From Marinobacterium stanieri (GTDB lineage: Bacteria; Pseudomonadota; Gammaproteobacteria; Pseudomonadales; Balneatricaceae), in assembly GCF_900155945.1 (NCBI RefSeq), contig NZ_FTMN01000010.1:1-64000 (forward strand): a stretch of 64,000 nt of DNA, read 5' to 3'. Below, one piece after another: positions 1 through 64,000 of this stretch. Below the pieces are notes generated by a model. It saw only the letters and a list, made by a program, of their open reading frames with translations. It was not told the DNA's origin and ran no database searches. The position numbers and the translations under genes were made by a program. How positions within the stretch are numbered: the stretch's first letter is position 1; every line of letters starts with the position of its first letter.

Positions 1-65
1 TAAAAACATGTTTCCTAAAACCTTGTATGACGCTTGTCGTGATTCACCGCGTTGCGTGCCCTAGT

Positions 66-132
66 GCGCCCTCTGCCTCTTGCGCCGTTCGGTCACGAGA
101 CGCTGCGCGTCTCCCGCCGAACCGAGGGCGCT
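66..132. other. Large stem-loop beyond the inovirus ssDNA-binding gene
   Basis: Three nested arms fold on one axis: GCGCCCTC (66-73) with GAGGGCGC (125-132), GTTCGG (87-92) with CCGAAC (117-122), and GAGACGC (97-103) with GCGTCTC (107-113) around a TGC loop. It lies just downstream of the leftward ssDNA-binding gene, where filamentous phages keep terminators, packaging signals or origin hairpins. There is no T-tract on the leftward transcript, so a simple intrinsic terminator is not well supported. The fold is seen directly; the role is inferred. Confidence 0.55.
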
Positions 133-138
133 GCTTGT

Positions 139-423
139 TCACGCTGCGGCTTTGGTGCCTGCCGGTTTGATGGACAGGACCTTGAAGGCCATTTTCTGGC
201 CGCCGCCCTGGGTGGGCTGGGCGACGATCTCGCATTTGCAGGGTAAGTGGTCACGCAGCTGGTCAATCACGCCGTAGTCACAGGCGAGCTTCATCAGCTC
301 CATGCCGATTCGGTTTTCATTGGTGCCATCGGATTTCTGGGTCACGATGATGGAGCCGCCCTTGTTGCCGTCCATGTCGTAACGGCTTGCCTGGATAACG
401 TCAGCAGTCATGGTGATGTTCAT
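139..423 (-). CDS. Inovirus-type single-stranded DNA-binding protein (gene V-like)
   Basis: A 94-residue protein, small like the gene V helix-destabilising proteins of filamentous phages. These coat the displaced viral strand during rolling-circle replication and hold it for extrusion. No catalytic motif is expected; the sequence shows alternating beta-type segments (for example GGSIIVTQ and CEIVAQP) consistent with an OB-like fold. It is the last complete gene of a leftward chain whose order (HTH excisionase, small membrane protein, zinc protein, ssDNA-binding protein) matches the early module of Pf-type inoviruses. It begins 10 bases after the preceding stop. The family call rests on size, position and general resemblance rather than on a diagnostic motif. 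Confidence 0.6.
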   Translation of the reverse strand: MNITMTADVIQASRYDMDGNKGGSIIVTQKSDGTNENRIGMELMKLACDYGVIDQLRDHLPCKCEIVAQPTQGGGQKMAFKVLSIKPAGTKAAA

Positions 424-433
424 GGTGTTTTCC

Positions 434-670
434 TCAGTTCAGTTCGCCGCATTCAGGGCATTTAACGGGGTAAGCGTTCGGCACCGCGAGCAGGGCACCG
501 CATTTACAAACGGACCAGCGAGACACGCGACCACCGAAGGTCCAGAGCGGGCGCGGTTGCTTGGTCATGTGTTCCGGTACCGGCGGGCAGTTGCACTGCT
601 TCTGGCCACAGACCAAACACAGGCCCATTGCCTCAGCCGGTTTAACGAGTTGGCGAAGCCGCTTATTCAT
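434..670 (-). CDS. Small zinc-ribbon protein of the inovirus module
   Basis: A 78-residue protein with cysteine pairs CLVCGQKQCNC near residue 18, CKCG near 55 and CPECG near 71, so it probably binds zinc through one or two ribbons. The ATG at 670 is chosen because it overlaps the end of the upstream gene by 8 bases, as its neighbours do; a longer open frame reaching 925 only overlaps that gene and lacks a reason to be used. Role unknown; similar small cysteine-rich proteins lie beside gene V in Pf-like phages. Confidence 0.55.
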   Translation of the reverse strand: MNKRLRQLVKPAEAMGLCLVCGQKQCNCPPVPEHMTKQPRPLWTFGGRVSRWSVCKCGALLAVPNAYPVKCPECGELN

Positions 671-968
671 GGGCTCCACCTTTCGAGTTGTCGTCAGCAC
701 AGTAAGCACTGACGCCCCCTTCAGGGGTGCAGCCCTGAGTGGTGGGAGACGGGAAAGAAGATTCAGTCGCCATAAGGAAATAAGCCAAGGCATCGATGTG
801 CCAATCGACATCAAAGTGGCCCTCACCAATTTCAACTGTGGCGTGACAGGCATGGCACTGATAGCGAACCGACTGGATGCAACCTGACTCAACCCAAGCC
901 GTGTTCGACTGGATCTGGTTGCCACACTCGGGACATTCGATCAGGTGTGAAACGTATAGCTTTTCCAT
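663..968 (-). CDS. Zinc-finger-like small phage protein
   Basis: A 101-residue protein whose first half has CPECGNQ near residue 13 and CHACH near residue 38, a four-cysteine zinc site. The rest is acidic and polar. The ATG at 968 forms a TGATG stop/start overlap with the upstream gene, which favours it over the in-frame GTG at 971. It could be a transcription factor of the Ogr/Delta kind or a structural zinc protein; the sequence does not decide. It is translationally coupled within the leftward inovirus operon. Confidence 0.5.
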   Translation of the reverse strand: MEKLYVSHLIECPECGNQIQSNTAWVESGCIQSVRYQCHACHATVEIGEGHFDVDWHIDALAYFLMATESSFPSPTTQGCTPEGGVSAYCADDNSKGGAHE

Positions 969-1174
969 CACAGAACCTCCTTCTGCTTACGCTTCCAGCA
1001 GAAGTAAGAAATCCGCTTCATGACAAAGCCGGCCAGTTCAACCAGGAGGAAAGCCAACAGAGCGCCAATCCAACTGGCTACCATCATTTCAAATGCCTGG
1101 TCGGTATAGCTGTAAAAGCGGATATAGACAGTGGCGACCAGCGCGTAGATGAATGACAGAATCAGGCTGCTCAT
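968..1174 (-). CDS. Small inner-membrane protein of the inovirus module
   Basis: A 68-residue protein with two hydrophobic segments, about residues 3-20 and 30-52, followed by a basic tail (KRISYFCWKRKQKEV) that probably faces the cytoplasm. It overlaps the upstream gene by ATGA and the downstream one by TGATG, so it is coupled on both sides. Small membrane proteins at this place are common in filamentous phages, but I do not recognise the family. Confidence 0.5.
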   Translation of the reverse strand: MSSLILSFIYALVATVYIRFYSYTDQAFEMMVASWIGALLAFLLVELAGFVMKRISYFCWKRKQKEVL

Positions 1175-1359
1175 ACTTCCCTCCCCTCTGCTGTGGCCAT
1201 CAGGTGGTGGGCGAGATCAATGCCGAAGACAAAGCCCAGCTGGAACAGGTTGAATCCAGCGGGATCAGTGGTGATGCGCTCGGGTAGAGCCTTGCCTTGC
1301 TTAAGGCGCTGAGTACAAAGCTCCAAAGCGATTTTCATACCACGGGAGAAGGCTTTCAT
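1171..1359 (-). CDS. Small inovirus protein of unknown function
   Basis: A 62-residue mostly helical protein with no membrane segment or recognised motif. It has ATGA overlaps with both neighbours, showing that it is translated as part of the leftward operon. Its place directly after the excisionase-like gene corresponds to a small unnamed gene in Pf-type prophages. Function unknown. Confidence 0.45.
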   Translation of the reverse strand: MKAFSRGMKIALELCTQRLKQGKALPERITTDPAGFNLFQLGFVFGIDLAHHLMATAEGREV

Positions 1360-1562
1360 ATCGCCTCCTTCTCCAGCAGTTGCTGAGACAAGAGCGCCAC
1401 GTTTACCAGGCGGTGTTTGCCAATGCGCTCTGAGGGGAGGTATCCGTTCTCTATCCAGCCACGTACTACCGACTGTTCCATACGAATCCAGTCTGCGAAT
1501 TCACGCCACGGCATGAGTGGCGGGACCGGCGTTGCGACTGGGGTGATCGGTTGTTGTTCCAT
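1356..1562 (-). CDS. HTH DNA-binding protein, excisionase-like (XisF type)
   Basis: A 68-residue protein. Residues about 16-60 form a MerR/HTH_17-like winged helix: PWREFADWIRMEQSVVRGW is followed by the recognition and wing region NGYLPSERIGKHRLVN. In Pf prophages a protein of this type next to, and divergent from, the repressor acts as excisionase and activates the replication genes. The ATG at 1562 is preferred over an upstream extension to 1622, because the HTH is complete without it and the extension runs into the palindromic operator. First gene of the leftward operon; ATGA overlap with the next. Confidence 0.6.
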   Translation of the reverse strand: MEQQPITPVATPVPPLMPWREFADWIRMEQSVVRGWIENGYLPSERIGKHRLVNVALLSQQLLEKEAI

Positions 1563-1607
1563 GGTTGCGCCCCTATAATCCTTTGTTAGTGAACATTCAG
1601 ATATTGC

Positions 1608-1694
1608 TTGCACTATGTGCAATCACTATTGGCAAATACTAGGTTTTGCTCATAGTGTTTGTAAATAGTGCAATGATTGAGTATTTATATAGTG
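1608..1694. promoter_or_regulatory. Divergent operator array between excisionase and repressor genes
   Basis: CACTAT occurs at 1611-1616 and 1624-1629, and its complement ATAGTG at 1652-1657 and 1665-1670. Both pairs are spaced 13 bases, and all four sites are symmetric about position 1640.5. A fifth ATAGTG is at 1689-1694. The first site is embedded in the perfect palindrome TTGCACTATGTGCAA (1608-1622). This arrangement between two divergent phage genes is what an array of repressor dimers would use to switch between lysogeny and replication. The repeats are seen; binding is inferred. Confidence 0.6.
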
Positions 1695-1964
1695 TCAGAG
1701 CTAACTGATAGAGCGTTGCTATTGATAACCAAAGGCAACCTGGATGAACTGACTAGAGCCGGGGAAACGAACTATCCACGCTGGGTGAACATCAAGCGAG
1801 GACGCGCCCGAGTGGGCGCAGATGAGATAGAAACACTCGGTAAGGTTTTTCCAGAGTATCGGTGGTGGCTCATGACGGGAGAAGCTGCCCCAGAGATCGG
1901 GCAATCAAGTCCAGAGCTGGATGAGGTCCAACGCTCGGACTCAGGGAAACAGAACGCGGGTTAA
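1677..1964 (+). CDS. Inovirus repressor-C-like DNA-binding protein
   Basis: A 95-residue protein with a compact helical region (about residues 10-70) in which WVNIKRGRARVGADEIETLGKV would be the second half of a lambda-type HTH, followed by YRWWLMTGE as in small phage repressors. It is divergent from the excisionase-like gene, as repressor and xis are in Pf4-type prophages. The start is uncertain: TTG at 1677 gives the fullest HTH, GTG at 1692 is an alternative, and neither has a clear Shine-Dalgarno. Its last 25 codons recur in decayed form near 3.84 kb. Confidence 0.55.
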   Translation: MSIYIVSELTDRALLLITKGNLDELTRAGETNYPRWVNIKRGRARVGADEIETLGKVFPEYRWWLMTGEAAPEIGQSSPELDEVQRSDSGKQNAG

Positions 1965-2022
1965 GCGTTGCTCATAAGGTGATGGACCGATGGTATTCAA
2001 GGAGGAAGGAATGAGCAGAATT
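1902..2022 (+). repeat. Direct repeat copy 1 (repressor tail plus next start)
   Basis: 121 bases spanning the end of the repressor gene, the intergenic region and the first four codons of the next gene. They match 3840-3960 without gaps and with about a dozen substitutions. Identity stops four codons into the following gene, so two different cargo genes are attached to the same translation start region. Confidence 0.85.
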
Positions 2023-2397
2023 TACCATGAGGAGGATAGCGCCCCTCTTTGGCTGCATATCATGGGCGGTATCCTTGGTGCTGTCGTAGTAGTCCTGATC
2101 TCCTGGAAGCTCTACGTTGATTACCAAGACTACAGAGCGGAACAAGCTATTAGACAAATGAAACATGAAGCACAGCTCAGACGAGAACGTGCCGCTATCC
2201 AACGTCAGCAAAGCAGAGAACGCCAAACGCGGATGACAATAGAGGAGCGGAAGCGACAAGAGCGCGCTGATCAGTTTAATTCGCCAGAATGCCAGTTCTG
2301 GCGAAATCATTACCAGAACAACATGTCAGAGAAGAATCTGGAAAAGGTTAAAGAATACTGTCCCAAAAATACAGACGGGACTTTAACAATACGCTAA
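2011..2397 (+). CDS. Single-pass membrane protein with a charged coiled coil
   Basis: A 128-residue protein. Residues about 9-32 form one transmembrane helix (LWLHIMGGILGAVVVVLIS), then a long Arg/Glu/Gln-rich helix (about 40-90) is likely a coiled coil. The C-terminal SPECQFWRNHYQNN...YC carries two cysteines. The ATG at 2011 has the strong ribosome site AGGAGG six bases upstream; the open frame extends seven codons further without need. It follows the phage repressor in the same direction, so it may be expressed from the prophage state. Function unknown; a lysogenic-conversion or exclusion role is possible but not shown. Confidence 0.55.
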   Translation: MSRIYHEEDSAPLWLHIMGGILGAVVVVLISWKLYVDYQDYRAEQAIRQMKHEAQLRRERAAIQRQQSRERQTRMTIEERKRQERADQFNSPECQFWRNHYQNNMSEKNLEKVKEYCPKNTDGTLTIR

Positions 2398-2450
2398 AAG
2401 ATAGGCTTCTCGGCCACACCATAGCCGAAAAGCACTATAACAATTAATAT

Positions 2451-3335
2451 TTATTTGCTTAAAATTAATTTCTTTCTCAACCAATAAAACAATGATCCAG
2501 AAAACAAAAGAACCCCGAATGCAAAAACATAGGAAAACCAGCTTTCTGATTCAGAAACAAAGTACGATTTCGGAATCATAATAGTGCTAAAAATTGCAAT
2601 AACATATGCATTAAAGCCCATTACTATATAAATAAAGCTCTCTCTTGAGTCTTCAGAATCGTCAAATTTAAAGTAAAAGAAAAACGCACTAAAAGCTGAA
2701 ATAAACGCTATTATTATTAGCGAATAAGTTGAAATATTTAAAACTAAAGTTTCCTTTGTTACATTTGCCCTATCTGCTGGCTCGACAATTTTCAAAGCTA
2801 AACCATGATGCCTTGGAATTTCTCTTTCTTTGATGTTTTCAACACCAACAATTCGGGCTATGGCTTTGGTAATTTCTAGTTTTTGACCACTTAGAACTGC
2901 AACAACAAACCAGTCATCTGGATTCATGAGAAGAGGATCAATGACTAATTGTCCGTTTTCAAATGAAGCACTAGCAGGTAGAGATTCTGGTGATGATATA
3001 ACTATCTTAGTTTTTAGTATCTCTTCTTTTTCCTTAAACTCAAACTTGACTGGCCCCTCGAAATCATCACTCCTAATGGGAACCTTACCCGCATTTGTTA
3101 TTTTAATAGCTGTATAAAAAACATCACTAATGGATTCGTCAGAGTTTTTTATTTCAATATCAGGCCAATAATCTAATAAAACATCACTATCAAGTAATTC
3201 ATCTTCACCAATGATCATATATTCAAGTGATTTTTTTTCTTCTAATATCCCTCCCCAAATTGGAGCCAAGAAAAAAAGCAGAACCGGAATGAATAGAGTT
3301 GCAACCCAGTGAAGGACTCTCTCCCCAGTGCCCAT
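2451..3335 (-). CDS. AT-rich membrane protein, probable inovirus cargo
   Basis: A 294-residue protein that I do not recognise. It has an N-terminal hydrophobic segment (about residues 8-28), a soluble domain of about 170 residues, and three further hydrophobic segments near 200-222, 233-256 and 265-287. The soluble part faces one side of the membrane between the first helix and the C-terminal bundle. Base composition is clearly more AT-rich than the phage genes beside it, suggesting a separately acquired passenger. It sits between the repressor-side genes and the attachment site and converges with the preceding gene. Defence or superinfection exclusion is plausible from location only. Confidence 0.5.
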   Translation of the reverse strand: MGTGERVLHWVATLFIPVLLFFLAPIWGGILEEKKSLEYMIIGEDELLDSDVLLDYWPDIEIKNSDESISDVFYTAIKITNAGKVPIRSDDFEGPVKFEFKEKEEILKTKIVISSPESLPASASFENGQLVIDPLLMNPDDWFVVAVLSGQKLEITKAIARIVGVENIKEREIPRHHGLALKIVEPADRANVTKETLVLNISTYSLIIIAFISAFSAFFFYFKFDDSEDSRESFIYIVMGFNAYVIAIFSTIMIPKSYFVSESESWFSYVFAFGVLLFSGSLFYWLRKKLILSK

Positions 3336-3590
3336 GACACCTCCTCCCTAAGAATTTTTAATTTTAAAAAACGATAATATCATAAAAAGTGTAGGGACTT
3401 CAGGTACAGTAAGCCCAATCAGACGGTGAGCAAGGGCAGTTACTATTCATCTAAGGCAACACGAAAAGTGTCGAAAAAGTGTCGAAAACATTGCTGAACA
3501 TAGCTCTGCAACCAGCATGTTGGCACAGGCTAACTTATTGATTTTTAGGACATAGCGTCACATAGTGGAACAACGGGAAGGCTCTGGATA

Positions 3591-3616
3591 GGGTTCGAAA
3601 CCCGCCACCTCCACCA
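3591..3616 (+). other. Attachment-site remnant: 3' end of a tRNA/tmRNA gene
   Basis: GGGTTCGAAACCC is a T-arm sequence with loop TTCGAAA, followed by GC, the acceptor strand CACCTCC, discriminator A and CCA. Upstream bases do not complete the T-stem or any D or anticodon arm, so only the 3' end is present. A 5' acceptor strand of the GGGGGTG or GGAGGTG type would fit tmRNA (ssrA), but a tRNA cannot be excluded. A duplicated 3' end with its own terminator is the usual scar of integration into such genes. Confidence 0.7.
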
Positions 3617-3629
3617 AATTGCTAACGTT

Positions 3630-3656
3630 AAAAGCCTGTTTTTACAGGCTTTTTTC
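3630..3656 (+). terminator. Rho-independent terminator after the tRNA/tmRNA 3' end
   Basis: Stem AAAGCCTGT (3631-3639) pairs with ACAGGCTTT (3644-3652) around TTTT and runs into a T-tract. It directly follows the CCA end, as expected for the native terminator of the invaded RNA gene. Confidence 0.85.
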
Positions 3657-3821
3657 GTTTCTGGGCCTCACCCTTTTCTATCTGCCACATTAACCAAATC
3701 TCCCTTGGCACTCTCCTTTCATACAAACACCATCCAACAAGTGTTATCGTTAGTCGACTAATATGGCCAGAATATATGTACACTTGTTACCCACAACCCT
3801 TTCTGGTTAGCCAAGGTAAAG

Positions 3822-3900
3822 GCCGTACTTGAAGTAGGACAATCGAGCCCAGAGTTTGATGAGGTCTAACACTCGGACTCAGGGAAACAAAACGCGGGTC
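3822..3900 (+). pseudogene. Decayed repressor-C tail (second inovirus remnant)
   Basis: In-frame translation reads LEVGQSSPEFDEV, then a TAA at 3867, then HSDSGKQNAG. This is the same tail as the repressor gene ending at 1964 (EIGQSSPELDEV...SDSGKQNAG) but interrupted by a stop and missing its N-terminal HTH. Upstream sequence no longer resembles the intact gene. It shows that an older, related prophage once stood to the right of the attachment site. Confidence 0.75.
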
Positions 3901-3960
3901 AAGCGTTGCTCATACGGTGATCGACCGATCGTATTCAAGGAGGAAGGAATGAGCAGAATT
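3840..3960 (+). repeat. Direct repeat copy 2 (repressor tail plus next start)
   Basis: Gap-free match to 1902-2022 at an offset of 1938 bases, including the AGGAGGAAGGAATGAGCAG translation start. After the fourth codon the two copies lead into unrelated genes. Confidence 0.85.
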
Positions 3961-4255
3961 AAAACAGTTACTGCTGCACTGCTACTCTCAGTAGCGGCAG
4001 TAAATGCACACGCTGATATACGCCTGAACGGTGGTCAGACACTGATCTCCAAGGGTGATCCCCTCTCAGACATTCACGAGCATATCAAGCCCACACGCAG
4101 CTACCGCGGTGCTGCCTGCAACAAAGTTTAAAACTACCATTGTAAGAGCAGAAATACCGGATACGGCAGAATTCGGGAGTACAAAGTACTCTAACCGTAC
4201 ATAGGTGGTGCAATCTTGGATAGGCAAAATTACTTACATTGAGTGGAAACATTAA
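3949..4255 (+). pseudogene. Broken gene for a small secreted protein
   Basis: The intact start encodes a signal peptide (MSRIKTVTAALLLSVAAVNAHA) and a mature part DIRLNGGQTLISKGD...RSYRGAACNKV ending at TAA 4129-4131. The same frame continues as NYHCKSRNTGYGRIREYKVL to 4194. After a frame change the end VQSWIGKITYIEWKH stops at 4255. The three pieces read as one former protein of about 100 residues, resembling small periplasmic DUF2845-like proteins. Stops plus a frameshift make it a pseudogene, although the first 60 residues could still be made and exported. The family name is tentative; the break points are visible. Confidence 0.65.
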
Positions 4256-4293
4256 GGTTTTTAATTTAGGCAACTGCTAATTGAGATTATGCC

Positions 4294-5349
4294 ATGGCTG
4301 GTGAAACCAAAAACATATCGGAAATAGCAAATAAAGTTTCTAGAGAAATTTTTAACTTCTTCAAATGGGAAGCACAACGGCTTGAAGATGAGAATTTCCC
4401 ATGCAATAAAGGACTACTACACTCGACTAAAGAAGATTATACACACCCTGTCGACATTGTATTCAATTACATTGACCCATACACAAACAAGCGGGTTTTC
4501 ATTAATACAGATTTAAAAAGCTACAAAAACGCATCAATCACTCAAAGCAATATTAGAAAATCTCTAATATCCTTAGCTAAAACAATTGATTGTGCGCGAT
4601 CTAGTGAAGTTTGGAGGACCCGGTATGCGAGCATGCAAAATGATAGCCCTGATGTTAGAGGCATGCTTTTTGTTTACAATCATGATGGTGAATATCATAA
4701 AAAATTCTATGATTTTATTCGCTCAAGCGAAGAAAAAAAAAAATCAATAAACCTTGATAATATAAAGCTCCAGAAAGGTCAACAGCTACACATATTTGAA
4801 CCAAAACTGATCACATATCTGACCACTGTAGTATGTGATGCTAAATTACTACATCACGATGGTACATTCCCTCAGAAAAACTATTCATTTTTTTACCCTG
4901 ACTTGCGATTACATAAGGCTCACGGAGAAGAGCTAGAAAGACCGGCAACAATAGAAATACTTTCAGCGCCCTATATAATAATTAAACACGGTGATGTTAA
5001 GAAATATGATGAAGAAGCTGAAGAAAGCATAAAAACATACGATAAAGGTTATTTGATTTACTACAATAGATCAGGCTCTGATTATAAGGAGTTCATTTAC
5101 CTTTTGGATATGCTTTCAAACTTTCAGCTTCTAAATAGCAATAATAATATCAGAATCAGAATAGCGAGTGCCGAAGCTAGTTCAGAAGCTCGACCTAACT
5201 TCAAAAAAGCAGTCTCTGCATATTGCCAATCATGGGGATTTGACGAGCATAAAAAAGAAATACTTGACGCTATAGAATTTAGCCATGTAGAGACGATTCA
5301 AAAGAAATTCAGTTCTGTAGACATCGGATGGAGGCTTAACAATGTCTAA
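4294..5349 (+). CDS. PD-(D/E)XK nuclease-like protein, gene 1 of AT-rich operon
   Basis: A 351-residue protein of unknown family. Residues 51-80 carry a credible PD-(D/E)XK core: HPVDIVF with D54, then a strand and INTDLKSYKN with D73-x-K75, followed by the helix NIRKSLISLAKT. Candidate acidic residues of the first helix are E18, E26 and E31. No DNA-recognition domain or membrane segment is evident. The ATG at 4294 opens the operon; no clear Shine-Dalgarno is seen. Gene 2 overlaps it by 8 bases, so the two are coupled. Composition is strongly AT-rich compared with the flanking chromosome. Two-component systems pairing such a nuclease with an uncharacterised partner (for example GAPS4) are known; whether this belongs to one needs a profile search. 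A restriction-like or abortive effector role is inferred. Confidence 0.55.
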   Translation: MAGETKNISEIANKVSREIFNFFKWEAQRLEDENFPCNKGLLHSTKEDYTHPVDIVFNYIDPYTNKRVFINTDLKSYKNASITQSNIRKSLISLAKTIDCARSSEVWRTRYASMQNDSPDVRGMLFVYNHDGEYHKKFYDFIRSSEEKKKSINLDNIKLQKGQQLHIFEPKLITYLTTVVCDAKLLHHDGTFPQKNYSFFYPDLRLHKAHGEELERPATIEILSAPYIIIKHGDVKKYDEEAEESIKTYDKGYLIYYNRSGSDYKEFIYLLDMLSNFQLLNSNNNIRIRIASAEASSEARPNFKKAVSAYCQSWGFDEHKKEILDAIEFSHVETIQKKFSSVDIGWRLNNV

Positions 5350-6466
5350 CCTTTATTGTGCAAATGACAAAGCTATCTCTGATGCATTAAACCAAACCAA
5401 AGTCACCAAGTCTGACGTCGCTGATCTTTTCTATTCAAGAGGCATTATCCTATCTCCTGAAACTAAAAGAAAACAAGTAGCTGACCAGTTTTCAATGTTG
5501 TTTCATGATTATTATGACTACGTCAAATTATCAAGGATATTAGGTAGCACAAACAGACGAGAAAAACAGTCAGCTTCATATATAGATTCTAATCAAGTGA
5601 CATTAGATAACATAGAAGCAGCTGCCCATAACATAAATGATTCACTTAAAGACTTTGATGCAGTTTCTAATGTGAAGAGGACAGGAAACTCACTCGAGTT
5701 TGTTATTCATTACCGTGTAACCAACTTCAATGCTAGTGAATTTAGGCAAGTATCAGACCGTGAAGCAGTTATTACATTCACTGAGGAAGATGGAAAAATA
5801 TCTATCCGTGGTCCGTACAACGAGACAATAGATAAAGTAAAACAAACTCTTATCAAAGCAGTAGCGGATGAAGTTAATGATGAAGAGCATGAGAATGAAA
5901 AAGAAGACATAAATATTCAAACTATTAACCTAAGAGGAATTGAAGACTCTATAAAAAGGACAAATTTCTTCAGAAACATTGTGAACAAAATGGATGGGGT
6001 TGTACTTCATGATGTCACAGATGTATTTATCTATCATCCAAAGGTTAGTGATGATCAGGATCAGGATTTAGACTCTGAAGATGAGCAAGATATTGATATT
6101 GGTGTGCACATTACAAAAGCATCTCTCAAAGGAGAAAAGGTTCTAGAGTCAGAAGAATTACAGTCACTTTATGATAAAGGTTTCTTTATCTGGAAAATAA
6201 TTTGGCAATCGAAAGAAAATTCATATGACTCAGACATATATGAATTTGAAGCACAATTCAATGATCCAGATAATTTTGAAAACTTCACTTACTTAGCCAG
6301 GGGATTTTACAGATACAAAGCTAAAGGAGAGTACAATAATAGCAAGACTGCCTTTACAAAAAATAATGAGAGATATTTTGGGAGAAAAATAGAAAAGGCC
6401 GCAATAGAATCAATCGATATCATTTCGGCTCAAGATACCGAGGATGATGAAGATGGACAAGTTTAA
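5342..6466 (+). CDS. Unknown acidic protein, gene 2 of AT-rich operon
   Basis: A 374-residue soluble protein. Residues about 15-65 (TKSDVADLFYSRGIILSPET...) look like a short helix-extended-loop-helix or SAP-like unit that could bind nucleic acid. The central region has two acidic stretches, near residues 185-195 (EHENEKED) and 238-252 (DQDQDLDSEDEQD). The remainder alternates strands and helices with no motif I recognise. It starts 8 bases before the stop of the nuclease-like gene and its end overlaps gene 3 by about 20 bases, so all three are probably made in fixed proportion. It could be a sensor, specificity subunit or nuclease inhibitor; nothing in the sequence decides. Confidence 0.5.
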   Translation: MSNLYCANDKAISDALNQTKVTKSDVADLFYSRGIILSPETKRKQVADQFSMLFHDYYDYVKLSRILGSTNRREKQSASYIDSNQVTLDNIEAAAHNINDSLKDFDAVSNVKRTGNSLEFVIHYRVTNFNASEFRQVSDREAVITFTEEDGKISIRGPYNETIDKVKQTLIKAVADEVNDEEHENEKEDINIQTINLRGIEDSIKRTNFFRNIVNKMDGVVLHDVTDVFIYHPKVSDDQDQDLDSEDEQDIDIGVHITKASLKGEKVLESEELQSLYDKGFFIWKIIWQSKENSYDSDIYEFEAQFNDPDNFENFTYLARGFYRYKAKGEYNNSKTAFTKNNERYFGRKIEKAAIESIDIISAQDTEDDEDGQV

Positions 6467-7145
6467 ATATATAAAGGCCATAATACACCTCAATATTTTA
6501 GACACTAAAAAGTGCCTAGAAAAAAACCCTTATTCATACGATAAAAATACCGGATTTGAAATAATAGACTATGATAATAATAATATAAGCTGTAAGTATT
6601 TTGAACGTATCGTAGATGAAGAAATAATTATAGACCCTTTTGGAAACGAAATAATAAACTCATCCACAAGATATTTAATCGTGAACTTTAGGATTTTAAA
6701 TATAACAAAAAACAATTACTTACTATCAGTACAGAGTCCTCCAAGAAATCTTGGCAATATGATTGACTCGCTTTCAAGCACATTAGACAGCAATATATTT
6801 ATATCAAATATAACACTAGATATAGCTTCTTTTTACGAGCGAATACTTGAAAATAAAGAAATAGAAGATAGTCGTGTTGAAAAGATAAAATTTAAAGGAA
6901 TATCTATTAATAAAAGTTCTTCAGCAGAGTTGACCGTATCTTCTTCCAGTGATGCATACGAAGATGCACTAGATTATATAGGGCGAAAGAACTCAATTAT
7001 AAACAACATAAAAATTCGTTCTTCATACAAAGGCGAAAAAACATCTATTCTTATTTCAGAAACTTCACTTATAAACTGTAGTGAGAGCTTAACGCCTCTT
7101 ATAGAGGATATATTTGTCGATTATATTTCTGCGAGTTTAAATTGA
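6444..7145 (+). CDS. Unknown protein, gene 3 of AT-rich operon
   Basis: A protein of up to 233 residues, very rich in Ile, Asn, Lys and Ser, without membrane segments or a recognisable motif. ATG codons at 6444, 6447 and 6453 are all possible starts and lie inside the end of gene 2, so translation is probably coupled. Predicted secondary structure looks mainly beta. A strong terminator follows at 7164. It is the most AT-rich of the three genes, which suggests horizontal transfer of the whole unit. No function can be assigned. Confidence 0.5.
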   Translation: MMKMDKFKYIKAIIHLNILDTKKCLEKNPYSYDKNTGFEIIDYDNNNISCKYFERIVDEEIIIDPFGNEIINSSTRYLIVNFRILNITKNNYLLSVQSPPRNLGNMIDSLSSTLDSNIFISNITLDIASFYERILENKEIEDSRVEKIKFKGISINKSSSAELTVSSSSDAYEDALDYIGRKNSIINNIKIRSSYKGEKTSILISETSLINCSESLTPLIEDIFVDYISASLN

Positions 7146-7163
7146 TATGCTATAAAAAAATCA

Positions 7164-7196
7164 AATAAGCCGCTAAAACTTGGCGGCTTATTTTAA
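7164..7196 (+). terminator. Terminator of the three-gene AT-rich operon
   Basis: AATAAGCCGC (7164-7173) pairs with GCGGCTTATT (7183-7192) around a nine-base loop and is followed by TT. The near-symmetric A/T flanks would let it work in both directions. Confidence 0.85.
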
Positions 7197-7304
7197 CCTC
7201 AAAAAATAAGAACTGACCAGCCGAAGATATAGCTTTTAGCGTTCTCTCCACCACTGCTTCCAAGTATCGAATCACTTCAGTTCTGACCCCAGGCACTGCA
7301 CACG

Positions 7305-7625
7305 CTAGCTTCCGGTCATTTCCTTTATACGCTTCTGCACAAGGTCAAACGTCACCTTCACGGGTCTGTCCGTCTCCCGGCGACCTTGAACATTTGTAGA
7401 GGCAAAGCGATTGCTTTGATCCATCCTCAGACGCTTTTCAGTATTGGAGCGTCTATCAACCACTGATGCCCGCCGTTCAGGCCCTTCGTACCGGTCAAAC
7501 GTGAATTGCTTCCACCAGTCCTCAGCTAGCGCAAAGGTAGCTACCAGTGGGCTCCGGGTACTGCCATCTTCATCTACCCAATAGTAAACAATACGCCCTT
7601 CAACCAAATCTTTAACCAGGTACAT
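7305..7625 (-). CDS. Conserved-looking small hypothetical protein
   Basis: A 106-residue basic protein. The first half (YLVKDLVEGRIVYYWVDEDGSTRSP) reads like a small beta domain. The middle carries YEGPERRASVVDRRS, an ERR...DRR motif that recurs in uncharacterised proteobacterial proteins and sometimes next to PilZ domains. No signal or membrane segment. It returns to the base composition of the chromosome and probably marks the first resident gene after the accessory block. The start at 7625 is the only good ATG. Function unknown. Confidence 0.5.
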   Translation of the reverse strand: MYLVKDLVEGRIVYYWVDEDGSTRSPLVATFALAEDWWKQFTFDRYEGPERRASVVDRRSNTEKRLRMDQSNRFASTNVQGRRETDRPVKVTFDLVQKRIKEMTGS

Positions 7626-7838
7626 ACCGACACTCGATCTGACTTTTTAAGTATGTACGCACTTTAGATTTAATACGACTTAAAATCAAATTATGACATT
7701 TAAGACATAGCATTCATCTAACCTCCTTGACCCTCTCTACAACTGACCATTCCAAACTTCACCGCAGCCCAACTCACTGATTTTGCTACTATAGATGCAC
7801 CAGACTCCGCCTCCCCCAGCAACCACAGGACAGAATCG

Positions 7839-8771
7839 ATGCAGCAGTTCAGCCCGCGAGCTCTTGAGTATTTAAATGCGGTGGAACGTTTTGGCACCAT
7901 CCGCAAGGCGGCGGCACGGTTGAATGTGGACCCGTCGGCAGTGAGCCGGCAGTTATCGCAGCTCGAGGATACGGTAGGGATGCCGGTGTGGGACCGGATG
8001 AATGCCAGCAACCCGATTACGCCTGCCGGAGCGGAGTTGCTGCGTTACTACAAACAGATGAAGGCCAGTGAGGCGGCGACGCTGTCGCGCCTGCATGACC
8101 TGATCGGGTTACGTCGGGGTGAGGTTCGCATTGCGGTGGGTGAAGGCTTTATCAGTGACCTTATCTCTTCGTCGCTGCAAAGCTTTCTTACCGCCTATAC
8201 CGGCATTCAGATCGGGGTGGAGATTGCCGGTGCCAAGGATGCGGTGCAGATGCTGGAAGATGACCAGATCGACTTTGCCATCGCCTATGCGCCAGCGCGG
8301 AACCCCAAGCTGCACTGCCTGATCGAAAAGCATCATCCGCTGAATTTGATCACCCCCTATGATCACCCGCTGGCTCAGGCCACCGAGCCGCTGACCTTTA
8401 ATGACATTACGGATACACCGCTGGCACTGATCGACAGCTCCACCGGCATGGGTCGGCTGGTCAGTTTTGTGGAAGAGATCAGTCATGTTCGCCTGGAACC
8501 GCGGCTTAGAACGAACTCGGTGGCGGTGCTGAAGAACTTTGTCAGCTCCGGCATGGGCATCACTTTTATGCCCAAACTCACCGTCATTGATGAGGTGCGC
8601 GCCGGCAAAATCCGCGTGGTACCCACCGCTCACTCCGCCCTGTCGCAGGCCCGCATTCGGGTGCTCTGTGTTGAGGGGCGTGAACTCACCCTGGCCGCTC
8701 AGGCCTTTCTGGACCACCTCAAGCAGTCAATGTCGTTTTTGATGGCAGACGCCGACGAGATCGACTGTTGA
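7839..8771 (+). CDS. LysR-family transcriptional regulator of the TRAP operon
   Basis: A 310-residue protein. Residues 1-62 form the LysR winged HTH (RALEYLNAVERFGTIRKAAARLNVDPSAVSRQLSQLE), and residues about 90-300 form the periplasmic-binding-like effector domain. It lies 92 bases upstream of a TRAP transporter operon in the same direction; a dyad fitting a LysR site is in the gap. It most likely responds to the transported solute or its breakdown product. Family assignment is firm; the ligand is not known. Confidence 0.9.
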   Translation: MQQFSPRALEYLNAVERFGTIRKAAARLNVDPSAVSRQLSQLEDTVGMPVWDRMNASNPITPAGAELLRYYKQMKASEAATLSRLHDLIGLRRGEVRIAVGEGFISDLISSSLQSFLTAYTGIQIGVEIAGAKDAVQMLEDDQIDFAIAYAPARNPKLHCLIEKHHPLNLITPYDHPLAQATEPLTFNDITDTPLALIDSSTGMGRLVSFVEEISHVRLEPRLRTNSVAVLKNFVSSGMGITFMPKLTVIDEVRAGKIRVVPTAHSALSQARIRVLCVEGRELTLAAQAFLDHLKQSMSFLMADADEIDC

Positions 8772-8792
8772 CTTAAAAGCAACGGTATCAGT

Positions 8793-8814
8793 ATTGCGAT
8801 GTCAACATTGCAAT
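8793..8814. promoter_or_regulatory. Probable LysR operator upstream of the TRAP operon
   Basis: ATTGCGATG-TCAA-CATTGCAAT is a nine-base inverted repeat with one mismatch, 50 bases before the dctP start. TATATAAG, a possible -10 element, starts at the right edge of the dyad (8814). Spacing and symmetry fit a LysR recognition site that also controls the promoter. Confidence 0.6.
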
Positions 8815-8863
8815 ATATAAGGTTGCTGGGTCTTCTCGACAATCGAATAAGGATGATAACGAT

Positions 8864-9877
8864 ATGAAAACATTTGGCTTTATGAAGAAGCTGGCCATGG
8901 GTGTCAGCATGGCAGCATTTGTCGGAGCCCTGCAGGCTCAGACAATTAACCTGAGTTACAACGGCGCCCCGGATGCCGAGAAAAACGCCGTACACCTGTT
9001 CGCGACCAACCTGCAGCGACTGGTGGACGAGAAGACCGACGGCGAAGTCACTCTGAAGCTGTACCCCAACAGCATGCTGGGTGAAGAGCAGGAGCGCATG
9101 GAGCAGGTGATCAACACGCCGAGCCTGAACATCGCCTCTTTCGGTGGTATCTCCCCGCTGTTCCCGGAGATCTTTGTCAGCTCCATCCCGTTCATGTTCG
9201 ATGATTTTGATACTGCGCGCGCATTCTTTGACCAGGGTGAATACTGGAAAGCCGCCCGTAAAGCCTTCTATGAAAGAACCGGTGCTCACCTGATGGCCGT
9301 GGTTGAAGAAGGCGGTTTCCTGGCATTCACCAACAACAAGAAGCCGATCCGCACCCCGGCGGATTTTGAAGGTCTGCGCTTCCGCGCCATGGATAAGAGC
9401 CAGGTTGCGCTGTACGAAGCCTTTGGCGCATCCGGCACACCAATCCCCTGGACCGAAGTGTACCTGGCGCTGCGTACCGGTGTTGCCGATGGCCAGATGA
9501 ACCCGCCGATGTACATCATTCTGGGCAGCCTGCATGAAGTGCAGCAGTACCTGACGCTGGCCAACATCCAGTACTCGGACCAGTTCCTGGTTGCCAATGA
9601 CGAGCTGCTGTCCAGCCTGAGCGACGAACACCGCAAGGCGCTGGAAGAAGCCGCGGTTGAAGCCAATGCTATCAACCGAGAAGCGGTGCAGAACCAGGTT
9701 GAATCACGCATCCAGTTCCTGGCCGACAACGGCATGGAAGTGTACCGCCCGACCGCTGAAGATCTGCAGAAGTTCAAGGAAGCCGGTCAGCCGTCTTACC
9801 TGAAATGGCTGGAAGAGCAGTCCATCGATCAGAAGTGGATTGATATGGCCATGCGCGACGTTGAAGCGCTGAAGTAA
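8864..9877 (+). CDS. dctP: TRAP transporter solute-binding protein (DctP family)
   Basis: A 337-residue periplasmic receptor. A signal peptide of about 26 residues ends at GALQA-QT. The mature protein starts TINLSYNGAPDAEKNAVHLFA and has the DctP/TAXI-unrelated fold features GGISPLFPEIFVSSIPFMF, GGFLAFTNNKKPIRTPADFEGLRFRAM and TGVADGQMNPP. The Arg in LRFRAM is the conserved carboxylate-binding residue of the family. It would capture an organic acid or carboxylated amino compound and deliver it to DctQM encoded next. The substrate is unknown; linkage to a VanX-type dipeptidase hints at a peptide-derived or D-amino compound. Confidence 0.92.
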   Translation: MKTFGFMKKLAMGVSMAAFVGALQAQTINLSYNGAPDAEKNAVHLFATNLQRLVDEKTDGEVTLKLYPNSMLGEEQERMEQVINTPSLNIASFGGISPLFPEIFVSSIPFMFDDFDTARAFFDQGEYWKAARKAFYERTGAHLMAVVEEGGFLAFTNNKKPIRTPADFEGLRFRAMDKSQVALYEAFGASGTPIPWTEVYLALRTGVADGQMNPPMYIILGSLHEVQQYLTLANIQYSDQFLVANDELLSSLSDEHRKALEEAAVEANAINREAVQNQVESRIQFLADNGMEVYRPTAEDLQKFKEAGQPSYLKWLEEQSIDQKWIDMAMRDVEALK

Positions 9878-9887
9878 TCGAAAACCC

Positions 9888-9909
9888 AGGGTGCCCGTCC
9901 GGGCACCCT
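9888..9909 (+). other. Intercistronic hairpin between dctP and dctQ
   Basis: AGGGTGCCC (9888-9896) pairs perfectly with GGGCACCCT (9901-9909) around GTCC, without a T-tract. A stable hairpin here is typical of TRAP operons, where it protects the abundant binding-protein mRNA or limits read-through to the permease genes. The role is inferred. Confidence 0.75.
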
Positions 9910-9922
9910 CGTGAGGCTCACC

Positions 9923-10417
9923 ATGAATATTTCTCGAATTCGGTCAGGCCTGGTCTCGGGCCTGTGGACCCTTTCGACGCTAATGCTGTGCGGAAATGTC
10001 ATCGTCCTCTTGTATGGAGTGTTTGCCCGCTACCTGGTGAACCACTCTCCGTTCTGGATGGATGAACTCTCGCGCTACCTGATTATTGGCTGTGTCATGC
10101 TGGTGGCCGGGGTGGTTTATCTGAAAGACGACCATATGCGCGTCACCGTCTTGCAGGGTGTTTTGAAGGGCAAACCGCGCAAGGCACTGCAGGTGTATCA
10201 CTGGATCATCATTACGGCCCTCAGCGCCTATGTCTGCTACAGCAGCGCCATGTATGCCCTGTCTGTCACCAAGTTCACCACCATGGGACTGGGCATCAGC
10301 AAGTCCATTCCGTTGATGGCAATTCCTATCGGTTTTGGCCTGCTGGCGGTGATCTCGCTATTGATGGGCCCGTTTTATCACGATAAGAATAAAGACTCGG
10401 AGCAACCCGTATGCTAA
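9923..10417 (+). CDS. dctQ: TRAP transporter small permease (DctQ family)
   Basis: A 164-residue membrane protein with four hydrophobic segments (about residues 15-40, 50-70, 90-112 and 128-150). The family signature ARYLVNHSPFWMDELSRYL is in the first loop. ATG 9923 follows GTGAGG at a good distance; an in-frame GTG at 9911 is part of that ribosome site. It overlaps dctM by seven bases. It forms the membrane complex with DctM that couples solute uptake to a sodium gradient. Confidence 0.9.
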   Translation: MNISRIRSGLVSGLWTLSTLMLCGNVIVLLYGVFARYLVNHSPFWMDELSRYLIIGCVMLVAGVVYLKDDHMRVTVLQGVLKGKPRKALQVYHWIIITALSAYVCYSSAMYALSVTKFTTMGLGISKSIPLMAIPIGFGLLAVISLLMGPFYHDKNKDSEQPVC

Positions 10418-11688
10418 TCGCCATTCTGGCCACATTCGTTGTGAATGTGCTCCTTGGGCTGCCATTGTTTATCTGTTTGATGGTGTCGGCCATTGTCGGC
10501 TTTTTCTTTGTCGACCTCGGTCTACTCAGCCGCATGCTGCCGCAGCAGATCTTCAGCGGCATTGATGTCTTCTCGCTGATGGCGATCCCCCTGTTCATTC
10601 TGGCCGGTAATCTGATGAACGGCGCGGGCCTGACCCAGCAGCTCATCCGCCTGGCCAACTCCATAGTCGGGCACCTGCGCGGCGGCCTGGGCTATGTGAA
10701 TGTGGTCTCAAGCGTATTCTTTGCCGGTGTAAACGGCTCGGCTGTGGCCGACACCTCGGCGCTGGGTTCACTGCTGGTTCCGGCGATGAAGAAGGAAGGC
10801 TACGCTCCCAGCTATGCTGCTGGTCTGACGGCGGGCAGCTCGCTGATTGGCCCGATCATTCCGCCCAGCATTTTCATGATCCTGTACGCCTCTCTCACCA
10901 ACACCTCGGTAGGCGATCTGTTCCTTGGTGGTGTGATTCCCGGTCTGGTTTTGGGTCTGGCCTTCATGCTGATGAACTGGCTGTATGCGCGCAAGGCGAA
11001 TATCGAAGCCCAGCATGACCGCCCCAGCATCAAGAATGTAGCCTTGTCGTTTGTTAAGGCGTCACCGGCACTGATTGCACCGTTCATCATTGTTGCCGGT
11101 ATCGTGTTCGGTTTTGTCACACCGACCGAATCGGGCGCGCTGATTGTGGCTTATGCCTTCGCCGTGGGTTTCATCAGCCGCAACCTGACCCTGAAATCCG
11201 CCTGGAAAGCCCTGGCTGAAACGACCCTGCTCTCCAGCGCCATCTTCCTGATCATTGCCGCTTCTGCCGTTGTCAGCTGGTTGCTGGCCTATGCACAGGT
11301 ACCGGAACACTTCGCCACGCTGTTACAGCCGTTTGCCGATAACCCGGTACTTATTCTGTTGATGCTCAGCCTGATCACCTTTGGTGTGGGCATGCTGATG
11401 GAAGAGGTGTCATCACTGATGCTGCTGACGCCGGTATTCCTACCGGTCGCCCTGCACGCCGGTATCGACCCCGTGCACCTGGGTATCGTGATTACGATGA
11501 ATATCACCATCGCCTTGATCACCCCGCCCATGGGCGCCTGTGTATTCGTGGCGGCCGCTGTGAGCAAGCTGGATATCACAGTGATGTTCAAGGCGATCTG
11601 GCCGTTTGTACTGGTTGCCATCGCGGTACTGCTGACCGTTATTTTCTTCCCGTCGCTGACGCTATTTATTCCGAGCCTGTTTCAATAA
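10411..11688 (+). CDS. dctM: TRAP transporter large permease (DctM family)
   Basis: A 425-residue polytopic membrane protein with about twelve hydrophobic segments. Conserved DctM stretches are visible: LMAIPLFILAGNLMNGAG, GVNGSAVADTSALGSLL and GLTAGSSLIGPIIPPSI. It is the translocation channel of the TRAP system, driven by sodium. The start lies inside the end of dctQ, so the two subunits are coupled. The VanX-like gene starts four bases after its stop. Confidence 0.93.
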   Translation: MLIAILATFVVNVLLGLPLFICLMVSAIVGFFFVDLGLLSRMLPQQIFSGIDVFSLMAIPLFILAGNLMNGAGLTQQLIRLANSIVGHLRGGLGYVNVVSSVFFAGVNGSAVADTSALGSLLVPAMKKEGYAPSYAAGLTAGSSLIGPIIPPSIFMILYASLTNTSVGDLFLGGVIPGLVLGLAFMLMNWLYARKANIEAQHDRPSIKNVALSFVKASPALIAPFIIVAGIVFGFVTPTESGALIVAYAFAVGFISRNLTLKSAWKALAETTLLSSAIFLIIAASAVVSWLLAYAQVPEHFATLLQPFADNPVLILLMLSLITFGVGMLMEEVSSLMLLTPVFLPVALHAGIDPVHLGIVITMNITIALITPPMGACVFVAAAVSKLDITVMFKAIWPFVLVAIAVLLTVIFFPSLTLFIPSLFQ

Positions 11689-11691
11689 GAC

Positions 11692-12453
11692 ATGAACGAT
11701 TTTTACAAAGACGTAATACCTGAGCGTGCCATGCCTGACTGGGAAACCTATCAGGCCACGCCCATTATCGAGTGCCAGGACGCACTGGTGCCGGTCAGCG
11801 TATCCAAACGGATTGCGGTTTATCCGGCCTACTACAAGATGAATGTGGCCAACTCGATTCCCGAGTGCCATGTGCGTTCACAGGTGTTTGAGCGTTTGCT
11901 GCAGGCCGCCAGTCTGCTCCCGGATGATATCCAGCTGGTGGTGCTGGATGGCTGGCGTCCGTTTTCGGTACAGCAATACCTGTTCGATACGCTGGTTAAC
12001 CTGATCCGCCATGCCAATGAAGGCATGACAGCGGAGGAAGTTGAACTGGAAGCACGTAACCTGGTGTCGCCCCCCAGCACTGACCCGAGCGCGCCCAGCC
12101 CGCACCTGACAGGTGGGTCAGTGGACGTAACCCTGGCCGATATGGATGGACGTTTCCTGGATATGGGGACGCTGTTTGATGAGGCGAACCCGCTATCCTG
12201 GAGCTGTGCACTGGAACAGAAATCCTGCAATGCGGAGGAGCTTCAGGCCCGGGATAACCGTCGTTTGCTGTTCAATGTCATGCGTCAGGCCGGATTTACC
12301 AATCTGCCAAGCGAGTGGTGGCATTACGATTTCGGTAACCAGCTTTGGGCGTACAACTCAGGGGCTGACAACGCCATATACGGCGCCACCAGCCTGCCGG
12401 GGATCGAAAAGCTGTGGCAAAAACAGCTTAAAAGCCACCCGCAGCCCATCTGA
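11692..12453 (+). CDS. D-alanyl-D-alanine dipeptidase, VanX/DdpX type
   Basis: A 253-residue zinc peptidase of family M15D, with no signal peptide, so cytoplasmic. The motifs are complete: DGWRP near residue 85 (transition-state arginine), SPHLTGGSVDV near 136-146 (zinc ligands His and Asp in SxHxxGxxxD), and EWWHYDF near 207-213 (catalytic Glu and third zinc ligand His). Such enzymes cut D-Ala-D-Ala or related D,D-dipeptides. There is no vanH or vanA neighbour, so vancomycin resistance is unlikely; being fourth in a LysR-TRAP operon points to catabolism of an imported dipeptide. The start at 11692 is four bases after dctM. Confidence 0.88.
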   Translation: MNDFYKDVIPERAMPDWETYQATPIIECQDALVPVSVSKRIAVYPAYYKMNVANSIPECHVRSQVFERLLQAASLLPDDIQLVVLDGWRPFSVQQYLFDTLVNLIRHANEGMTAEEVELEARNLVSPPSTDPSAPSPHLTGGSVDVTLADMDGRFLDMGTLFDEANPLSWSCALEQKSCNAEELQARDNRRLLFNVMRQAGFTNLPSEWWHYDFGNQLWAYNSGADNAIYGATSLPGIEKLWQKQLKSHPQPI

Positions 12454-12468
12454 CTTCAGGTAAAAAAC

Positions 12469-12504
12469 AAAAATGCCACGCCCCTCTCAAGGCGTGGCAT
12501 TTTT
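12469..12504. terminator. Bidirectional terminator between vanX-like and DUF4214 genes
   Basis: AAAAATGCCACGCC (12469-12482) pairs with GGCGTGGCATTTTT (12491-12504). The A and T flanks give a T-tract on both strands, serving the two convergent genes. Confidence 0.92.
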
Positions 12505-12524
12505 CGTTTCAGGCGCGGTCTGCC

Positions 12525-13514
<990 letters not shown>

Positions 13515-13908
13515 GACACACCCTTGTTCAGCAAAGTTCAGGAACATACGTAACCGCACGCAGGTACACACCTGTAAGCCGGTTCAGACTAAAACGCCTA
13601 CAGACTGCGATGATCAGGCTTAACCGCTGCTGAGCCATCTAAAGGCGAACTCATATCCTTGGTGTAACCTACACTATAGTTGACGCAAACCTGACAAAGG
13701 TCTGCTCTTAGTGAACAATTGTGTAAACATGTGATCTGACTCCGTCGACAGACGCTATAGGTGTCTGGCAGGGTGTGCATACATTATTGCGGCATAAATT
13801 GTTACACTGTAACCGCTGACAGACTTCATCAAACCGGCTTCAGCTCATTGGTCTGAGGTTTACTTTCATTTTGGCCTGTTCCTGCGCAGGTCTCCTTGGT
13901 CAAACGCA
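13515..13908. other. Intergenic region between divergent genes, no gene seen
   Basis: 394 bases between the leftward DUF4214 gene and the rightward GGDEF gene. Short open frames here lack ribosome sites and family features. Promoters for both genes must lie here, but I cannot place a convincing -35/-10 pair. Confidence 0.5.
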
Positions 13909-14880
13909 ATGAATTATCAGGACCTGGAAACCGCCTTCACACTCTCGGCCCGTCTGCTTGAGTCCAGTAACTATCATGATCTGACACGATCATTGATCGA
14001 GCAGCTGCAGACATTTGATGGTGTGGAGGAGGTCTTCTCCTACGAAATTCTTGCGCGTCAGGACAAAAAGCCTGACGAGCCGGATATCCTGGTACGTCGC
14101 TTTCCCATGTCATTGGATGAGAACTACATCGATGACAACCACGAAATCATCCGCACCATCGCGTTCGAGGGAAAGCAGGGTGTCAGCTTTACCCACTTCG
14201 ATAATGCCCCCCATATCCTGATCTATATCTGCGAGCACACCGTGCCCGAGCGGCTGGTGCTGATAAAAGGTGAGGTCTCACCCTATGATGCGGAGTTGAT
14301 TCGCGGGCTGGCGTTGATCTATGAGCGCCAGGTGAAAATGTTCGATACCAAGGAACGAGATCCGCTAACGCTACTCAACAACCGCCAGACGCTGCCTATC
14401 ACGCTAAACCAGGTCATGGATTTCTATCGCGGTCGTGAAGAGGAAACATACAAATCCTGGGTCGCCGTGTTGGATATCGACCATTTCAAAAGCATCAACG
14501 ATAACTTTGGCCACCTTTACGGTGATGAAGTCCTGATCCACTTTGCCAACTTGATGAAGCGCGAGTTTCGCTACTCCGACTTTCTGTTCCGCTACGGTGG
14601 AGAAGAGTTCCTGGTCATTATCAACCGAACGGATTCCGCCGGCGCAGAGAAGGCACTGGAGCGCTTCCGAGAGTGTGTGGAACAGTACGACTTCCCCTCC
14701 GGACAGATTACCGTGAGTATTGGTTGTACTCCCATCTCACCGGATCAGCCCATCAGCAATATCATTGAAATTGCTGACGAAGCCCTGTACACCTCCAAGT
14801 CTTCAGGCCGCAACTGCATTACCATGCAGACCGAGAGCAACAAAGCCGCGCCGGAAGAAAGTGAAGTCGAACTTTTCTAG
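13909..14880 (+). CDS. Diguanylate cyclase with an N-terminal sensor region
   Basis: A 323-residue soluble protein. Residues 1-140 form a GAF-like or unknown sensor domain, and residues about 145-310 a complete GGDEF domain: [33 protein letters not shown] and RYGGEEF near residue 230. RYSD five residues before GGEEF is an intact inhibitory I-site, so product feedback is expected. It makes c-di-GMP from two GTP. The next gene (SDR) starts 22 bases after its stop, possibly co-transcribed. Confidence 0.93.
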
Positions 14881-14902
14881 CCCAGCCTTACGGAAATATT
14901 GC

Positions 14903-15748
14903 ATGTCGAACACAATCCTTATGACCGGATGCTCCAGCGGTATTGGTCATTTCTGCGCTCTGGCGCTGCGGGCCGATGGCTATCGCGTGCTGGCAACAGC
15001 CCGCAGGCATGAGGATGTTCAACAATTGCAGTCACTCGGCCTGGAAGCCACTCGACTGGATCTGGATTGCTCGGAATCGATTGCAAACGCCGTCAGCTGG
15101 GCACTGGAAAAAACAGACGGACGTTTGGATGCCCTGTTCAATAATGGGGCCTATGGCCAGCCCGGTGCTGTTGAAGACCTGAGCCGAGAAGTACTGCGCG
15201 CACAGTTCGAAACCAATCTGTTTGGCTGGGTTGAACTGACCAATCGTGTGATCCCGGTGATGCGTCGACAGGGCTCAGGCCGCATCATCATGAACTCCTC
15301 GGTGCTGGGACTGGCGGCCATGAAATACCGCGGTGCCTACAATGCATCCAAGTTTGCCCTCGAAGGCCTTACTGATACCTATCGTCAGGAACTGGCCGGC
15401 AGCGGTATCGAAATGATGCTGATTGAGCCCGGACCAATCACCAGTTCATTCCGGCAGCACGCACTTAGTGCTTTCAAGCGCAATATCGACTACACCAACA
15501 GCGCCCACGCGGACATTTATGCTGGCGTTCTCAAGCGACTGGAAGGCACCGGTGAGGAAGGTTCAGCCTTTACCCTCGGACCTGAGGCGGTTTACAAGGC
15601 CCTGAAACATGCCCTGGAGAGCAAGCGTCCTCGCGCACGCTACTATGTCACGACCCCCACCTATATTCTGGGTTATTTGCGCCGAGTGCTGCCAACCCGC
15701 TGGCTCGACCGCATCCTGATCAGCGCAGCCGACAGTGAAAACAAGTAA
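14903..15748 (+). CDS. Short-chain dehydrogenase/reductase
   Basis: A 281-residue classical SDR. The cofactor motif TGCSSGIG is at residues 8-15, NNGA near 85, the catalytic Ser in MNSSVLG near 133 and YNASK (Tyr-Lys) near 150. LIEPGPI follows the active site. Residues in the first beta-turn (ARR after the second strand) favour NADP. The ATG at 14903 is 8 bases before the TGxxxGIG strand; a longer open frame is an extension into the upstream gene. The substrate is not predictable; the subgroup resembles YbbO-like oxidoreductases. Confidence 0.88.
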   Translation: MSNTILMTGCSSGIGHFCALALRADGYRVLATARRHEDVQQLQSLGLEATRLDLDCSESIANAVSWALEKTDGRLDALFNNGAYGQPGAVEDLSREVLRAQFETNLFGWVELTNRVIPVMRRQGSGRIIMNSSVLGLAAMKYRGAYNASKFALEGLTDTYRQELAGSGIEMMLIEPGPITSSFRQHALSAFKRNIDYTNSAHADIYAGVLKRLEGTGEEGSAFTLGPEAVYKALKHALESKRPRARYYVTTPTYILGYLRRVLPTRWLDRILISAADSENK

Positions 15749-15936
15749 GCCCTTGGATTGAGGCCTTAAAGGAATATTGCGCCAGGACAACAAAACACCT
15801 GTATACCGGTGCTTTGATCCAATCCTGCCCCCTGTCTCGTAAACACAACAGTAAAATCCCTTTCAGGTCATTGGCCTGCTGCTATTTTCATTGCTACGCC
15901 TGATTTTCAGATGTAGCACCTAATCTGGATGCACCC

Positions 15937-17265
15937 ATGTTTGCCAACAAAGCCCTTAAACAGGACCTTGCCGCCTGTCGCCAGCAATTATCCGAAGCCT
16001 CGCAAGTACAGGATGCAATACGTGGCACCATGGCGATGATTGAGTTCACTCCGGACGGGCATATCCTGAGCGCCAATGAGGTGTTTCTGGAGGCAACCGG
16101 GTACTCCTCCGCTGAGCTTGAGGGTCAGCATCACAGCCTGCTCTGCTCGGCCGACACCCGCCAATCAGCTGAATACCGCTCCTTCTGGCAGAAACTGGCG
16201 CAGGGTCAGAGCATGACCGGGCGCTTCAAGCGTGTACACAAAAGCGGACGTACACTATGGCTCTCGGCCAGCTATATTCCGGTCAAGGATATCGATGCGG
16301 GTGGCAAGGTCACCAAGGTTGTGAAGCTGGCACGAGATATCACCGAAACCGTGGAGACAGAACAGACCCATAAGAGTGTCATCAACGCCATTGATCGCTC
16401 CATGGCCACCATCGAGTTTGATCTTCAGGGGCGCATTATTACCGCCAACGACAATTTTCTGGCAGCCACCGGCTATCGCCTTCAGGACGTTCGCAACCAG
16501 CATCACCGCATGTTCTGCCCGGAAGAGTACGCCAACAGCACCGACTATCAACGCTTCTGGGAACGGTTGAATCAGGGAGAGTTTTTCGAAGGCCGCTTTC
16601 TCCGGATAACCAAATATGGCCAGCCGCTGTGGCTGCAAGCTACTTATAACCCGCTCTATAACGCGGCTGGAGAACTCTATGGCGTATTGAAAATCGCTAC
16701 TGACATCACTGCGCGCGTATTGCAACGCCAGGCGGAGTCAGAAGCGGCGCAACTGGCCTACGACACCTCCATGGAAACCGAGCAGAGCGCAATTTCCGGT
16801 GAGCAGTCTGTGGAGCAGACCATCAATATGGTGCGCCATATCGAAACTCGATTGGGCAGTGTGACCGAACAGGTTTCCGCCCTGAATGCTCAGTCAGACG
16901 AAATCGGGCGTATTGTCGGCGTAATCAGGGAAGTCGCTGACCAGACTAACCTGCTGGCCTTGAATGCCGCTATTGAAGCCGCCCGAGCCGGTGAGCAGGG
17001 ACGCGGATTTGCGGTCGTAGCAGATGAAGTCCGTAATCTGGCACGCCGAACCGGCGAGGCAACCGAACAGATCAACCAGGTTGTCGAGCAGAACCATACC
17101 ATGGCCGCCCAGGCTGTGGAGGAAACGCGGGAGAGCCAACGTCTGGTTGAAGAAGGCGTATCCATGGCCAATGCAGCCGGCGATATCATGCGGGATATTC
17201 GTGCAGAGGCGCAACGCGTGGTGGAATCCATCGGTCAAATCAAACAACAGATCGATACCGACTAG
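15937..17265 (+). CDS. PAS-PAS-MCP cytoplasmic chemoreceptor-like protein (BdlA-like)
   Basis: A 442-residue soluble protein. Two PAS domains (about residues 20-140 and 142-262) are homologous to each other, both containing an 'ATGY' turn and 'H.....C' ([14 protein letters not shown] and [14 protein letters not shown]). Residues 280-442 are the MCP signalling hairpin with the tip [20 protein letters not shown] and [12 protein letters not shown]. No transmembrane segments. The layout and length match BdlA, which links redox or c-di-GMP signals to biofilm dispersal in Pseudomonas; an Aer-like oxygen or redox sensor is the alternative. Two GGDEF genes and a PilZ gene in the window fit a c-di-GMP link. 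Confidence 0.85.
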
Positions 17266-17336
17266 CCCCAACTTGCCGCCGCTACTGGGTTCGGGCTAAT
17301 CTTGCCCAGTCTGAATCCAGGATCGGGATCGAATGC

Positions 17337-17843
17337 ATGCTTAGGAACCTGTTACTGTCACCGGCCTACTGGTGGCTCATACTCATCGGGGTTGTTTGCG
17401 CAGAAGGCGTTGCGCTCTATTACCAGTACGTACTGGACTTCGGTCCCTGTGTGCTCTGTGTCCATATTCGCCTCTGGCTGTTTGCACTGGGCCTGGTTGC
17501 GGTCGTTGCCCTGCTGGGATTCAGGTTCCGCTTTATTCAAAGCCTCTGTCATCCGCTCGCGTTAATCACGGCAATAGGCTTTGCCGAGCGCAGCTGGCGT
17601 GTGCTGGCCGTTGAACGGCTGTGGATTGAAAGCAGCTGCACGATGGAATCAGGTCTGCCCGCCTGGTTCACGCCAGAGCTCTGGTGGCCCTGGATGTTCG
17701 AAATCTGGGAAGCCTGTGGCTATACGCCCATGGTCGGGCCTTTCAGCATGGCCGAGTGGCTGTTCGGTGCCAGCATTCCACTGGTATTGCTGACACTGTT
17801 CGCGACCGGGCGGCATTTTGTCACACCACCGGCATCCAACTGA
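17337..17843 (+). CDS. dsbB: Disulfide bond formation protein B
   Basis: A 168-residue inner-membrane protein with four hydrophobic segments. FGPCVLCVHIRLW carries the CxxC pair after the first helix, and the second periplasmic loop has the other cysteine pair in SSCTMESGLP...EACGY. It reoxidises DsbA and passes electrons to quinone. Length matches the family. It stands alone between the PAS-MCP gene and a small hypothetical gene. Confidence 0.93.
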   Translation: MLRNLLLSPAYWWLILIGVVCAEGVALYYQYVLDFGPCVLCVHIRLWLFALGLVAVVALLGFRFRFIQSLCHPLALITAIGFAERSWRVLAVERLWIESSCTMESGLPAWFTPELWWPWMFEIWEACGYTPMVGPFSMAEWLFGASIPLVLLTLFATGRHFVTPPASN

Positions 17844-17901
17844 CACCGTTTTGCAATGAATGGCGCTTAATAATAGTCCTGACCATTAAGAGGATAAAAT
17901 T

Positions 17902-18108
17902 ATGAGCGCCATTCAATTGACTGCACAGCTGAGACAACTGCTGGACCGTGGCTACTCCATCGACGACGTGCGCAACCTGGTTGCGGTGCCCCATGAAGTA
18001 CTGGAACAGGCTATCCGTGAACACCGACTGCAGGAGCACAACCGTCGCCACGACCGTCTACTCCAGGGTCAGGCTGATTTCGCCATGCGCCTGGGTTCAC
18101 GCGGCTGA
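17902..18108 (+). CDS. Small helical hypothetical protein
   Basis: A 68-residue charged helical protein with a possible short HTH (LRQLLDRGYSIDDVRNLVAVPHEVLEQAI) in the first 40 residues. A good ribosome site (AAGAGGA) is 7 bases before the ATG. No family recognised. The HTH-like part could bind DNA or a protein partner. Confidence 0.5.
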   Translation: MSAIQLTAQLRQLLDRGYSIDDVRNLVAVPHEVLEQAIREHRLQEHNRRHDRLLQGQADFAMRLGSRG

Positions 18109-18234
18109 GCCAGGCCAACACCCGCTTTTACATTAGGCAGGTACTTCCAGGTTAAGCATTTCGGCCCTGATCAAAACTCGACCATTTCGCTATTTACTTG
18201 GCGCTAAGGGCGATCCTAAAATCGCCGATAAGAG

Positions 18235-18240
18235 TATAAT
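18235..18240 (+). promoter_or_regulatory. -10 element upstream of the cytochrome c5 gene
   Basis: A perfect TATAAT 35 bases before the start codon. No good -35 hexamer lies 17 bases upstream. Instead GGCGAT-CCTAAA-ATCGCC (18209-18226) forms a small hairpin or operator-like dyad there, so the promoter may need an activator. Confidence 0.5.
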
Positions 18241-18274
18241 GGGTGAAAGCCTTACCAATAAAAGGAAACCTGCA

Positions 18275-18577
18275 ATGAAAAAAACACTGATGATCGCAGC
18301 CGCTACGCTGATGCTGTCTCCGGTAGCCATGGCTGAGCGCACCGGTGAAGAGATCTACAACGCCAAGTGTTCTGTTTGCCACGCAGCCGGTATCGCTGGC
18401 GCACCCAAGTTTGGTGACGCTGCTGCCTGGGCGCCGCGTGCTGAAAAAGGCATCGACGCTCTGCTGGCAACCGCTCTGACCGGCATCAACGCCATGCCGC
18501 CGAAAGGCACCTGCATGGATTGCTCTGACGCTGAGCTGAAGGCTTCTATCCAGTACATGCTGGATAACGCCAAGTAA
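18275..18577 (+). CDS. Cytochrome c5-type monohaem cytochrome
   Basis: A 100-residue exported protein. A signal peptide of 20 residues ends at AMA-ER. The haem site is CSVCH, the axial Met is in INAMPPKG, and CMDCSD provides the second cysteine pair typical of cytochrome c5. It carries electrons in the periplasm to a terminal oxidase or reductase. ATG 18275 gives a proper signal peptide; an in-frame upstream ATG at 18239 would spoil it. Confidence 0.92.
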   Translation: MKKTLMIAAATLMLSPVAMAERTGEEIYNAKCSVCHAAGIAGAPKFGDAAAWAPRAEKGIDALLATALTGINAMPPKGTCMDCSDAELKASIQYMLDNAK

Positions 18578-18597
18578 GCAACGCTTACTGACCGCAT

Positions 18598-18625
18598 AAA
18601 AAAACCGCCTGTTGGCGGTTTTTTT
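18598..18625. terminator. Bidirectional terminator, cytochrome c5 and pomB
   Basis: AAAAAAACCGCC (18598-18609), loop TGTT, GGCGGTTTTTTT (18614-18625). It serves both convergent genes. Confidence 0.95.
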
Positions 18626-18647
18626 GATTCTGTATTTCAACTCCGTT

Positions 18648-19580
18648 TCAGAACAGGCTGGCCGGATCGATGGGTTCACCTTCAGTATCACCATCCTGCC
18701 GCGACTGCAGCTTATCCAGTGCTTCCTGGGCATCGCCCTTCTGAATTACGATTTCCACACGTCGGTTACGTGCCCGCATCTGTGCATTGCTGTTGGGCGC
18801 AATGGCCTTGGTATCGGCATAGCCGGTGACACTGAAGCGGGATTGATCAATTCGACGGTCCGCAAACAGCTCGTGTGCAACGGCCAATGCACGTGCTGAC
18901 GAGAGATCCCAGTTGGACTCAAAGCGCCCGCCGTTATAGGGAATGTTATCGGTGTGGCCTTCAATCGCTACCTTGCCGCCGATATCCAGCAGCAAGTCTC
19001 TGATCTTGGCGATCACGGGAATATAGGCAAACTTCAGTTCGGCAGAGCCGGAATCAAAAGAGCCCCGTTCCTTCACACGGATGATGATGCGGGTGCCATC
19101 GGTTTCCACCTCGATACTGCCCTCACCAATTTCCTGTGCCAACGCCTGAGCTACTGCAACCGCTTCCTGCTTAGCCTGTTCTTCCTGCTGGCGCTGAAGC
19201 TCCTGCATGCCCTGCAGCTGATCCTCAATCTGAGACTCCCCCTCCTTGGAGCGCACATCCAGACTGTTCATGTCATTATTGATGGTCATCTGCCGCACTT
19301 CATTCAGCGGCGTGGGCTCGGGCCGGCCAGGACTGAATTCCTGGGCAATGATTGAGGTGCCCTTGGGAATATCTTCAACCTTGATCTGGTTCTGCACACC
19401 AAAGGCTTCACGCATGGAACCGGCCAGCTGCTTGAACTTGAGTACGTCCATCTCGGAGAAGGACAGCAGCAGTACGAAGAAGCACATCAGCAGCGACATC
19501 AAGTCGGCAAAGGTCGCCATCCACAGAGGCGAACCTGCGGGTGGGCATTTACATTTCTGCTCTTCGTTGTCGTCACTCAT
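18648..19580 (-). CDS. pomB: Flagellar stator protein PomB (MotB family, sodium type)
   Basis: A 310-residue protein. Residues about 16-42 hold the single transmembrane helix SPLWMATFADLMSLLMCFF with the ion-binding Asp26. The C-terminal OmpA-like peptidoglycan domain (about 175-295) shows FDSGSAELK, IEGHTDNIPY and NRRVEIVI. The N-terminus CKCPPAGSPLWMATFADLMSLLMC resembles sodium-driven PomB rather than proton-driven MotB. It starts 11 bases after pomA. The stator uses Na+ flow to turn a polar flagellum. Confidence 0.92.
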   Translation of the reverse strand: MSDDNEEQKCKCPPAGSPLWMATFADLMSLLMCFFVLLLSFSEMDVLKFKQLAGSMREAFGVQNQIKVEDIPKGTSIIAQEFSPGRPEPTPLNEVRQMTINNDMNSLDVRSKEGESQIEDQLQGMQELQRQQEEQAKQEAVAVAQALAQEIGEGSIEVETDGTRIIIRVKERGSFDSGSAELKFAYIPVIAKIRDLLLDIGGKVAIEGHTDNIPYNGGRFESNWDLSSARALAVAHELFADRRIDQSRFSVTGYADTKAIAPNSNAQMRARNRRVEIVIQKGDAQEALDKLQSRQDGDTEGEPIDPASLF

Positions 19581-19591
19581 GGCCGACTCCC

Positions 19592-20350
19592 TCAGCTTTC
19601 AGCAACGGCACGTTTGCCTTCGGGCAGGTAGTTGCGCAGCATCTGGTCAATCACACGCGGGTTCTGCCCCGCCTGGATTGCGAGCAGACCGTCGATGATC
19701 AGCGCCTGGTTAAGGGCTTCTTCATCACGGCGCACTTCCAGCTTGTCAGCCACCGGCAGTGCAAACATGTTGGCAATCATGGCGCCATAGAGGGTTGTCA
19801 GCAGTGCTACTGCCATCGCCGGACCGATGGATTTGGGGTCAGACATGTTGGACAACATCTGTACCAGACCCACCAGTGTACCGATCATGCCCATGGCGGG
19901 TGCCACATCGCCCATGGCGCGGAACACCTTGGTGCCGAAGTCATGACGATCGTAGGTGAGGGTCGCTTCCTTTTTAAGCAGCTGTTTGACCACTTCAGGG
20001 TCATGGCCATCTACCAGCAGCTGGATGCCCCGCTGCATGAAATTGGAGGAGACTTCCTTCTCTTCCAGTGACAGCAGGCCGCCTTTGCGCGCAGCATCGG
20101 CCAGATCCACAGTTTCGGCGATGATATCTTCCGGGTTCACCGACTTGAACATGAAGGCCTTGGCCATCACTTTGCCAGCGCCCAGGAACTGGGCCAGGGT
20201 GAATTTCATCAACACCACCAGCAGGGTGCCGCCGATGACGATCAACATGGAGGGCGGGTTTACAAAGATACCGATATCGCCGCCCAGCACCATGGCCGCT
20301 ACGATGATACCGAACGCCCCAATCAAACCTACGAGGGTAGCCAGATCCAC
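19592..20350 (-). CDS. pomA: Flagellar stator protein PomA (MotA family, sodium type)
   Basis: A 252-residue protein with four transmembrane helices (about residues 5-22, 30-50, 148-170 and 180-202), the same length as Vibrio PomA. DVAPAMGMIGTLVGLVQML is the conserved third-helix region and contains the pore Pro. The cytoplasmic loop with RHDFGTKVFRAMGD carries charged residues that contact FliG. Divergent from xseB with 191 bases between. Confidence 0.93.
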   Translation of the reverse strand: MDLATLVGLIGAFGIIVAAMVLGGDIGIFVNPPSMLIVIGGTLLVVLMKFTLAQFLGAGKVMAKAFMFKSVNPEDIIAETVDLADAARKGGLLSLEEKEVSSNFMQRGIQLLVDGHDPEVVKQLLKKEATLTYDRHDFGTKVFRAMGDVAPAMGMIGTLVGLVQMLSNMSDPKSIGPAMAVALLTTLYGAMIANMFALPVADKLEVRRDEEALNQALIIDGLLAIQAGQNPRVIDQMLRNYLPEGKRAVAES

Positions 20351-20541
20351 TGATCGCTCCTGAAAAGTATAAGACCCATTTCGACGGCAAGACTGCGCAC
20401 TTTGCCACCGCTGATGATACCAGAATTAAACGCGCGTTCATCCTCCGGTAAGGCTTTTTGAGATTGCCGGATTGACCGCTATCATAGGGTTGGTTAACGT
20501 GAGCGCCCACCCGAGATGGCACATCAAGATGGCAGACCAAT

Positions 20542-20778
20542 ATGGCAGCTAAGTCCGCACCCGACTTTGAACACTCCCTGCAGCAGCTGGAAGGGCTGGT
20601 TGAACAGCTCGAACAGGGCGACCTTCCCATTGAAGACGCGCTCAAGGCCTTTGAGCAAGGCGTCAAACTGACCCGCGAGTGTCAGACCATCTTGCAGCAG
20701 GCGGAACAGAAGGTTCAACTGTTGACTGAACAGGATGGCGAAATTCGCGCTACTGACTTCCACGACGACCAAGAGTAA
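20542..20778 (+). CDS. xseB: Exodeoxyribonuclease VII small subunit
   Basis: A 78-residue two-helix protein with the family pattern [32 protein letters not shown]. It assembles in several copies on XseA, which is not in this window, to make the nuclease that degrades single-stranded DNA. It is the first gene of the usual xseB-ispA-dxs operon; ispA begins five bases after its stop. Confidence 0.95.
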
Positions 20779-20783
20779 GCCGC

Positions 20784-21677
20784 ATGAGTATCCAACAGGT
20801 CCTGGCCGACTGCCGGTCCCGGGTAGAACAGCAACTGGACCAGTTGATCACGACTGACAGCTCTCTGGAGCCGCGCCTGCAGCTGGCCATGCGCCACGGG
20901 CTGCTCAATGGCGGCAAGCGCCTGCGCCCGGCTCTGGTGTACCTGGGCTACCAGCTCTGCTCGGGGCAGCCCGGTTCAACCCTGGCCGAGCGCGCCGCCG
21001 TAGCCATCGAATGTATCCACAGCTATTCCTTGGTGCATGATGACCTGCCGGCAATGGATGACGACGACCTGCGCCGTGGCCAGCCCACTTGCCATATTGC
21101 CTTCGACGAGGCCACCGCCATCCTGGCCGGTGATGCCCTGCAATGCCTTGCGTTTGAACACCTGAGCGCGCCGATAGAAGGCGAGAGCCCAGCGCTGCAG
21201 TTACGCATGCTGGCGACACTGGCCCGTGCCAGTGGCGAACGGGGCATGGTTGCCGGTCAGGCATTTGACCTGTCACATGTGGATAAGCCTCTGACACTGG
21301 AACAGCTCAAGGCGATGCATGCCTGCAAAACCGGCGCACTTATTACCGCCGCCATCGAGCTGGGTGCTCTGGCAGCCGGCCCTGCCGGTGAAGACAAGCT
21401 GGAAGCCCTGCGCCGTTATGGCGATTTGATTGGCCTGGCATTCCAGATTCAGGATGACCTGCTGGATATAGAGGGCGACACCGAAACGCTGGGCAAGCCC
21501 CAGGGATCGGACCTGGCACAAAACAAACCGACCTACCCGGCTCTGCTGGGACTGGAAGGTGCGCGCCAGCAACTGCAACAGCTGCATCAGGAAGCGGTCG
21601 ACATTCTTGCCGCCTTTGGCCCCGCGGCCGAGGATTTGATCGGACTGACCGATTACATCGTAAGCCGTGATCATTGA
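20784..21677 (+). CDS. ispA: Farnesyl diphosphate synthase (geranyltranstransferase)
   Basis: A 297-residue prenyltransferase with both Asp-rich motifs: DDLPAMDDDDLRRG near residue 84 and QIQDDLLDIEGD near 222, plus GGKRLRP near residue 38. It condenses DMAPP/GPP with IPP to farnesyl diphosphate. The product length is taken from the family. Coupled to dxs, whose ATG is three bases after its stop. Confidence 0.95.
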   Translation: MSIQQVLADCRSRVEQQLDQLITTDSSLEPRLQLAMRHGLLNGGKRLRPALVYLGYQLCSGQPGSTLAERAAVAIECIHSYSLVHDDLPAMDDDDLRRGQPTCHIAFDEATAILAGDALQCLAFEHLSAPIEGESPALQLRMLATLARASGERGMVAGQAFDLSHVDKPLTLEQLKAMHACKTGALITAAIELGALAAGPAGEDKLEALRRYGDLIGLAFQIQDDLLDIEGDTETLGKPQGSDLAQNKPTYPALLGLEGARQQLQQLHQEAVDILAAFGPAAEDLIGLTDYIVSRDH

Positions 21678-21679
21678 TT

Positions 21680-23473
21680 ATGTTGCATACCATCCCTGAA
21701 CAGCGCCCCCAGACCCCTTTACTGGACCTGATTGATAACCCGGACCAGCTAAAGTCGCTTGCGCCTTCCCAATTGCCACAACTGGCGCGGGAGTTGCGTG
21801 CGTTTCTGCTGTATTCCGTGGGCCAGACCGGCGGTCACTTTGGCGCCGGGCTGGGGGTCGTGGAACTGACCATCGCCCTGCACTACCTGCTGCAAACACC
21901 GGACGAACAGCTGGTCTGGGATGTAGGTCACCAGACCTACCCGCACAAGATTCTGACAGGCCGTCGCGAGCAGATGCTCGGCATGCGCCAGTCCGGTGGC
22001 CTGTCGCCCTTCCCCAAACGCAGCGAGAGCCGCTACGACAGTTTCGGTACCGGCCATTCCAGCACCTCCATTTCTGCTGCCCTGGGAATGGCATTGGCGC
22101 AACAGCTGCAGGGCAAGAAGCAACACACTGTCGCCGTGATCGGCGACGGTGCAATGACCGCCGGGATGGCGTTTGAAGCCCTCAATCATGCGGCACATAC
22201 CAGTGCCAACCTGCTGGTTATTTTGAACGACAACGAGATGTCGATCTCCCGCAACGAGGGCGGTCTTGCGACCCATCTGGCGCGCACGGTAAAACAGAAA
22301 ATGGACGGCCCAGCCAGCGCAGACCTGTTCCAGGCGCTGGAATTCGGCTATAGCGGCCCGGTCGATGGGCATAACTTCAGCCTGCTGCTGCCGGCTCTGG
22401 AGCAGGCGCTGAACACGGCTGGCCCACAACTGCTGCACGTGGTAACCCGCAAGGGTAAAGGCTTTGCCCCCGCCGAAGCGGATCCCGTGGGCTACCATGC
22501 CCTGACCAAGATTGAACCGGTCAAGGCCGCGCCCGCGACACCCAAACGCCCCAAATACTGCAACGTATTCGGGCAATGGCTGTGCGATACAGCGGCTGTG
22601 GATAACCGCCTGGTGGGCATCACCCCCGCCATGCGCGAAGGCTCGGATCTGATCGCCTTCTCCGAGCAGTACCCTGAACGCTATTTTGACGTTGCTATCG
22701 CCGAGCAGCATGCCGCCACGCTGGCAGCCGGCTTTGCCTGCAGTGGCATGAAACCGGTGCTGGCGATCTATTCCACTTTTCTGCAGCGCGCCTACGATCA
22801 GGTGGTGCACGATATCGCCATCCAGGAGCTGGACGTGCTGATCGCCATCGACCGCGCCGGTCTGGTCGGTGAAGACGGTGCCACCCACGCCGGCTGCTTC
22901 GATATCGCCTTCCTGCGCTGCCTGCCGGATATGCTGGTGATGACACCTGCCGACGAGCAGGAGTTGAGCGCCATGTTAACGCTTGGCTACGAACATAAGG
23001 GGCCTGCAGCCGTACGTTACCCCCGAGGCAGTGCCGCCGAGGCACAGTCCGGTACCACCACGCCGCTGCAAACCGGCAAGAGCCGAACCCTGCATCAGGG
23101 TCAGAAAGTGGCCCTGCTCAATTTCGGTCCATTACTGGATACCGCAAGCAAGGTTGCCGAAGCGAACGACTACACTCTTGTGGATATGCGCTTTGTAAAA
23201 CCTCTGGATGCCGAGGCCATTTCCCAGCTGGCTGGCGATCATGAGCTGCTGGTGAGTATTGAGGATCATGCGGTACAGGGAGGGGCTGGATCGGCCGTGG
23301 CGGAACATCTGCAGCAGGCAAGGTTGAACACCGATCTGCTCATGCTGGGGATTCCGGATCGCTGGATCGCACACGCCAGCCGTGCAGAACAGCTGGCCGA
23401 GTGCGGTTTGGATGCTGCCGGTATCGAAACCTCGATCCGACAGCAACTGGGATATTGCCCGTCTGGACTTTGA
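21680..23473 (+). CDS. dxs: 1-deoxy-D-xylulose-5-phosphate synthase
   Basis: A 597-residue thiamine-diphosphate enzyme making DXP from pyruvate and glyceraldehyde-3-phosphate, first step of the MEP pathway. Seen: VGHQTYPHKILTGRR, GTGHSSTSIS, the ThDP site GDGAMTAGMAFEALNHA...NDNEMSIS, and the transketolase Pyr domain with IAEQHAATLAAGFA. It is about 20-25 residues shorter than E. coli Dxs (620), mainly because the loop after HLARTVKQKM is short. ATG 21680 is used; an in-frame TTG at 21674 overlaps the ispA stop. Confidence 0.95.
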   Translation: MLHTIPEQRPQTPLLDLIDNPDQLKSLAPSQLPQLARELRAFLLYSVGQTGGHFGAGLGVVELTIALHYLLQTPDEQLVWDVGHQTYPHKILTGRREQMLGMRQSGGLSPFPKRSESRYDSFGTGHSSTSISAALGMALAQQLQGKKQHTVAVIGDGAMTAGMAFEALNHAAHTSANLLVILNDNEMSISRNEGGLATHLARTVKQKMDGPASADLFQALEFGYSGPVDGHNFSLLLPALEQALNTAGPQLLHVVTRKGKGFAPAEADPVGYHALTKIEPVKAAPATPKRPKYCNVFGQWLCDTAAVDNRLVGITPAMREGSDLIAFSEQYPERYFDVAIAEQHAATLAAGFACSGMKPVLAIYSTFLQRAYDQVVHDIAIQELDVLIAIDRAGLVGEDGATHAGCFDIAFLRCLPDMLVMTPADEQELSAMLTLGYEHKGPAAVRYPRGSAAEAQSGTTTPLQTGKSRTLHQGQKVALLNFGPLLDTASKVAEANDYTLVDMRFVKPLDAEAISQLAGDHELLVSIEDHAVQGGAGSAVAEHLQQARLNTDLLMLGIPDRWIAHASRAEQLAECGLDAAGIETSIRQQLGYCPSGL

Positions 23474-23487
23474 ATAGCGTAAGCGAG

Positions 23488-23582
23488 GCAGCTGATGCAA
23501 GGCGAAAATGGCCGAAAAAGCGGAGTTTATACGTTGTAAATGAGCCTTTTGAGGCCATTTTCAACGCAGCAGCAACGTAGCT
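23488..23582. repeat. Long imperfect palindrome between dxs and ribA (MITE-like repeat)
   Basis: The arms GCAAGGCGAAAATGGCC and GGCCATTTTCAACGCAGC enclose AAAAAGCGGAGTTTATAC...GTTGTAAATGAGCCTTTTGA, whose halves are also partly complementary. The whole would fold as a hairpin of about 95 bases. From memory, very similar sequences recur between genes in many gammaproteobacteria, so it is probably a dispersed mobile or REP-like element that here also sits where the convergent transcripts end. Confidence 0.65.
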
Positions 23583-23588
23583 AGCTAT

Positions 23589-24218
23589 TTATTCATCCTT
23601 GAAGTGGTGTTCGGTCATCATGTGCCCCAGCTTACCCATCTTGGTCTGCAGGTAACCTTCGTTGTGGCTGTTCTTGCCGACCTGAAGCGGTACACGCTCA
23701 GCCACGTTGACTCCGTATTTTTCCAGAGCAGCAACCTTGCGGGGATTATTGGTCATCAGCGTTACCGCCTTGATGCCCAAATGCTCCAGCATGGGCTCGC
23801 ACATGCTGTAATCACGCATGTCAGCGGCAAAACCCAGCTTTTCATTGGCTTCAACGGTATCGGCACCGCCATCCTGCAGGTGGTAGGCCTTGATCTTGTT
23901 GAGCAGACCAATGCCACGCCCTTCCTGACGCAGGTACAGCAGCACACCGCGACCTTCTTCCGCGATCCGCTTCAGGGCCTCCTGCAGCTGGAAGCCACAG
24001 TCGCAACGCAGACTGAATAGCGCATCGCCGGTCAGACACTCGGAGTGAATGCGGGCCAACACGGGTTCATCCCCGGCAACTTCGCCAAACACCAGCGCCA
24101 CATGTTCCTTGCCGGTAGCAGGATCCTCGAACCCTACCATGGTAAATACCCCCCAGGGGGTCGGCAGCCGTGAATCGGCTACATACTGTACTGACACCTT
24201 GGTCGTTTCCTCTGTCAC
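23589..24218 (-). CDS. ribA: GTP cyclohydrolase II
   Basis: A 209-residue protein with all active-site elements: zinc cysteines in [31 protein letters not shown], the GTP-site DTVEAN and TNNPRK. It opens the GTP ring for riboflavin synthesis. It is 38 bases downstream of pgpA on the same strand, probably the last gene of the nrdR-rib cluster. It supplies the activity missing from the RibBA protein of that cluster. Confidence 0.95.
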
Positions 24219-24256
24219 TATTCGTTTACTGGGCGCGAGCCCGCGTTAATCTGCTC

Positions 24257-24733
24257 TCAGCACCCAAACAGTATCAGGCCCTGCAATACCAGTGCGGCAA
24301 AAACACCTGCCAGCACATCGTCCAGCATAATTCCCAGCCCGCCATGTACCCGGCGATCCACCGGCCGGATCGGCCAGGGTTTCCAGATATCAAACAGGCG
24401 AAACAGGATAAAGCCGAGCAGCGCCCAGATCCAGTCTACCGGTACGGCGATCATGGTGATCCAGTAGCCGACAAACTCATCCCAGACGATGCCACCGTGG
24501 TCATGCACTCCCAGATCGCGAGAGGTACGACCGCAAAGCCAGATTCCGATCACAAATGCTGCCAATGTCAGCACTAAATAGACCGGCAGACTTGTCTGCG
24601 CCATCAGGTACCAAAGCGGCACAGCCGCCAGCGTACCGAAGGTGCCCGGCGCCTTGGGCGCAGCACCGCTACCCAGTCCAAACGCCAGAAAATGAATCGG
24701 GTTGCGCCAGACCGACGCCGGAGCCCTGTTCAT
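24257..24733 (-). CDS. pgpA: Phosphatidylglycerophosphatase A
   Basis: A 158-residue membrane protein with GSGAAPKAPGTFGTLAAVP near residue 22 and HDHGGIVWDEFVGYWI near residue 77, both PgpA signatures, and three to four hydrophobic segments. It dephosphorylates phosphatidylglycerophosphate to phosphatidylglycerol in the inner membrane. Its ATG overlaps the thiL stop by four bases. Confidence 0.94.
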   Translation of the reverse strand: MNRAPASVWRNPIHFLAFGLGSGAAPKAPGTFGTLAAVPLWYLMAQTSLPVYLVLTLAAFVIGIWLCGRTSRDLGVHDHGGIVWDEFVGYWITMIAVPVDWIWALLGFILFRLFDIWKPWPIRPVDRRVHGGLGIMLDDVLAGVFAALVLQGLILFGC

Positions 24734-25695
24734 GACATCTCCTTGAAGTGATCATAGCCGGCGCTCAGGCCGGTCTGCGGCTGCCCCTGTGCATCCAGTA
24801 CTCGGAGGCCCTGTGCCGCGGTAATACGCCCAACAGACGTCAGACGCACTCCCTGTTCAGCTGCGACCTGCAGACAGCGCTCCACAGACTGTTCAGGGGC
24901 AACCAGGCAGAGCTCAAAATCCTCGCCCCCCGAAAGCGCCCAGTTTTGCGCCTGCTCGGGAAAACGCTGACACAAGGCATCTGACAGCGGCAGGCACCCA
25001 AGTTCAACCTCAGCGCCGACATGGGAAGCCTGGAGCACATGCCCAAGATCGGCCAGCAGGCCATCAGAGATATCCAGCCCGGCATGCAGGTGGGGTCTTA
25101 ACGCCCGTGCCAGGGCCACTCGTGGCTCGGGGCAGTAAAACCGCTGCTGTAGCCAGTCAGTGGTATCGGAGGGAGTATCAGGGTACAGGAGGGTTTCCAA
25201 CCCGGCGCGGCTATCGCCCAGGGTGCCGGATACCAGAATGCGGTCGCCCGGTTGAGCACCTCGGCGCAACAGAGTCTGGCCGCAATCCACCCAGCCATGC
25301 ACTTGCGCACTGAGCACAAGGTTTGGTCCGCGTGTGGTATCACCGCCCACCAGAGCGATCCCCAGCTGATGACAACGTTCTGCCAAACGGGCCGCGAAAG
25401 GCTCCAGCCAGTCAGGATCAGCCTGAGGCAGGGTCAGCGCCAGCGTCAACCAGGCGGGTGTGGCAGCAGCCGCGGCCAGATCACTGACCGCAGCGCCGAG
25501 CAAGCGTTCAGCCAGGCGATGCGGCGGCGTCTGCGGCAGAAAATGGGTGCCTTCCACCAGTGTATCGATGGAGACAACCAGTTCCTGCCCGGGTGGCACC
25601 TGCAGCACGGCACAGTCATCGCCGATTCCTTCGCGTACTCCGGGGCCGGACGCGGCACGGTGGAAGTACTGTCGAATCAGCTCAAACTCACCCAC
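24730..25695 (-). CDS. thiL: Thiamine-monophosphate kinase
   Basis: A 321-residue protein of the PurM/ThiL fold. GIGDDCAVLQ near residue 21 and SIDTLVEGTHF near residue 43 bind ATP-Mg and thiamine phosphate. GGDTTRGP is near residue 117 and DISDGLLADL near 207. It makes thiamine diphosphate, the cofactor of the nearby Dxs. It follows nusB after 40 bases and overlaps pgpA. Confidence 0.95.
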   Translation of the reverse strand: MGEFELIRQYFHRAASGPGVREGIGDDCAVLQVPPGQELVVSIDTLVEGTHFLPQTPPHRLAERLLGAAVSDLAAAAATPAWLTLALTLPQADPDWLEPFAARLAERCHQLGIALVGGDTTRGPNLVLSAQVHGWVDCGQTLLRRGAQPGDRILVSGTLGDSRAGLETLLYPDTPSDTTDWLQQRFYCPEPRVALARALRPHLHAGLDISDGLLADLGHVLQASHVGAEVELGCLPLSDALCQRFPEQAQNWALSGGEDFELCLVAPEQSVERCLQVAAEQGVRLTSVGRITAAQGLRVLDAQGQPQTGLSAGYDHFKEMS

Positions 25696-25735
25696 GGCGC
25701 TCTACCACCCTGCTCCGCAACAACAGCCTGTCGCC

Positions 25736-26212
25736 TTAGCCGTTGTTATTACGGCGGGCACGGATCTCATCGGCACGGGCGCGCTGCGCCAGCTTGTCGA
25801 GAATGCCGTTGATGTACTTGTGACTTTCGGTGGCACCGAAAATCTTGGCCAGCTCGACACTTTCGTTGATCGCCACGCGGTAGGGTACCTGCAGGCGGTG
25901 CTTGAGTTCATAGGCACCGATGCGCAGTACGCTCAACTCGACCGGGTCCAGATCATCCAGCGGACGGTCCAGAAACGGACGAAACGCCTCGTCCAGATCA
26001 CGGCTGGAACCGATCACGCCGCGCAGCAGTTCGGAGAACAGCTGGGTGTCGGTGTTGCTCATATCGTTATCGACCCGGAACTGGGCGTCGATCTCGGTCA
26101 CACTCTGACCCGCCACAGACCATTGATACAGGGCCTGGAGGGCAAGACTGCGCGCATTGCGGCGCATTTCGGTCAGGTTCTTCTTGCCCGTGCGCGGAGT
26201 AGTGTCGCTCAT
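25736..26212 (-). CDS. nusB: Transcription antitermination factor NusB
   Basis: A 158-residue all-helical protein with RRNARSLALQALYQW near its start and the C-terminal YRVAINESVELAKIFGATESHKYINGILDKLA. It pairs with NusE (S10) on boxA of rRNA transcripts. The ATG lies three bases after the ribH stop. The NusB N-terminus here (MSDTTPRTGKKN) is a short extension. Confidence 0.96.
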   Translation of the reverse strand: MSDTTPRTGKKNLTEMRRNARSLALQALYQWSVAGQSVTEIDAQFRVDNDMSNTDTQLFSELLRGVIGSSRDLDEAFRPFLDRPLDDLDPVELSVLRIGAYELKHRLQVPYRVAINESVELAKIFGATESHKYINGILDKLAQRARADEIRARRNNNG

Positions 26213-26215
26213 GCC

Positions 26216-26689
26216 TTAGACCTCAAGCTGACGCAGTAGGCTGACCATTTCCAGCGCAGACAGCGCGGCTTCAGCCCCCTTGTTACCGGCTTTGGTGCCG
26301 GAGCGCTCGATCGCCTGCTCGATGGAGTTAACGGTCAGGATGCCGTTCGCCACCGGGATATCGTAGTCCATGGATACCTGAGCCACACCCTTGGAGCTCT
26401 CGGCAGAGACATACTCAAAGTGCGGTGTACCACCACGGATAACGGCACCCAGGGTGATGATGGCATCATCCTGCTTCTGCTGAGCGATACGCTTGGTCGC
26501 CAGCGGAATTTCAAATGCACCCGGTACGCGGATGACACGGATGTTCTCTTCAGCAACACCGTGACGCTGCAGGGTGTCGATGGCGCCGTCCAGCAGGCTC
26601 TCAACCACGAACGAGTTGAAGCGGCCAACTACGATGGCATATTTACCGTTGGCGCTGACGAAGTCGCCTTCAAATACTTGTACTGTCAT
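26216..26689 (-). CDS. ribH: 6,7-dimethyl-8-ribityllumazine synthase
   Basis: A 157-residue protein with [32 protein letters not shown], the phosphate-binding [13 protein letters not shown] and [27 protein letters not shown]. It condenses the dihydroxybutanone phosphate from RibB with the RibD pyrimidine. ATG 26689 matches the family start ([10 protein letters not shown]); the upstream 17 codons overlap ribBA region and are not family-like. Confidence 0.96.
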
Positions 26690-26699
26690 AACTTTTCCA

Positions 26700-27818
26700 T
26701 CAATCCTCGTAGGGGATGTACTCTTCAATCTCCAGGTCAAAGCCGGAGATGGCGTTAAATTTCATCGGTGAGCTGAGCAGGCGCATCTTGCGCACGCCCA
26801 GGTCACGCAGAATCTGTGAACCGGTGCCGACCGTCAGGTAGGCGCCCGAAGCACTGACATTCACTTTGGAGCGTTTGCGATCAGCATTGAGCAGGCTGTC
26901 GATCGCATCGCCCAGGTCCACGCGGCGGCCGGAGTCGAGCAGCAGCACCACGCCCTTGCCTTCATCCGCCACGCGCTTGAGCGCGCGACGCATGGTCCAT
27001 TTCACTTCATCACCCGGGCGTACGCCGACCACATCACGCAGTACTTCATTGCGCACGTGTACACGGACCAGGGTTGAGTCTTCAGGTGTCACATCACCCT
27101 GCATCAGCGCCAGGTGAGTGCAGCCCTGAATTTCGTCACGGTAGGTGACATAACGGAAATCACCGTATTCGGTCGGCAGGGTGCCTTCCTCGTCACGTTC
27201 GACGGTGTGTTCGTTCATGGTGCGGTAGTGGATCAGGTCGGCAATGGTACCGATCTTGATGCCATGCTTGGCCGCGAATTTTTCCAGATCGGGGCGACGC
27301 GCCATGCTACCGTCTTCATTGATGATCTCGACGATAACCGAGGCCGGCATGAAGCCTGCCATACGCGCGATATCGCAACCGGCTTCGGTGTGGCCGGCCC
27401 GGCTCAATACGCCGCCGGGCTGCGCCATCAGCGGAAAAATGTGGCCCGGCTGGACAATATCTTCCGGCTTGGCATCGGCCTTGACCGCCGCATGCACGGT
27501 CGCCGCGCGATCCGCCGCCGAAATACCGGTGGTCACACCCTTGGCCGCTTCAATGGACAGGGTAAAGTTGGTGGAGAATGCTGCACCGTTGCTTTGTACC
27601 ATCAAAGGCAGGTTCAGCTGCTCACAACGCTCACGCGGCAGTGTCAGACACACCAGGCCACGGGCATGGGTGATCATGAAGTTGATGTCTTCCGGGCGCA
27701 CACATTGCGCCGCGATGACCAGGTCGCCTTCATTTTCACGGTCTTCGTCATCCATCAGGATGACCATCTTGCCCTGACGAATATCGTCGATCAGTTCTTC
27801 AGTGGTGTTCAGCTGCAT
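26700..27818 (-). CDS. ribB: DHBP synthase with degenerate GTP cyclohydrolase II domain
   Basis: A 372-residue RibBA-type protein. Residues 1-200 are a complete Rib[13 protein letters not shown], the catalytic TGISAADRA and [10 protein letters not shown]; they make 3,4-dihydroxy-2-butanone 4-phosphate. Residues about 205-372 align with GTP cyclohydrolase II, but where the zinc cysteines belong the sequence reads [16 protein letters not shown], with no Cys, and the RQEGRGIG loop is replaced by LDSGRRVD. This half is therefore very probably inactive as a cyclohydrolase, as in many gammaproteobacteria. Second to last rib gene before ribH. Confidence 0.93.
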
Positions 27819-27835
27819 AGTCCTCTCCCGTCGCC

Positions 27836-28507
27836 TCAGCGACGCATGAATCCGTGATTAGCCAGCAGCGCCAGCGTCACGCCGCCGGCATCGCCGTCGG
27901 CCTGTTCCTCGCCCTGCACCGGCTGCATCAGTCGCTCCAGATAGCGGGCAATAATATCCACTTCCAGATGCACCTGACGACCGGCGGTATAGCTGTCGAT
28001 AATGGTTTCCTGTGCCGTATGCGGCACGATGTTCAGTTCAAAGCAGTCGCCATCCAGTGCGTTCACGGTCAGGCTTACGCCGTCTACCGTGATGGAGCCC
28101 TTGGCTGCCACATAACGCTGAATGGAAGCCGGCAAGCGCACCTTGAGGCGCACCGAGCGCGCGTCATCGCTGCGGCCGGCCACTGTTCCCAAGGCATCCA
28201 CATGGCCGGTAACAATATGACCACCGAAGCGGGTATCGGCACGCATCGCTTTTTCCAGGTTGACCTTCTCACCCACGGCCAGCGATTCAAAACGCGTATG
28301 GGCCAGGGTTTCCAGCGATACATCGGCAATAAAGCCATCGCCCGGCAGTTCCACCGCAGTCAGGCAGACACCGTTGGTGGCGATGCTGTCACCCAATTTC
28401 ACATCGCCCAGGTCCAGCGAACCGGTCCGCACATAAAGGCGCATATCACCGCCGATCATGCGTACATCCGCAATCTCACCGACGGCTTCTATAATTCCGG
28501 TAAACAT
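27836..28507 (-). CDS. ribE: Riboflavin synthase, alpha chain
   Basis: A 223-residue protein with two homologous lumazine-binding halves: [12 protein letters not shown]...DSIATNGVCLTAVE and GHIVTGHVDALG...KGSITVDGVSLTVN. It dismutates two lumazines to riboflavin. ATG 28507 shares bases with the ribD stop (TGATG); the TTG just upstream is an unlikely start. Length matches the family (about 215). Confidence 0.95.
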   Translation of the reverse strand: MFTGIIEAVGEIADVRMIGGDMRLYVRTGSLDLGDVKLGDSIATNGVCLTAVELPGDGFIADVSLETLAHTRFESLAVGEKVNLEKAMRADTRFGGHIVTGHVDALGTVAGRSDDARSVRLKVRLPASIQRYVAAKGSITVDGVSLTVNALDGDCFELNIVPHTAQETIIDSYTAGRQVHLEVDIIARYLERLMQPVQGEEQADGDAGGVTLALLANHGFMRR

Positions 28508-29652
28508 CAATTGTTCTCCTGACGACAGCTCAGGGTCAGACGCAAGTCATCACCCAGCTGACGCCGGTCCGTTAGCTGCAGCCGATACTGCTGCGCCATT
28601 TCATCCAGTGGCAGCTCAAACAGGGGGCGTGCAGAGCTGCCCAGCAGCGTTGGCGCCATATAGAGTACCAGCTCATCCACCAAACCTTCACTCAGTACCG
28701 ACCCTGCCAGAGTGGCACCACACTCTATCAGCAATTCGTTGCACTGGGCATGCTGCGCCAGCCAGCTCAGCAGAGCACTCAGATCGACCCGGCCATCAGC
28801 CCCCGGCAGCGACAACACCTGCGCACCAGAGGCACTCAGCGCAATGGCACTGGGCTGGTTATCCAGTTGAGCCGTGGCCACCAGCGTACTGCCCGGCAAA
28901 CTCAGCATGGCGGTGGACGCCGGCAGGCGCAACTGGCTATCCAGCACCACCCGCAATGGCTGACGTTCAGCCGCGCGTTCGGCTTCAGCGTCAGGTAGCC
29001 CCAGCTGTGCAGCACGTACGGTCAGCGAGGCGTTATCCATTAGCACGGTATCCACCCCGGTCAGTACCGCAGAACTGCGCGCGCGCAGACGCTGCACATC
29101 CGAGCGAGCGGCCGCGCCGGTGATCCATTGTGATTCCCCGCTCTGCATGGCGGTACGCCCATCCAGACTAGATGCCAATTTCAGGCGCACATACGGACGC
29201 CCGCGCTCCATGCGGCTAATGAAACCAGGGTTAAGCGAACGCGCCTGAGATTCCAGCAAACCGTGCGCAGTGTCGATGCCCACATCCTGCAAACGTGCTA
29301 GACCGCGTCCCGCCACCAGCGGGTTGGGATCCTGCATGGCTGCCACAACACGACCAACACCGGCCTTCACCAGTGCCTCGGCACAGGGCGGCGTCTTGCC
29401 GTGATGACTGCAGGGCTCAAGGGTGACATAAGCCGTGGCCCCCCGAGCCTGCTCCCCTGCCATGCGCAGTGCATGCACTTCAGCATGAGGCTCGCCGGCC
29501 TTGAGGTGGGCACCTTCTCCGATCAGCTCGCCATCTTTAACGATGACACAGCCCACGCGAGGGTTGGGATCGGTGGTATAGAGCCCGTGCTCTGCCAATT
29601 GCAGGGCACGGGCCATCCAGCGGTGGTCATCGGCGGAAAAGGTATGCGTCAC
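28507..29652 (-). CDS. ribD: Bifunctional riboflavin deaminase/reductase
   Basis: A 381-residue protein. Residues 1-145 form the deaminase with zinc motif HAEVHAL and [12 protein letters not shown]. Residues about 150-365 form the NADPH reductase ([38 protein letters not shown]). It performs the second and third steps of riboflavin synthesis. ATGA overlap with nrdR upstream and TGATG with ribE downstream. Confidence 0.95.
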
Positions 29653-30122
29653 GAGGTTTCTCCTTCACCGGCAGGTGTGGAGAGGCGCTCGATCTCTTCG
29701 CGGAATTCGTTAATGTCCTGGAAACTGCGGTAGACGGAGGCAAACCGTACGTAAGCAACCTGGTCCAGCTTCTTCAGTTCCAGCATGACCGCTTCGCCCA
29801 CTTCACGGGACGGCAGTTCACGCTCACCGGTGGCGCGCAGACGTTGCTTGATACGGGTAATGGCCGCTTCGATCTCTTCGATGCTGACCGGACGCTTCTC
29901 CAGCGCACGCTGAATACCGGCGCGGAGCTTGTCTTCGTCAAACGGCTGACGTGTGCCATCGGTTTTAATCACCCGCGGCATCAGCAGTTCAGCAGTTTCA
30001 TAGGTGGTAAAACGCTCGTGGCAACTGATGCACTCACGTCGACGACGGATCTGCTGGCCTTCGGCCACCAGACGGGAGTCGACAACTTTGGTTTCATGGG
30101 TGCCACAAAATGGACAGTGCAT
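29649..30122 (-). CDS. nrdR: Transcriptional repressor NrdR
   Basis: A 157-residue protein: zinc ribbon CPFCG...CISCHERF (residues 3-34) and an ATP-cone domain (about 49-136, with [18 protein letters not shown]). It represses ribonucleotide reductase genes through NrdR boxes. ATG 30122 begins [13 protein letters not shown], the family start; the 21-codon extension is not used. It heads the riboflavin cluster, as in many gammaproteobacteria. Confidence 0.96.
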
Positions 30123-30183
30123 GCGTGCCTCAGCGTAAAGAGCGTTTCCCGAAGGAAGGGATGCGGGACAAAAAGCCCCAAAC

Positions 30184-30208
30184 AAAAAAAGGGCGGCCGC
30201 AGCCGCCC
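30184..30208 (-). terminator. glyA terminator
   Basis: On the leftward strand GGGCGGC (30208-30202) pairs with GCCGCCC (30197-30191), followed by seven T residues (30190-30184). It separates glyA from nrdR. Confidence 0.92.
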
Positions 30209-30224
30209 CGGCTATTCTACCGGC

Positions 30225-31481
30225 TTACTTGTAAACCGGGAAGCGTGCGCAGATATCCTTCACCTGCTCTTTAACACGCGCAATAGTCTCTTCGTTTTCG
30301 ATATCGTCGAGGATATCGCATATCCAGTTCGCCAGCTGCGCAACTTCTTCTTCCTTGAAGCCACGACGGGTTACAGCCGGTGTACCAATACGCAGACCGG
30401 AGGTCACGAACGGGGAACGCGGATCGTTCGGTACGGAGTTCTTGTTCACGGTGATGTTGGCACGGCCCAGGGCAGCGTCCGCATCCTTACCAGTGATGTC
30501 CTTGTTGATCAGGTCAACCAGGAACAGGTGGTCTTCAGTACCGCCGGAAACGATGTTGATACCACGATCCAGGAACACCTTGGCCATGGCCTGAGCGTTT
30601 TTAACAACCTGAGCCTGGTACTCTTTCCATTCCGGCTCCATCGCTTCCTTGAAGCACACGGCCTTGGCCGCAATCACGTGCATCAGCGGGCCGCCCTGAG
30701 ACTCAGGGAATACCGCAAAGTTCAGCTTCTTCTGCAGATCTTCATCAGCGTTGGCAGACAGGATCAGACCACCACGCGGACCACCCAGGGTTTTGTGGGT
30801 AGTGGTAGTTACAACGTCAGCAAAGGGCAGCGGCGTCGGGTATACACCGGCAGCGACCAGACCTGCGATGTGCGCCATATCGACAAACAGGTAAGCGCCA
30901 ACCTTGTCAGCGATTTCGCGGAAACGTGCCCAGTCAACGATCTGAGAGTAGGCAGAAAAGCCCGCTACGATCATCTTCGGCTTGTTCTCAACCGCCAGAC
31001 GCTCAACTTCGTCGTAGTCGATCGCGCCGGTTTCAGCGTTCAGACCGTACTGAACCGCCTTGTAGATACGGCCGGAGAAGGAAACGGAAGCACCGTGAGT
31101 CAGGTGACCGCCGTGCGCCAGGCTCATGCCCAGAACAGTGTCGCCCGGCTGGCACAGCGCCATGTAAACGGCAGCGTTGGCCTGAGAGCCGGAGTGCGGC
31201 TGAACGTTGGCGTAAGTGGCGCCAAACAGTTCCTTGGCACGGTCAATGGCCAGGTCTTCAACCACGTCGACGTACTCACAGCCGCCGTAGTAACGCTTGT
31301 TCGGGTAGCCTTCAGCGTATTTGTTGGTCAGCACAGAACCCTGAGCTTCCATTACGCGCGGGCTGGTGTAGTTCTCGGAGGCGATCAGTTCGATGTGCTC
31401 TTCCTGACGCGTCGCCTCGGACTGCATTGCAGACCACAGGTCCGAATCATAACTGGCGATTGACATATCTTTGCTAAACAT
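30225..31481 (-). CDS. glyA: Serine hydroxymethyltransferase
   Basis: A 418-residue PLP enzyme of fold type [13 protein letters not shown] near residue 31, [13 protein letters not shown] near 97 and the Schiff-base lysine in [15 protein letters not shown] near 229 are all present. It converts serine and tetrahydrofolate to glycine and methylene-THF. ATG 31481 starts MFSKDMSIA; the open frame continues 39 codons upstream through the promoter and is not coding. Confidence 0.96.
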
Positions 31482-31566
31482 TGCTGTCCCCTGAAGTTGC
31501 AAAAGTAGCGGCAAAGTTGGCGCAGGTAGTGCGGACTGACCTGTAGCTGCCTTAAATGAGGCGCAC

Positions 31567-31572
31567 ATTATA
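31567..31572 (-). promoter_or_regulatory. Probable glyA -10 element
   Basis: TATAAT on the leftward strand, 85 bases before the glyA ATG. The upstream sequence has no strong -35, so confidence is moderate. Confidence 0.4.
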
Positions 31573-31679
31573 GTCGAAAAAACGTACGGAAGGCACATGA
31601 AAAGGGATCAGTCTATTACGCGAAGGATTCATTTTGTGTAAATAAGAGGGCTTTTGACCCATAAGCCCACACCAAACAC

Positions 31680-33026
31680 TTACAGTTTACCTGCACGTTT
31701 GAGCAGGAGGTATTGTTCAACCAGCGCGACATGCAGTCGTTGTGGGGGCGCATCAATCGTTATAACACCTTGCCCTTGAAGACGCTTTATAACTTCCTGC
31801 CGCTGCTCGCGGTAAAGTTCGCGGGCACAAAAATTCAGAGCATCTTGAGTATCTGCTTGTTGCGGCAAAGCCTCGTCCAGATAGCTCTCGCGTAAGCAGG
31901 CCAGCATCACCAGGTGCTTACGGGACATGATTTTGATGGCCAACTGAAGGTCATCGCTATCGTCATCTCTGAGATTTGTCACAATGACAATAAGTGAGCG
32001 CTTTTGCTGATGTTGCATCAGAGTACCAGCTGCCTGAACTATATCGCTTGCATCAGGGCTACTATGCAAGTCATATAGATTGTTCAGCAGCAGGTTTATT
32101 CCCTGACGCCCCTTAACCGGACGCACCCACCGGCACCGGTCCGCAAAACCCAACACTCCGACGGAGTCCCCACCACTCAGTGCAATGTAAGCGGTTAGTA
32201 GCAGCGCATTGAGAGAGTGGTCAAAATGGCTCAACTCCCCATCGGTCGCGCGCATTCTTCGCCCGGCATCCAGCATGAACACAACCTCTTGGTCACGTTC
32301 CTCCTGATATTCACGTGAAACCAGACGCTGCTGACGAGCCGTCGCTTTCCAATCTATTTGACGGATCTCATCACCAAGCTGATATTCCCTTAACTGCTTA
32401 AATTCCTGACCTGAACCACGCCGTTGACTCAGATGCGCCCCCAAATGAGCCAGACGCTGCTCGTAATCGAGAAAATTAAGATTGGATAGCGCCATGAAGT
32501 TTGGATAGATTTTGACAGTCTGTTGAGCTGGCAGCTCATACTGCCGGCGCCAAAAACCCAAGGGGGACTGGACCCGCACCTCAACATTGCCAAAATCGGC
32601 AGCCCCTCTACTCACCGGGCGTGAACTATACTCAAGTATTTGATATTCACCGGCAGGCACATCCAGAGATGCTGGCAATCCCTCCGCGGTTATTTCTTCA
32701 GGGTAATGATCAACGCACTCAAAGCGAAGTCTGCGCCTGCAGGAGTTATCAAACCTCAGCTTGACAGGCGATTTACTACCTAACGCCAGATTACCCGGCA
32801 GTCGGCGCTGAGCTGATAGTCGAGGTAAACCACAAACCCACACTGCATCAAACACGATCAAGAAGGCTGCCAAAACAAGCCCTGCCCACCACGCATCTGA
32901 AAGAAGCGCGAAGTCCATGTCAGTCAGTGTGCGGAACCCGATCAGAACCAGTGCCGCAATCAGAAAACCCAACAAACACTGAAGTAAAATCCTGCCAGGA
33001 ACCAGGCTAAAGAGCATTTTGATCAT
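31680..33026 (-). CDS. DUF58 protein partner of MoxR
   Basis: A 448-residue protein. Two N-terminal hydrophobic segments (about residues 8-30 and 35-58) precede a beta-sandwich region and the DUF58 core FKQLREYQLGDEIRQIDWKATARQ near residue 205. A von Willebrand-A-like part with EVVFMLDAGRRMR follows. In MoxR operons such proteins act with the ATPase as a metal-dependent chaperone pair at the membrane. Its start overlaps the moxR stop by four bases. Last gene of a seven-gene leftward operon. Confidence 0.88.
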   Translation of the reverse strand: MIKMLFSLVPGRILLQCLLGFLIAALVLIGFRTLTDMDFALLSDAWWAGLVLAAFLIVFDAVWVCGLPRLSAQRRLPGNLALGSKSPVKLRFDNSCRRRLRFECVDHYPEEITAEGLPASLDVPAGEYQILEYSSRPVSRGAADFGNVEVRVQSPLGFWRRQYELPAQQTVKIYPNFMALSNLNFLDYEQRLAHLGAHLSQRRGSGQEFKQLREYQLGDEIRQIDWKATARQQRLVSREYQEERDQEVVFMLDAGRRMRATDGELSHFDHSLNALLLTAYIALSGGDSVGVLGFADRCRWVRPVKGRQGINLLLNNLYDLHSSPDASDIVQAAGTLMQHQQKRSLIVIVTNLRDDDSDDLQLAIKIMSRKHLVMLACLRESYLDEALPQQADTQDALNFCARELYREQRQEVIKRLQGQGVITIDAPPQRLHVALVEQYLLLKRAGKL

Positions 33027-34006
33027 ACCCGCGGCGCATCAATGCTCTGCAACAATTGCTGTAACACCCTGTCAGGGGTAAAACCATCAATCTCACTTTC
33101 CGGAGCCAACAAAATACGATGGCGCATAACCGGCAGCACAACCTGTTTAACATCATCAGGAAGCACAAAGTCACGACCGTTCATCAACGCCCAGGCCTTG
33201 GCAGCACTGACAAGGCCAATACTGGCGCGCGGCCCTGCGCCCTTGAGAATACTGGCTGCTTTTCTGGTCGCCTGAACAATACTCACAGCGTAAGCAAGAA
33301 CTTGCTCATCTACTCTTACACGCTCTGCTTCATTCTGTAGCGCCAGGATATCCTCAGGTGCCAATGTTCCGTCTGCGTCAGCACCGATAGACGACATGCT
33401 TAACGCCCCCTCCGTGACCTGTCGCACCAGCCGCGTTTCATCGTCGAATGCAGGGTAATCAATAAACACTTTCATCAAGAAACGATCCAGCTCAGCTTCT
33501 GGAAGAGGGTAAGTGCCTTCCTGTTCTATCGGGTTTTGAGTAGCCAAGACCATGAAGGGCGGTGCCAACGGGTAAGCCTCACCTTCTATGGTAACCTGGT
33601 GCTCTTGCATAACCTCCAGCAAAGCCGCCTGAGTCTTGGCTGGCGAACGGTTGATTTCGTCAGCCAAGAGCAGGTTCGTAAACACCGGGCCTCGCCGTAC
33701 ATGAAAGCGTGCTTCTTTCATGTCATAAATGGAATGCCCCGTCATATCTGCTGGCATCAAGTCTGGCGTAAACTGAATACGTCGGAACTGACCATGAAAG
33801 CAGGCAGCCAGTGCCTTTACCAGAAGGGTTTTCCCAAGCCCAGGGACTCCCTCCAATAACACATGCCCACGGCACAGAAGGACGACCAGTACTTGATCAA
33901 TCACATCGTCCTGTCCTATCAGCATTGACCCGATTGTACGACGGAGAAATTCTATTTTTTCATTCAAATCCGTTTCAGCCTGCGAAGCGTCCATTTCAAT
34001 GCTCAT
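33023..34006 (-). CDS. MoxR-family AAA+ ATPase
   Basis: A 327-residue protein with Walker A GVPGLGKT near residue 57, Walker B LLADEINRSP near residue 115, sensor 1 VLATQNP and the MoxR signature EGTYPLPEAELDRF. Such ATPases remodel or activate partner complexes containing VWA/DUF58 proteins. It is coupled by ATGA overlaps to the DUF4350 gene upstream and DUF58 downstream. The client is unknown. Confidence 0.93.
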   Translation of the reverse strand: MSIEMDASQAETDLNEKIEFLRRTIGSMLIGQDDVIDQVLVVLLCRGHVLLEGVPGLGKTLLVKALAACFHGQFRRIQFTPDLMPADMTGHSIYDMKEARFHVRRGPVFTNLLLADEINRSPAKTQAALLEVMQEHQVTIEGEAYPLAPPFMVLATQNPIEQEGTYPLPEAELDRFLMKVFIDYPAFDDETRLVRQVTEGALSMSSIGADADGTLAPEDILALQNEAERVRVDEQVLAYAVSIVQATRKAASILKGAGPRASIGLVSAAKAWALMNGRDFVLPDDVKQVVLPVMRHRILLAPESEIDGFTPDRVLQQLLQSIDAPRV

Positions 34007-35292
34007 AACCGGTTCCTGATCCTGATGAGAAGTTTCACTGTGTCGACCAGCTCGGCCGTGTTGTATTGTCCTTGGGGTATCAATGCCTGCAATGCCCCCT
34101 CCTGCTGAATATCAGCCAAGTTCAACACTGCCTGCCTCTGCTGCTCAGGTTTGAGCTGATCGAAATCCAATTGAGCCGAGGCTGCTCGCCTCAAGATTTG
34201 TCGGCGTAAAGGGTCAAGCAGGTGGTCGATTTGACCGTAGCGATGATGAAAGCGAGCCACTGCTTCAACATGCTCCGCCAGCGTTCGTCGCAGAGGAATA
34301 GTCGCTGTTTTAACAGGCCCAAAGCGACGCCCCTGGCACATGACCCACACCAGGAAAAGCAATAAACTCGCCAGCAGAGCCTCTCGGGCATGCCGCCAAA
34401 TCAATTGTGACAAGGAGGGCCACTGGCTGTAGCGCTGAACATGTACGCTATCGTTTCCACGTACCAGCCAGGCAAGTAAATGAGCATGATCAAACATGCC
34501 GAGGTGGCGGTTAGACCACATCTTTGCATCCTTTACCACCGTAACCTGTCCGGCTCCCAACCCCATCAACAGCATTTGCCCCCCCTGTTCTGAGCGAGCC
34601 ACCGCTTCAAGCACTGGAGAGTAATCGCCACTCGAAACGCTCAAGTCCTGTTGCAGAAACCAATTACCATATTGAATACTGTTCAATACCCTCCCCTCGG
34701 CTCCTCTAAGTCGCCCCAGGAAACGCGAGTCAATTTCAGCCTCACGTGCACTAATCTCTGCTCTTAGATTCGTAATTTCGGAATTCTGCGCACCGCCTGC
34801 CTGCTGCTCCTGCTCGCCAGACGATTGCACAGGGGTTGGCTCAGGTGCTTGCACTGACTCCAGATTATCCTGACCTTCTTCGGGCGAAGAGGGACTTTCG
34901 ACCTCCTGACGCACAACACCCAGCAATATGGCCAACGGGTTGTCATAATCATTGGAGGGATAAGACCACACTAGATGACCGCCACCCTGCACCCATTGCA
35001 GCAGTCGTCTGGCACGCTCCGAAGAGCCGGCGAGAAACTCAACATCGGTTAGTATCAAAGCATCCTTGGCACCCAGTGTCTCCGGGCTTACCAGAAAACG
35101 ACTATGTTTAACCGAGTGCCCTTGCTGCTGCAAAAATAGTCCGGCCGCAAAATAGTCATTACGCCGAACTCGAGTATCGGGCCCTTGATCAATAACCTGT
35201 GTTTCGCGTTCAAGGTTGTTAACCAGCCCATATCCCAGCAAAGTAATTAGCAACAACAAAAGCGCGGCAGCAATCGAATTACGCAGTGTCAT
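34003..35292 (-). CDS. DUF4350 membrane protein of the MoxR operon
   Basis: A 429-residue protein with an N-terminal membrane anchor (about residues 8-25), a soluble DUF4350 region (LQQQGHSVKHS..., DALILTDVEFLAGSS, GGHLVWSYP) and a second hydrophobic segment near residues 305-322. A Gln/Glu-rich low-complexity linker lies near residues 138-170. A DUF4350 domain resembles a glutamine-amidotransferase-like fold without its catalytic residues. Coupled on both sides by four-base overlaps. Confidence 0.82.
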   Translation of the reverse strand: MTLRNSIAAALLLLLITLLGYGLVNNLERETQVIDQGPDTRVRRNDYFAAGLFLQQQGHSVKHSRFLVSPETLGAKDALILTDVEFLAGSSERARRLLQWVQGGGHLVWSYPSNDYDNPLAILLGVVRQEVESPSSPEEGQDNLESVQAPEPTPVQSSGEQEQQAGGAQNSEITNLRAEISAREAEIDSRFLGRLRGAEGRVLNSIQYGNWFLQQDLSVSSGDYSPVLEAVARSEQGGQMLLMGLGAGQVTVVKDAKMWSNRHLGMFDHAHLLAWLVRGNDSVHVQRYSQWPSLSQLIWRHAREALLASLLLFLVWVMCQGRRFGPVKTATIPLRRTLAEHVEAVARFHHRYGQIDHLLDPLRRQILRRAASAQLDFDQLKPEQQRQAVLNLADIQQEGALQALIPQGQYNTAELVDTVKLLIRIRNRL

Positions 35293-36803
35293 TTCAGCAC
35301 CTTTTGCATGGCGCCCAGCAATTCTTCAACCTTAGCCCTTGAGGGTTGTTGATGCGCATATGCAGAGCGCAGCCAAACATGAGTCAAACGGTCAAACACC
35401 CCGTCCAGCGAAACTTCAGAATGCCCCCTGACCGTTGCTGCACACTCCAGCTCGGTTTGCCAGTGTTCCACCTCTACTCCGTACTGATGTGTAAGCCTGT
35501 GTAATGCATACCTGTAAGTTAACGACAACGCCAACCGAAGGTCTCCCTGATCCAGGGCTTCAGTGACCGCTTTCTCTATATCAGCAGGTATACTTTCAGC
35601 ATCAATTGATAGCCCCATCAATACCCGTGGCGGATCAGGTTTATCGGACTCGGTAACCGCTGCCCCTACAGGTGACTCGACATATTTCACCAACACACGT
35701 GCCAGGAAAATCAACAGCAGAGCCACCGCAACCCAGACGAGGACTTCAGCAATTTGAAAAAGGCTGGTTCCATCCCAGGAAAAATCACCTGACTCGTCAA
35801 ACCAGTCCTTTAACCAGTCGCCGGACTCAGCATCCAATTCCTCAGCATCTTTCCAATGCCAGGTAGTGACTTCTTTTTCATTGGTAAAAGGCGGTGACTC
35901 CAGCATGGTCATCACCTGCTCTTTGGACTGCTCTGGCGTAGCTGGCATGACTGAACTATCGGCCCAGGCCGAAGTTCCCGGGTATAACGCAAACGACGTC
36001 ACAAGTGTCAGGTTGAACACGAGTAATAACGCGGCTGTAGATGATCGCTTTGGCTTATCCGATTGTTGAGTTCTCTGGCTGGCGATTTGCCTGAACAAAA
36101 GCTCAAGATCCCAGGCTTCAAGCTCAATACGCCGGTTTATATACAGGGAGAAACCACAAGCAACATAAAAGGGCGCAACCACGGACATACAGATCAGGGT
36201 AAAAACATTGCTGCCATGCGCCAGCCACTCATGCTCGACACCCAGAAGCCAAAAATCTTCCAACTCGACAAAAGTACCAAGCAAAAGCATCAGAAGTACT
36301 GGACCCGCAGCAAATAGTAACCACTCCACATGAGCCATCACCACCGTCAGCCAGGTCGCAGCGGAAGCACTGTTGTAGGAAAGCACGCGGCTGCGCACCC
36401 GGCGGGCACGTCCTTTCTGCTTTTCAAGCACGATAACGGGCTGAATAAATGAACGTTTGGGGTCCAATCTAAGCCAGGTGAGAGAAACAAGCCCCCCATA
36501 GAGCAAGGTGCTTCGGATTTGACGCCAGGTTACTCCGCTTAAAGCTCCCTCATTGAACAGAAAGCGGCTAACAAACAGCAAAGGCAGACGTTCAAGTACT
36601 GGCTTCAGCCACCAGATAATGGACATCACTATCCAGGGGCTGTCGTAAAAAAACAGGCTAAGCAGTACGAACAGCACAGTGGCTGGCACAAACCAGGAAA
36701 TCCACAGAGGCCAGAACCAGCGCCGCGCCATAAGCACGCCTAAATCCAGCGCTTGCCAGGGCGTGCGTACTCGAGCTTTAAGTTGCAAGTCAGCCAGGTT
36801 CAC
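35289..36803 (-). CDS. DUF4129 membrane protein of the MoxR operon
   Basis: A 504-residue protein from the GTG at 36803, which starts VNLADLQLKARVRTPWQALDLGVLMAR, the usual N-terminus for this family; an ATG 22 codons further upstream lies inside the preceding gene. There are four to five hydrophobic segments in the first half, one near residue 360, and the C-terminal DUF4129 domain (about 400-500, LALSLTYRYALHRLTHQYGVEVEHWQT). Role unknown; conserved with MoxR, DUF58 and SpoIIM-like genes. Confidence 0.78.
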   Translation of the reverse strand: MNLADLQLKARVRTPWQALDLGVLMARRWFWPLWISWFVPATVLFVLLSLFFYDSPWIVMSIIWWLKPVLERLPLLFVSRFLFNEGALSGVTWRQIRSTLLYGGLVSLTWLRLDPKRSFIQPVIVLEKQKGRARRVRSRVLSYNSASAATWLTVVMAHVEWLLFAAGPVLLMLLLGTFVELEDFWLLGVEHEWLAHGSNVFTLICMSVVAPFYVACGFSLYINRRIELEAWDLELLFRQIASQRTQQSDKPKRSSTAALLLVFNLTLVTSFALYPGTSAWADSSVMPATPEQSKEQVMTMLESPPFTNEKEVTTWHWKDAEELDAESGDWLKDWFDESGDFSWDGTSLFQIAEVLVWVAVALLLIFLARVLVKYVESPVGAAVTESDKPDPPRVLMGLSIDAESIPADIEKAVTEALDQGDLRLALSLTYRYALHRLTHQYGVEVEHWQTELECAATVRGHSEVSLDGVFDRLTHVWLRSAYAHQQPSRAKVEELLGAMQKVLK

Positions 36804-37761
36804 GGCGTGCCCCCAGAGACGAGAAAAAGCAAAACCAGAGCACAAATAACCAGAGAGCGGCACCAACACTCAGTTTCAACGGAACGGCAAGGTCGCTACT
36901 GGAAGACCAAAAAGCCTCCAGAAAAGCCGCGACAAAGAGCATGAACACACCACCGTACATAAGCTTCACAGCTTCAATCGCGGAGAGGCGTAACGCCTCC
37001 AGCCTTTTCAGGCTTCCAGGTTTGACTAGAGCATGACCGATCATGAGCCCAGCTGCGCCACAGATGACAATCGCCGTGAGCTCAAAGGCGCCATGGCCTA
37101 TTACGAATGGATAAAAGGTAATGGATAAGCCAGCACGGGTGAGATACCCCGCAACCGCACCCAGGTAGATGCCGTTATAAAGCACAATAAAAATTGTGCC
37201 GATGCCAAAAAAGATACCTCCCGCAAACGCCTGAAATGCGATGCCAATGTTATGGCTGATATAAAATCCAAACATGGCCAAGTCGGTTTCGGCATCACGC
37301 TCAGGCCCAAAGCGCAGATTATCCGGGTCATACATCGCCTCGAATTCGGCGGCCTGCTCAACTGACAGAATACTGTAGGTGAAATCTTCACTCAGATAGG
37401 TGCCTACTGCCATCACGCACGCAGGTAAAACAAACAACAATGCGGAGCAAATCACATAGCGGCGCTGATTCCTCAATGCGACCACGAAAGCCACAAGCGC
37501 AGCCCCAAGCCGGTGAATTGAGGCTTTGGACTCACGCTGATACAGCAGGTGATGCCCCTGCATCACCAACCTGTTCAGGCGCGCAACCATTACATCAGAG
37601 TACTCACGCTGACGCGCCAGAGACAGTTGGCCACAGAGTTGGCGATAATGCTCAGGGAAGGATGCAGCTGGCTGACGCTTACCCTCCAGGCAAGCTTCAA
37701 TATCCAGTTCAAATTGTTGCCACAGCGTCCCGTGCTGTTGTTCAAAATCCGTTTCTTTCAT
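36790..37761 (-). CDS. SpoIIM/DUF95-family membrane protein
   Basis: A 323-residue protein: a cytoplasmic N-terminal helical region (residues 1-90, ending LLYQRES), then about five to six hydrophobic segments. The family's central pattern is visible in YISHNIGIAFQAFAGGIFFGIGTIFIVLYNG and FVIGHGAFELTAIVICGAAGL. It is named after sporulation protein SpoIIM but in non-sporulating bacteria it accompanies MoxR and RDD genes. The stop overlaps the DUF4129 gene start. Confidence 0.87.
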   Translation of the reverse strand: MKETDFEQQHGTLWQQFELDIEACLEGKRQPAASFPEHYRQLCGQLSLARQREYSDVMVARLNRLVMQGHHLLYQRESKASIHRLGAALVAFVVALRNQRRYVICSALLFVLPACVMAVGTYLSEDFTYSILSVEQAAEFEAMYDPDNLRFGPERDAETDLAMFGFYISHNIGIAFQAFAGGIFFGIGTIFIVLYNGIYLGAVAGYLTRAGLSITFYPFVIGHGAFELTAIVICGAAGLMIGHALVKPGSLKRLEALRLSAIEAVKLMYGGVFMLFVAAFLEAFWSSSSDLAVPLKLSVGAALWLFVLWFCFFSSLGARREPG

Positions 37762-37769
37762 CCGTATCT

Positions 37770-38474
37770 CTATTTGCGCCCCAACAGCCAGGCGCCCACT
37801 CCTTTTAATCGCCTCAAGCCCTTTTCACCTGCTTCACCCGTCAGAGGCTCCAGCAACTGCGCCAACTCTTCCTGTCGCGCCGGACTGATCGATGCGCTTC
37901 TGACTGTCAGACTGATGATGCCCTGGCGCTCCCCGCGAGTTAGTGGCTGAAGCGGTGGTATGGGTGTAACGGAACCATCCAAACCTGGTTTCGGCTCTGC
38001 ACCGGAGTAAATAACCAGACTTCCGGCAGCCAGGTCGCCTAAACGCTGAAAACGATCGGTAACAGACATGGAGATCAAACCCGCAACATAAAAGAGAGGC
38101 AGAAAATCAGCTGCGCGTAACAAATTCCGTACAGTTGAAGCCCCCCACCCAATGGGAGTGAAGTCCGCATTAACCACTTGAATACCCATGGATTTTTTAC
38201 CCGGCGTTTGTCCGTTACGAAAAACCTCAAAAAAAACCGGATAAAACCATTCAAGTAAAAACGAAAAAATAAGGAAAAGCGCAGTCCCCAGCCCTCCCAA
38301 CAATTCAGCCAGGAATGCGACCAGGATATATACCAAGCCCCGCCATCCCAAATCGATTAGGTAAGCCAGTATTCGAGGCACCGGGCCCGCCACCGTCTGG
38401 ACAAACTCGATACCTTCGGGCGTTTCGACACTACAGTGATTATCTAGCAGCTCGGATGCCTGCATGCTATTCAA
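37770..38474 (-). CDS. RDD-family membrane protein
   Basis: A 234-residue protein with three hydrophobic segments. The RDD domain spans about residues 20-155, starting VAGPVPRILAYLIDLGWRG and including GQTPGKKSMGIQVVNADFTPIGWGASTVRNLLRAADFLP. RDD proteins may exchange ions or act as membrane partners. Eight bases separate it from the SpoIIM-like gene; it belongs to the same operon. Confidence 0.88.
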   Translation of the reverse strand: MNSMQASELLDNHCSVETPEGIEFVQTVAGPVPRILAYLIDLGWRGLVYILVAFLAELLGGLGTALFLIFSFLLEWFYPVFFEVFRNGQTPGKKSMGIQVVNADFTPIGWGASTVRNLLRAADFLPLFYVAGLISMSVTDRFQRLGDLAAGSLVIYSGAEPKPGLDGSVTPIPPLQPLTRGERQGIISLTVRSASISPARQEELAQLLEPLTGEAGEKGLRRLKGVGAWLLGRK

Positions 38475-38488
38475 CGCCTGTTATTAGC

Positions 38489-38974
38489 TTAACGGTCGTG
38501 ATCGATATGCTGGTTGATCTTGTAGTTCAGGTAGAAAATACTAAAGAAGAATGTCAGTACTGGCCCTGCCCAAGTCGGCTGGCCCTGACTTTGGGTTACG
38601 GCATTGAGGCGATTACGGAATTTAAACACCCACACGAAGAACAGTACCGTAGAAACCAGACTGATCAGATTGCCAATCAGAACCAGAAGTGTACTGCCCA
38701 AAAAAGGAAGCACATATGACAGCACTGTACTCAGGATCATAATAACCAGTGCGGCTGTCACGAACCCTTGTGAAATGGGAGTTGGAGTAATCGTATTCAG
38801 CTTCTGGGTTCGATTATATAGCCAGTAAATCGGGTAAATACCGAGGGTAATGATCGAAAGGCCCAAAACAGCCCATGTGGTGAAGTATTTAAATACAGAA
38901 AGATCTCCCTCGGCCTGCTGGACTTCCAGCTCAGCTTCAGGTGCAGCATAGGGATTGTCTGCGATTTGATTCAT
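38489..38974 (-). CDS. DUF4234-like small membrane protein, first gene of MoxR operon
   Basis: A 161-residue protein with a short Pro/Glu-rich N-terminus (NPYAAPEAELEV) and four hydrophobic segments. FTTWAVLGLSIITLGIYPIYWLYNRTQKLN matches the DUF4234 pattern. It starts the leftward run, with 193 bases to the divergent ettA gene. Function unknown. Confidence 0.7.
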   Translation of the reverse strand: MNQIADNPYAAPEAELEVQQAEGDLSVFKYFTTWAVLGLSIITLGIYPIYWLYNRTQKLNTITPTPISQGFVTAALVIMILSTVLSYVLPFLGSTLLVLIGNLISLVSTVLFFVWVFKFRNRLNAVTQSQGQPTWAGPVLTFFFSIFYLNYKINQHIDHDR

Positions 38975-39167
38975 TCTTTATCCTTAAAGGTGTACAGTAG
39001 GAGGTTACTGTGGCAGGCATCCAAGCCTAAGTGGATCCTAAAGCATGTAATCGCGCTTGCCAATAGTGTTTCCCCTGACAATTTCCCTCTGAAACCCCAC
39101 ATGGCATTCCAATAGAGCCGAGGGTAGAATCTGGCTGTTTTTCAACCCCAAATTTACAGGCAAACTG

Positions 39168-40826
39168 ATGGCTCAGTACGTTTATACGATGAACCGCGTG
39201 GGCAAGGTGGTACCGCCCAAGCGTGAAATCCTCAAGGATATCTCCCTGTCGTTCTTCCCCGGTGCCAAGATCGGTGTACTCGGTCTGAACGGTGCCGGTA
39301 AATCTACCCTGCTGCGCATCATGGCCGGTGTCGACACCGAATACACCGGTGAAGCGCGTCCCATGCCCAACATGAAAGTGGGCTACCTGCCGCAGGAGCC
39401 GGAGCTGGATGACAGCAAGACCGTACGTGAAGTGATCGAAGAAGCGGTCTCCGACGTCAAGGATGCGCTGGCCGAGCTGGACCAGGTCTATGCTGCCTAC
39501 GCCGACCCGGACGCCGACTTTGACGAACTGGCCAAGAAGCAGGGCGAACTGGAAAACCTGATTACAGCCAAAGATGGTCACAATCTGGACCAGGCGCTGG
39601 AGCGTGCCGCTGACGCCATGCGTCTGCCGCCCTGGGACGCCGAAGTGAAGAATCTGTCCGGTGGTGAGCGCCGCCGTGTTGCCCTGTGCCGCCTGCTGCT
39701 GGACCACCCTGACATGCTGCTGCTGGACGAGCCGACCAACCATTTGGACGCCGAGTCCATCGCCTGGATCGAGCGCTTCCTGCAGGAATACACCGGTACC
39801 GTGGTCGCCATTACCCACGACCGCTACTTCCTCGACAACGCTGCCGGCTGGATTCTGGAACTGGACCGTGGCCACGGCATCCCCTGGGAAGGCAACTACT
39901 CCAGCTGGCTGGAGCAGAAAGAAGCGCGCCTGGAACAGGAAGCGAAGTCCGAAGCCTCTCACCGCAAGGCAATGAAGTCCGAGCTGGAGTGGGTACGTCA
40001 GGGTGCCAAGGGTCGCCAGACCAAGTCCAAGGCCCGTTTGAAGGCGTTCGAGGAGATGAACTCCCGCGAATTCCAGCAGCGCAACGAAACCCAGGAAATC
40101 TACATTCCGCCGGGTCCGCGTCTGGGCGACAAGGTCATCGAACTGCATGATGTCACCAAGTCCTACGGCGACAAGCTGCTGTTCGAAAACCTGAACTTCG
40201 CCATCCCGCCGGGTGCCATCGTCGGCATCATCGGCCCCAACGGCGCTGGTAAGTCCACCCTGTTCCGCATGCTCAGCGGCGAAGAACAGCCGGATTCCGG
40301 TGAGATCCAGATCGGTTCCACCGTGCAGTTGGCTTACGTCAACCAGTCACGCGAGCTGAACGGCGACAACACCGTGTTCCAGGAAATTTCAGACGGTCAG
40401 GACATCATCACCGTCGGCAACTTCCAAACACCAGCACGCGCCTACTGCGGTCGTTTCAACTTCAAGGGTTCCGACCAGCAGAAGTTCGTCAAGGACCTGT
40501 CCGGTGGTGAGCGCAACCGTCTGCACATGGCGAAGCTGCTGAAAGAAGGCGGCAACGTCCTGCTGCTCGATGAGCCGACCAACGATCTGGACATCGAAAC
40601 CCTGCGTGCACTGGAAGAAGCCCTGCTGGCCTTCCCGGGTTGCGCCGTGGTGATCTCGCATGACCGCTGGTTCCTCGACCGTATCTGTACGCACATCATT
40701 GCCTATGAAGGTGACTCCAACGTGGAGTTCTTCGAAGGCAACTACACCGAGTACGCCGAGGACTACAAGCGCCGCTTCGGCAAGGACCATCAGCCAGAGC
40801 GTATCAAGTACCGCCGCATGAGCTGA
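39168..40826 (+). CDS. ettA: Energy-dependent translational throttle protein EttA
   Basis: A 552-residue ABC-F protein. The two ATPase domains have Walker A GLNGAGKST and GPNGAGKST, signatures LSGGERRR and LSGGERNR, and Walker B LLLDEPTNHLD and LLLDEPTNDLD. Between them lies the P-site interaction linker rich in Lys/Arg/Glu (about residues 245-305). It binds the ribosomal E site and regulates entry into elongation by energy state. Length equals E. coli EttA. Confidence 0.96.
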   Translation: MAQYVYTMNRVGKVVPPKREILKDISLSFFPGAKIGVLGLNGAGKSTLLRIMAGVDTEYTGEARPMPNMKVGYLPQEPELDDSKTVREVIEEAVSDVKDALAELDQVYAAYADPDADFDELAKKQGELENLITAKDGHNLDQALERAADAMRLPPWDAEVKNLSGGERRRVALCRLLLDHPDMLLLDEPTNHLDAESIAWIERFLQEYTGTVVAITHDRYFLDNAAGWILELDRGHGIPWEGNYSSWLEQKEARLEQEAKSEASHRKAMKSELEWVRQGAKGRQTKSKARLKAFEEMNSREFQQRNETQEIYIPPGPRLGDKVIELHDVTKSYGDKLLFENLNFAIPPGAIVGIIGPNGAGKSTLFRMLSGEEQPDSGEIQIGSTVQLAYVNQSRELNGDNTVFQEISDGQDIITVGNFQTPARAYCGRFNFKGSDQQKFVKDLSGGERNRLHMAKLLKEGGNVLLLDEPTNDLDIETLRALEEALLAFPGCAVVISHDRWFLDRICTHIIAYEGDSNVEFFEGNYTEYAEDYKRRFGKDHQPERIKYRRMS

Positions 40827-40852
40827 GCCTGACGCTGCCAAGCGCCAAAGAC

Positions 40853-40882
40853 AAAAGAGCCGCCCTCAGGGCGGCTCTTTTA
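40853..40882. terminator. ettA terminator, bidirectional
   Basis: AAAAGAGCCGCCCT pairs with AGGGCGGCTCTTTT around a single-base centre (effective loop of three). Faces the leftward GGDEF gene that ends at 40908, so it serves both. Confidence 0.93.
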
Positions 40883-40907
40883 TTTCCAGGTGATGGAAAC
40901 CTAAGGT

Positions 40908-42014
40908 TCAGGCGGCTTCTTTCCAGGATGCCATGCAGTAACGATCACGACCGCTGTCCTTGGCCTGATACAACGCCTCATCGGCGCGCTGTAACAGGCT
41001 GGAGCCCCCTTCCCCCTCCTCCAGCATCGAGATACCGATACTGGTTGTAAAGCTGACTTCATCTCCCGTTGGCACCTTCAAACGCGAAGCATGACAGGCC
41101 TGACGAATGGCATCTGCCACTTCGGTTACCTGCTCGGCTTTCATATTGGGCAGCACCATCAAAAATTCCTCGCCCCCAAAACGTCCGGCCAGATCCACCT
41201 TACGCTTGGCATGCTCACGCAGGATTTTGGCAAACTGCTTGAGCACGATATCCCCGGCCGCATGGCCGTACTGATCGTTGAAGCTTTTGAACTTGTCCAG
41301 ATCAAACATCATCACCGTAAGCGGTGTCCCCTGCGCATGCGCCGCCTTGATGTCCTCTTCCAGCTGTTCCATCACCTGGCGCCGGTTCGCCAACCCGGTA
41401 AGCGGATCACGTGTGGCCTGACGGTAGAGCACCAGCAACATGTTCAGCTGATTGATCGAAGCCCAACCGGCAATCGCCCCCAGAATCGCCAGTAACCAGA
41501 GATCATTCAGTCCGCTGACACCGCCCCAGGCACCCAGCCAAAGCTGAGTCACCAGCTCTACCAACAGCACAAAACAGACAAAGCCAGCCACCTCAAACAA
41601 CGTCAGCGGGAAGATCGCCAACATGGTGATAATCATGAACGGGAAAAAGGCGTACCCGGCCACCGTTGCGTGATAGCCATGCTGCTCCAGAATCACCGTA
41701 CTGGCGGTCTGAAACAGGGTCAAGACAAGTACCAATGCCAACAGCCGTATCAGCGACACGTCCAGCCGGTAAGGGTGCGTATACCAAAGCCCCAACAACA
41801 GACAGCAGCCACTACTGGCCAAACGGGCATAGGCAATGGTGGTACTGGCTTCGGCCGGCAGCAACAGCCAGTCGATCAGGATCCATCCGCTTTGCAGCAC
41901 CATTAACAACCAGGCGATCATTCTGACACGGGTGAACAAATGGTAGCTGCGTGTATGATTGAAATAGCGTGAGTGCCGACGTGCGGCTATCAGATCATTC
42001 ATCACTTCCCACAT
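40908..42014 (-). CDS. Membrane diguanylate cyclase
   Basis: A 368-residue protein with six hydrophobic segments (about residues 30-190) and a C-terminal GGDEF domain (about 200-365): DPLTGLANRRQVM, DLDKFKSFNDQYGHAAGD and RFGGEEF near residue 293. RKVD five residues before GGEEF is an intact I-site. The ligand of the membrane sensor region is unknown. ATG 42014 follows GGAG at a good distance. Divergent from a PilZ gene, which could be its effector. Confidence 0.92.
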   Translation of the reverse strand: MWEVMNDLIAARRHSRYFNHTRSYHLFTRVRMIAWLLMVLQSGWILIDWLLLPAEASTTIAYARLASSGCCLLLGLWYTHPYRLDVSLIRLLALVLVLTLFQTASTVILEQHGYHATVAGYAFFPFMIITMLAIFPLTLFEVAGFVCFVLLVELVTQLWLGAWGGVSGLNDLWLLAILGAIAGWASINQLNMLLVLYRQATRDPLTGLANRRQVMEQLEEDIKAAHAQGTPLTVMMFDLDKFKSFNDQYGHAAGDIVLKQFAKILREHAKRKVDLAGRFGGEEFLMVLPNMKAEQVTEVADAIRQACHASRLKVPTGDEVSFTTSIGISMLEEGEGGSSLLQRADEALYQAKDSGRDRYCMASWKEAA

Positions 42015-42157
42015 GTGCTCTCCGGTGAATTTTTGCCCAAGCAGTCAAAGGTAGACTAGCATCAACACATGCGTATTGATCTGAAGCAGGCTGTTTCCAC
42101 TCTGCGACGAGTGTAATACTATCTTGGAGATCCAGCCGAGGAACCAGGAGTGCAAGC

Positions 42158-42529
42158 GTGAATAACAACACCGAACGTCGACGCTTTACCCGCATCCCCT
42201 TCGATGCCGAGTGCGAGCTGCACAGTGACAAGGGCGGCGCCGTGGTCCAGCTGATCGATATATCTCTGCGTGGCGCACTGGTGGAATCGGAGCAGGCGCT
42301 ACCGATTACTCAGGGAGACAGTGCACAACTGCACCTTTATTTGGCCAACGACATTCTGATCAACATCCCGTCCACGCTCACACACATCGAAGCCCCCTAC
42401 TACGGCTTTACCGCTGAAGAGATGGACATCGACAGCATCACTCACCTGCGCCGGCTGGTTGAGCTGAACCTGGGTGACGAGAGCCTGCTGGAGCGCGAAC
42501 TGGAACAGCTGATCGACGCAGATCAGTAA
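42158..42529 (+). CDS. PilZ-domain c-di-GMP receptor
   Basis: A 123-residue single-domain protein with ERRRFTRIPF (RxxxR) at residues 6-15 and DISLRGALVE (D/NxSxxG) near residues 37-46, both parts of the c-di-GMP site. It uses a GTG start at 42158 with AGGAG eight bases upstream. Standalone PilZ proteins relay c-di-GMP to flagella, pili or exopolysaccharide machines; the partner is not indicated here. Confidence 0.93.
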   Translation: MNNNTERRRFTRIPFDAECELHSDKGGAVVQLIDISLRGALVESEQALPITQGDSAQLHLYLANDILINIPSTLTHIEAPYYGFTAEEMDIDSITHLRRLVELNLGDESLLERELEQLIDADQ

Positions 42530-42537
42530 ACCCGCTG

Positions 42538-43911
42538 TCAGATCGCATCCAGCGCTTCTGACAGCGTTTTAACGCCGACCACTTCCATTCCGGGTACTTT
42601 TTCACGGGGCACATTTGAAATCGGCACGATGGCACGCTTGAAACCGTGTTTGGATGCCTCACGAATGCGCTCCTGACCATTGGGCACAGGACGGATTTCC
42701 CCTGACAGTCCCACCTCGCCGAACACCATCAACTCTTGTGACAGGGCCATATTGCGGAAACTGGACACCACCGCCAGCAGCAGTGCCAGGTCGGCACTGG
42801 TTTCCAGCACCTTGACCCCACCCACCACGTTGACGAACACATCCTGATCGCCCGTCATCAAACCGCCATGACGGTTCAATACCGCCAACAACATTGCCAA
42901 ACGGTTCTGCTCCAAACCGACTGCAACGCGACGCGGGTTGGACAGGTGAGACTCATCCACCAGCGCCTGCAGTTCTACCAACAGTGGTCGAGTACCTTCC
43001 CACACCACCATCACCACGCTACCGGGACTGGGTTCACTGCCACGACTGAGGAAAATGGAACTGGGGTTCTTCACCTCTTTAAGCCCATTTTCCAGCATGG
43101 CGAACACACCCAATTCGTTCACAGCACCAAAACGGTTCTTGTGGCTGCGCAAGGTGCGGAAGCGACTGTCGGACGACCCTTCCAGCTGCAGTGAACAGTC
43201 GATCATATGCTCCAGCACCTTCGGGCCGGCTAGCGAACCATCTTTGGTGACATGCCCCACCAGAAACAGCACCGTGCCTGTCTGCTTGGCAAAACGCGTC
43301 AGAAACGCTGCACTTTCGCGCACCTGTGACACCGAGCCCGGCGCCGACTGCACATCGGCCACGTGCATCACCTGAATGGAATCGATCACAATCACCTTGG
43401 GCCGCAGCTCGTTGGCCAGATCACAGATCGCTTCCACCGAGGTTTCAGACAGCATCTGCAACTGATCAGCCTTAAGGCCCAGACGCGACGCACGCATAGC
43501 TACCTGCTGCAGGGATTCCTCACCGGTGATATACAGCGCCGGCATCCCAGCCGCCAAATGACACATGGTTTGCAACAGCAAGGTACTTTTGCCCGCCCCC
43601 GGATGACCGCCAATTAACACCGCCGACCCCGGCACCAGACCGCCGCCCAACACCCGGTCCAGCTCGGCACTGCCACTGGTAAAGCGCGGCATCTCTTCCA
43701 GCGCCACCTCACTGAGGGTTACGACTTTCTTTTTCGTCCCCGTCCCACCGGCGTAACCATCAAAACGCGCACTGCGCACACCGCCTGCGTCAGACCCCAG
43801 GCGCACTTCAGTGATCGTATTCCAGGCACTACAGGCCGAACACTGCCCCTGCCACTTGCGGTAATCGGCGCCGCAATCGTTACAGACAAAAGCAGTTTTG
43901 GTCTTGGCCAT
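42538..43911 (-). CDS. radA: DNA repair protein RadA
   Basis: A 457-residue protein. Zinc finger CNDCGADYRKWQGQCSAC (residues 10-27), RecA-like core with Walker A GGHPGAGKST near 102, the RadA-specific KNRFG near 258, and a Lon-like C-terminal domain (about 330-457, VFVNVVGGVKV, SLSGEIRPV). It drives branch migration in recombination. ATG 43911 gives the normal MAKTK start; the upstream 69 codons are not coding. Confidence 0.96.
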   Translation of the reverse strand: MAKTKTAFVCNDCGADYRKWQGQCSACSAWNTITEVRLGSDAGGVRSARFDGYAGGTGTKKKVVTLSEVALEEMPRFTSGSAELDRVLGGGLVPGSAVLIGGHPGAGKSTLLLQTMCHLAAGMPALYITGEESLQQVAMRASRLGLKADQLQMLSETSVEAICDLANELRPKVIVIDSIQVMHVADVQSAPGSVSQVRESAAFLTRFAKQTGTVLFLVGHVTKDGSLAGPKVLEHMIDCSLQLEGSSDSRFRTLRSHKNRFGAVNELGVFAMLENGLKEVKNPSSIFLSRGSEPSPGSVVMVVWEGTRPLLVELQALVDESHLSNPRRVAVGLEQNRLAMLLAVLNRHGGLMTGDQDVFVNVVGGVKVLETSADLALLLAVVSSFRNMALSQELMVFGEVGLSGEIRPVPNGQERIREASKHGFKRAIVPISNVPREKVPGMEVVGVKTLSEALDAI

Positions 43912-44341
43912 GAGGTGTCTCCAGGGCAAGTAGACGATATTGGATGGGTGGCCGATTGTAACAAGCCAGCGAGAGAGATGAAGTAGTGTTTTGAGCGATA
44001 ACTGTGCTCTGAACAATGGACATCGATTGAAAAAAACGATAGCGTCACGTACATAATTGTTACTGAAAAAGAACAGTTTTATTTGACCAAAAGGGCAGCC
44101 CCCTCCCGCCTGGCACACAATACCTTTGCTCTATTCAGACTATGGAAAATGCATAGTCTACCACCCAAGTCATTTGGTGAGCTGGCCTCGGCATTTACGG
44201 CACAGCCACGTTGATACTGGCGATAAAACAGTAGCCAGAGAACAGGATCGTTCAAAAGCGACAAGGGAAACTGACTTCTGTGGTGGTAAGAGGCGATAGC
44301 CTTAATTTTGTCTTACCAGCATATTATAAAAGGGTTTCCCT
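43912..44341. other. Intergenic region, no gene seen
   Basis: 430 bases between divergent radA and the giant DUF4347 gene. A 61-codon leftward open frame (44079-44264) has no ribosome site or family resemblance. The last 60 bases are AT-rich (CATATTATAAAAGGG just before the start), where the giant gene's promoter is likely to lie. Confidence 0.45.
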
Positions 44342-47300
44342 ATGTCCTCCCGATCAGATAGCCCCGTTAATGTAAACCTTGAGGCACCTAAAGCAGCAAC
44401 TCGTTCGGAAGTCTACTTTATCGATGCCTTAGTTCCTGACCCCGACACACTGATGGCAGGTTTGGGAGAAAACGCTGAAATCGTTTTTCTCGAAGCAGGT
44501 AGCGATGGCGTTAAGCAAATGGCGGATTACCTGTCTGATCGCTCCGAGATAGATGCCATACATGTCCTCTCTCACGGCTCAGATGGAGCGGTTTATCTTG
44601 GTGATAGCTCTCTGAACAATGACAGCCTTGAACACTATCAAGACGCTCTGGAAACCATTGGTAACTCTCTGTCGGAAGATGGCGATATTTTGCTCTATGG
44701 TTGTTCAGTGGCAGGAAATGAGAAAGGACTAAGTTTTATACAAGACTTAGCTAAAATAACCAGAGCAGATATTGCAGCCTCAGACAATTTAACAGGGAAC
44801 CATAAGCTCGGAGGGGACTGGGAGCTAGAGCATGCATCAGGAGATGTAGAGTCATCCAAGATTGCTTTTGACTACGACACATATGTGGGTGTTTTAGCGC
44901 TACCAATATCAGGTATTCAAACGACTACTTACGATGGCCTAGGGCTCGCGGATACATCTGCACTCGCGAACGGCACGGTTATTGATGATCTATCTTACGA
45001 TGGCTGGCGCTTCAACGGATTCGGAGGTGAAACAGGGGTCTATCCTCATGAAACAAGTCTTACAAACGACATAAACACAACTTCAACCCGCTTTTACAGC
45101 AATGACAGCTCAAATTTTAAATTTACTGGTATCGATTATGTCATTGATACAGCGGGCAACCCAGCCACTGCAACAGTTAGTATGTATGGCTTCCGAGATG
45201 GTGTGCAAGTTGAGAGTCAAGTATTCAACGCACCTGATACCTCATCGGGCACTTGGACTCTAAACTGGGGCTCTGTGGATGAAGTAAAAGTGGTTGCCAA
45301 TACTAATTGGATCTTTCTCGACAACCTACAAGTTGATACAGCAATCCCCTCCAATTCCACTCCCACGATATCTATTGCTGATACAAATCTAGCCTATACC
45401 GAAGATAATGCGGCCACACAACTCGATAGTACAGGGACAGTTAGTGATGCCGATGGTGATACCGACTGGAATGGCGGCACACTGGAAGTACAAATTACAG
45501 GTAATGCCGAAGCTGGCGACCGTCTCAGCACCGTCGATTCCGACGGCGATGGAACCGCTATTACCATCAGTGGCACTGATGTTTTTGCCAACGGGGTTGA
45601 TATCGGCGACCTAAGTGCCAGCGGTGGTACAGTCACGGGTGGCACCAAACTCACCATTACGTTTGACAATGACGCCACCAATGCCAATGTACAGGAAGTA
45701 CTGCAGTCAATTCGCTACGACTCTACTACCAACGACCCAGGCACATCCAATCGTACTGTCACCTTCACCGCAACGGATAAAAATGCGGCTAGCAACTCTG
45801 ATACCCGTACCGTCCTAATGACGGTCGTCAACGACGAGCCGACACTGACCGCTACGGGTAGCGATCCTACGTTTACCGAGGGAGGTGCTGCGGCCAGCCT
45901 GTTTAGCGGCACGAGTATCGATACCATCGAGTCCGGCCAGACCATCAGTGGGTTGAGCTTCACCATTACCAACGTCACCAATGGCAGTAATGAACGGATC
46001 AATGTTGACGGTACTACCGTTGTACTCACCCACGGTACCAATGGCTCAACCGCAGGCAACAGCCTGAACTACAGCGTGTCGGTGATTGGCACCACGGCGA
46101 CCGTCACCATGACCGGTGGTAGCATGTCCTCTGCGGCGACACAGACGCTGATCGACAATATAAGTTATCAGAACAACAGTAACTCACCCTCGACCAGCAA
46201 CCGTGTGGTCACCCTGACCAGCATTCAGGACAGCGGCGGCACGGCCAACGGTGGCGATAACACTGGCTCACTGGCGGTTGCATCAACCGTTACCCTGGTG
46301 CAGAACAACGATGAACCAACCCTGACCTCCAACGGCTCAAACCCCACCTTCACTGAAGGCGGGGCCGCAGGCAGCCTGTTCAATGGTACCAACATCAGTA
46401 CCGTTGAAGCAGGGCAAACCATCAAAGGATTAACGTTTACCGTCAGCAATGTTACAGACGGTATTAACGAAGTCGTTAATATCGACGGTACCGCTCTCGT
46501 ATTGACCCACGGTACCAGTGGCAGCACAGCTGGAAACAGCCTCAGTTACAGCGTTACCGTCGCCGGGACCACTGCCACCATCGTGCTGACCGGCGGAACC
46601 CTGTCTACTGCAACAGCACAAACGCTCATTGATAATATGAGCTACCAGAACAACAGCAATACGCCAAGCACCAGTAATAGAGTTGTTACCCTGACAAGTG
46701 TTCAGGACAGCGGTGGCACCGCTAACAGTGGTGACGATACAGCCAGTCTGGCGGTTGCCTCGACGGTTACGGTGGTGGGGGTCAACGACGAGCCGACACT
46801 GACCGCTACGGGTAGCGATCCTACGTTTACCGAGGGAGGTGCTGCGGCCAGCCTGTTCAGCGGCACGAGTATCGATACCATCGAGTCCGGCCAGACCATC
46901 AGTGGGTTGAGCTTCACCATTACCAACGTCACCAATGGCAGTAATGAACGGATCAATGTTGACGGTACTACCGTTGTACTCACCCACGGTACCAATGGCT
47001 CAACCGCAGGCAACAGCCTGAACTACAGCGTGATGGTGATTGGCACCACGGCGACCGTCACCATGACCGGTGGTAGCATGTCCTCTGCGGCGACACAGAC
47101 GCTGATCGACAATATGAGTTATCAGAACAACAGTAACTCACCCTCGACCAGCAACCGTGTGGTCACCCTGACCAGCATTCAAGACAGCGGTGGCACGGCC
47201 AACGGTGGCGATAACACTGGCTCACTGGCGGTTGCATCAACCGTTACCCTGGTGCAGATAAACGATGCCCCAACAGTATCGGCGACCAGTGACGATACTA

Positions 47301-49723
47301 TGGCTGCCGGTGGTGGCGCTGCAGTCTCTATTTTCTCATCTACAGCTATCAGTGCTGTGGAAAACGAGCATATCGCAAGCGTTACATTTACTGTTTCAGG
47401 GTTGGTTGATACCAATAGCGAGAAGCTAAACATTGATGGTTCGACCGTCGACTTAATGACAACAGTCACGGCAACTGACGCAACCAACGGCAACATAGGT
47501 TACGCCGTTACATATAATTCAGGTACAGCAACGGTTGTAATCACGGGGACAGGCGCTGCCTCGGCAGCCAATACAGTTTTCCAGACTGCCCTGGATAACA
47601 TGACCTATGAGAATACTCTTGGAGCAGTCACAACAGGTAACCGTGTCTTTACCATTACTGAAGTCAAGGACGTGGGTGGCACAGCGAACAACGGCGACGA
47701 TACCTGGTCTACCGGCATCACTTCAACGGTAACAGTTTTAGATGCCACCAAACCTACTGCCAGTAGCTATACGGATAGCGGGACTGAAGATACGGCTGTG
47801 AACCTGTCTGCCACAGAGCTACCGACAGCAGAAGATATAGGCAATGAACCAGTCGAATACATCACCATTGATACCTCGACCGTCACCGGTGGCGTTCTGT
47901 CGCTTGACTCTTCTGGCACCGCTGGTACCTCAACGGTGGGTGGTATCAACTACACCACCACCGCCGGCAACCTGAGCGGCACCGTGTATATCAATATTGC
48001 CGATATCGGCAAGCTGGACATCACCCCCACCGACAACCTGGCGGGTAACGGTGTTGCCGGTTTCGACTGGACAGCCACCGATGCCGGTGGTCAGACCTCA
48101 TCCGTGGCCACTTATAGCCTGGATATTACCAACACCCCCGATGCTCCCGAAGGCGCCGACAAAACTCTTTCAGTGACCACGGGAGGAGCCCACACATTCA
48201 GTGCCAGTGACTTTGGCTTCAGCGACGCTGATACCAGCGACACCTTGGCCCGTGTACAGATCACTGTACAGGACATTGATAACGGCAGTCTGGAGCTGGA
48301 AGGCCTCCCGGTCTCGGATGGGGACTGGATTGCTTTCGCTGATATCGACAAGCTGGTCTATGCCTCCTCTGCGGCGGGCAGCGACAGCTTTACCTTTACC
48401 GTCGAAGACAGCACAGGTGAAGCAGACACAACCCCAAACACCCTATCGATCAGTGTCACATCACCGCCACCGCCACCAACCGAGCCCGAAACACCCACAG
48501 AATTGCCCGACCAAGACACCTGGGATGAACTTCCCGACGAGGATGGCGATGGAGTGCCCGAGTCTGTGGAAGACTTTGTCACCTCACCTACCGGCGTGTC
48601 AGGTGATGGCAACGACGATGGCATCGCTGACCGAAACCAGCAGGACGTCGCGTCTGTCCCCTTCCGAAACACTGAAAGCGTCTCGCTTGAACCTGATGCA
48701 GAGCCTGTGTTCGTTTCCCTTACTGGCGGCACGACCGATGGAAAGTCCACAGCGACCGGCAGTGGCACCAGGCTCACCAACGTGCACCAGCAGGACAAAC
48801 CGGAAGATGCACCTGATGAGCTGGATATGCCGCTGGGCCTGATCGCCTTTAATGCCGAGATCGAAGAGAGCGGTGGCACCGAAACCTTCAGCCTCTATGT
48901 GGATGACACCACTGCTGTCAACGGCTACTGGAAACAGAACACGGCCGGTGACTGGGTCAACCTAGCATCTGCCGAATACGGCGGCAAGGTGGTATTGGAA
49001 GGCAGCAAACTGCGTCTGGATTTTGAACTCACCGACGGCGGCGAATTTGATGAAGACGGTATCGCCAATGGCGTCATTGTCGACCCCGGTGCACTGGGCT
49101 TTGGCAGCGAAAGCCTGGCCGACCAGGTGCAGGCACTCTACATTGCCTACTATCAGCGCCCGGCTGACAACGATGGACTCGATTTCTGGGTGGACTACTT
49201 GAATGCACAAGATGGCAGCCTGGAAAGCGTGGTCGATGCCTTTGCCACCTCGGCAGAGTCACAGGCACTCTATGGCGATATTACCGAAGCCAACGTGACG
49301 CAGTTCTTGATCGACCTGTACGGCACACTGTTCAACCGCCCTGTAGACAGTGAAGGCCTGGCTTTTTACCGCAATGCCTTCATTGCCGGTGAGTATGACG
49401 ATGGCAGACCTGCAACCGCTGGCACCCTGATGCTGGATATCCTGCAAGGCGCCCAGAACAGCGATGCCGATTTGGTTGAACTCAAACTGGATGCAGCCCG
49501 TACTTTCACCTGGCTGCTGGACCCGGATAAGGATGGCGAAGTTATGGCCACGTATGATGCTAAAGACCTCGACGGAGTCCGGGTATGGCTGCAAGGCTTA
49601 GCAGACAATGATGCGGCTCCAGGCGTGGGTTCTATTCACAGCCTGATTAAGGAAGATGTCGCTGGAACCGGTGAGCCGATTACACTAACTGGGGATAACG
49701 GTGTGACCGAGCTGCTGTTTTAA
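44342..49723 (+). CDS. Giant DUF4347-repeat-DUF4214 surface protein
   Basis: A 1793-residue protein with no N-terminal signal. Residues about 22-185 are a DUF4347 domain with VLSHGSDG (H78) and LLYGCSVAG (C121), the His-Gly/Cys arrangement of caspase-like folds. A domain of about 155 residues follows (TTYDGLGLADTS...). Then come four to five Ig/cadherin-like repeats of about 155 residues (about 340-1130), two almost identical, a DSP3/Ca-like stretch EDGDGVPESVEDF, a 'choice-of-anchor'-type domain (about 1450-1580, VFVSLTGGTTDGKST) and a DUF4214 tail (about 1585-1720). The end NGVTELLF resembles the C-terminal signal of type I secretion substrates. Probably a secreted, calcium-dependent adhesin or self-processing surface protein; secretion genes are not nearby. 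Confidence 0.85.
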   Translation: MSSRSDSPVNVNLEAPKAATRSEVYFIDALVPDPDTLMAGLGENAEIVFLEAGSDGVKQMADYLSDRSEIDAIHVLSHGSDGAVYLGDSSLNNDSLEHYQDALETIGNSLSEDGDILLYGCSVAGNEKGLSFIQDLAKITRADIAASDNLTGNHKLGGDWELEHASGDVESSKIAFDYDTYVGVLALPISGIQTTTYDGLGLADTSALANGTVIDDLSYDGWRFNGFGGETGVYPHETSLTNDINTTSTRFYSNDSSNFKFTGIDYVIDTAGNPATATVSMYGFRDGVQVESQVFNAPDTSSGTWTLNWGSVDEVKVVANTNWIFLDNLQVDTAIPSNSTPTISIADTNLAYTEDNAATQLDSTGTVSDADGDTDWNGGTLEVQITGNAEAGDRLSTVDSDGDGTAITISGTDVFANGVDIGDLSASGGTVTGGTKLTITFDNDATNANVQEVLQSIRYDSTTNDPGTSNRTVTFTATDKNAASNSDTRTVLMTVVNDEPTLTATGSDPTFTEGGAAASLFSGTSIDTIESGQTISGLSFTITNVTNGSNERINVDGTTVVLTHGTNGSTAGNSLNYSVSVIGTTATVTMTGGSMSSAATQTLIDNISYQNNSNSPSTSNRVVTLTSIQDSGGTANGGDNTGSLAVASTVTLVQNNDEPTLTSNGSNPTFTEGGAAGSLFNGTNISTVEAGQTIKGLTFTVSNVTDGINEVVNIDGTALVLTHGTSGSTAGNSLSYSVTVAGTTATIVLTGGTLSTATAQTLIDNMSYQNNSNTPSTSNRVVTLTSVQDSGGTANSGDDTASLAVASTVTVVGVNDEPTLTATGSDPTFTEGGAAASLFSGTSIDTIESGQTISGLSFTITNVTNGSNERINVDGTTVVLTHGTNGSTAGNSLNYSVMVIGTTATVTMTGGSMSSAATQTLIDNMSYQNNSNSPSTSNRVVTLTSIQDSGGTANGGDNTGSLAVASTVTLVQINDAPTVSATSDDTMAAGGGAAVSIFSSTAISAVENEHIASVTFTVSGLVDTNSEKLNIDGSTVDLMTTVTATDATNGNIGYAVTYNSGTATVVITGTGAASAANTVFQTALDNMTYENTLGAVTTGNRVFTITEVKDVGGTANNGDDTWSTGITSTVTVLDATKPTASSYTDSGTEDTAVNLSATELPTAEDIGNEPVEYITIDTSTVTGGVLSLDSSGTAGTSTVGGINYTTTAGNLSGTVYINIADIGKLDITPTDNLAGNGVAGFDWTATDAGGQTSSVATYSLDITNTPDAPEGADKTLSVTTGGAHTFSASDFGFSDADTSDTLARVQITVQDIDNGSLELEGLPVSDGDWIAFADIDKLVYASSAAGSDSFTFTVEDSTGEADTTPNTLSISVTSPPPPPTEPETPTELPDQDTWDELPDEDGDGVPESVEDFVTSPTGVSGDGNDDGIADRNQQDVASVPFRNTESVSLEPDAEPVFVSLTGGTTDGKSTATGSGTRLTNVHQQDKPEDAPDELDMPLGLIAFNAEIEESGGTETFSLYVDDTTAVNGYWKQNTAGDWVNLASAEYGGKVVLEGSKLRLDFELTDGGEFDEDGIANGVIVDPGALGFGSESLADQVQALYIAYYQRPADNDGLDFWVDYLNAQDGSLESVVDAFATSAESQALYGDITEANVTQFLIDLYGTLFNRPVDSEGLAFYRNAFIAGEYDDGRPATAGTLMLDILQGAQNSDADLVELKLDAARTFTWLLDPDKDGEVMATYDAKDLDGVRVWLQGLADNDAAPGVGSIHSLIKEDVAGTGEPITLTGDNGVTELLF
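45827..46304 (+). repeat. Near-identical intragenic repeat, copy 1
   Basis: 478 bases coding one Ig-like module of the giant protein. Matches 46781-47258 at a constant offset of 954 with about six substitutions, far more similar than the intervening module (46305-46780). Confidence 0.92.
46781..47258 (+). repeat. Near-identical intragenic repeat, copy 2
   Basis: Second copy of the 478-base module. Differences include TC to AT giving Ser to Met (SVIG to MVIG) and an Ile to Met (DNISYQ to DNMSYQ). Recombination between copies would remove 954 bases (318 codons) in frame. Confidence 0.92.
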
Positions 49724-49735
49724 CCTCGCTACTCA

Positions 49736-49771
49736 AAGACTCGCTGATATCCAAGAATATCAGCGAGTCTT
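49736..49771 (+). terminator. Strong hairpin after the giant DUF4347 gene
   Basis: AAGACTCGCTGATAT (49736-49750) pairs perfectly with ATATCAGCGAGTCTT (49757-49771). The T-tract after it is weak (TTATCT), so termination may be partial. Confidence 0.8.
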
Positions 49772-49891
49772 ATCTCACCCTCAATTTTGCTAGACCCTTC
49801 CCATCTGCTCCTAAAATTATTAAACCGTATCGATCAACTTTTCAAAGCTTCTTTATTACTGTATCCAAATAAGATCAAAACCTCACAAAAA

Positions 49892-49929
49892 TGCTCAGAA
49901 ATAATAAAAGTGCTCAAAAATAATAAAAC
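49892..49929 (+). repeat. Tandem 19-bp AT-rich repeat upstream of the tail-collar genes
   Basis: TGCTCAGAAATAATAAAAG is followed directly by TGCTCAAAAATAATAAAAC, differing at two positions. It lies in the AT-rich 309-base gap (49724-50032) before the first tail-collar gene, about 105 bases from its start, and otherwise I see no gene in the gap. It may be a regulatory or nucleoid-protein site. Confidence 0.7.
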
Positions 49930-50032
49930 ACAACATTTGAAATTAAGCACTTCTTGTCAGAACATTTGTATGAATGGATAAGTTATTCAGTGTGCTAATC
50001 AACACCCGAATAGCAAAGAAGGATTCAGTATA

Positions 50033-50530
50033 ATGTTTGATGAGCCTTACATTGGTGAAATAAGACTTTTTGCCGGTCGCTTGATTCCTCATGGCTGGCA
50101 TATTTGTAACGGGGCCTTACTGCCTGTCTCACAAAACCCTGAGCTGTTTTCGTTATTGAGTAATCGATTTGGCGGTGACGGCCGGACGACCTTCGCCCTG
50201 CCTAATCTCTATGGGCGCATGGTTCAGGGGACAGATGGGGACGCGCCCGGCAGGGTTGGGGGTGAAGCTCACGTCGGCCTCCAGCCAGAACACCTTCCCC
50301 CCCACACCCATCACTGCGCCTGCTCTGGAGAACCTGCCAGTAGCCCTATGCCTTCTGGTCATGTGCTGGCTCAAACTAACAACACACTGTATGCGAAGAA
50401 CAGCTCGGGATCACTACACACGTCGAGTATAACCTCCTCGGGGCTTGGTCATACGCATAATAATACCCAGCCATCATTAGTGCTTTATTACATCATTTCC
50501 CTCACGGGCATTTATCCAGCCCATAAATAA
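50033..50530 (+). CDS. Phage tail-collar (MdpB-like) protein 1
   Basis: A 165-residue protein. Residues 5-62 are a Tail_Collar domain in its standard form: YIGEIRLFAGRLIPHGWHICNGALLPVSQN...LFSLLSNRFGGDGRTTFALPNLYGR. A His-rich turn (PPHTHHCAC) near residue 92 fits a trimeric receptor-tip fold that binds metal. No signal peptide. It is the first of three in a row between two giant DUF4214 proteins. Such stand-alone proteins (e.g. microcystin-dependent protein MdpB) are not phage remnants; no other tail genes are present. Confidence 0.88.
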   Translation: MFDEPYIGEIRLFAGRLIPHGWHICNGALLPVSQNPELFSLLSNRFGGDGRTTFALPNLYGRMVQGTDGDAPGRVGGEAHVGLQPEHLPPHTHHCACSGEPASSPMPSGHVLAQTNNTLYAKNSSGSLHTSSITSSGLGHTHNNTQPSLVLYYIISLTGIYPAHK

Positions 50531-50544
50531 AGAGGCTACTTATA

Positions 50545-51078
50545 ATGTCTTTTTCTTTAGCCCTAATAGGTGAAATACGCGCCATTCCCTATTTAAAAAG
50601 GCTCACGCCCCCCGACTGGATTCCATGCGATGGTCGCCCTCTTGGGATTGCTCAATATTCAGCACTTTTTGCTGTTATTGGAACTCGCTTTGGCGGCGAT
50701 GGAGTTTCTACGTTTAAGGTTCCAGACCTGAGAGGACGAGTACCCGTTGGCTGCGGCTCAGGTCCAAACCAGACACCACCGGTGGTCGGTGACAAGTTTG
50801 GAACAGAGTCAGAGACCATTGGTTACGCTGAGATGGCACAACATAACCATCAGGTAACAGTGGCTCACTTCCCGGCTCAATCGAATCAGCCTAGTGAAGG
50901 CTATCTCGCCGTTAGCAACGAGGCCGTCTATGCCACCCCCCAGGAGCAACCACTGCTAAAGCTATCACCCGGCACTCTTGCTACAGCAGGTGAGGGGCTG
51001 TCCCATGACAATATGAGCCCCTCTTTGGCGCTGCGTTTCTGCATTGCTTCCACAGGCCAGTATCCAACACCGGGTTAA
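50545..51078 (+). CDS. Phage tail-collar (MdpB-like) protein 2
   Basis: A 177-residue paralogue of the preceding gene: LIGEIRAIPYLKRLTPPDWIPCDGRPLGIAQYSALFAVIG...FGGDGVSTFKVPDLRGRVPVG. It begins 14 bases after the stop of protein 1, so they are probably co-transcribed. It retains the H...H pattern in AEMAQHNHQV. More diverged in the N-terminal strand than proteins 1 and 3. Confidence 0.87.
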   Translation: MSFSLALIGEIRAIPYLKRLTPPDWIPCDGRPLGIAQYSALFAVIGTRFGGDGVSTFKVPDLRGRVPVGCGSGPNQTPPVVGDKFGTESETIGYAEMAQHNHQVTVAHFPAQSNQPSEGYLAVSNEAVYATPQEQPLLKLSPGTLATAGEGLSHDNMSPSLALRFCIASTGQYPTPG

Positions 51079-51099
51079 ACACAAGGAAGGAGTAAAGCT

Positions 51100-51606
51100 A
51101 TGGCTGACTTCAGTGTCGGTGAAATACGCGCATTTCCGTACACCTATATCCCCCGGGGCTGGAAAGCCTGCAACGGCGAAGAATTACTCGTATCGCAACA
51201 TAGGGATCTGTACACCCTTATAGGGAACACTTTCGGTGGAAACGGTCACACGACCTTTAAACTGCCCGATCTTCGCAACCACTGCATCATCGGCGAGGGG
51301 CAGGGGCCAGGCTTAGCCAATCGAACATTCGGTAAAAGCACCGGACAGCCAGCAGTAGCCCTGAGCATAGAAGAGATACCCGCCCACACCCATGATTTTC
51401 AGGTTGTGAACGCGGCAGCGGATGCGTCCGAACCCAACATGACGAACATGTTATCCGCACAAACTCCAGAGATGATCTACGGAGACTCGAGTGAGGGCGT
51501 CCATATGCCCTCAGGGACCATTACCAGCACTGGGCAGGGGCAACCCCATGAAAACTGCCAGCCCTATCTCAGATTGCAGTACTGCATCCTGGTCGGAGTG
51601 CCATAA
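51100..51606 (+). CDS. Phage tail-collar (MdpB-like) protein 3
   Basis: A 168-residue paralogue: FSVGEIRAFPYTYIPRGWKACNGEELLVSQHRDLYTLIGNTFGGNGHTTFKLPDLR, with IPAHTHDF near residue 92. A strong ribosome site (AAGGAGT) precedes ATG 51100. All three copies keep the core 'GEIR...GW..C.G' and 'FGG.G..TF.(V/L)P(D/N)L' but differ in their C-terminal tip, so they could form hetero- or distinct trimers. It ends 75 bases before the second giant gene. Confidence 0.88.
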   Translation: MADFSVGEIRAFPYTYIPRGWKACNGEELLVSQHRDLYTLIGNTFGGNGHTTFKLPDLRNHCIIGEGQGPGLANRTFGKSTGQPAVALSIEEIPAHTHDFQVVNAAADASEPNMTNMLSAQTPEMIYGDSSEGVHMPSGTITSTGQGQPHENCQPYLRLQYCILVGVP

Positions 51607-51681
51607 GCCCCATCTTAAAACTGGATAAGCCCTCCGCTAAAACCGCTTGATCTTGTAATCACGAACGCAAAGGAATGAGCC

Positions 51682-54600
51682 ATGGCCGACTACGATACTA
51701 CCCCCGGAAACATCACCGAGTCTGGCGACTTCGAAGACCTGGTCGGCCCTTCAGGCACCAATGATCGATGGCTGTTTAACGAAGCCGGTATTTACACCTT
51801 CATCGGTTCACTTGCCTCCGGCGGCGACAACAGTGACATGATTGACTCTCTCCCTGTCACTTTCGGTAGCTACGCAGGGACAGGCTACTACATAGAGGCT
51901 TACAGTATTAGCTTGAGCAATATTGTCATTAATAGCAGCACAGAGTTTTCTATTACCCCCAAAAGCACTACTGGCAGTAGTTTTGTACTCAATACCGCAC
52001 TTACAGACACGCCTCTCACATATATTTACCCGACATCAGGTGATCACACTATCCGTATTGGGAATGGCACTGTCGTTCTCGACTACACACTGACGCTTCA
52101 TATTGCTGAACGGCCAGATAACGAAGCACCTAACACGCTCTACCTGAGTGACCAGTCGGTAAGTTATAGCGAAGGTAATCACTATGTGACCGTCGGGACA
52201 CTGCAAACCAGCGATAGCAACCGCGGCGACAGTCACACCTACTCCCTGGTATCTGGAGCGGGCAGCACCGATAACGGCTTTTTCACCCTCTCCGGCACTA
52301 GTCTTCAAGCTATCGACCCCCAGGCCATGGACCCGGGCACTTATTCCGTGCGGGTCCGTACAGAGGATCTTGGCGGACTCACTCGTGAAGAAGCCTTCAG
52401 CATCACAGTCATAGACGACATCGCCCCTGAAGTGCAATCCATTACCGCAGCAGAAGGCCCACCAGGCAGTATTGAATACACTGTTACCTTCAACGAGGCC
52501 GTACTAACCGTAAGTGCTGACGATTTCACTCTGAATGGAACAGGAAGTGCTGCCGGCAGTATTGCTGAAATCACAGGCAGCGGCACTGCTTTTACCGTCA
52601 CTGTTAATAACTTGAGTGGCGAAGGTCATCTACGCCTGGATCTGAAAGATGCGAACAATATCACTGACGCGTCCGGCAATAACGCCGAGGCTTTTAACAC
52701 TGGCAGCAGCATGTACTTTGATACTGTTGCTCCCGTCATCAATGCGTCCAGCATATCGCTAACCGGTGCGAGCGGAATCAATGGCGAATTTATTGTCGGC
52801 GATACTATCACCGCGACTTGGGACAACAGCGCCAGCGGCGACAATAATGGAGATGTTGCCTCTGTCACCATGGATTTCTCGGACTTTGGCGGTAACTCAG
52901 CGGTGACCGCTTCAAATACAGGAGGCTTTTGGTCAGCCACTTTCGAGGTATTGGAAGGCATACTTGACGCCACCGATCTCAACCTGACCGTGAATGCGAC
53001 CGACAACTCCGACAACCTGGGTAGCGGCAGCAGTACGGATGTCTCGCTGGATAACGAGTTGCCCCATCCGCCTTCAGCAAACGCGCCGCTTGAAGTATTT
53101 GAGAATGCGGGTACTAACACTGTCATAGGGTCGGTTTCGGCAAGTGATGATGATGGCTACAGCTTCAACCTGAGCGACGATGCTGGTGGGCGGTTCAATA
53201 TCAACAGCACGACGGGAGAAATCACCTACGCAGGCGGCGGACTTGATCATGAAAACAGCCCTGCCATTAGCATCACTGCCACCACAACCGATAATGCCGG
53301 TAATACTGCCAACCAAACACTGAACATTGACGTGCTGGACGTTAATGACGCCCCTGCCTTTTTACCGATTGCAGCAACTGGCGACTACACGGAAAACGGC
53401 ACCGACGCAGATCTGTGGACCGCAAACGGTATTGATACAATTGAAACAGGACAAAGCCTGTTAATGGTAAAACTGTTGGTAGGTGGAGTTATTGATGGCA
53501 CTGATGAGCACCTGGTTGCAGATGAGCTGTCAGGGCCGATAGAACTCGTCACCGGTACTCAAAGCCTGTCACTCAATGGCCAACCTCTGGACGTCACCAT
53601 CGTTGACAGTGATTACGATCTGGAAGTTACACTTGAAGCCAGCACCCTGGCGCTTACTGACTGGCAAGGCCTTGTTGAATCTCTGTCCTATCGTCACATC
53701 AGTGATGCCCCCACTGCAGGCCCCCGTGAGATCAGTATTGTTTCGATTCAGGATGATGGCGGCACCCTCAATAACGGGAGAGACTTGACCTCTGGTACGA
53801 AAGGCACACGTACTTTCGAGGTTCATGTCATCAATGATTCGCCTGTCATTACTGTAAATAGCGGACCCGGCGTTCTCGTCGGCAGAAGCATCACCCTGGA
53901 TAGCTCTCACCTGAACGCAGATGACCCGGATGATGCCAGTGACCAGCTGACTTACACGCTGGACAGCATACCAGCCCGTGGCACGCTTGCCTTGGATGGC
54001 ACTACCCTGGACATCGGTGATACCTTTACCCAGCAGGATATCGAGGATGGATTGGTCACCTTTACTGCAGGCGACCTCTCCGGCGAAGCTGCATTTGAAC
54101 TAACCCTGGCAGATGGTGGAGAAGATGGCGCCACCAACGTCAGTACAACCTTTTCCCTGAGCGTTCGGGTGCCGCCCCCCCCGCCAACTCCAGAACCAGA
54201 ACCCACGCTTCCGGATATCAACGATTGGGAAAATCTACCCGACCCCGATGCGGATGGTATCCCTGACGAGGTTGAAGATCAGGTAATCTCACCCACCGGT
54301 GTTCCGGGTGATGGCAACGGCGACGGAATCGATGATAGCGAGCAGAAGGATGTAACCTCTCTGCCCTTCTTCCCGCAAGGTCAGGAAGGCGAAGATAACC
54401 ATGTTTTCATTACCCTCACCGGCGGCAGCCTCAATGGCAAATCCACCGGCAGCGGTGTCGAGTTGCTCAATGTGCACCAACAAGACCGGCCTGAGGATGC
54501 GCCTGACTCCATGGATATACCATTGGGCATGATTGCGTTCGAAGCGCTGCTCGGCGACGATCGATTTGGCAGCACCCAGACCTTCAGCCTGTATGTGGAT

Positions 54601-55419
54601 GACACTACTGCCGTTAATGGTTTCTGGAAACAGAATAATGAAGGTAACTGGGTGAACCTGGCTTCATCAGACTATGGTGGCCAGGTTGTGCTGGAAGGTA
54701 ACCGGATGCGCCTTGATTTTCAGCTCACCGACAACGGCGAGTTTGATGCCGACAATTCAGCGAATGGCCGTATTCTTGACCCGGGAGCCCTTGCTTTTAA
54801 CACGGACACACTCAGTGAGCAGGTTCAAGCGCTGTATATTGCCTATTACCAGCGACCTGCCGACAGCGCTGGGCTTGAATTCTGGACCGATTATCTGAAT
54901 GACCAGAGCGGCAGCCTGGAACAGATCGTCGATGCCTTTGCCAGCTCCGAAGAGTCCCAAACCCTCTATGGCGAAATTAACGACACCAATGTTAGCCAAT
55001 TCCTGATCGACCTTTATGGCTCCCTGTTCAACCGCGCCATCGACAGCGAAGGACTGGCCTTTTACCGCAACGCGTTTATAACAGGCGAGTATGAGGACGG
55101 CCGTCCTGCCACTGCCGGCAATATGATGCTGGATATCCTGCAAGGTGCCCAGAACGGCGATGCCGAGTTGATTGATACTAAACTGGATGCCGCCCGCACC
55201 TTCACCTGGCTGCTGGACCCGGATCAGGATGGTGAGGTCACGGCCACCTACGACGCCAACGACTTAAGTACGGTGAGAGACTGGTTACAGGGTGTCACAG
55301 ACAATGACTCAGCACCGGGCGTCAGCGGCATTCACAGCCTGATCCGGAATGAAGTGGCTGAGGCAGGTGATCCCATAACACTGGTTGGGAATAACGGGGT
55401 CAGTGAACTGTTGCTCTAG
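51682..55419 (+). CDS. Giant cadherin/Ig-like protein with DUF4214 tail
   Basis: A 1245-residue acidic protein without a signal peptide. It starts with an Asp/Gly-rich domain similar to pre-peptidase C-terminal modules (about residues 5-140, YDTTPGNITESGDFEDL...). Then come cadherin-like (NTLYLSDQSVSYSEGNHYVTVGT) and Ig-like modules with DxNDAP/DENxP calcium turns, a DSP3-like PDADGIPDEVED, the same 'VFITLTGGSLNGKST' domain as the first giant protein (about 905-1030), and a DUF4214 tail (about 1035-1165). It ends NNGVSELLL. The last 410 residues clearly parallel those of the first giant protein, implying duplication of the tail. Probably secreted and surface-bound. Confidence 0.85.
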   Translation: MADYDTTPGNITESGDFEDLVGPSGTNDRWLFNEAGIYTFIGSLASGGDNSDMIDSLPVTFGSYAGTGYYIEAYSISLSNIVINSSTEFSITPKSTTGSSFVLNTALTDTPLTYIYPTSGDHTIRIGNGTVVLDYTLTLHIAERPDNEAPNTLYLSDQSVSYSEGNHYVTVGTLQTSDSNRGDSHTYSLVSGAGSTDNGFFTLSGTSLQAIDPQAMDPGTYSVRVRTEDLGGLTREEAFSITVIDDIAPEVQSITAAEGPPGSIEYTVTFNEAVLTVSADDFTLNGTGSAAGSIAEITGSGTAFTVTVNNLSGEGHLRLDLKDANNITDASGNNAEAFNTGSSMYFDTVAPVINASSISLTGASGINGEFIVGDTITATWDNSASGDNNGDVASVTMDFSDFGGNSAVTASNTGGFWSATFEVLEGILDATDLNLTVNATDNSDNLGSGSSTDVSLDNELPHPPSANAPLEVFENAGTNTVIGSVSASDDDGYSFNLSDDAGGRFNINSTTGEITYAGGGLDHENSPAISITATTTDNAGNTANQTLNIDVLDVNDAPAFLPIAATGDYTENGTDADLWTANGIDTIETGQSLLMVKLLVGGVIDGTDEHLVADELSGPIELVTGTQSLSLNGQPLDVTIVDSDYDLEVTLEASTLALTDWQGLVESLSYRHISDAPTAGPREISIVSIQDDGGTLNNGRDLTSGTKGTRTFEVHVINDSPVITVNSGPGVLVGRSITLDSSHLNADDPDDASDQLTYTLDSIPARGTLALDGTTLDIGDTFTQQDIEDGLVTFTAGDLSGEAAFELTLADGGEDGATNVSTTFSLSVRVPPPPPTPEPEPTLPDINDWENLPDPDADGIPDEVEDQVISPTGVPGDGNGDGIDDSEQKDVTSLPFFPQGQEGEDNHVFITLTGGSLNGKSTGSGVELLNVHQQDRPEDAPDSMDIPLGMIAFEALLGDDRFGSTQTFSLYVDDTTAVNGFWKQNNEGNWVNLASSDYGGQVVLEGNRMRLDFQLTDNGEFDADNSANGRILDPGALAFNTDTLSEQVQALYIAYYQRPADSAGLEFWTDYLNDQSGSLEQIVDAFASSEESQTLYGEINDTNVSQFLIDLYGSLFNRAIDSEGLAFYRNAFITGEYEDGRPATAGNMMLDILQGAQNGDAELIDTKLDAARTFTWLLDPDQDGEVTATYDANDLSTVRDWLQGVTDNDSAPGVSGIHSLIRNEVAEAGDPITLVGNNGVSELLL

Positions 55420-55451
55420 CTTTACTAGACCCTAATTCCTGCAACCGCTTT

Positions 55452-55486
55452 GGCCGGCTTTCTCTCAGAAGGCTGGCCTTGTTTTA
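55452..55486 (+). terminator. Terminator after the second giant gene
   Basis: GGCCGGCTT (55452-55460) pairs with AAGGCTGGCC (55469-55478) around CTCTCAG-type loop, then TTGTTTTAT. Confidence 0.85.
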
Positions 55487-55568
55487 TCTCAGCTTCACTA
55501 CTAGGAATAACCCGTATATCTGGTGCTAGAATGCTGTGCACGCAAACAACAAAGAACAAGGACAGAAC

Positions 55569-56846
55569 ATGAAACTGGAAACGCTCGCGCTGCACGCCGG
55601 TTACGAAACAGATCCGACCACCAACTCGGCTGCCGTCCCCATTTATCAAACCACCTCTTACACCTTTGATGACGCCCAGCACGGTGCCGACCTGTTTGAC
55701 TTGAAGGTTCCGGGCAACATCTACAGCCGCATCATGAACCCCACCAACGACGTGCTGGAAAAGCGCGTAGCGGCACTGGAAGGCGGTGTCGCGGCACTGG
55801 CCGTCGCGTCAGGCATGGCGGCCATCACCTACACCATTCAAACACTGGCCGAAGCGGGTGATAACATCATCTCGACCAGCGAACTGTATGGCGGCACCTA
55901 CAACCTGTTCGCCCACACGCTGCCACGTCAGGGGCTGGAAGTCCGCTTCGTACAAAAAGATGACTTTGCTGCCCTGGAGAGCAAAATCGACGCTCGCACC
56001 AAAGCGATCTACTGCGAGTCTGTGGGTAACCCTTCCGGCGGTATTGCCGACATCGAGAAGCTGGCTGAAATTGCCCACCGTCATGGTGTGCCGCTGGTTG
56101 TGGATAACACCGTCCCCAGTCCCTCCTTGTGGCGCCCGATTGAGCAGGGTGCCGATATAATCGTCACGGCTGCGACCAAGTATATCGGTGGCCATGGTAC
56201 GACGATCGGTGGCCTGATTGTCGATTCCGGCAACTTCCCCTGGGCTGAAAACAAGGAACGCTTCCCGCTGCTGAATGAGCCGGACGTGTCCTATCATGGT
56301 GTGGTCTATACCGAAGCCTTCGGCCCCGCCGCCTTTATTGGCCGTGCGCGTGTCGTACCGTTGCGCAACATGGGCGCAGCGCTGTCACCGATGAACGCCT
56401 TCATGCTGTTGCAGGGTCTGGAAACCCTTTCACTGCGCATGGAGCGCATCTGTGACAACACTCAGAAAGTCGCCGAATACCTGGAAAACCACCCGGAAGT
56501 GGTATGGGTCAATTACGCCGGTCTGGAAAGCCACAAGGATTTCGCACTGGCGCAGAAGTACATGGGCGGCAAAGCCTCCGGTATTCTCAGCTTCGGCCTT
56601 AAATCCGGCCGTGAGGGCACACGCAAATTCTACGATGCACTGCAGATCTTCCTGCGCCTGGTAAACATCGGTGACTGCAAGTCACTGGCATCTATCCCGG
56701 CTGAAACCACACACCGTCAGCTCAACGACGAAGAATTGAAGTCTGCAGGCGTGTCACCAGAAATGGTGCGCCTGTCTATCGGCATTGAGCATGTGGATGA
56801 CCTGATTGCCGACCTGGAGCAAGCCTTGCTACAGAGCATCAGCTAA
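55569..56846 (+). CDS. metY: O-acetylhomoserine sulfhydrylase (MetY)
   Basis: A 425-residue PLP enzyme of the Cys/Met metabolism family. Seen: TLALHAGYETDPTTNSAAVPIYQTTSYTF, the phosphate-binding SGMAA, ESVGNPSG, DNT and the Schiff-base lysine in TAATKYIGGHGTTIGG. It makes homocysteine from O-acetylhomoserine and sulfide. ATG 55569 is preferred over one 11 codons upstream because it matches the family start and follows AAGGACAGAAC. No Met box or S-box riboswitch is seen in the 80 bases upstream. Confidence 0.94.
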   Translation: MKLETLALHAGYETDPTTNSAAVPIYQTTSYTFDDAQHGADLFDLKVPGNIYSRIMNPTNDVLEKRVAALEGGVAALAVASGMAAITYTIQTLAEAGDNIISTSELYGGTYNLFAHTLPRQGLEVRFVQKDDFAALESKIDARTKAIYCESVGNPSGGIADIEKLAEIAHRHGVPLVVDNTVPSPSLWRPIEQGADIIVTAATKYIGGHGTTIGGLIVDSGNFPWAENKERFPLLNEPDVSYHGVVYTEAFGPAAFIGRARVVPLRNMGAALSPMNAFMLLQGLETLSLRMERICDNTQKVAEYLENHPEVVWVNYAGLESHKDFALAQKYMGGKASGILSFGLKSGREGTRKFYDALQIFLRLVNIGDCKSLASIPAETTHRQLNDEELKSAGVSPEMVRLSIGIEHVDDLIADLEQALLQSIS

Positions 56847-56853
56847 ATCATAT

Positions 56854-56892
56854 ATGTGAACCTTGGCTTTATCATGATGCTGGGGTTCACAT
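56854..56892. other. Inverted repeat after metY
   Basis: ATGTGAACC (56854-56862) and GGTTCACAT (56884-56892) form a nine-base-pair arm with a 21-base loop. There is no T-tract, so it is either a weak terminator or a regulatory site. Confidence 0.4.
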
Positions 56893-57008
56893 CGCTACCT
56901 CAACGACTTATGTTGTCTGAGCAAAGCCACGAAAATGGATTTCGAGGCAAGGGGCTAACGGACTAGCTTGCTCCGTTGTAATAAAAACCACATATCTCTG
57001 GTGGTTTC

Positions 57009-58307
57009 GTGAAACACGTTTTAGTTGCATTACTCATCCTGACGGCTTTCGTCAGTGGTGCATTTTGGCTACTCAGTGATGACAGACTTCATCCAAATAT
57101 TCAGGCGTTCATCACTCTGACACACCCCTCTGGGGACAGCCGAGCCTTCACATATTTGCTCGGTCTTCAAGCCCCTCAGGGCCAACACCCTGAAATCGCG
57201 GGAGAGACGTTACTTACCCAGGTTCGCAAATACGAGAACACAGTCACACTCACCTCGACGGACACCTCTACACATGAAATATACACGGGTGATACATTGT
57301 CTCTGCCCGAGCAATCCCGCCATTGCAGTTTCAGTGAAACACACTGTTTGCGTGAACTCTTTGAAACACCCTCACCAACCCAGTCACCGAGCCCAGAGGA
57401 GCAGGTGTTATTGGAGCGGTGGCACCAATTCATACAACTCGATGATTACCAGGTACTCACACAACCAGGTCTGTCCGAATACGTACCGCCTTACCTGTAC
57501 CTGACGGCAGCTAACCGCATATCAATGGTCAACAGCATTCGTCAGGCTAACGCTGGGGATTCCTTATTGGCACGCCAGCAGCTATTGGCAAACATTGCCG
57601 CCTTACGATACTTACTAGCCGCAGAAGGGCACTTGATTGGAAAAATGGTCGCTGCCAAGATGATGTCAGACCAGATAGACGTCTTAAATGCTCTGCAACA
57701 GCGGTTTGAGCTCCCTCCTGCCCCCCCAATTTTACCGCTCACAGTACCTGAAAAAAGTCTCAGGCTTCCCTTGGCAAGAGAGCTGACGATGATTACAAAC
57801 CTTTACCAGGAAATGGACTCCGAACCGGAATTATTTGACCCGGATTTACCCATTCCTCCTTGGCTTGCACGGCTGCTATTCAAACCTGCAATCAGCACCA
57901 ACGCCATGCTCCCCATATATGAATATGTCATCACGGGTTCTGAAATAGATCCTGTGGATTTTATTTCACATGTCCAGCCACACAACATGCCTGTGATCAA
58001 AACCAACTGGATTCGTAACCCCGTAGGTACCATCCTTAACCGTGTTGCACTCCCTGATTTACACGTTTATGCCATCGACATGCAGGACTTGGATGTCAAA
58101 ATTGGCCTTTTTAACGCTTTCAATCAATCCCCATCACATTCAACGCAAAGCGTGTTAAACACGTTCACCAACCCCTACTATCCCGATGGCTCCCCCATGA
58201 AGGCCTCGATCGAATCGCACAGAATTTGCGTTCCAGGCCCTGCGAAACGAAATGAGCTCCGTTGCCTTCATGGCTTTTTCAACGATACGAGTGGTAGCCC
58301 GAATTAG
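57009..58307 (+). CDS. Membrane-anchored hypothetical protein
   Basis: A 432-residue protein beginning with a GTG at 57009 (GGTGG six bases before) and one N-terminal hydrophobic segment (about residues 3-22), probably a signal anchor with the body in the periplasm. The long body is mostly helical with a Pro-rich stretch (PTQSPSPEE) near residue 123 and PPAPPILPL near 237; four cysteines pair up loosely. I do not recognise a family. Its last four bases overlap the convergent LysR gene. Base composition is slightly lower in GC than metY. Confidence 0.55.
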   Translation: MKHVLVALLILTAFVSGAFWLLSDDRLHPNIQAFITLTHPSGDSRAFTYLLGLQAPQGQHPEIAGETLLTQVRKYENTVTLTSTDTSTHEIYTGDTLSLPEQSRHCSFSETHCLRELFETPSPTQSPSPEEQVLLERWHQFIQLDDYQVLTQPGLSEYVPPYLYLTAANRISMVNSIRQANAGDSLLARQQLLANIAALRYLLAAEGHLIGKMVAAKMMSDQIDVLNALQQRFELPPAPPILPLTVPEKSLRLPLARELTMITNLYQEMDSEPELFDPDLPIPPWLARLLFKPAISTNAMLPIYEYVITGSEIDPVDFISHVQPHNMPVIKTNWIRNPVGTILNRVALPDLHVYAIDMQDLDVKIGLFNAFNQSPSHSTQSVLNTFTNPYYPDGSPMKASIESHRICVPGPAKRNELRCLHGFFNDTSGSPN

Positions 58308-59143
58308 TCTTGCGCCGGACAGCATTCAAGAAAACGCGCTACTGCGTCGGTATCAGGCCGCTGGCGGTGGCGCAGCAGATACAGTTGGCGTCGGATACTG
58401 AGTTCCGGCGCCAGCACCTGTAACTCGCCGCTCTGCAGTGACTGTTGGACTACATGTCGTGACAGACAGCTGACGCCTACCCCCGCCCTGACAGCATTGT
58501 GAATCGCTTCAGAGCTACCCAGTTCCAACACTGGCTGTAACGCACCTAATGCCTCGAACAATTCCTGCTCCACCACACTGCGCGTACCCGACCCTCGCTC
58601 ACGCATGATCCAGGGCAGCTCTTCCAGTCGGGAGTTTTCATAACCGGAAGCCGCAACGATCACCATCTCATCCTGACGCCAGGGTGTCATGACCAGGTCA
58701 GGGTGCAACGCCCGCCCCTCGATCAAGCCAAGGTCCAACTCGAACCGGAGCATTCGTTCGGCGATCTCATCGGTGTTGGCGATTTCTACACGCTCACACG
58801 GCAGAGCATGACCTGATGCTCCCAACAGACGCGGTAACAGGTAGTTGCCAATTGTGGTGCTGGCTCCAACCTTCAACTGACTGCTTCCCGTGGTGAATAG
58901 TGCTTCGGCATCCCGTGCCTGTACCAATAGTGCACGCGCCCTCGGCTGCAAGGCTCTGCCACTGGCGTTTAACACCAATCGCTTGCCGACACGATCAAAC
59001 AGCTTTTGCCCCAGCCTTGATTCAAGCTCGCTCAATGCATTACTGGCAGCAGACTGGGATAGCGCAACGGCGTCTGCTGCACGGGTCGTGGAGCCGGTTT
59101 CAATCACCGCCAGAAAAACTTCCAATTGACGCAGGGACAGCAT
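58304..59143 (-). CDS. LysR-family regulator, YeiE-like
   Basis: A 279-residue LysR regulator. The HTH is LRQLEVFLAVIETGSTTRAADAVALSQSAASNALSELESRLG; the effector domain includes ASTTIGNYLLPRLLG. ATG 59143 follows GAGG at six bases; an open frame 7 codons longer is less likely. It is divergent from a YeiH-family transporter gene, the same pairing as yeiE/yeiH in enterobacteria, where YeiE responds to sulfite. It probably controls that gene. Confidence 0.88.
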   Translation of the reverse strand: MLSLRQLEVFLAVIETGSTTRAADAVALSQSAASNALSELESRLGQKLFDRVGKRLVLNASGRALQPRARALLVQARDAEALFTTGSSQLKVGASTTIGNYLLPRLLGASGHALPCERVEIANTDEIAERMLRFELDLGLIEGRALHPDLVMTPWRQDEMVIVAASGYENSRLEELPWIMRERGSGTRSVVEQELFEALGALQPVLELGSSEAIHNAVRAGVGVSCLSRHVVQQSLQSGELQVLAPELSIRRQLYLLRHRQRPDTDAVARFLECCPAQD

Positions 59144-59261
59144 ACGCACCTCGAACCGATTCAAACCTACCTGAAAAACTGGTCAATAATACCAAATCAA
59201 TCCGTTTTAAACTTATAACCAATCGATTTAAAGTGCACACCTGTTCACGAGGAGGTGCACC

Positions 59262-60308
59262 ATGCCATTACAGCAACGTCTACAAACAGCCAACAGGCTT
59301 GCCCAGCTGCTGCCCGGCCTGCTGCTGACATTGAGCCTTAGTCTTGGCGCCTTGCTGCTGGTCCAGCTCCCCCTTCCCTTTGTGGGCATGGTCGGCCCCC
59401 TGACACTGGCGATGCTGCTGGCTATTCTGGCAGGTCATCTGGTCGGTGCACGCATCGAAAAACGCAGTGAGGCCGGGCTCCAGTTCAGCCGGCATTTCTT
59501 GTTACGTGCCGGCATTATTCTCTACGGCCTGCGTATCAGTTTTGCAGACCTGCAAAGTGCCGGCCTGAATGCGCTTTTGATCGACATGGTGGTTGTAATC
59601 GGTATTCTGGCCACTGCTGCTTGGGTCGGTATTCGCTGGCTCAAGCTGGATGCACGCACCGCCGTGTTAATTGGTGCCGGCAGTGCGATTTGTGGTGCGG
59701 CGGCAGTGCTGGCAAGCGCGCCGACCATTCGTGCGCGTCAACAGGCGGTTCCTGTCGCCATCGCCACGGTTGTGCTTTTTGGCAGTGCAGCCATGCTACT
59801 TTACCCCTGGTTGTTCGCACAGGAGTGGGTTCAGGCCCTGTTTCACAACGGAGATACGGCTTTCGGACGCCTGGTTGGCGCTACCACTCATGAAGTCGCT
59901 CAGGTCACCGCAGTTGCCGCCGCTCTGCCCACAGAAGCCGCTCACACCGCAGTTGTTACCAAACTGATGCGCGTCATGCTCCTGGTACCGGTTTTACTGG
60001 TCCTGAGCCACCTGTTCAACAAGGGACAAAGCGATAGCAATACACCGGCAAAACTGCCAGCTCCCTGGTTTGCATTGGTGTTTATGCTGCTGCCACTGGT
60101 CAACAGTCTGGACCTGTTACCGGAACAACTACTGGCGCTGCTGCATCAGCTGGATCAGCTGTTTCTGGCCATGGCGATGGCAGCACTGGGGTTCGCCACA
60201 CGACTGAGCGCTATCCGAGCGGCTGGCTGGAAGCCCATGATATTGGGTGCTTTGCTGTTTGCTCTGCTGCTGGTCGGCGGAACAGGCATGACGCTTTTGC
60301 TCAGCTAA
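59262..60308 (+). CDS. YeiH/UPF0324-family membrane transporter
   Basis: A 348-residue protein with about ten hydrophobic segments. GPLTLAMLLAILAGHLVG, SRHFLLRAGIILYGLRISF, GAGSAICGAAAVLASAP and the EVAQVTAVAAAL region are family landmarks. UPF0324 members are described as putative sulfate or sulfite exporters. Regulated presumably by the divergent LysR gene. Ribosome site GAGGAGGTG is eight bases before the ATG. Confidence 0.9.
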   Translation: MPLQQRLQTANRLAQLLPGLLLTLSLSLGALLLVQLPLPFVGMVGPLTLAMLLAILAGHLVGARIEKRSEAGLQFSRHFLLRAGIILYGLRISFADLQSAGLNALLIDMVVVIGILATAAWVGIRWLKLDARTAVLIGAGSAICGAAAVLASAPTIRARQQAVPVAIATVVLFGSAAMLLYPWLFAQEWVQALFHNGDTAFGRLVGATTHEVAQVTAVAAALPTEAAHTAVVTKLMRVMLLVPVLLVLSHLFNKGQSDSNTPAKLPAPWFALVFMLLPLVNSLDLLPEQLLALLHQLDQLFLAMAMAALGFATRLSAIRAAGWKPMILGALLFALLLVGGTGMTLLLS

Positions 60309-60324
60309 ACGCTCTGCCAAGGCA

Positions 60325-60360
60325 CAAAAAAGCCCCTCTCCTTGCGGATGGGGCTTCTTC
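60325..60360. terminator. Bidirectional terminator, yeiH and carbonic anhydrase
   Basis: AAAAAAGCCCC-type arm (AGCCCC 60331-60336) pairs with GGGGCT (60350-60355), with A- and T-rich flanks on both sides. Confidence 0.8.
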
Positions 60361-60386
60361 AGTGCCAAACCATGGCTCAACTTTTG

Positions 60387-61049
60387 TTAAGCGTTGTTAC
60401 GCGTAGACTCCACCCGGGCTATCGCCTGGTTCAGTTCACTTTCGGCGGAGGTGCCTGAATCCGCGCAGAACTCCAGATCAGTCAGGCGACCATTCTCCAA
60501 GCTGTACACCCAGCCATGCACACTCAGGTCCTGTCCACGCTTCCAGGCATCCTGCACAATGGTGGTATTACAGACATTGTAAGCCTGCTGCACCGCATTC
60601 AGTTCGCACATCATATCTACCTGGGCCGGCGTATCCTGCCAGGGGCCAACCAGCTCACGGTGCTGGAAATAGACATCACGAATATTACGCAGCCAGTTGT
60701 CGATGAGACCGTGAGGCTGCTCCTGCAAAGCGGCACGGACACCGCCACAACCGTAGTGTCCAACTACCATCACATGCTTCACTTTGAGCACTTCCACTGC
60801 GTACTGCAGTACCGACAGACAGTTCATATCGGTATGCACAACAATGTTGGAGACATTGCGGTGGACAAACAGCTCACCGGGCAGCAAGTCGACAATCTCA
60901 TTGGCTGGTACACGGCTATCGGAACAGCCGATCCACAGATATTCCGGAGCCTGCTGGGACGCCAGGGTGGGGAAAAATTCCGGGTCCTGCTCATGGATTC
61001 GGTCAGACCAGCTACGGTTGTTGTCAAAAAGGTTCGACAGTTTCTTCAT
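60387..61049 (-). CDS. can: Beta-class carbonic anhydrase
   Basis: A 220-residue cytoplasmic enzyme with the zinc ligands CSDSRV (Cys42, Asp44) and HYGCGGVRAAL (His98, Cys101), and RNVSNIV between. It interconverts CO2 and bicarbonate. Length equals E. coli Can. It lies alone between the transporter and hemE, with an inverted REP pair upstream. Confidence 0.95.
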   Translation of the reverse strand: MKKLSNLFDNNRSWSDRIHEQDPEFFPTLASQQAPEYLWIGCSDSRVPANEIVDLLPGELFVHRNVSNIVVHTDMNCLSVLQYAVEVLKVKHVMVVGHYGCGGVRAALQEQPHGLIDNWLRNIRDVYFQHRELVGPWQDTPAQVDMMCELNAVQQAYNVCNTTIVQDAWKRGQDLSVHGWVYSLENGRLTDLEFCADSGTSAESELNQAIARVESTRNNA

Positions 61050-61162
61050 GGTTATTCATTCCCCAAATACAACTCAGGCAGCGATGGATCACACCGCTGC
61101 CTGGTAGACACTTTCAATCGATGCACTGATGTCGTTGTGTATGGTTTTATGCGGGGCGGTCT

Positions 61163-61255
61163 TTCGCGCACGGAGTGCGCTCCCACAGTGAGCACCACAA
61201 CGCGACGACAGGTTTGGAACCTGTAACATCTGTGGGAGCTCGCTCCGCGAGCGAA
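61163..61255. repeat. Inverted pair of REP sequences (BIME-like)
   Basis: TTCGCGCACGGAGTGCGCTC... (61163-61188) and its near-complement TGTGGGAGCTCGCTCCGCGA... (61230-61255) are both hairpin-forming REP units with the GTGGGAG head, in opposite orientation. A smaller hairpin, ACAGGT...ACCTGT (61208-61224), is between them. This is the REP doublet form common in Pseudomonas-like genomes. Confidence 0.8.
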
Positions 61256-61282
61256 TACTCCTCACAGCAGCTCTGCCCCTAA

Positions 61283-62347
61283 TTACCGGTGGTACTGAGC
61301 ACTCAGCTCGTGCACCGCATCTACAAATACTTTAGCACTTTCCGGATCGACAAACTGATGGATACCATGGCCCAGGTTGAACACATGACCGTTGCCGGTA
61401 CCGAACCGGGCCAGAATATCGGCCACTTCGGCACGGATACGTTCCGCCGGTGCGTAGAGCACGCTCGGGTCCATATTACCCTGCAGGGCTACTCGATCAC
61501 CGACACGACGGCGAGCATCATCAATATTGGTCGTCCAGTCCAGGCCCAGTGCATCAGCACCTGCCTCAGCCATGACTTCCAGCCACTGACCACCATTCTT
61601 GGTGAACATGATCACCGGCACACGACGGCCGTCATATTCACGAATCAGTCCTGACACGATTTGCTGCATGTATTTGAGCGAGAACTCCTGATACATCGGG
61701 CCGCTCAGCGCACCGCCCCAGGTATCAAAGATCTGCACCGCCTGAGCGCCGCTACGGATCTGCTCGTTCAGGTAATGCGTGACTGACTGCGCCAGCTTGT
61801 CCAGCAGTGCGTGCATCACCTCAGGCGTGGCGTACATCATCTTCTTGATGTGGCGGAAATCCTTGCTGGAGCCACCTTCAACCATGTAGGTCGCCAGGGT
61901 CCAGGGGCTGCCGGAGAAACCAATCAAGGGTACACGACCAGACAGGGCACCACGGATTTCACTGACCGCCGCCATGACGTAGTCCAGATCACTGGCCGCA
62001 TCAGGCACCGGCAGCTCGTCTACATCCTTCTCGGTACGCACTACTTTTTCGAATTTCGGGCCTTCGCCCTGTTCGAAATACAGCCCCAAGCCCATGGCAT
62101 CAGGGATGGTCAGAATATCGGAGAACAGGATGGCGGCATCCAGATCGTAGCGTTCCAGCGGCTGCAAGGTCACTTCGCAGGCCAGTTCACGGTTTTTGCA
62201 CAGACTCAGAAAGTCACCCGCCTGGGCACGAGTTGCGCGGTATTCCGGCAGGTAGCGTCCTGCCTGACGCATCATCCAGACCGGGGTTACATCCACCGGT
62301 TCACGCAGCAGCGCACGCAGAAAGCGATCGTTTTTCAGTTCAGCCAT
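61283..62347 (-). CDS. hemE: Uroporphyrinogen decarboxylase
   Basis: A 354-residue enzyme of haem synthesis. The N-terminal [21 protein letters not shown] contains the substrate-binding arginines. [33 protein letters not shown] and [11 protein letters not shown] are also diagnostic. It removes four acetate carboxyls to give coproporphyrinogen III. Full family length. Confidence 0.97.
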
Positions 62348-62502
62348 GTCGCCATCTTATCCTGTAGCTAAGTTTGAGATGGCGACATTGTAACCGCTAA
62401 CGCATTCAATTGCTTTCTACAGGAGTACAGTCTGCACCTTGAACTGTATAATTACTGGGCTAAGGTTAACCCTAACAATGTTTAGCCGGTGATTTGTTCA
62501 TC

Positions 62503-63297
62503 ATGACACGCAGTACCAAAGTCCTCAGCCTGCCGACCCGCTCCGATAAGCACGATCATGCACATCATCAGCTGGTGTTTGGTCTGGAAGGTGATACCGC
62601 ATTCGAGCTGGTCGGTCGCAGCCGCGAGGTCCGCATCGGGCATGGCTGTCTGGTGCCTTGCGCCACCGACCATATTTTCAGCGGCCTGGGCGACAACCGT
62701 ATCGTCGTGATGGACCTGCCCACCGAAAGTCATGACCGTCTGCAGCAGGAAAAAATCGACCGGCTCTTCGATCAGGCCAGCTACTTTCAATGCCCGCCCG
62801 ATCTTCAGCTGCTGCTGCGCTCGCTCAGCCGGGAGCTTAGACACAATCCTGCCGATACCCTGTTACAGGAAGCCTGCAGCAATACATTGCTCTGCGCCCT
62901 GCAACGCCAATTTGACCAGAGCCCGATGGCGCGCCCACAAGGTCGTCTGAATCTGGAATTGCTCGACGACTACATTGACCTCCACATTGACCGTCGTCTG
63001 CCAGTGGAAGAGTTGGCAGGCCTTTTCTGCCTCGCCAGCAGCCAGTTCTATGCCCGCTTCCGTGACCAGACCGGTATGACACCCAACCAGTATGTCAGCG
63101 AACGTCGACTTCAGGCTGTACGTCAGGCGCTAATGCACGCCCCTGACCCTATTGCTCAGCTGGCATCTCGTTTCGGTTTTTGCAATCAAAGCGCCCTGAC
63201 TCGGGCCTTCCGTCAACGTTTCGATCTCTCTCCGGCGCAGTTCCGTCGCCAGCGCAACGGTTACGCACCGGAAGATACTGCAAAAGATTCGGAGTAA
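62503..63297 (+). CDS. AraC-family transcriptional regulator
   Basis: A 264-residue protein: an N-terminal cupin-like domain (about residues 8-80, KHDHAHHQLVFGLEGDTAFEL) and a C-terminal double HTH (about 160-255: LPVEELAGLFCLASSQFYARFRDQTGMTPNQYV and IAQLASRFGFCNQSALTRAFRQRFDLSPAQFR). The ATG at 62503 is chosen; a TTG three codons earlier is possible. Placed 326 bases before a putP gene in the same direction, it resembles the proline regulator PruR of Pseudomonas in layout, so it may control putP. Divergent from hemE. Confidence 0.88.
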   Translation: MTRSTKVLSLPTRSDKHDHAHHQLVFGLEGDTAFELVGRSREVRIGHGCLVPCATDHIFSGLGDNRIVVMDLPTESHDRLQQEKIDRLFDQASYFQCPPDLQLLLRSLSRELRHNPADTLLQEACSNTLLCALQRQFDQSPMARPQGRLNLELLDDYIDLHIDRRLPVEELAGLFCLASSQFYARFRDQTGMTPNQYVSERRLQAVRQALMHAPDPIAQLASRFGFCNQSALTRAFRQRFDLSPAQFRRQRNGYAPEDTAKDSE

Positions 63298-63623
63298 CTG
63301 ACAAGACCGCTCCACAGTCGCTGTTATTAAATGCTGTTTCTGTGGGCAATTCAGCTCTGTGAATCGGCCATTACCAGCGCCAGGCATGAAAAACGGGTCC
63401 CTTTTTTCTGCCGCCGGTAATGGAGAAAACGCGCTCGCTTACTAAAACTGCAGTCGGCGGTATTGGCGCCCGGCTTGAGCTGGGCAGTTCTACCGTCTAA
63501 CGTAAACATGGGGCGGAAGGGATTCTTCCGCGTCGTTGTCGACCTGTCTCAGCTTCTCTGATTCCACGCATGAGACAGGCGCACAATAAACACCCTTATA
63601 AGGGATTGCAGAGAGGCTTTTGC
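63298..63623 (+). promoter_or_regulatory. Long structured leader upstream of putP
   Basis: 326 bases without a gene. Visible stems are GCCCGGC-TTGA-GCTGGGC, GCGGAA...TTCCGC, CCTGTCTCA (63543-63551) with TGAGACAGG (63571-63579), and the palindrome CCCTTATAAGGG (63593-63604) just before the ribosome site. No known riboswitch consensus could be matched. It may contain a promoter, AraC sites and an RNA leader. Confidence 0.4.
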
Positions 63624-64000
63624 ATGATTGAAAATAACTACGCGGTGTACGGCACCTTCATCGTATATCTGATAATGATGCTTGCCATCGGCGTCATTGC
63701 CTACCAACGCACATCCAGCTCCTCCGACTACTTCCTGGGCGGCCGCTCCCTTGGCCCCTGGCCCGCTGCTCTGTCAGCCGGTGCTTCCGATATGAGTGGC
63801 TGGTTGCTGCTCGGTCTTCCCGGTTATGCGTACGGTTCCGGCATGGAAGCGATCTGGCTGGCCGGCGGCCTGTTGCTGGGTACCTGGGCCAACTGGCGTT
63901 TCACTGCCAAACGCCTGCGCACCTACAGCATTGAAGCCGGTGACGCCCTGACACTGCCCGAATATTTTGCCAACCGCTTCCGTGACAATTCGCGCATGCT
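63624..64000 (+). CDS. putP: Sodium/proline symporter PutP (partial, cut by window edge)
   Basis: The first 125 residues of an SSS-family transporter: YGTFIVYLIMMLAIGVIAYQ, DYFLGGRSLGPWPAALSAGASDMSGWLLLGLPG and TLPEYFANRF, all strongly PutP-like. At least three hydrophobic segments are seen before the right edge. It imports proline with sodium. ATG 63624 follows GAGAGG. The rest lies outside the window. Confidence 0.92.
   Translation, partial: MIENNYAVYGTFIVYLIMMLAIGVIAYQRTSSSSDYFLGGRSLGPWPAALSAGASDMSGWLLLGLPGYAYGSGMEAIWLAGGLLLGTWANWRFTAKRLRTYSIEAGDALTLPEYFANRFRDNSRM

Follow-up and report, generated by a model that had tools for sequence, protein, structure and literature searches.

A divergent 3HP operon with a predicted nuclease beside a Pf-like filamentous prophage in Marinobacterium stanieri

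Three genes near the left end of a Marinobacterium stanieri contig raise the question of whether they represent a new anti-phage defence system or a variant of a known one. The window, that is, the whole stretch of DNA analyzed, comprises 64,000 nucleotides (NZ_FTMN01000010.1, positions 1 to 64,000). A preliminary description had reported three mutually overlapping, AT-rich genes ending at one terminator, and the first two of these features were confirmed: the reading frames overlap on the forward strand (Table 1), the G+C content of the trio is 0.334 compared to 0.549 for the window between 8 and 64 kb, and GC3 amounts to 0.26–0.31, as opposed to 0.71–0.72 in three neighbouring genes. Regarding the terminator, a forward-strand hairpin is present behind the operon; it was absent from the output of the consensus terminator scan, which is probably explained by the location of its T run within the 3' stem arm, with none further on, and this layout makes a terminator likely rather than certain. 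The start of Hp1 agrees with the starts of its relatives, and the starts of relatives suggest that Hp3 may begin at position 6453 instead of 6444.

Table 1. Features at the 3HP locus and on contig C5 (positions refer to the window unless C5 is named).
Feature	Position	Strand	Remarks
Pf-like repressor of left prophage	1677-1964	+	66.7% identity to Pf1; phrog_147 2.1e-22
tmRNA 3'-end repeat, attR-like scar of first Pf-like prophage	3592-3616	+	25 bases, exact match to C5:5459-5483
Second, degraded copy of Pf-like repressor 3' end and leader	3837-3960	+	90% identity to 1899-2022
Hp1 ORF	4294-5349	+	351 aa
Hp2 ORF	5342-6466	+	374 aa
Hp3 ORF	6444-7145	+	233 aa
Terminator-like hairpin 3' of operon	7163-7193	+	RNA fold -17.9 kcal/mol, z -6.7
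ShosTA-like pair	C5 2833-5273	-	ShosA/ShosT matches, beside intact tmRNA

A PADLOC profile search recovered the Hp1 model for gene 1 (E = 6.5e-65, over 1–345), the Hp2 model for gene 2 (E = 6.6e-37, over 3–371), and, weakly and partially, the Hp3 model for gene 3 (E = 7.1e-5, over 4–171). One PADLOC family per protein was obtained at E-values up to 1, and the accession numbers of the three models are consecutive. We take these names to denote the components of the defence system Rst_3HP, an assignment borne out by a Vibrio phage record, in which a homologous trio carries the labels Rst_3HP__Hp1, Hp2, and Hp3; the Hp3 of the window can be aligned to the protein labelled Rst_3HP__Hp3 at 20% identity. 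In the PHROGs database, the three proteins matched, near full length, the uncharacterized families phrog_7059 (gene 1, 3.1e-123), phrog_6531 (gene 2, 1.3e-103), and phrog_5850 (gene 3, 2.5e-37). Homologues of Hp1, Hp2, and Hp3 are thus encoded in one operon in the order that characterizes Rst_3HP, and the usual, not strictly defining, trait of being prophage-encoded was also found, since a Pf-like repressor end and a Pf-like prophage adjoin the trio. The proposal of a new system was abandoned, because each of the three genes matches a 3HP model and a single catalogued system covers them all. Judged by sequence, the trio is a new, divergent member of the already described 3HP. The defensive role envisaged earlier gains support from this homology, from which defence by the window copy is predicted.

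A homologous system was reported to confer resistance to phage P1 in E. coli, as assessed with a panel of eight phages (PMC9122126); it is probably the later-named 3HP, judging from the legend (HP, hypothetical protein) and the citation of that paper by DefenseFinder. According to the DefenseFinder paper, Rst_3HP is found mostly on prophages (PMC9090908). In the passages concerned, 3HP is named without a mechanism in PMC11305592, PMC11291487, PMC10855318, PMC13101515, PMC13370402, and PMC12824646, and it also turns up in PMC13249269 and PMC13141931. A mechanistic study was not found among the literature matches listed, with subscription papers and bioRxiv being mostly outside the search. The Rst_3HP described from the E. 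coli P2-like phage hotspot (Rousset et al. 2022) resembles the window in having three genes in the same order, Hp1–3 matches, and phage-borne carriage. It differs in belonging to a P2-like phage, whereas the window trio adjoins a filamentous prophage. Compared to a Klebsiella P2-like phage copy, which is not the exact clone of 2022, the window proteins show 36–37% (Hp1), 27% (Hp2), and 18% (Hp3) identity, and Hp1 is 351 aa long as opposed to 333 aa in the P2-like copy. The trio of E. coli and Klebsiella has the portal gene of a P2-like prophage on one side and the replication endonuclease gene on the other, which fits the P2-like hotspot of the 2022 system.

BLAST searches detected relatives of Hp1 in 8 out of 50,697 phage records and in 20 out of 72,556 plasmid records (6 covering at least 80% of the query); at least 100 were detected in a scan of 84,980 species with one genome each, and at least 100 in viral contigs. 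Going by record titles, the relatives from the species scan belong, among others, to Pseudomonadota, Campylobacterota, Verrucomicrobiota, Acidobacteriota, Cyanobacteria, and Desulfobacterota. The E. coli trio has near copies in 18 out of 5,426 E. coli genomes, and among 369 genomes from the class of the window the trio was present in its own genome alone. For comparison, 171 relatives (80 genome, 80 viral, and 11 BLAST loci, the last from 28 BLAST records) were collected, not counting L001, which is the window itself; with the window added, the set comprises 172 sequences. Many are near-duplicates, and clustering by Hp1 identity at 70%, with the window among the sequences, gave 69 representatives. 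The trio was complete in 159 of the 171 relatives; in the other 12, the contig breaks off inside what remains of the operon or shortly behind it. Gene gaps had medians of -4 and -4 bases, and gene fusions within the trio were not encountered among the relatives. Since gene 3 is present wherever the contig runs far enough, the three genes are conserved together, as had been presumed, and the alternative of a two-gene core with gene 3 as an optional extension is unsupported. GAPS4, a two-gene system and the suggested counterpart of such a core, shares with the trio the idea of a nuclease plus a partner; it was not among the PADLOC results for the three proteins, and the search found no phage literature on it. 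Credible relatives of the trio were not detected among PDB sequences, either with single proteins or with ten-row profiles. In a separate observation, one relative (L123, 5998–10079) encodes an Hp2 shortened to 336 aa, and 1.3 kb, possibly an insertion, separates its Hp2 and Hp3.

The nuclease-like character previously noted for gene 1 was borne out at the motif level. Hp1 carries the motif HP-x-D54 ... D73-L-K75, and an HPxD followed after 19 residues by DxK is the layout of the PD-(D/E)XK active site. Ten residues (E4, W25, C37, H43, H51, D54, D73, K75, C100, and N129) are identical in 172/172 Hp1 sequences, window included, and the D54–D73 spacing equals 19 residues in 168 of them. The invariant D and (D/E)xK of the superfamily were therefore found as D54, D73, and K75 in every sequence, an invariance that is partly search-selected, because the peptide patterns used to find relatives include parts of Hp1. 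The 80 genome loci were retrieved by D73/K75 or the YNH stretch, leaving D54 unselected, and the 80 viral loci by HPxD or the YNH stretch, leaving D73/K75 unselected; C37, H43, and C100 were unselected in both groups, and in the 11 BLAST loci none of these residues was pre-selected. These data suggest, by motif and not by fold, that Hp1 is a metal-dependent nuclease of the PD-(D/E)XK type whose catalytic residues are D54, D73, and K75. As a weak sign in the same direction, averaged Chou-Fasman propensities around the motif follow the order helix-strand-strand(DxK)-helix-strand.

Database annotation of Hp1 was sparse. In one of the 12 E. coli entries listed, a homologue is named PD-(D/E)XK nuclease domain-containing protein, and the same protein accession appears as 'hypothetical protein' in other records. 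Pfam scans of the trio relatives (59 Hp1, 65 Hp2, and 77 Hp3 members) gave scattered weak matches, with no nuclease family among the 59 Hp1 members; NCBIfam returned no match for the window Hp1, and none of the libraries searched yielded a nuclease match for Hp1. The Hp1 profile scored 0.1% against Mrr_cat, NERD, and SduA, a test without power, given that those three reached just 0.2–0.9% against one another; the sample comprised 13/20 Mrr, 8/20 NERD, and 4/6 SduA loci, the remainder containing stops or being too short after a slice that presumed full flanks. Hp1 shares the D...DxK motif with these members of the superfamily (Mrr_cat, NERD, and SduA of Shedu) and differs from them by its invariant Cys/His set: C37, H43, H51, and C100 surround the motif and constitute a candidate metal site. 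With a median pI of 6.1, Hp1 is not a basic protein, which weighs against the charge-based role proposed below for Hp2. From the motif alone, no substrate can be deduced, and some PD-(D/E)XK effectors cut RNA; RNA instead of DNA as the substrate of Hp1 appears to us improbable.

Hp2 retains Q136, G264, and W288 in 65/65 sequences and features an acidic linker (approximately residues 228–255) of variable length, which is net acidic by at least 4 in 60 out of 69 representatives; the pI of the window Hp2 is 4.7 as compared to a family median of 5.4. The nucleic-acid-binding unit previously supposed to open gene 2 received no significant support, with single weak winged-helix or KH matches being limited to one or two of 65 members. 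In the Pfam scan of the 65 members, for which 25 out of 46 families were listed, DUF4518 was found in 7 (best 1.5e-5), and ten members scanned afterwards included none of those 7. An NCBIfam match of Hp2 to NF009144 (5.5e-4, 20 bits compared to a cut-off of 297) was judged to be due to chance. A known domain was not recovered for Hp2 in any library searched.

An acidic linker of this kind could serve as a DNA mimic, and it can be counted in favour of a toxin-antitoxin or prophage-maintenance operon, in which a toxic nuclease Hp1 would be held by Hp2 and Hp3 and defence would be a by-product. The overlapping genes in a tight operon agree with such an arrangement, as does the surrounding of the relatives: among 126 flanking proteins of 68 loci, families of mobile elements led the Pfam results (25 out of 83 families listed), with integrases, portal proteins, and S24 repressors being the most frequent. 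Screened for enrichment of defence islands, the same flanking proteins gave matches to 311 PADLOC families, which are redundant; 25 of these were listed, with 2 members each. The P1 protection conferred by a homologue (PMC9122126) speaks against this explanation, which we regard as unlikely.

Hp3 was found to diverge fastest, with a mean pairwise identity among the 69 representatives of 19%, compared to 25% for Hp2 and 35% for Hp1, and when the data were divided into seven bins by Hp1 identity, its mean was the lowest of the trio throughout. Exchange of Hp3 between systems was almost absent (2 pairs at the thresholds used among 159 loci, with the window in and L001 and L123 out), for which reason an exchangeable specificity module is not favoured. 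No library searched contained a known domain for Hp3. The label RdgC-like on a Pseudomonas phage Hp3 was not substantiated by profiles: RdgC gave no Pfam match at E 0.1 across 77 Hp3 members, and hhalign of Hp3 against 18 RdgC sequences resulted in a probability of 0.3%; a more remote structural relationship is conceivable.

These data also bear on a restriction-like explanation, which overlaps with the preferred one in accepting the same 3HP identity and proposes that an Hp1–Hp2–Hp3 complex cleaves the DNA of an incoming phage after recognising some feature of it, leaving the cell unharmed. A D...DxK motif is typical of restriction nucleases, and a methyltransferase would not be needed if the target were phage-specific; moreover, a reported member protects against P1 in the panel of eight phages (PMC9122126). 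However, specificity or modification domains were not found in Pfam or NCBIfam, and the near-absence of Hp3 swapping is likewise unfavourable. We consider this mode of action possible, though on balance doubtful, and, between direct restriction of phage DNA and killing of the infected cell, lean slightly towards a triggered nuclease.

The genomic position of the operon accords with the prophage remnants and the RNA-gene hotspot that the preliminary description had placed beside it. The prophage proved to be Pf-like and filamentous, and the RNA gene is represented by a repeat of the 3' end of the genome's intact tmRNA, which is located on contig C5; within the window, ARAGORN reported no RNA gene and Rfam no match at the gathering score. 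The repressor of the left prophage matched 22 phage records, 5 of them at 60–80% identity, and shares 63% identity with that of Pseudomonas phage 99-2; on this evidence, we interpret the leftmost 3.6 kb of the window as a right prophage arm of the Pf-like filamentous kind. Between this repressor and the tmRNA scar, an AT-rich region encodes a 294-aa protein with hydrophobic stretches (2451–3335, reverse strand), whose sole match was the uncharacterized phrog_29378 (2.3e-17) and for which PADLOC gave no match; it is perhaps cargo of the left prophage. Besides the end of the repressor, the second copy includes the leader and the start codons that come next, and the trio lies downstream of it. 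Most likely, the trio arrived with a second Pf-like prophage, the remainder of which has since been lost. The LysR gene to the right of the trio had only distant matches (at most 28% in the rows taken as loci, in 7 other genomes of the genus), and a comparison with empty sites in the genus was therefore uninformative. Farther to the right, a 348-aa ORF (12525–13571, reverse strand) contains a long Asp/Ser repeat in its middle, and its halves are presumably DUF4214-like.

Contig C5 carries an arm with Rep (35–39% identity in 8 of 27 matches listed), an integrase, and a DprA-like gene paired with a HAD-phosphoribosyltransferase gene, adjoining the intact tmRNA; the former of the pair matches ShosA (4.2e-79) and the latter ShosT (8.6e-14). 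Because the contigs break inside the prophage, we can only infer that this arm and that of the window belong to one prophage. The ShosTA-like pair would then probably reside on the other arm, and it appears to share the tmRNA island with 3HP as a second defence system.

A similar arrangement was found in the Pseudomonas filamentous phages 99-2 and 54-4 (L003 and L005), in which the trio likewise lies beside a Pf-type repressor at one phage end. In phage 99-2, it follows the repressor in the same orientation, as in the window, whereas in phage 54-4 the orientation is opposite. The small ORF between the repressor tail and the trio could not be aligned to a counterpart in phage 99-2. Both P. aeruginosa phages carry the labels nuclease related, hypothetical, and then hypothetical or (54-4) RdgC-like exonuclease, with no 3HP label in the stretch shown. 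3HP is not among the eight defence systems named in the relevant part of a survey that dealt with different Pf phages (PMC11878078).

On the whole, we consider it probable that a Pf-like filamentous prophage that integrated at the tmRNA gene brought the operon along as cargo, and that the operon constitutes a 3HP anti-phage system whose nuclease effector, Hp1, is gated by Hp2 and Hp3. Hp1 would be the effector acting on DNA, and Hp2 would bind and restrain it, its acidic linker being perhaps placed near the DNA groove. Hp3, as the fastest-changing component, would set what is sensed; charge and divergence are the features from which these roles of Hp2 and Hp3 are inferred. Upon infection by a susceptible phage, Hp1 would be released and cut DNA, and the halted infection would benefit both the resident prophage and its host. 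In a more specific version, which we put forward as a long shot, Hp1 would represent a separate zinc-holding PD-(D/E)XK branch with C37, H43, H51, and C100 as ligands, locked by the DNA-mimicking acidic Hp2 linker and freed by the fast-changing Hp3 upon meeting a phage product. To our knowledge, no three-part nuclease lock of this kind is known from other defence systems.

New here are the four invariant Cys/His residues, the acidic linker of Hp2, the fast divergence of Hp3, the location of the trio downstream of a duplicated 3' end of a Pf-like repressor, and the ShosTA-like pair, probably on the other prophage arm. For 3HP, whose anti-phage activity is reported and whose mechanism is absent from the literature searched, the alignment supplies exact candidate residues (D54, D73, and K75; C37, H43, H51, and C100) together with the Hp2 linker, and the three genes are shown to stay together across relatives. 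Furthermore, 3HP is now placed also with filamentous prophages, where cargo space is small.
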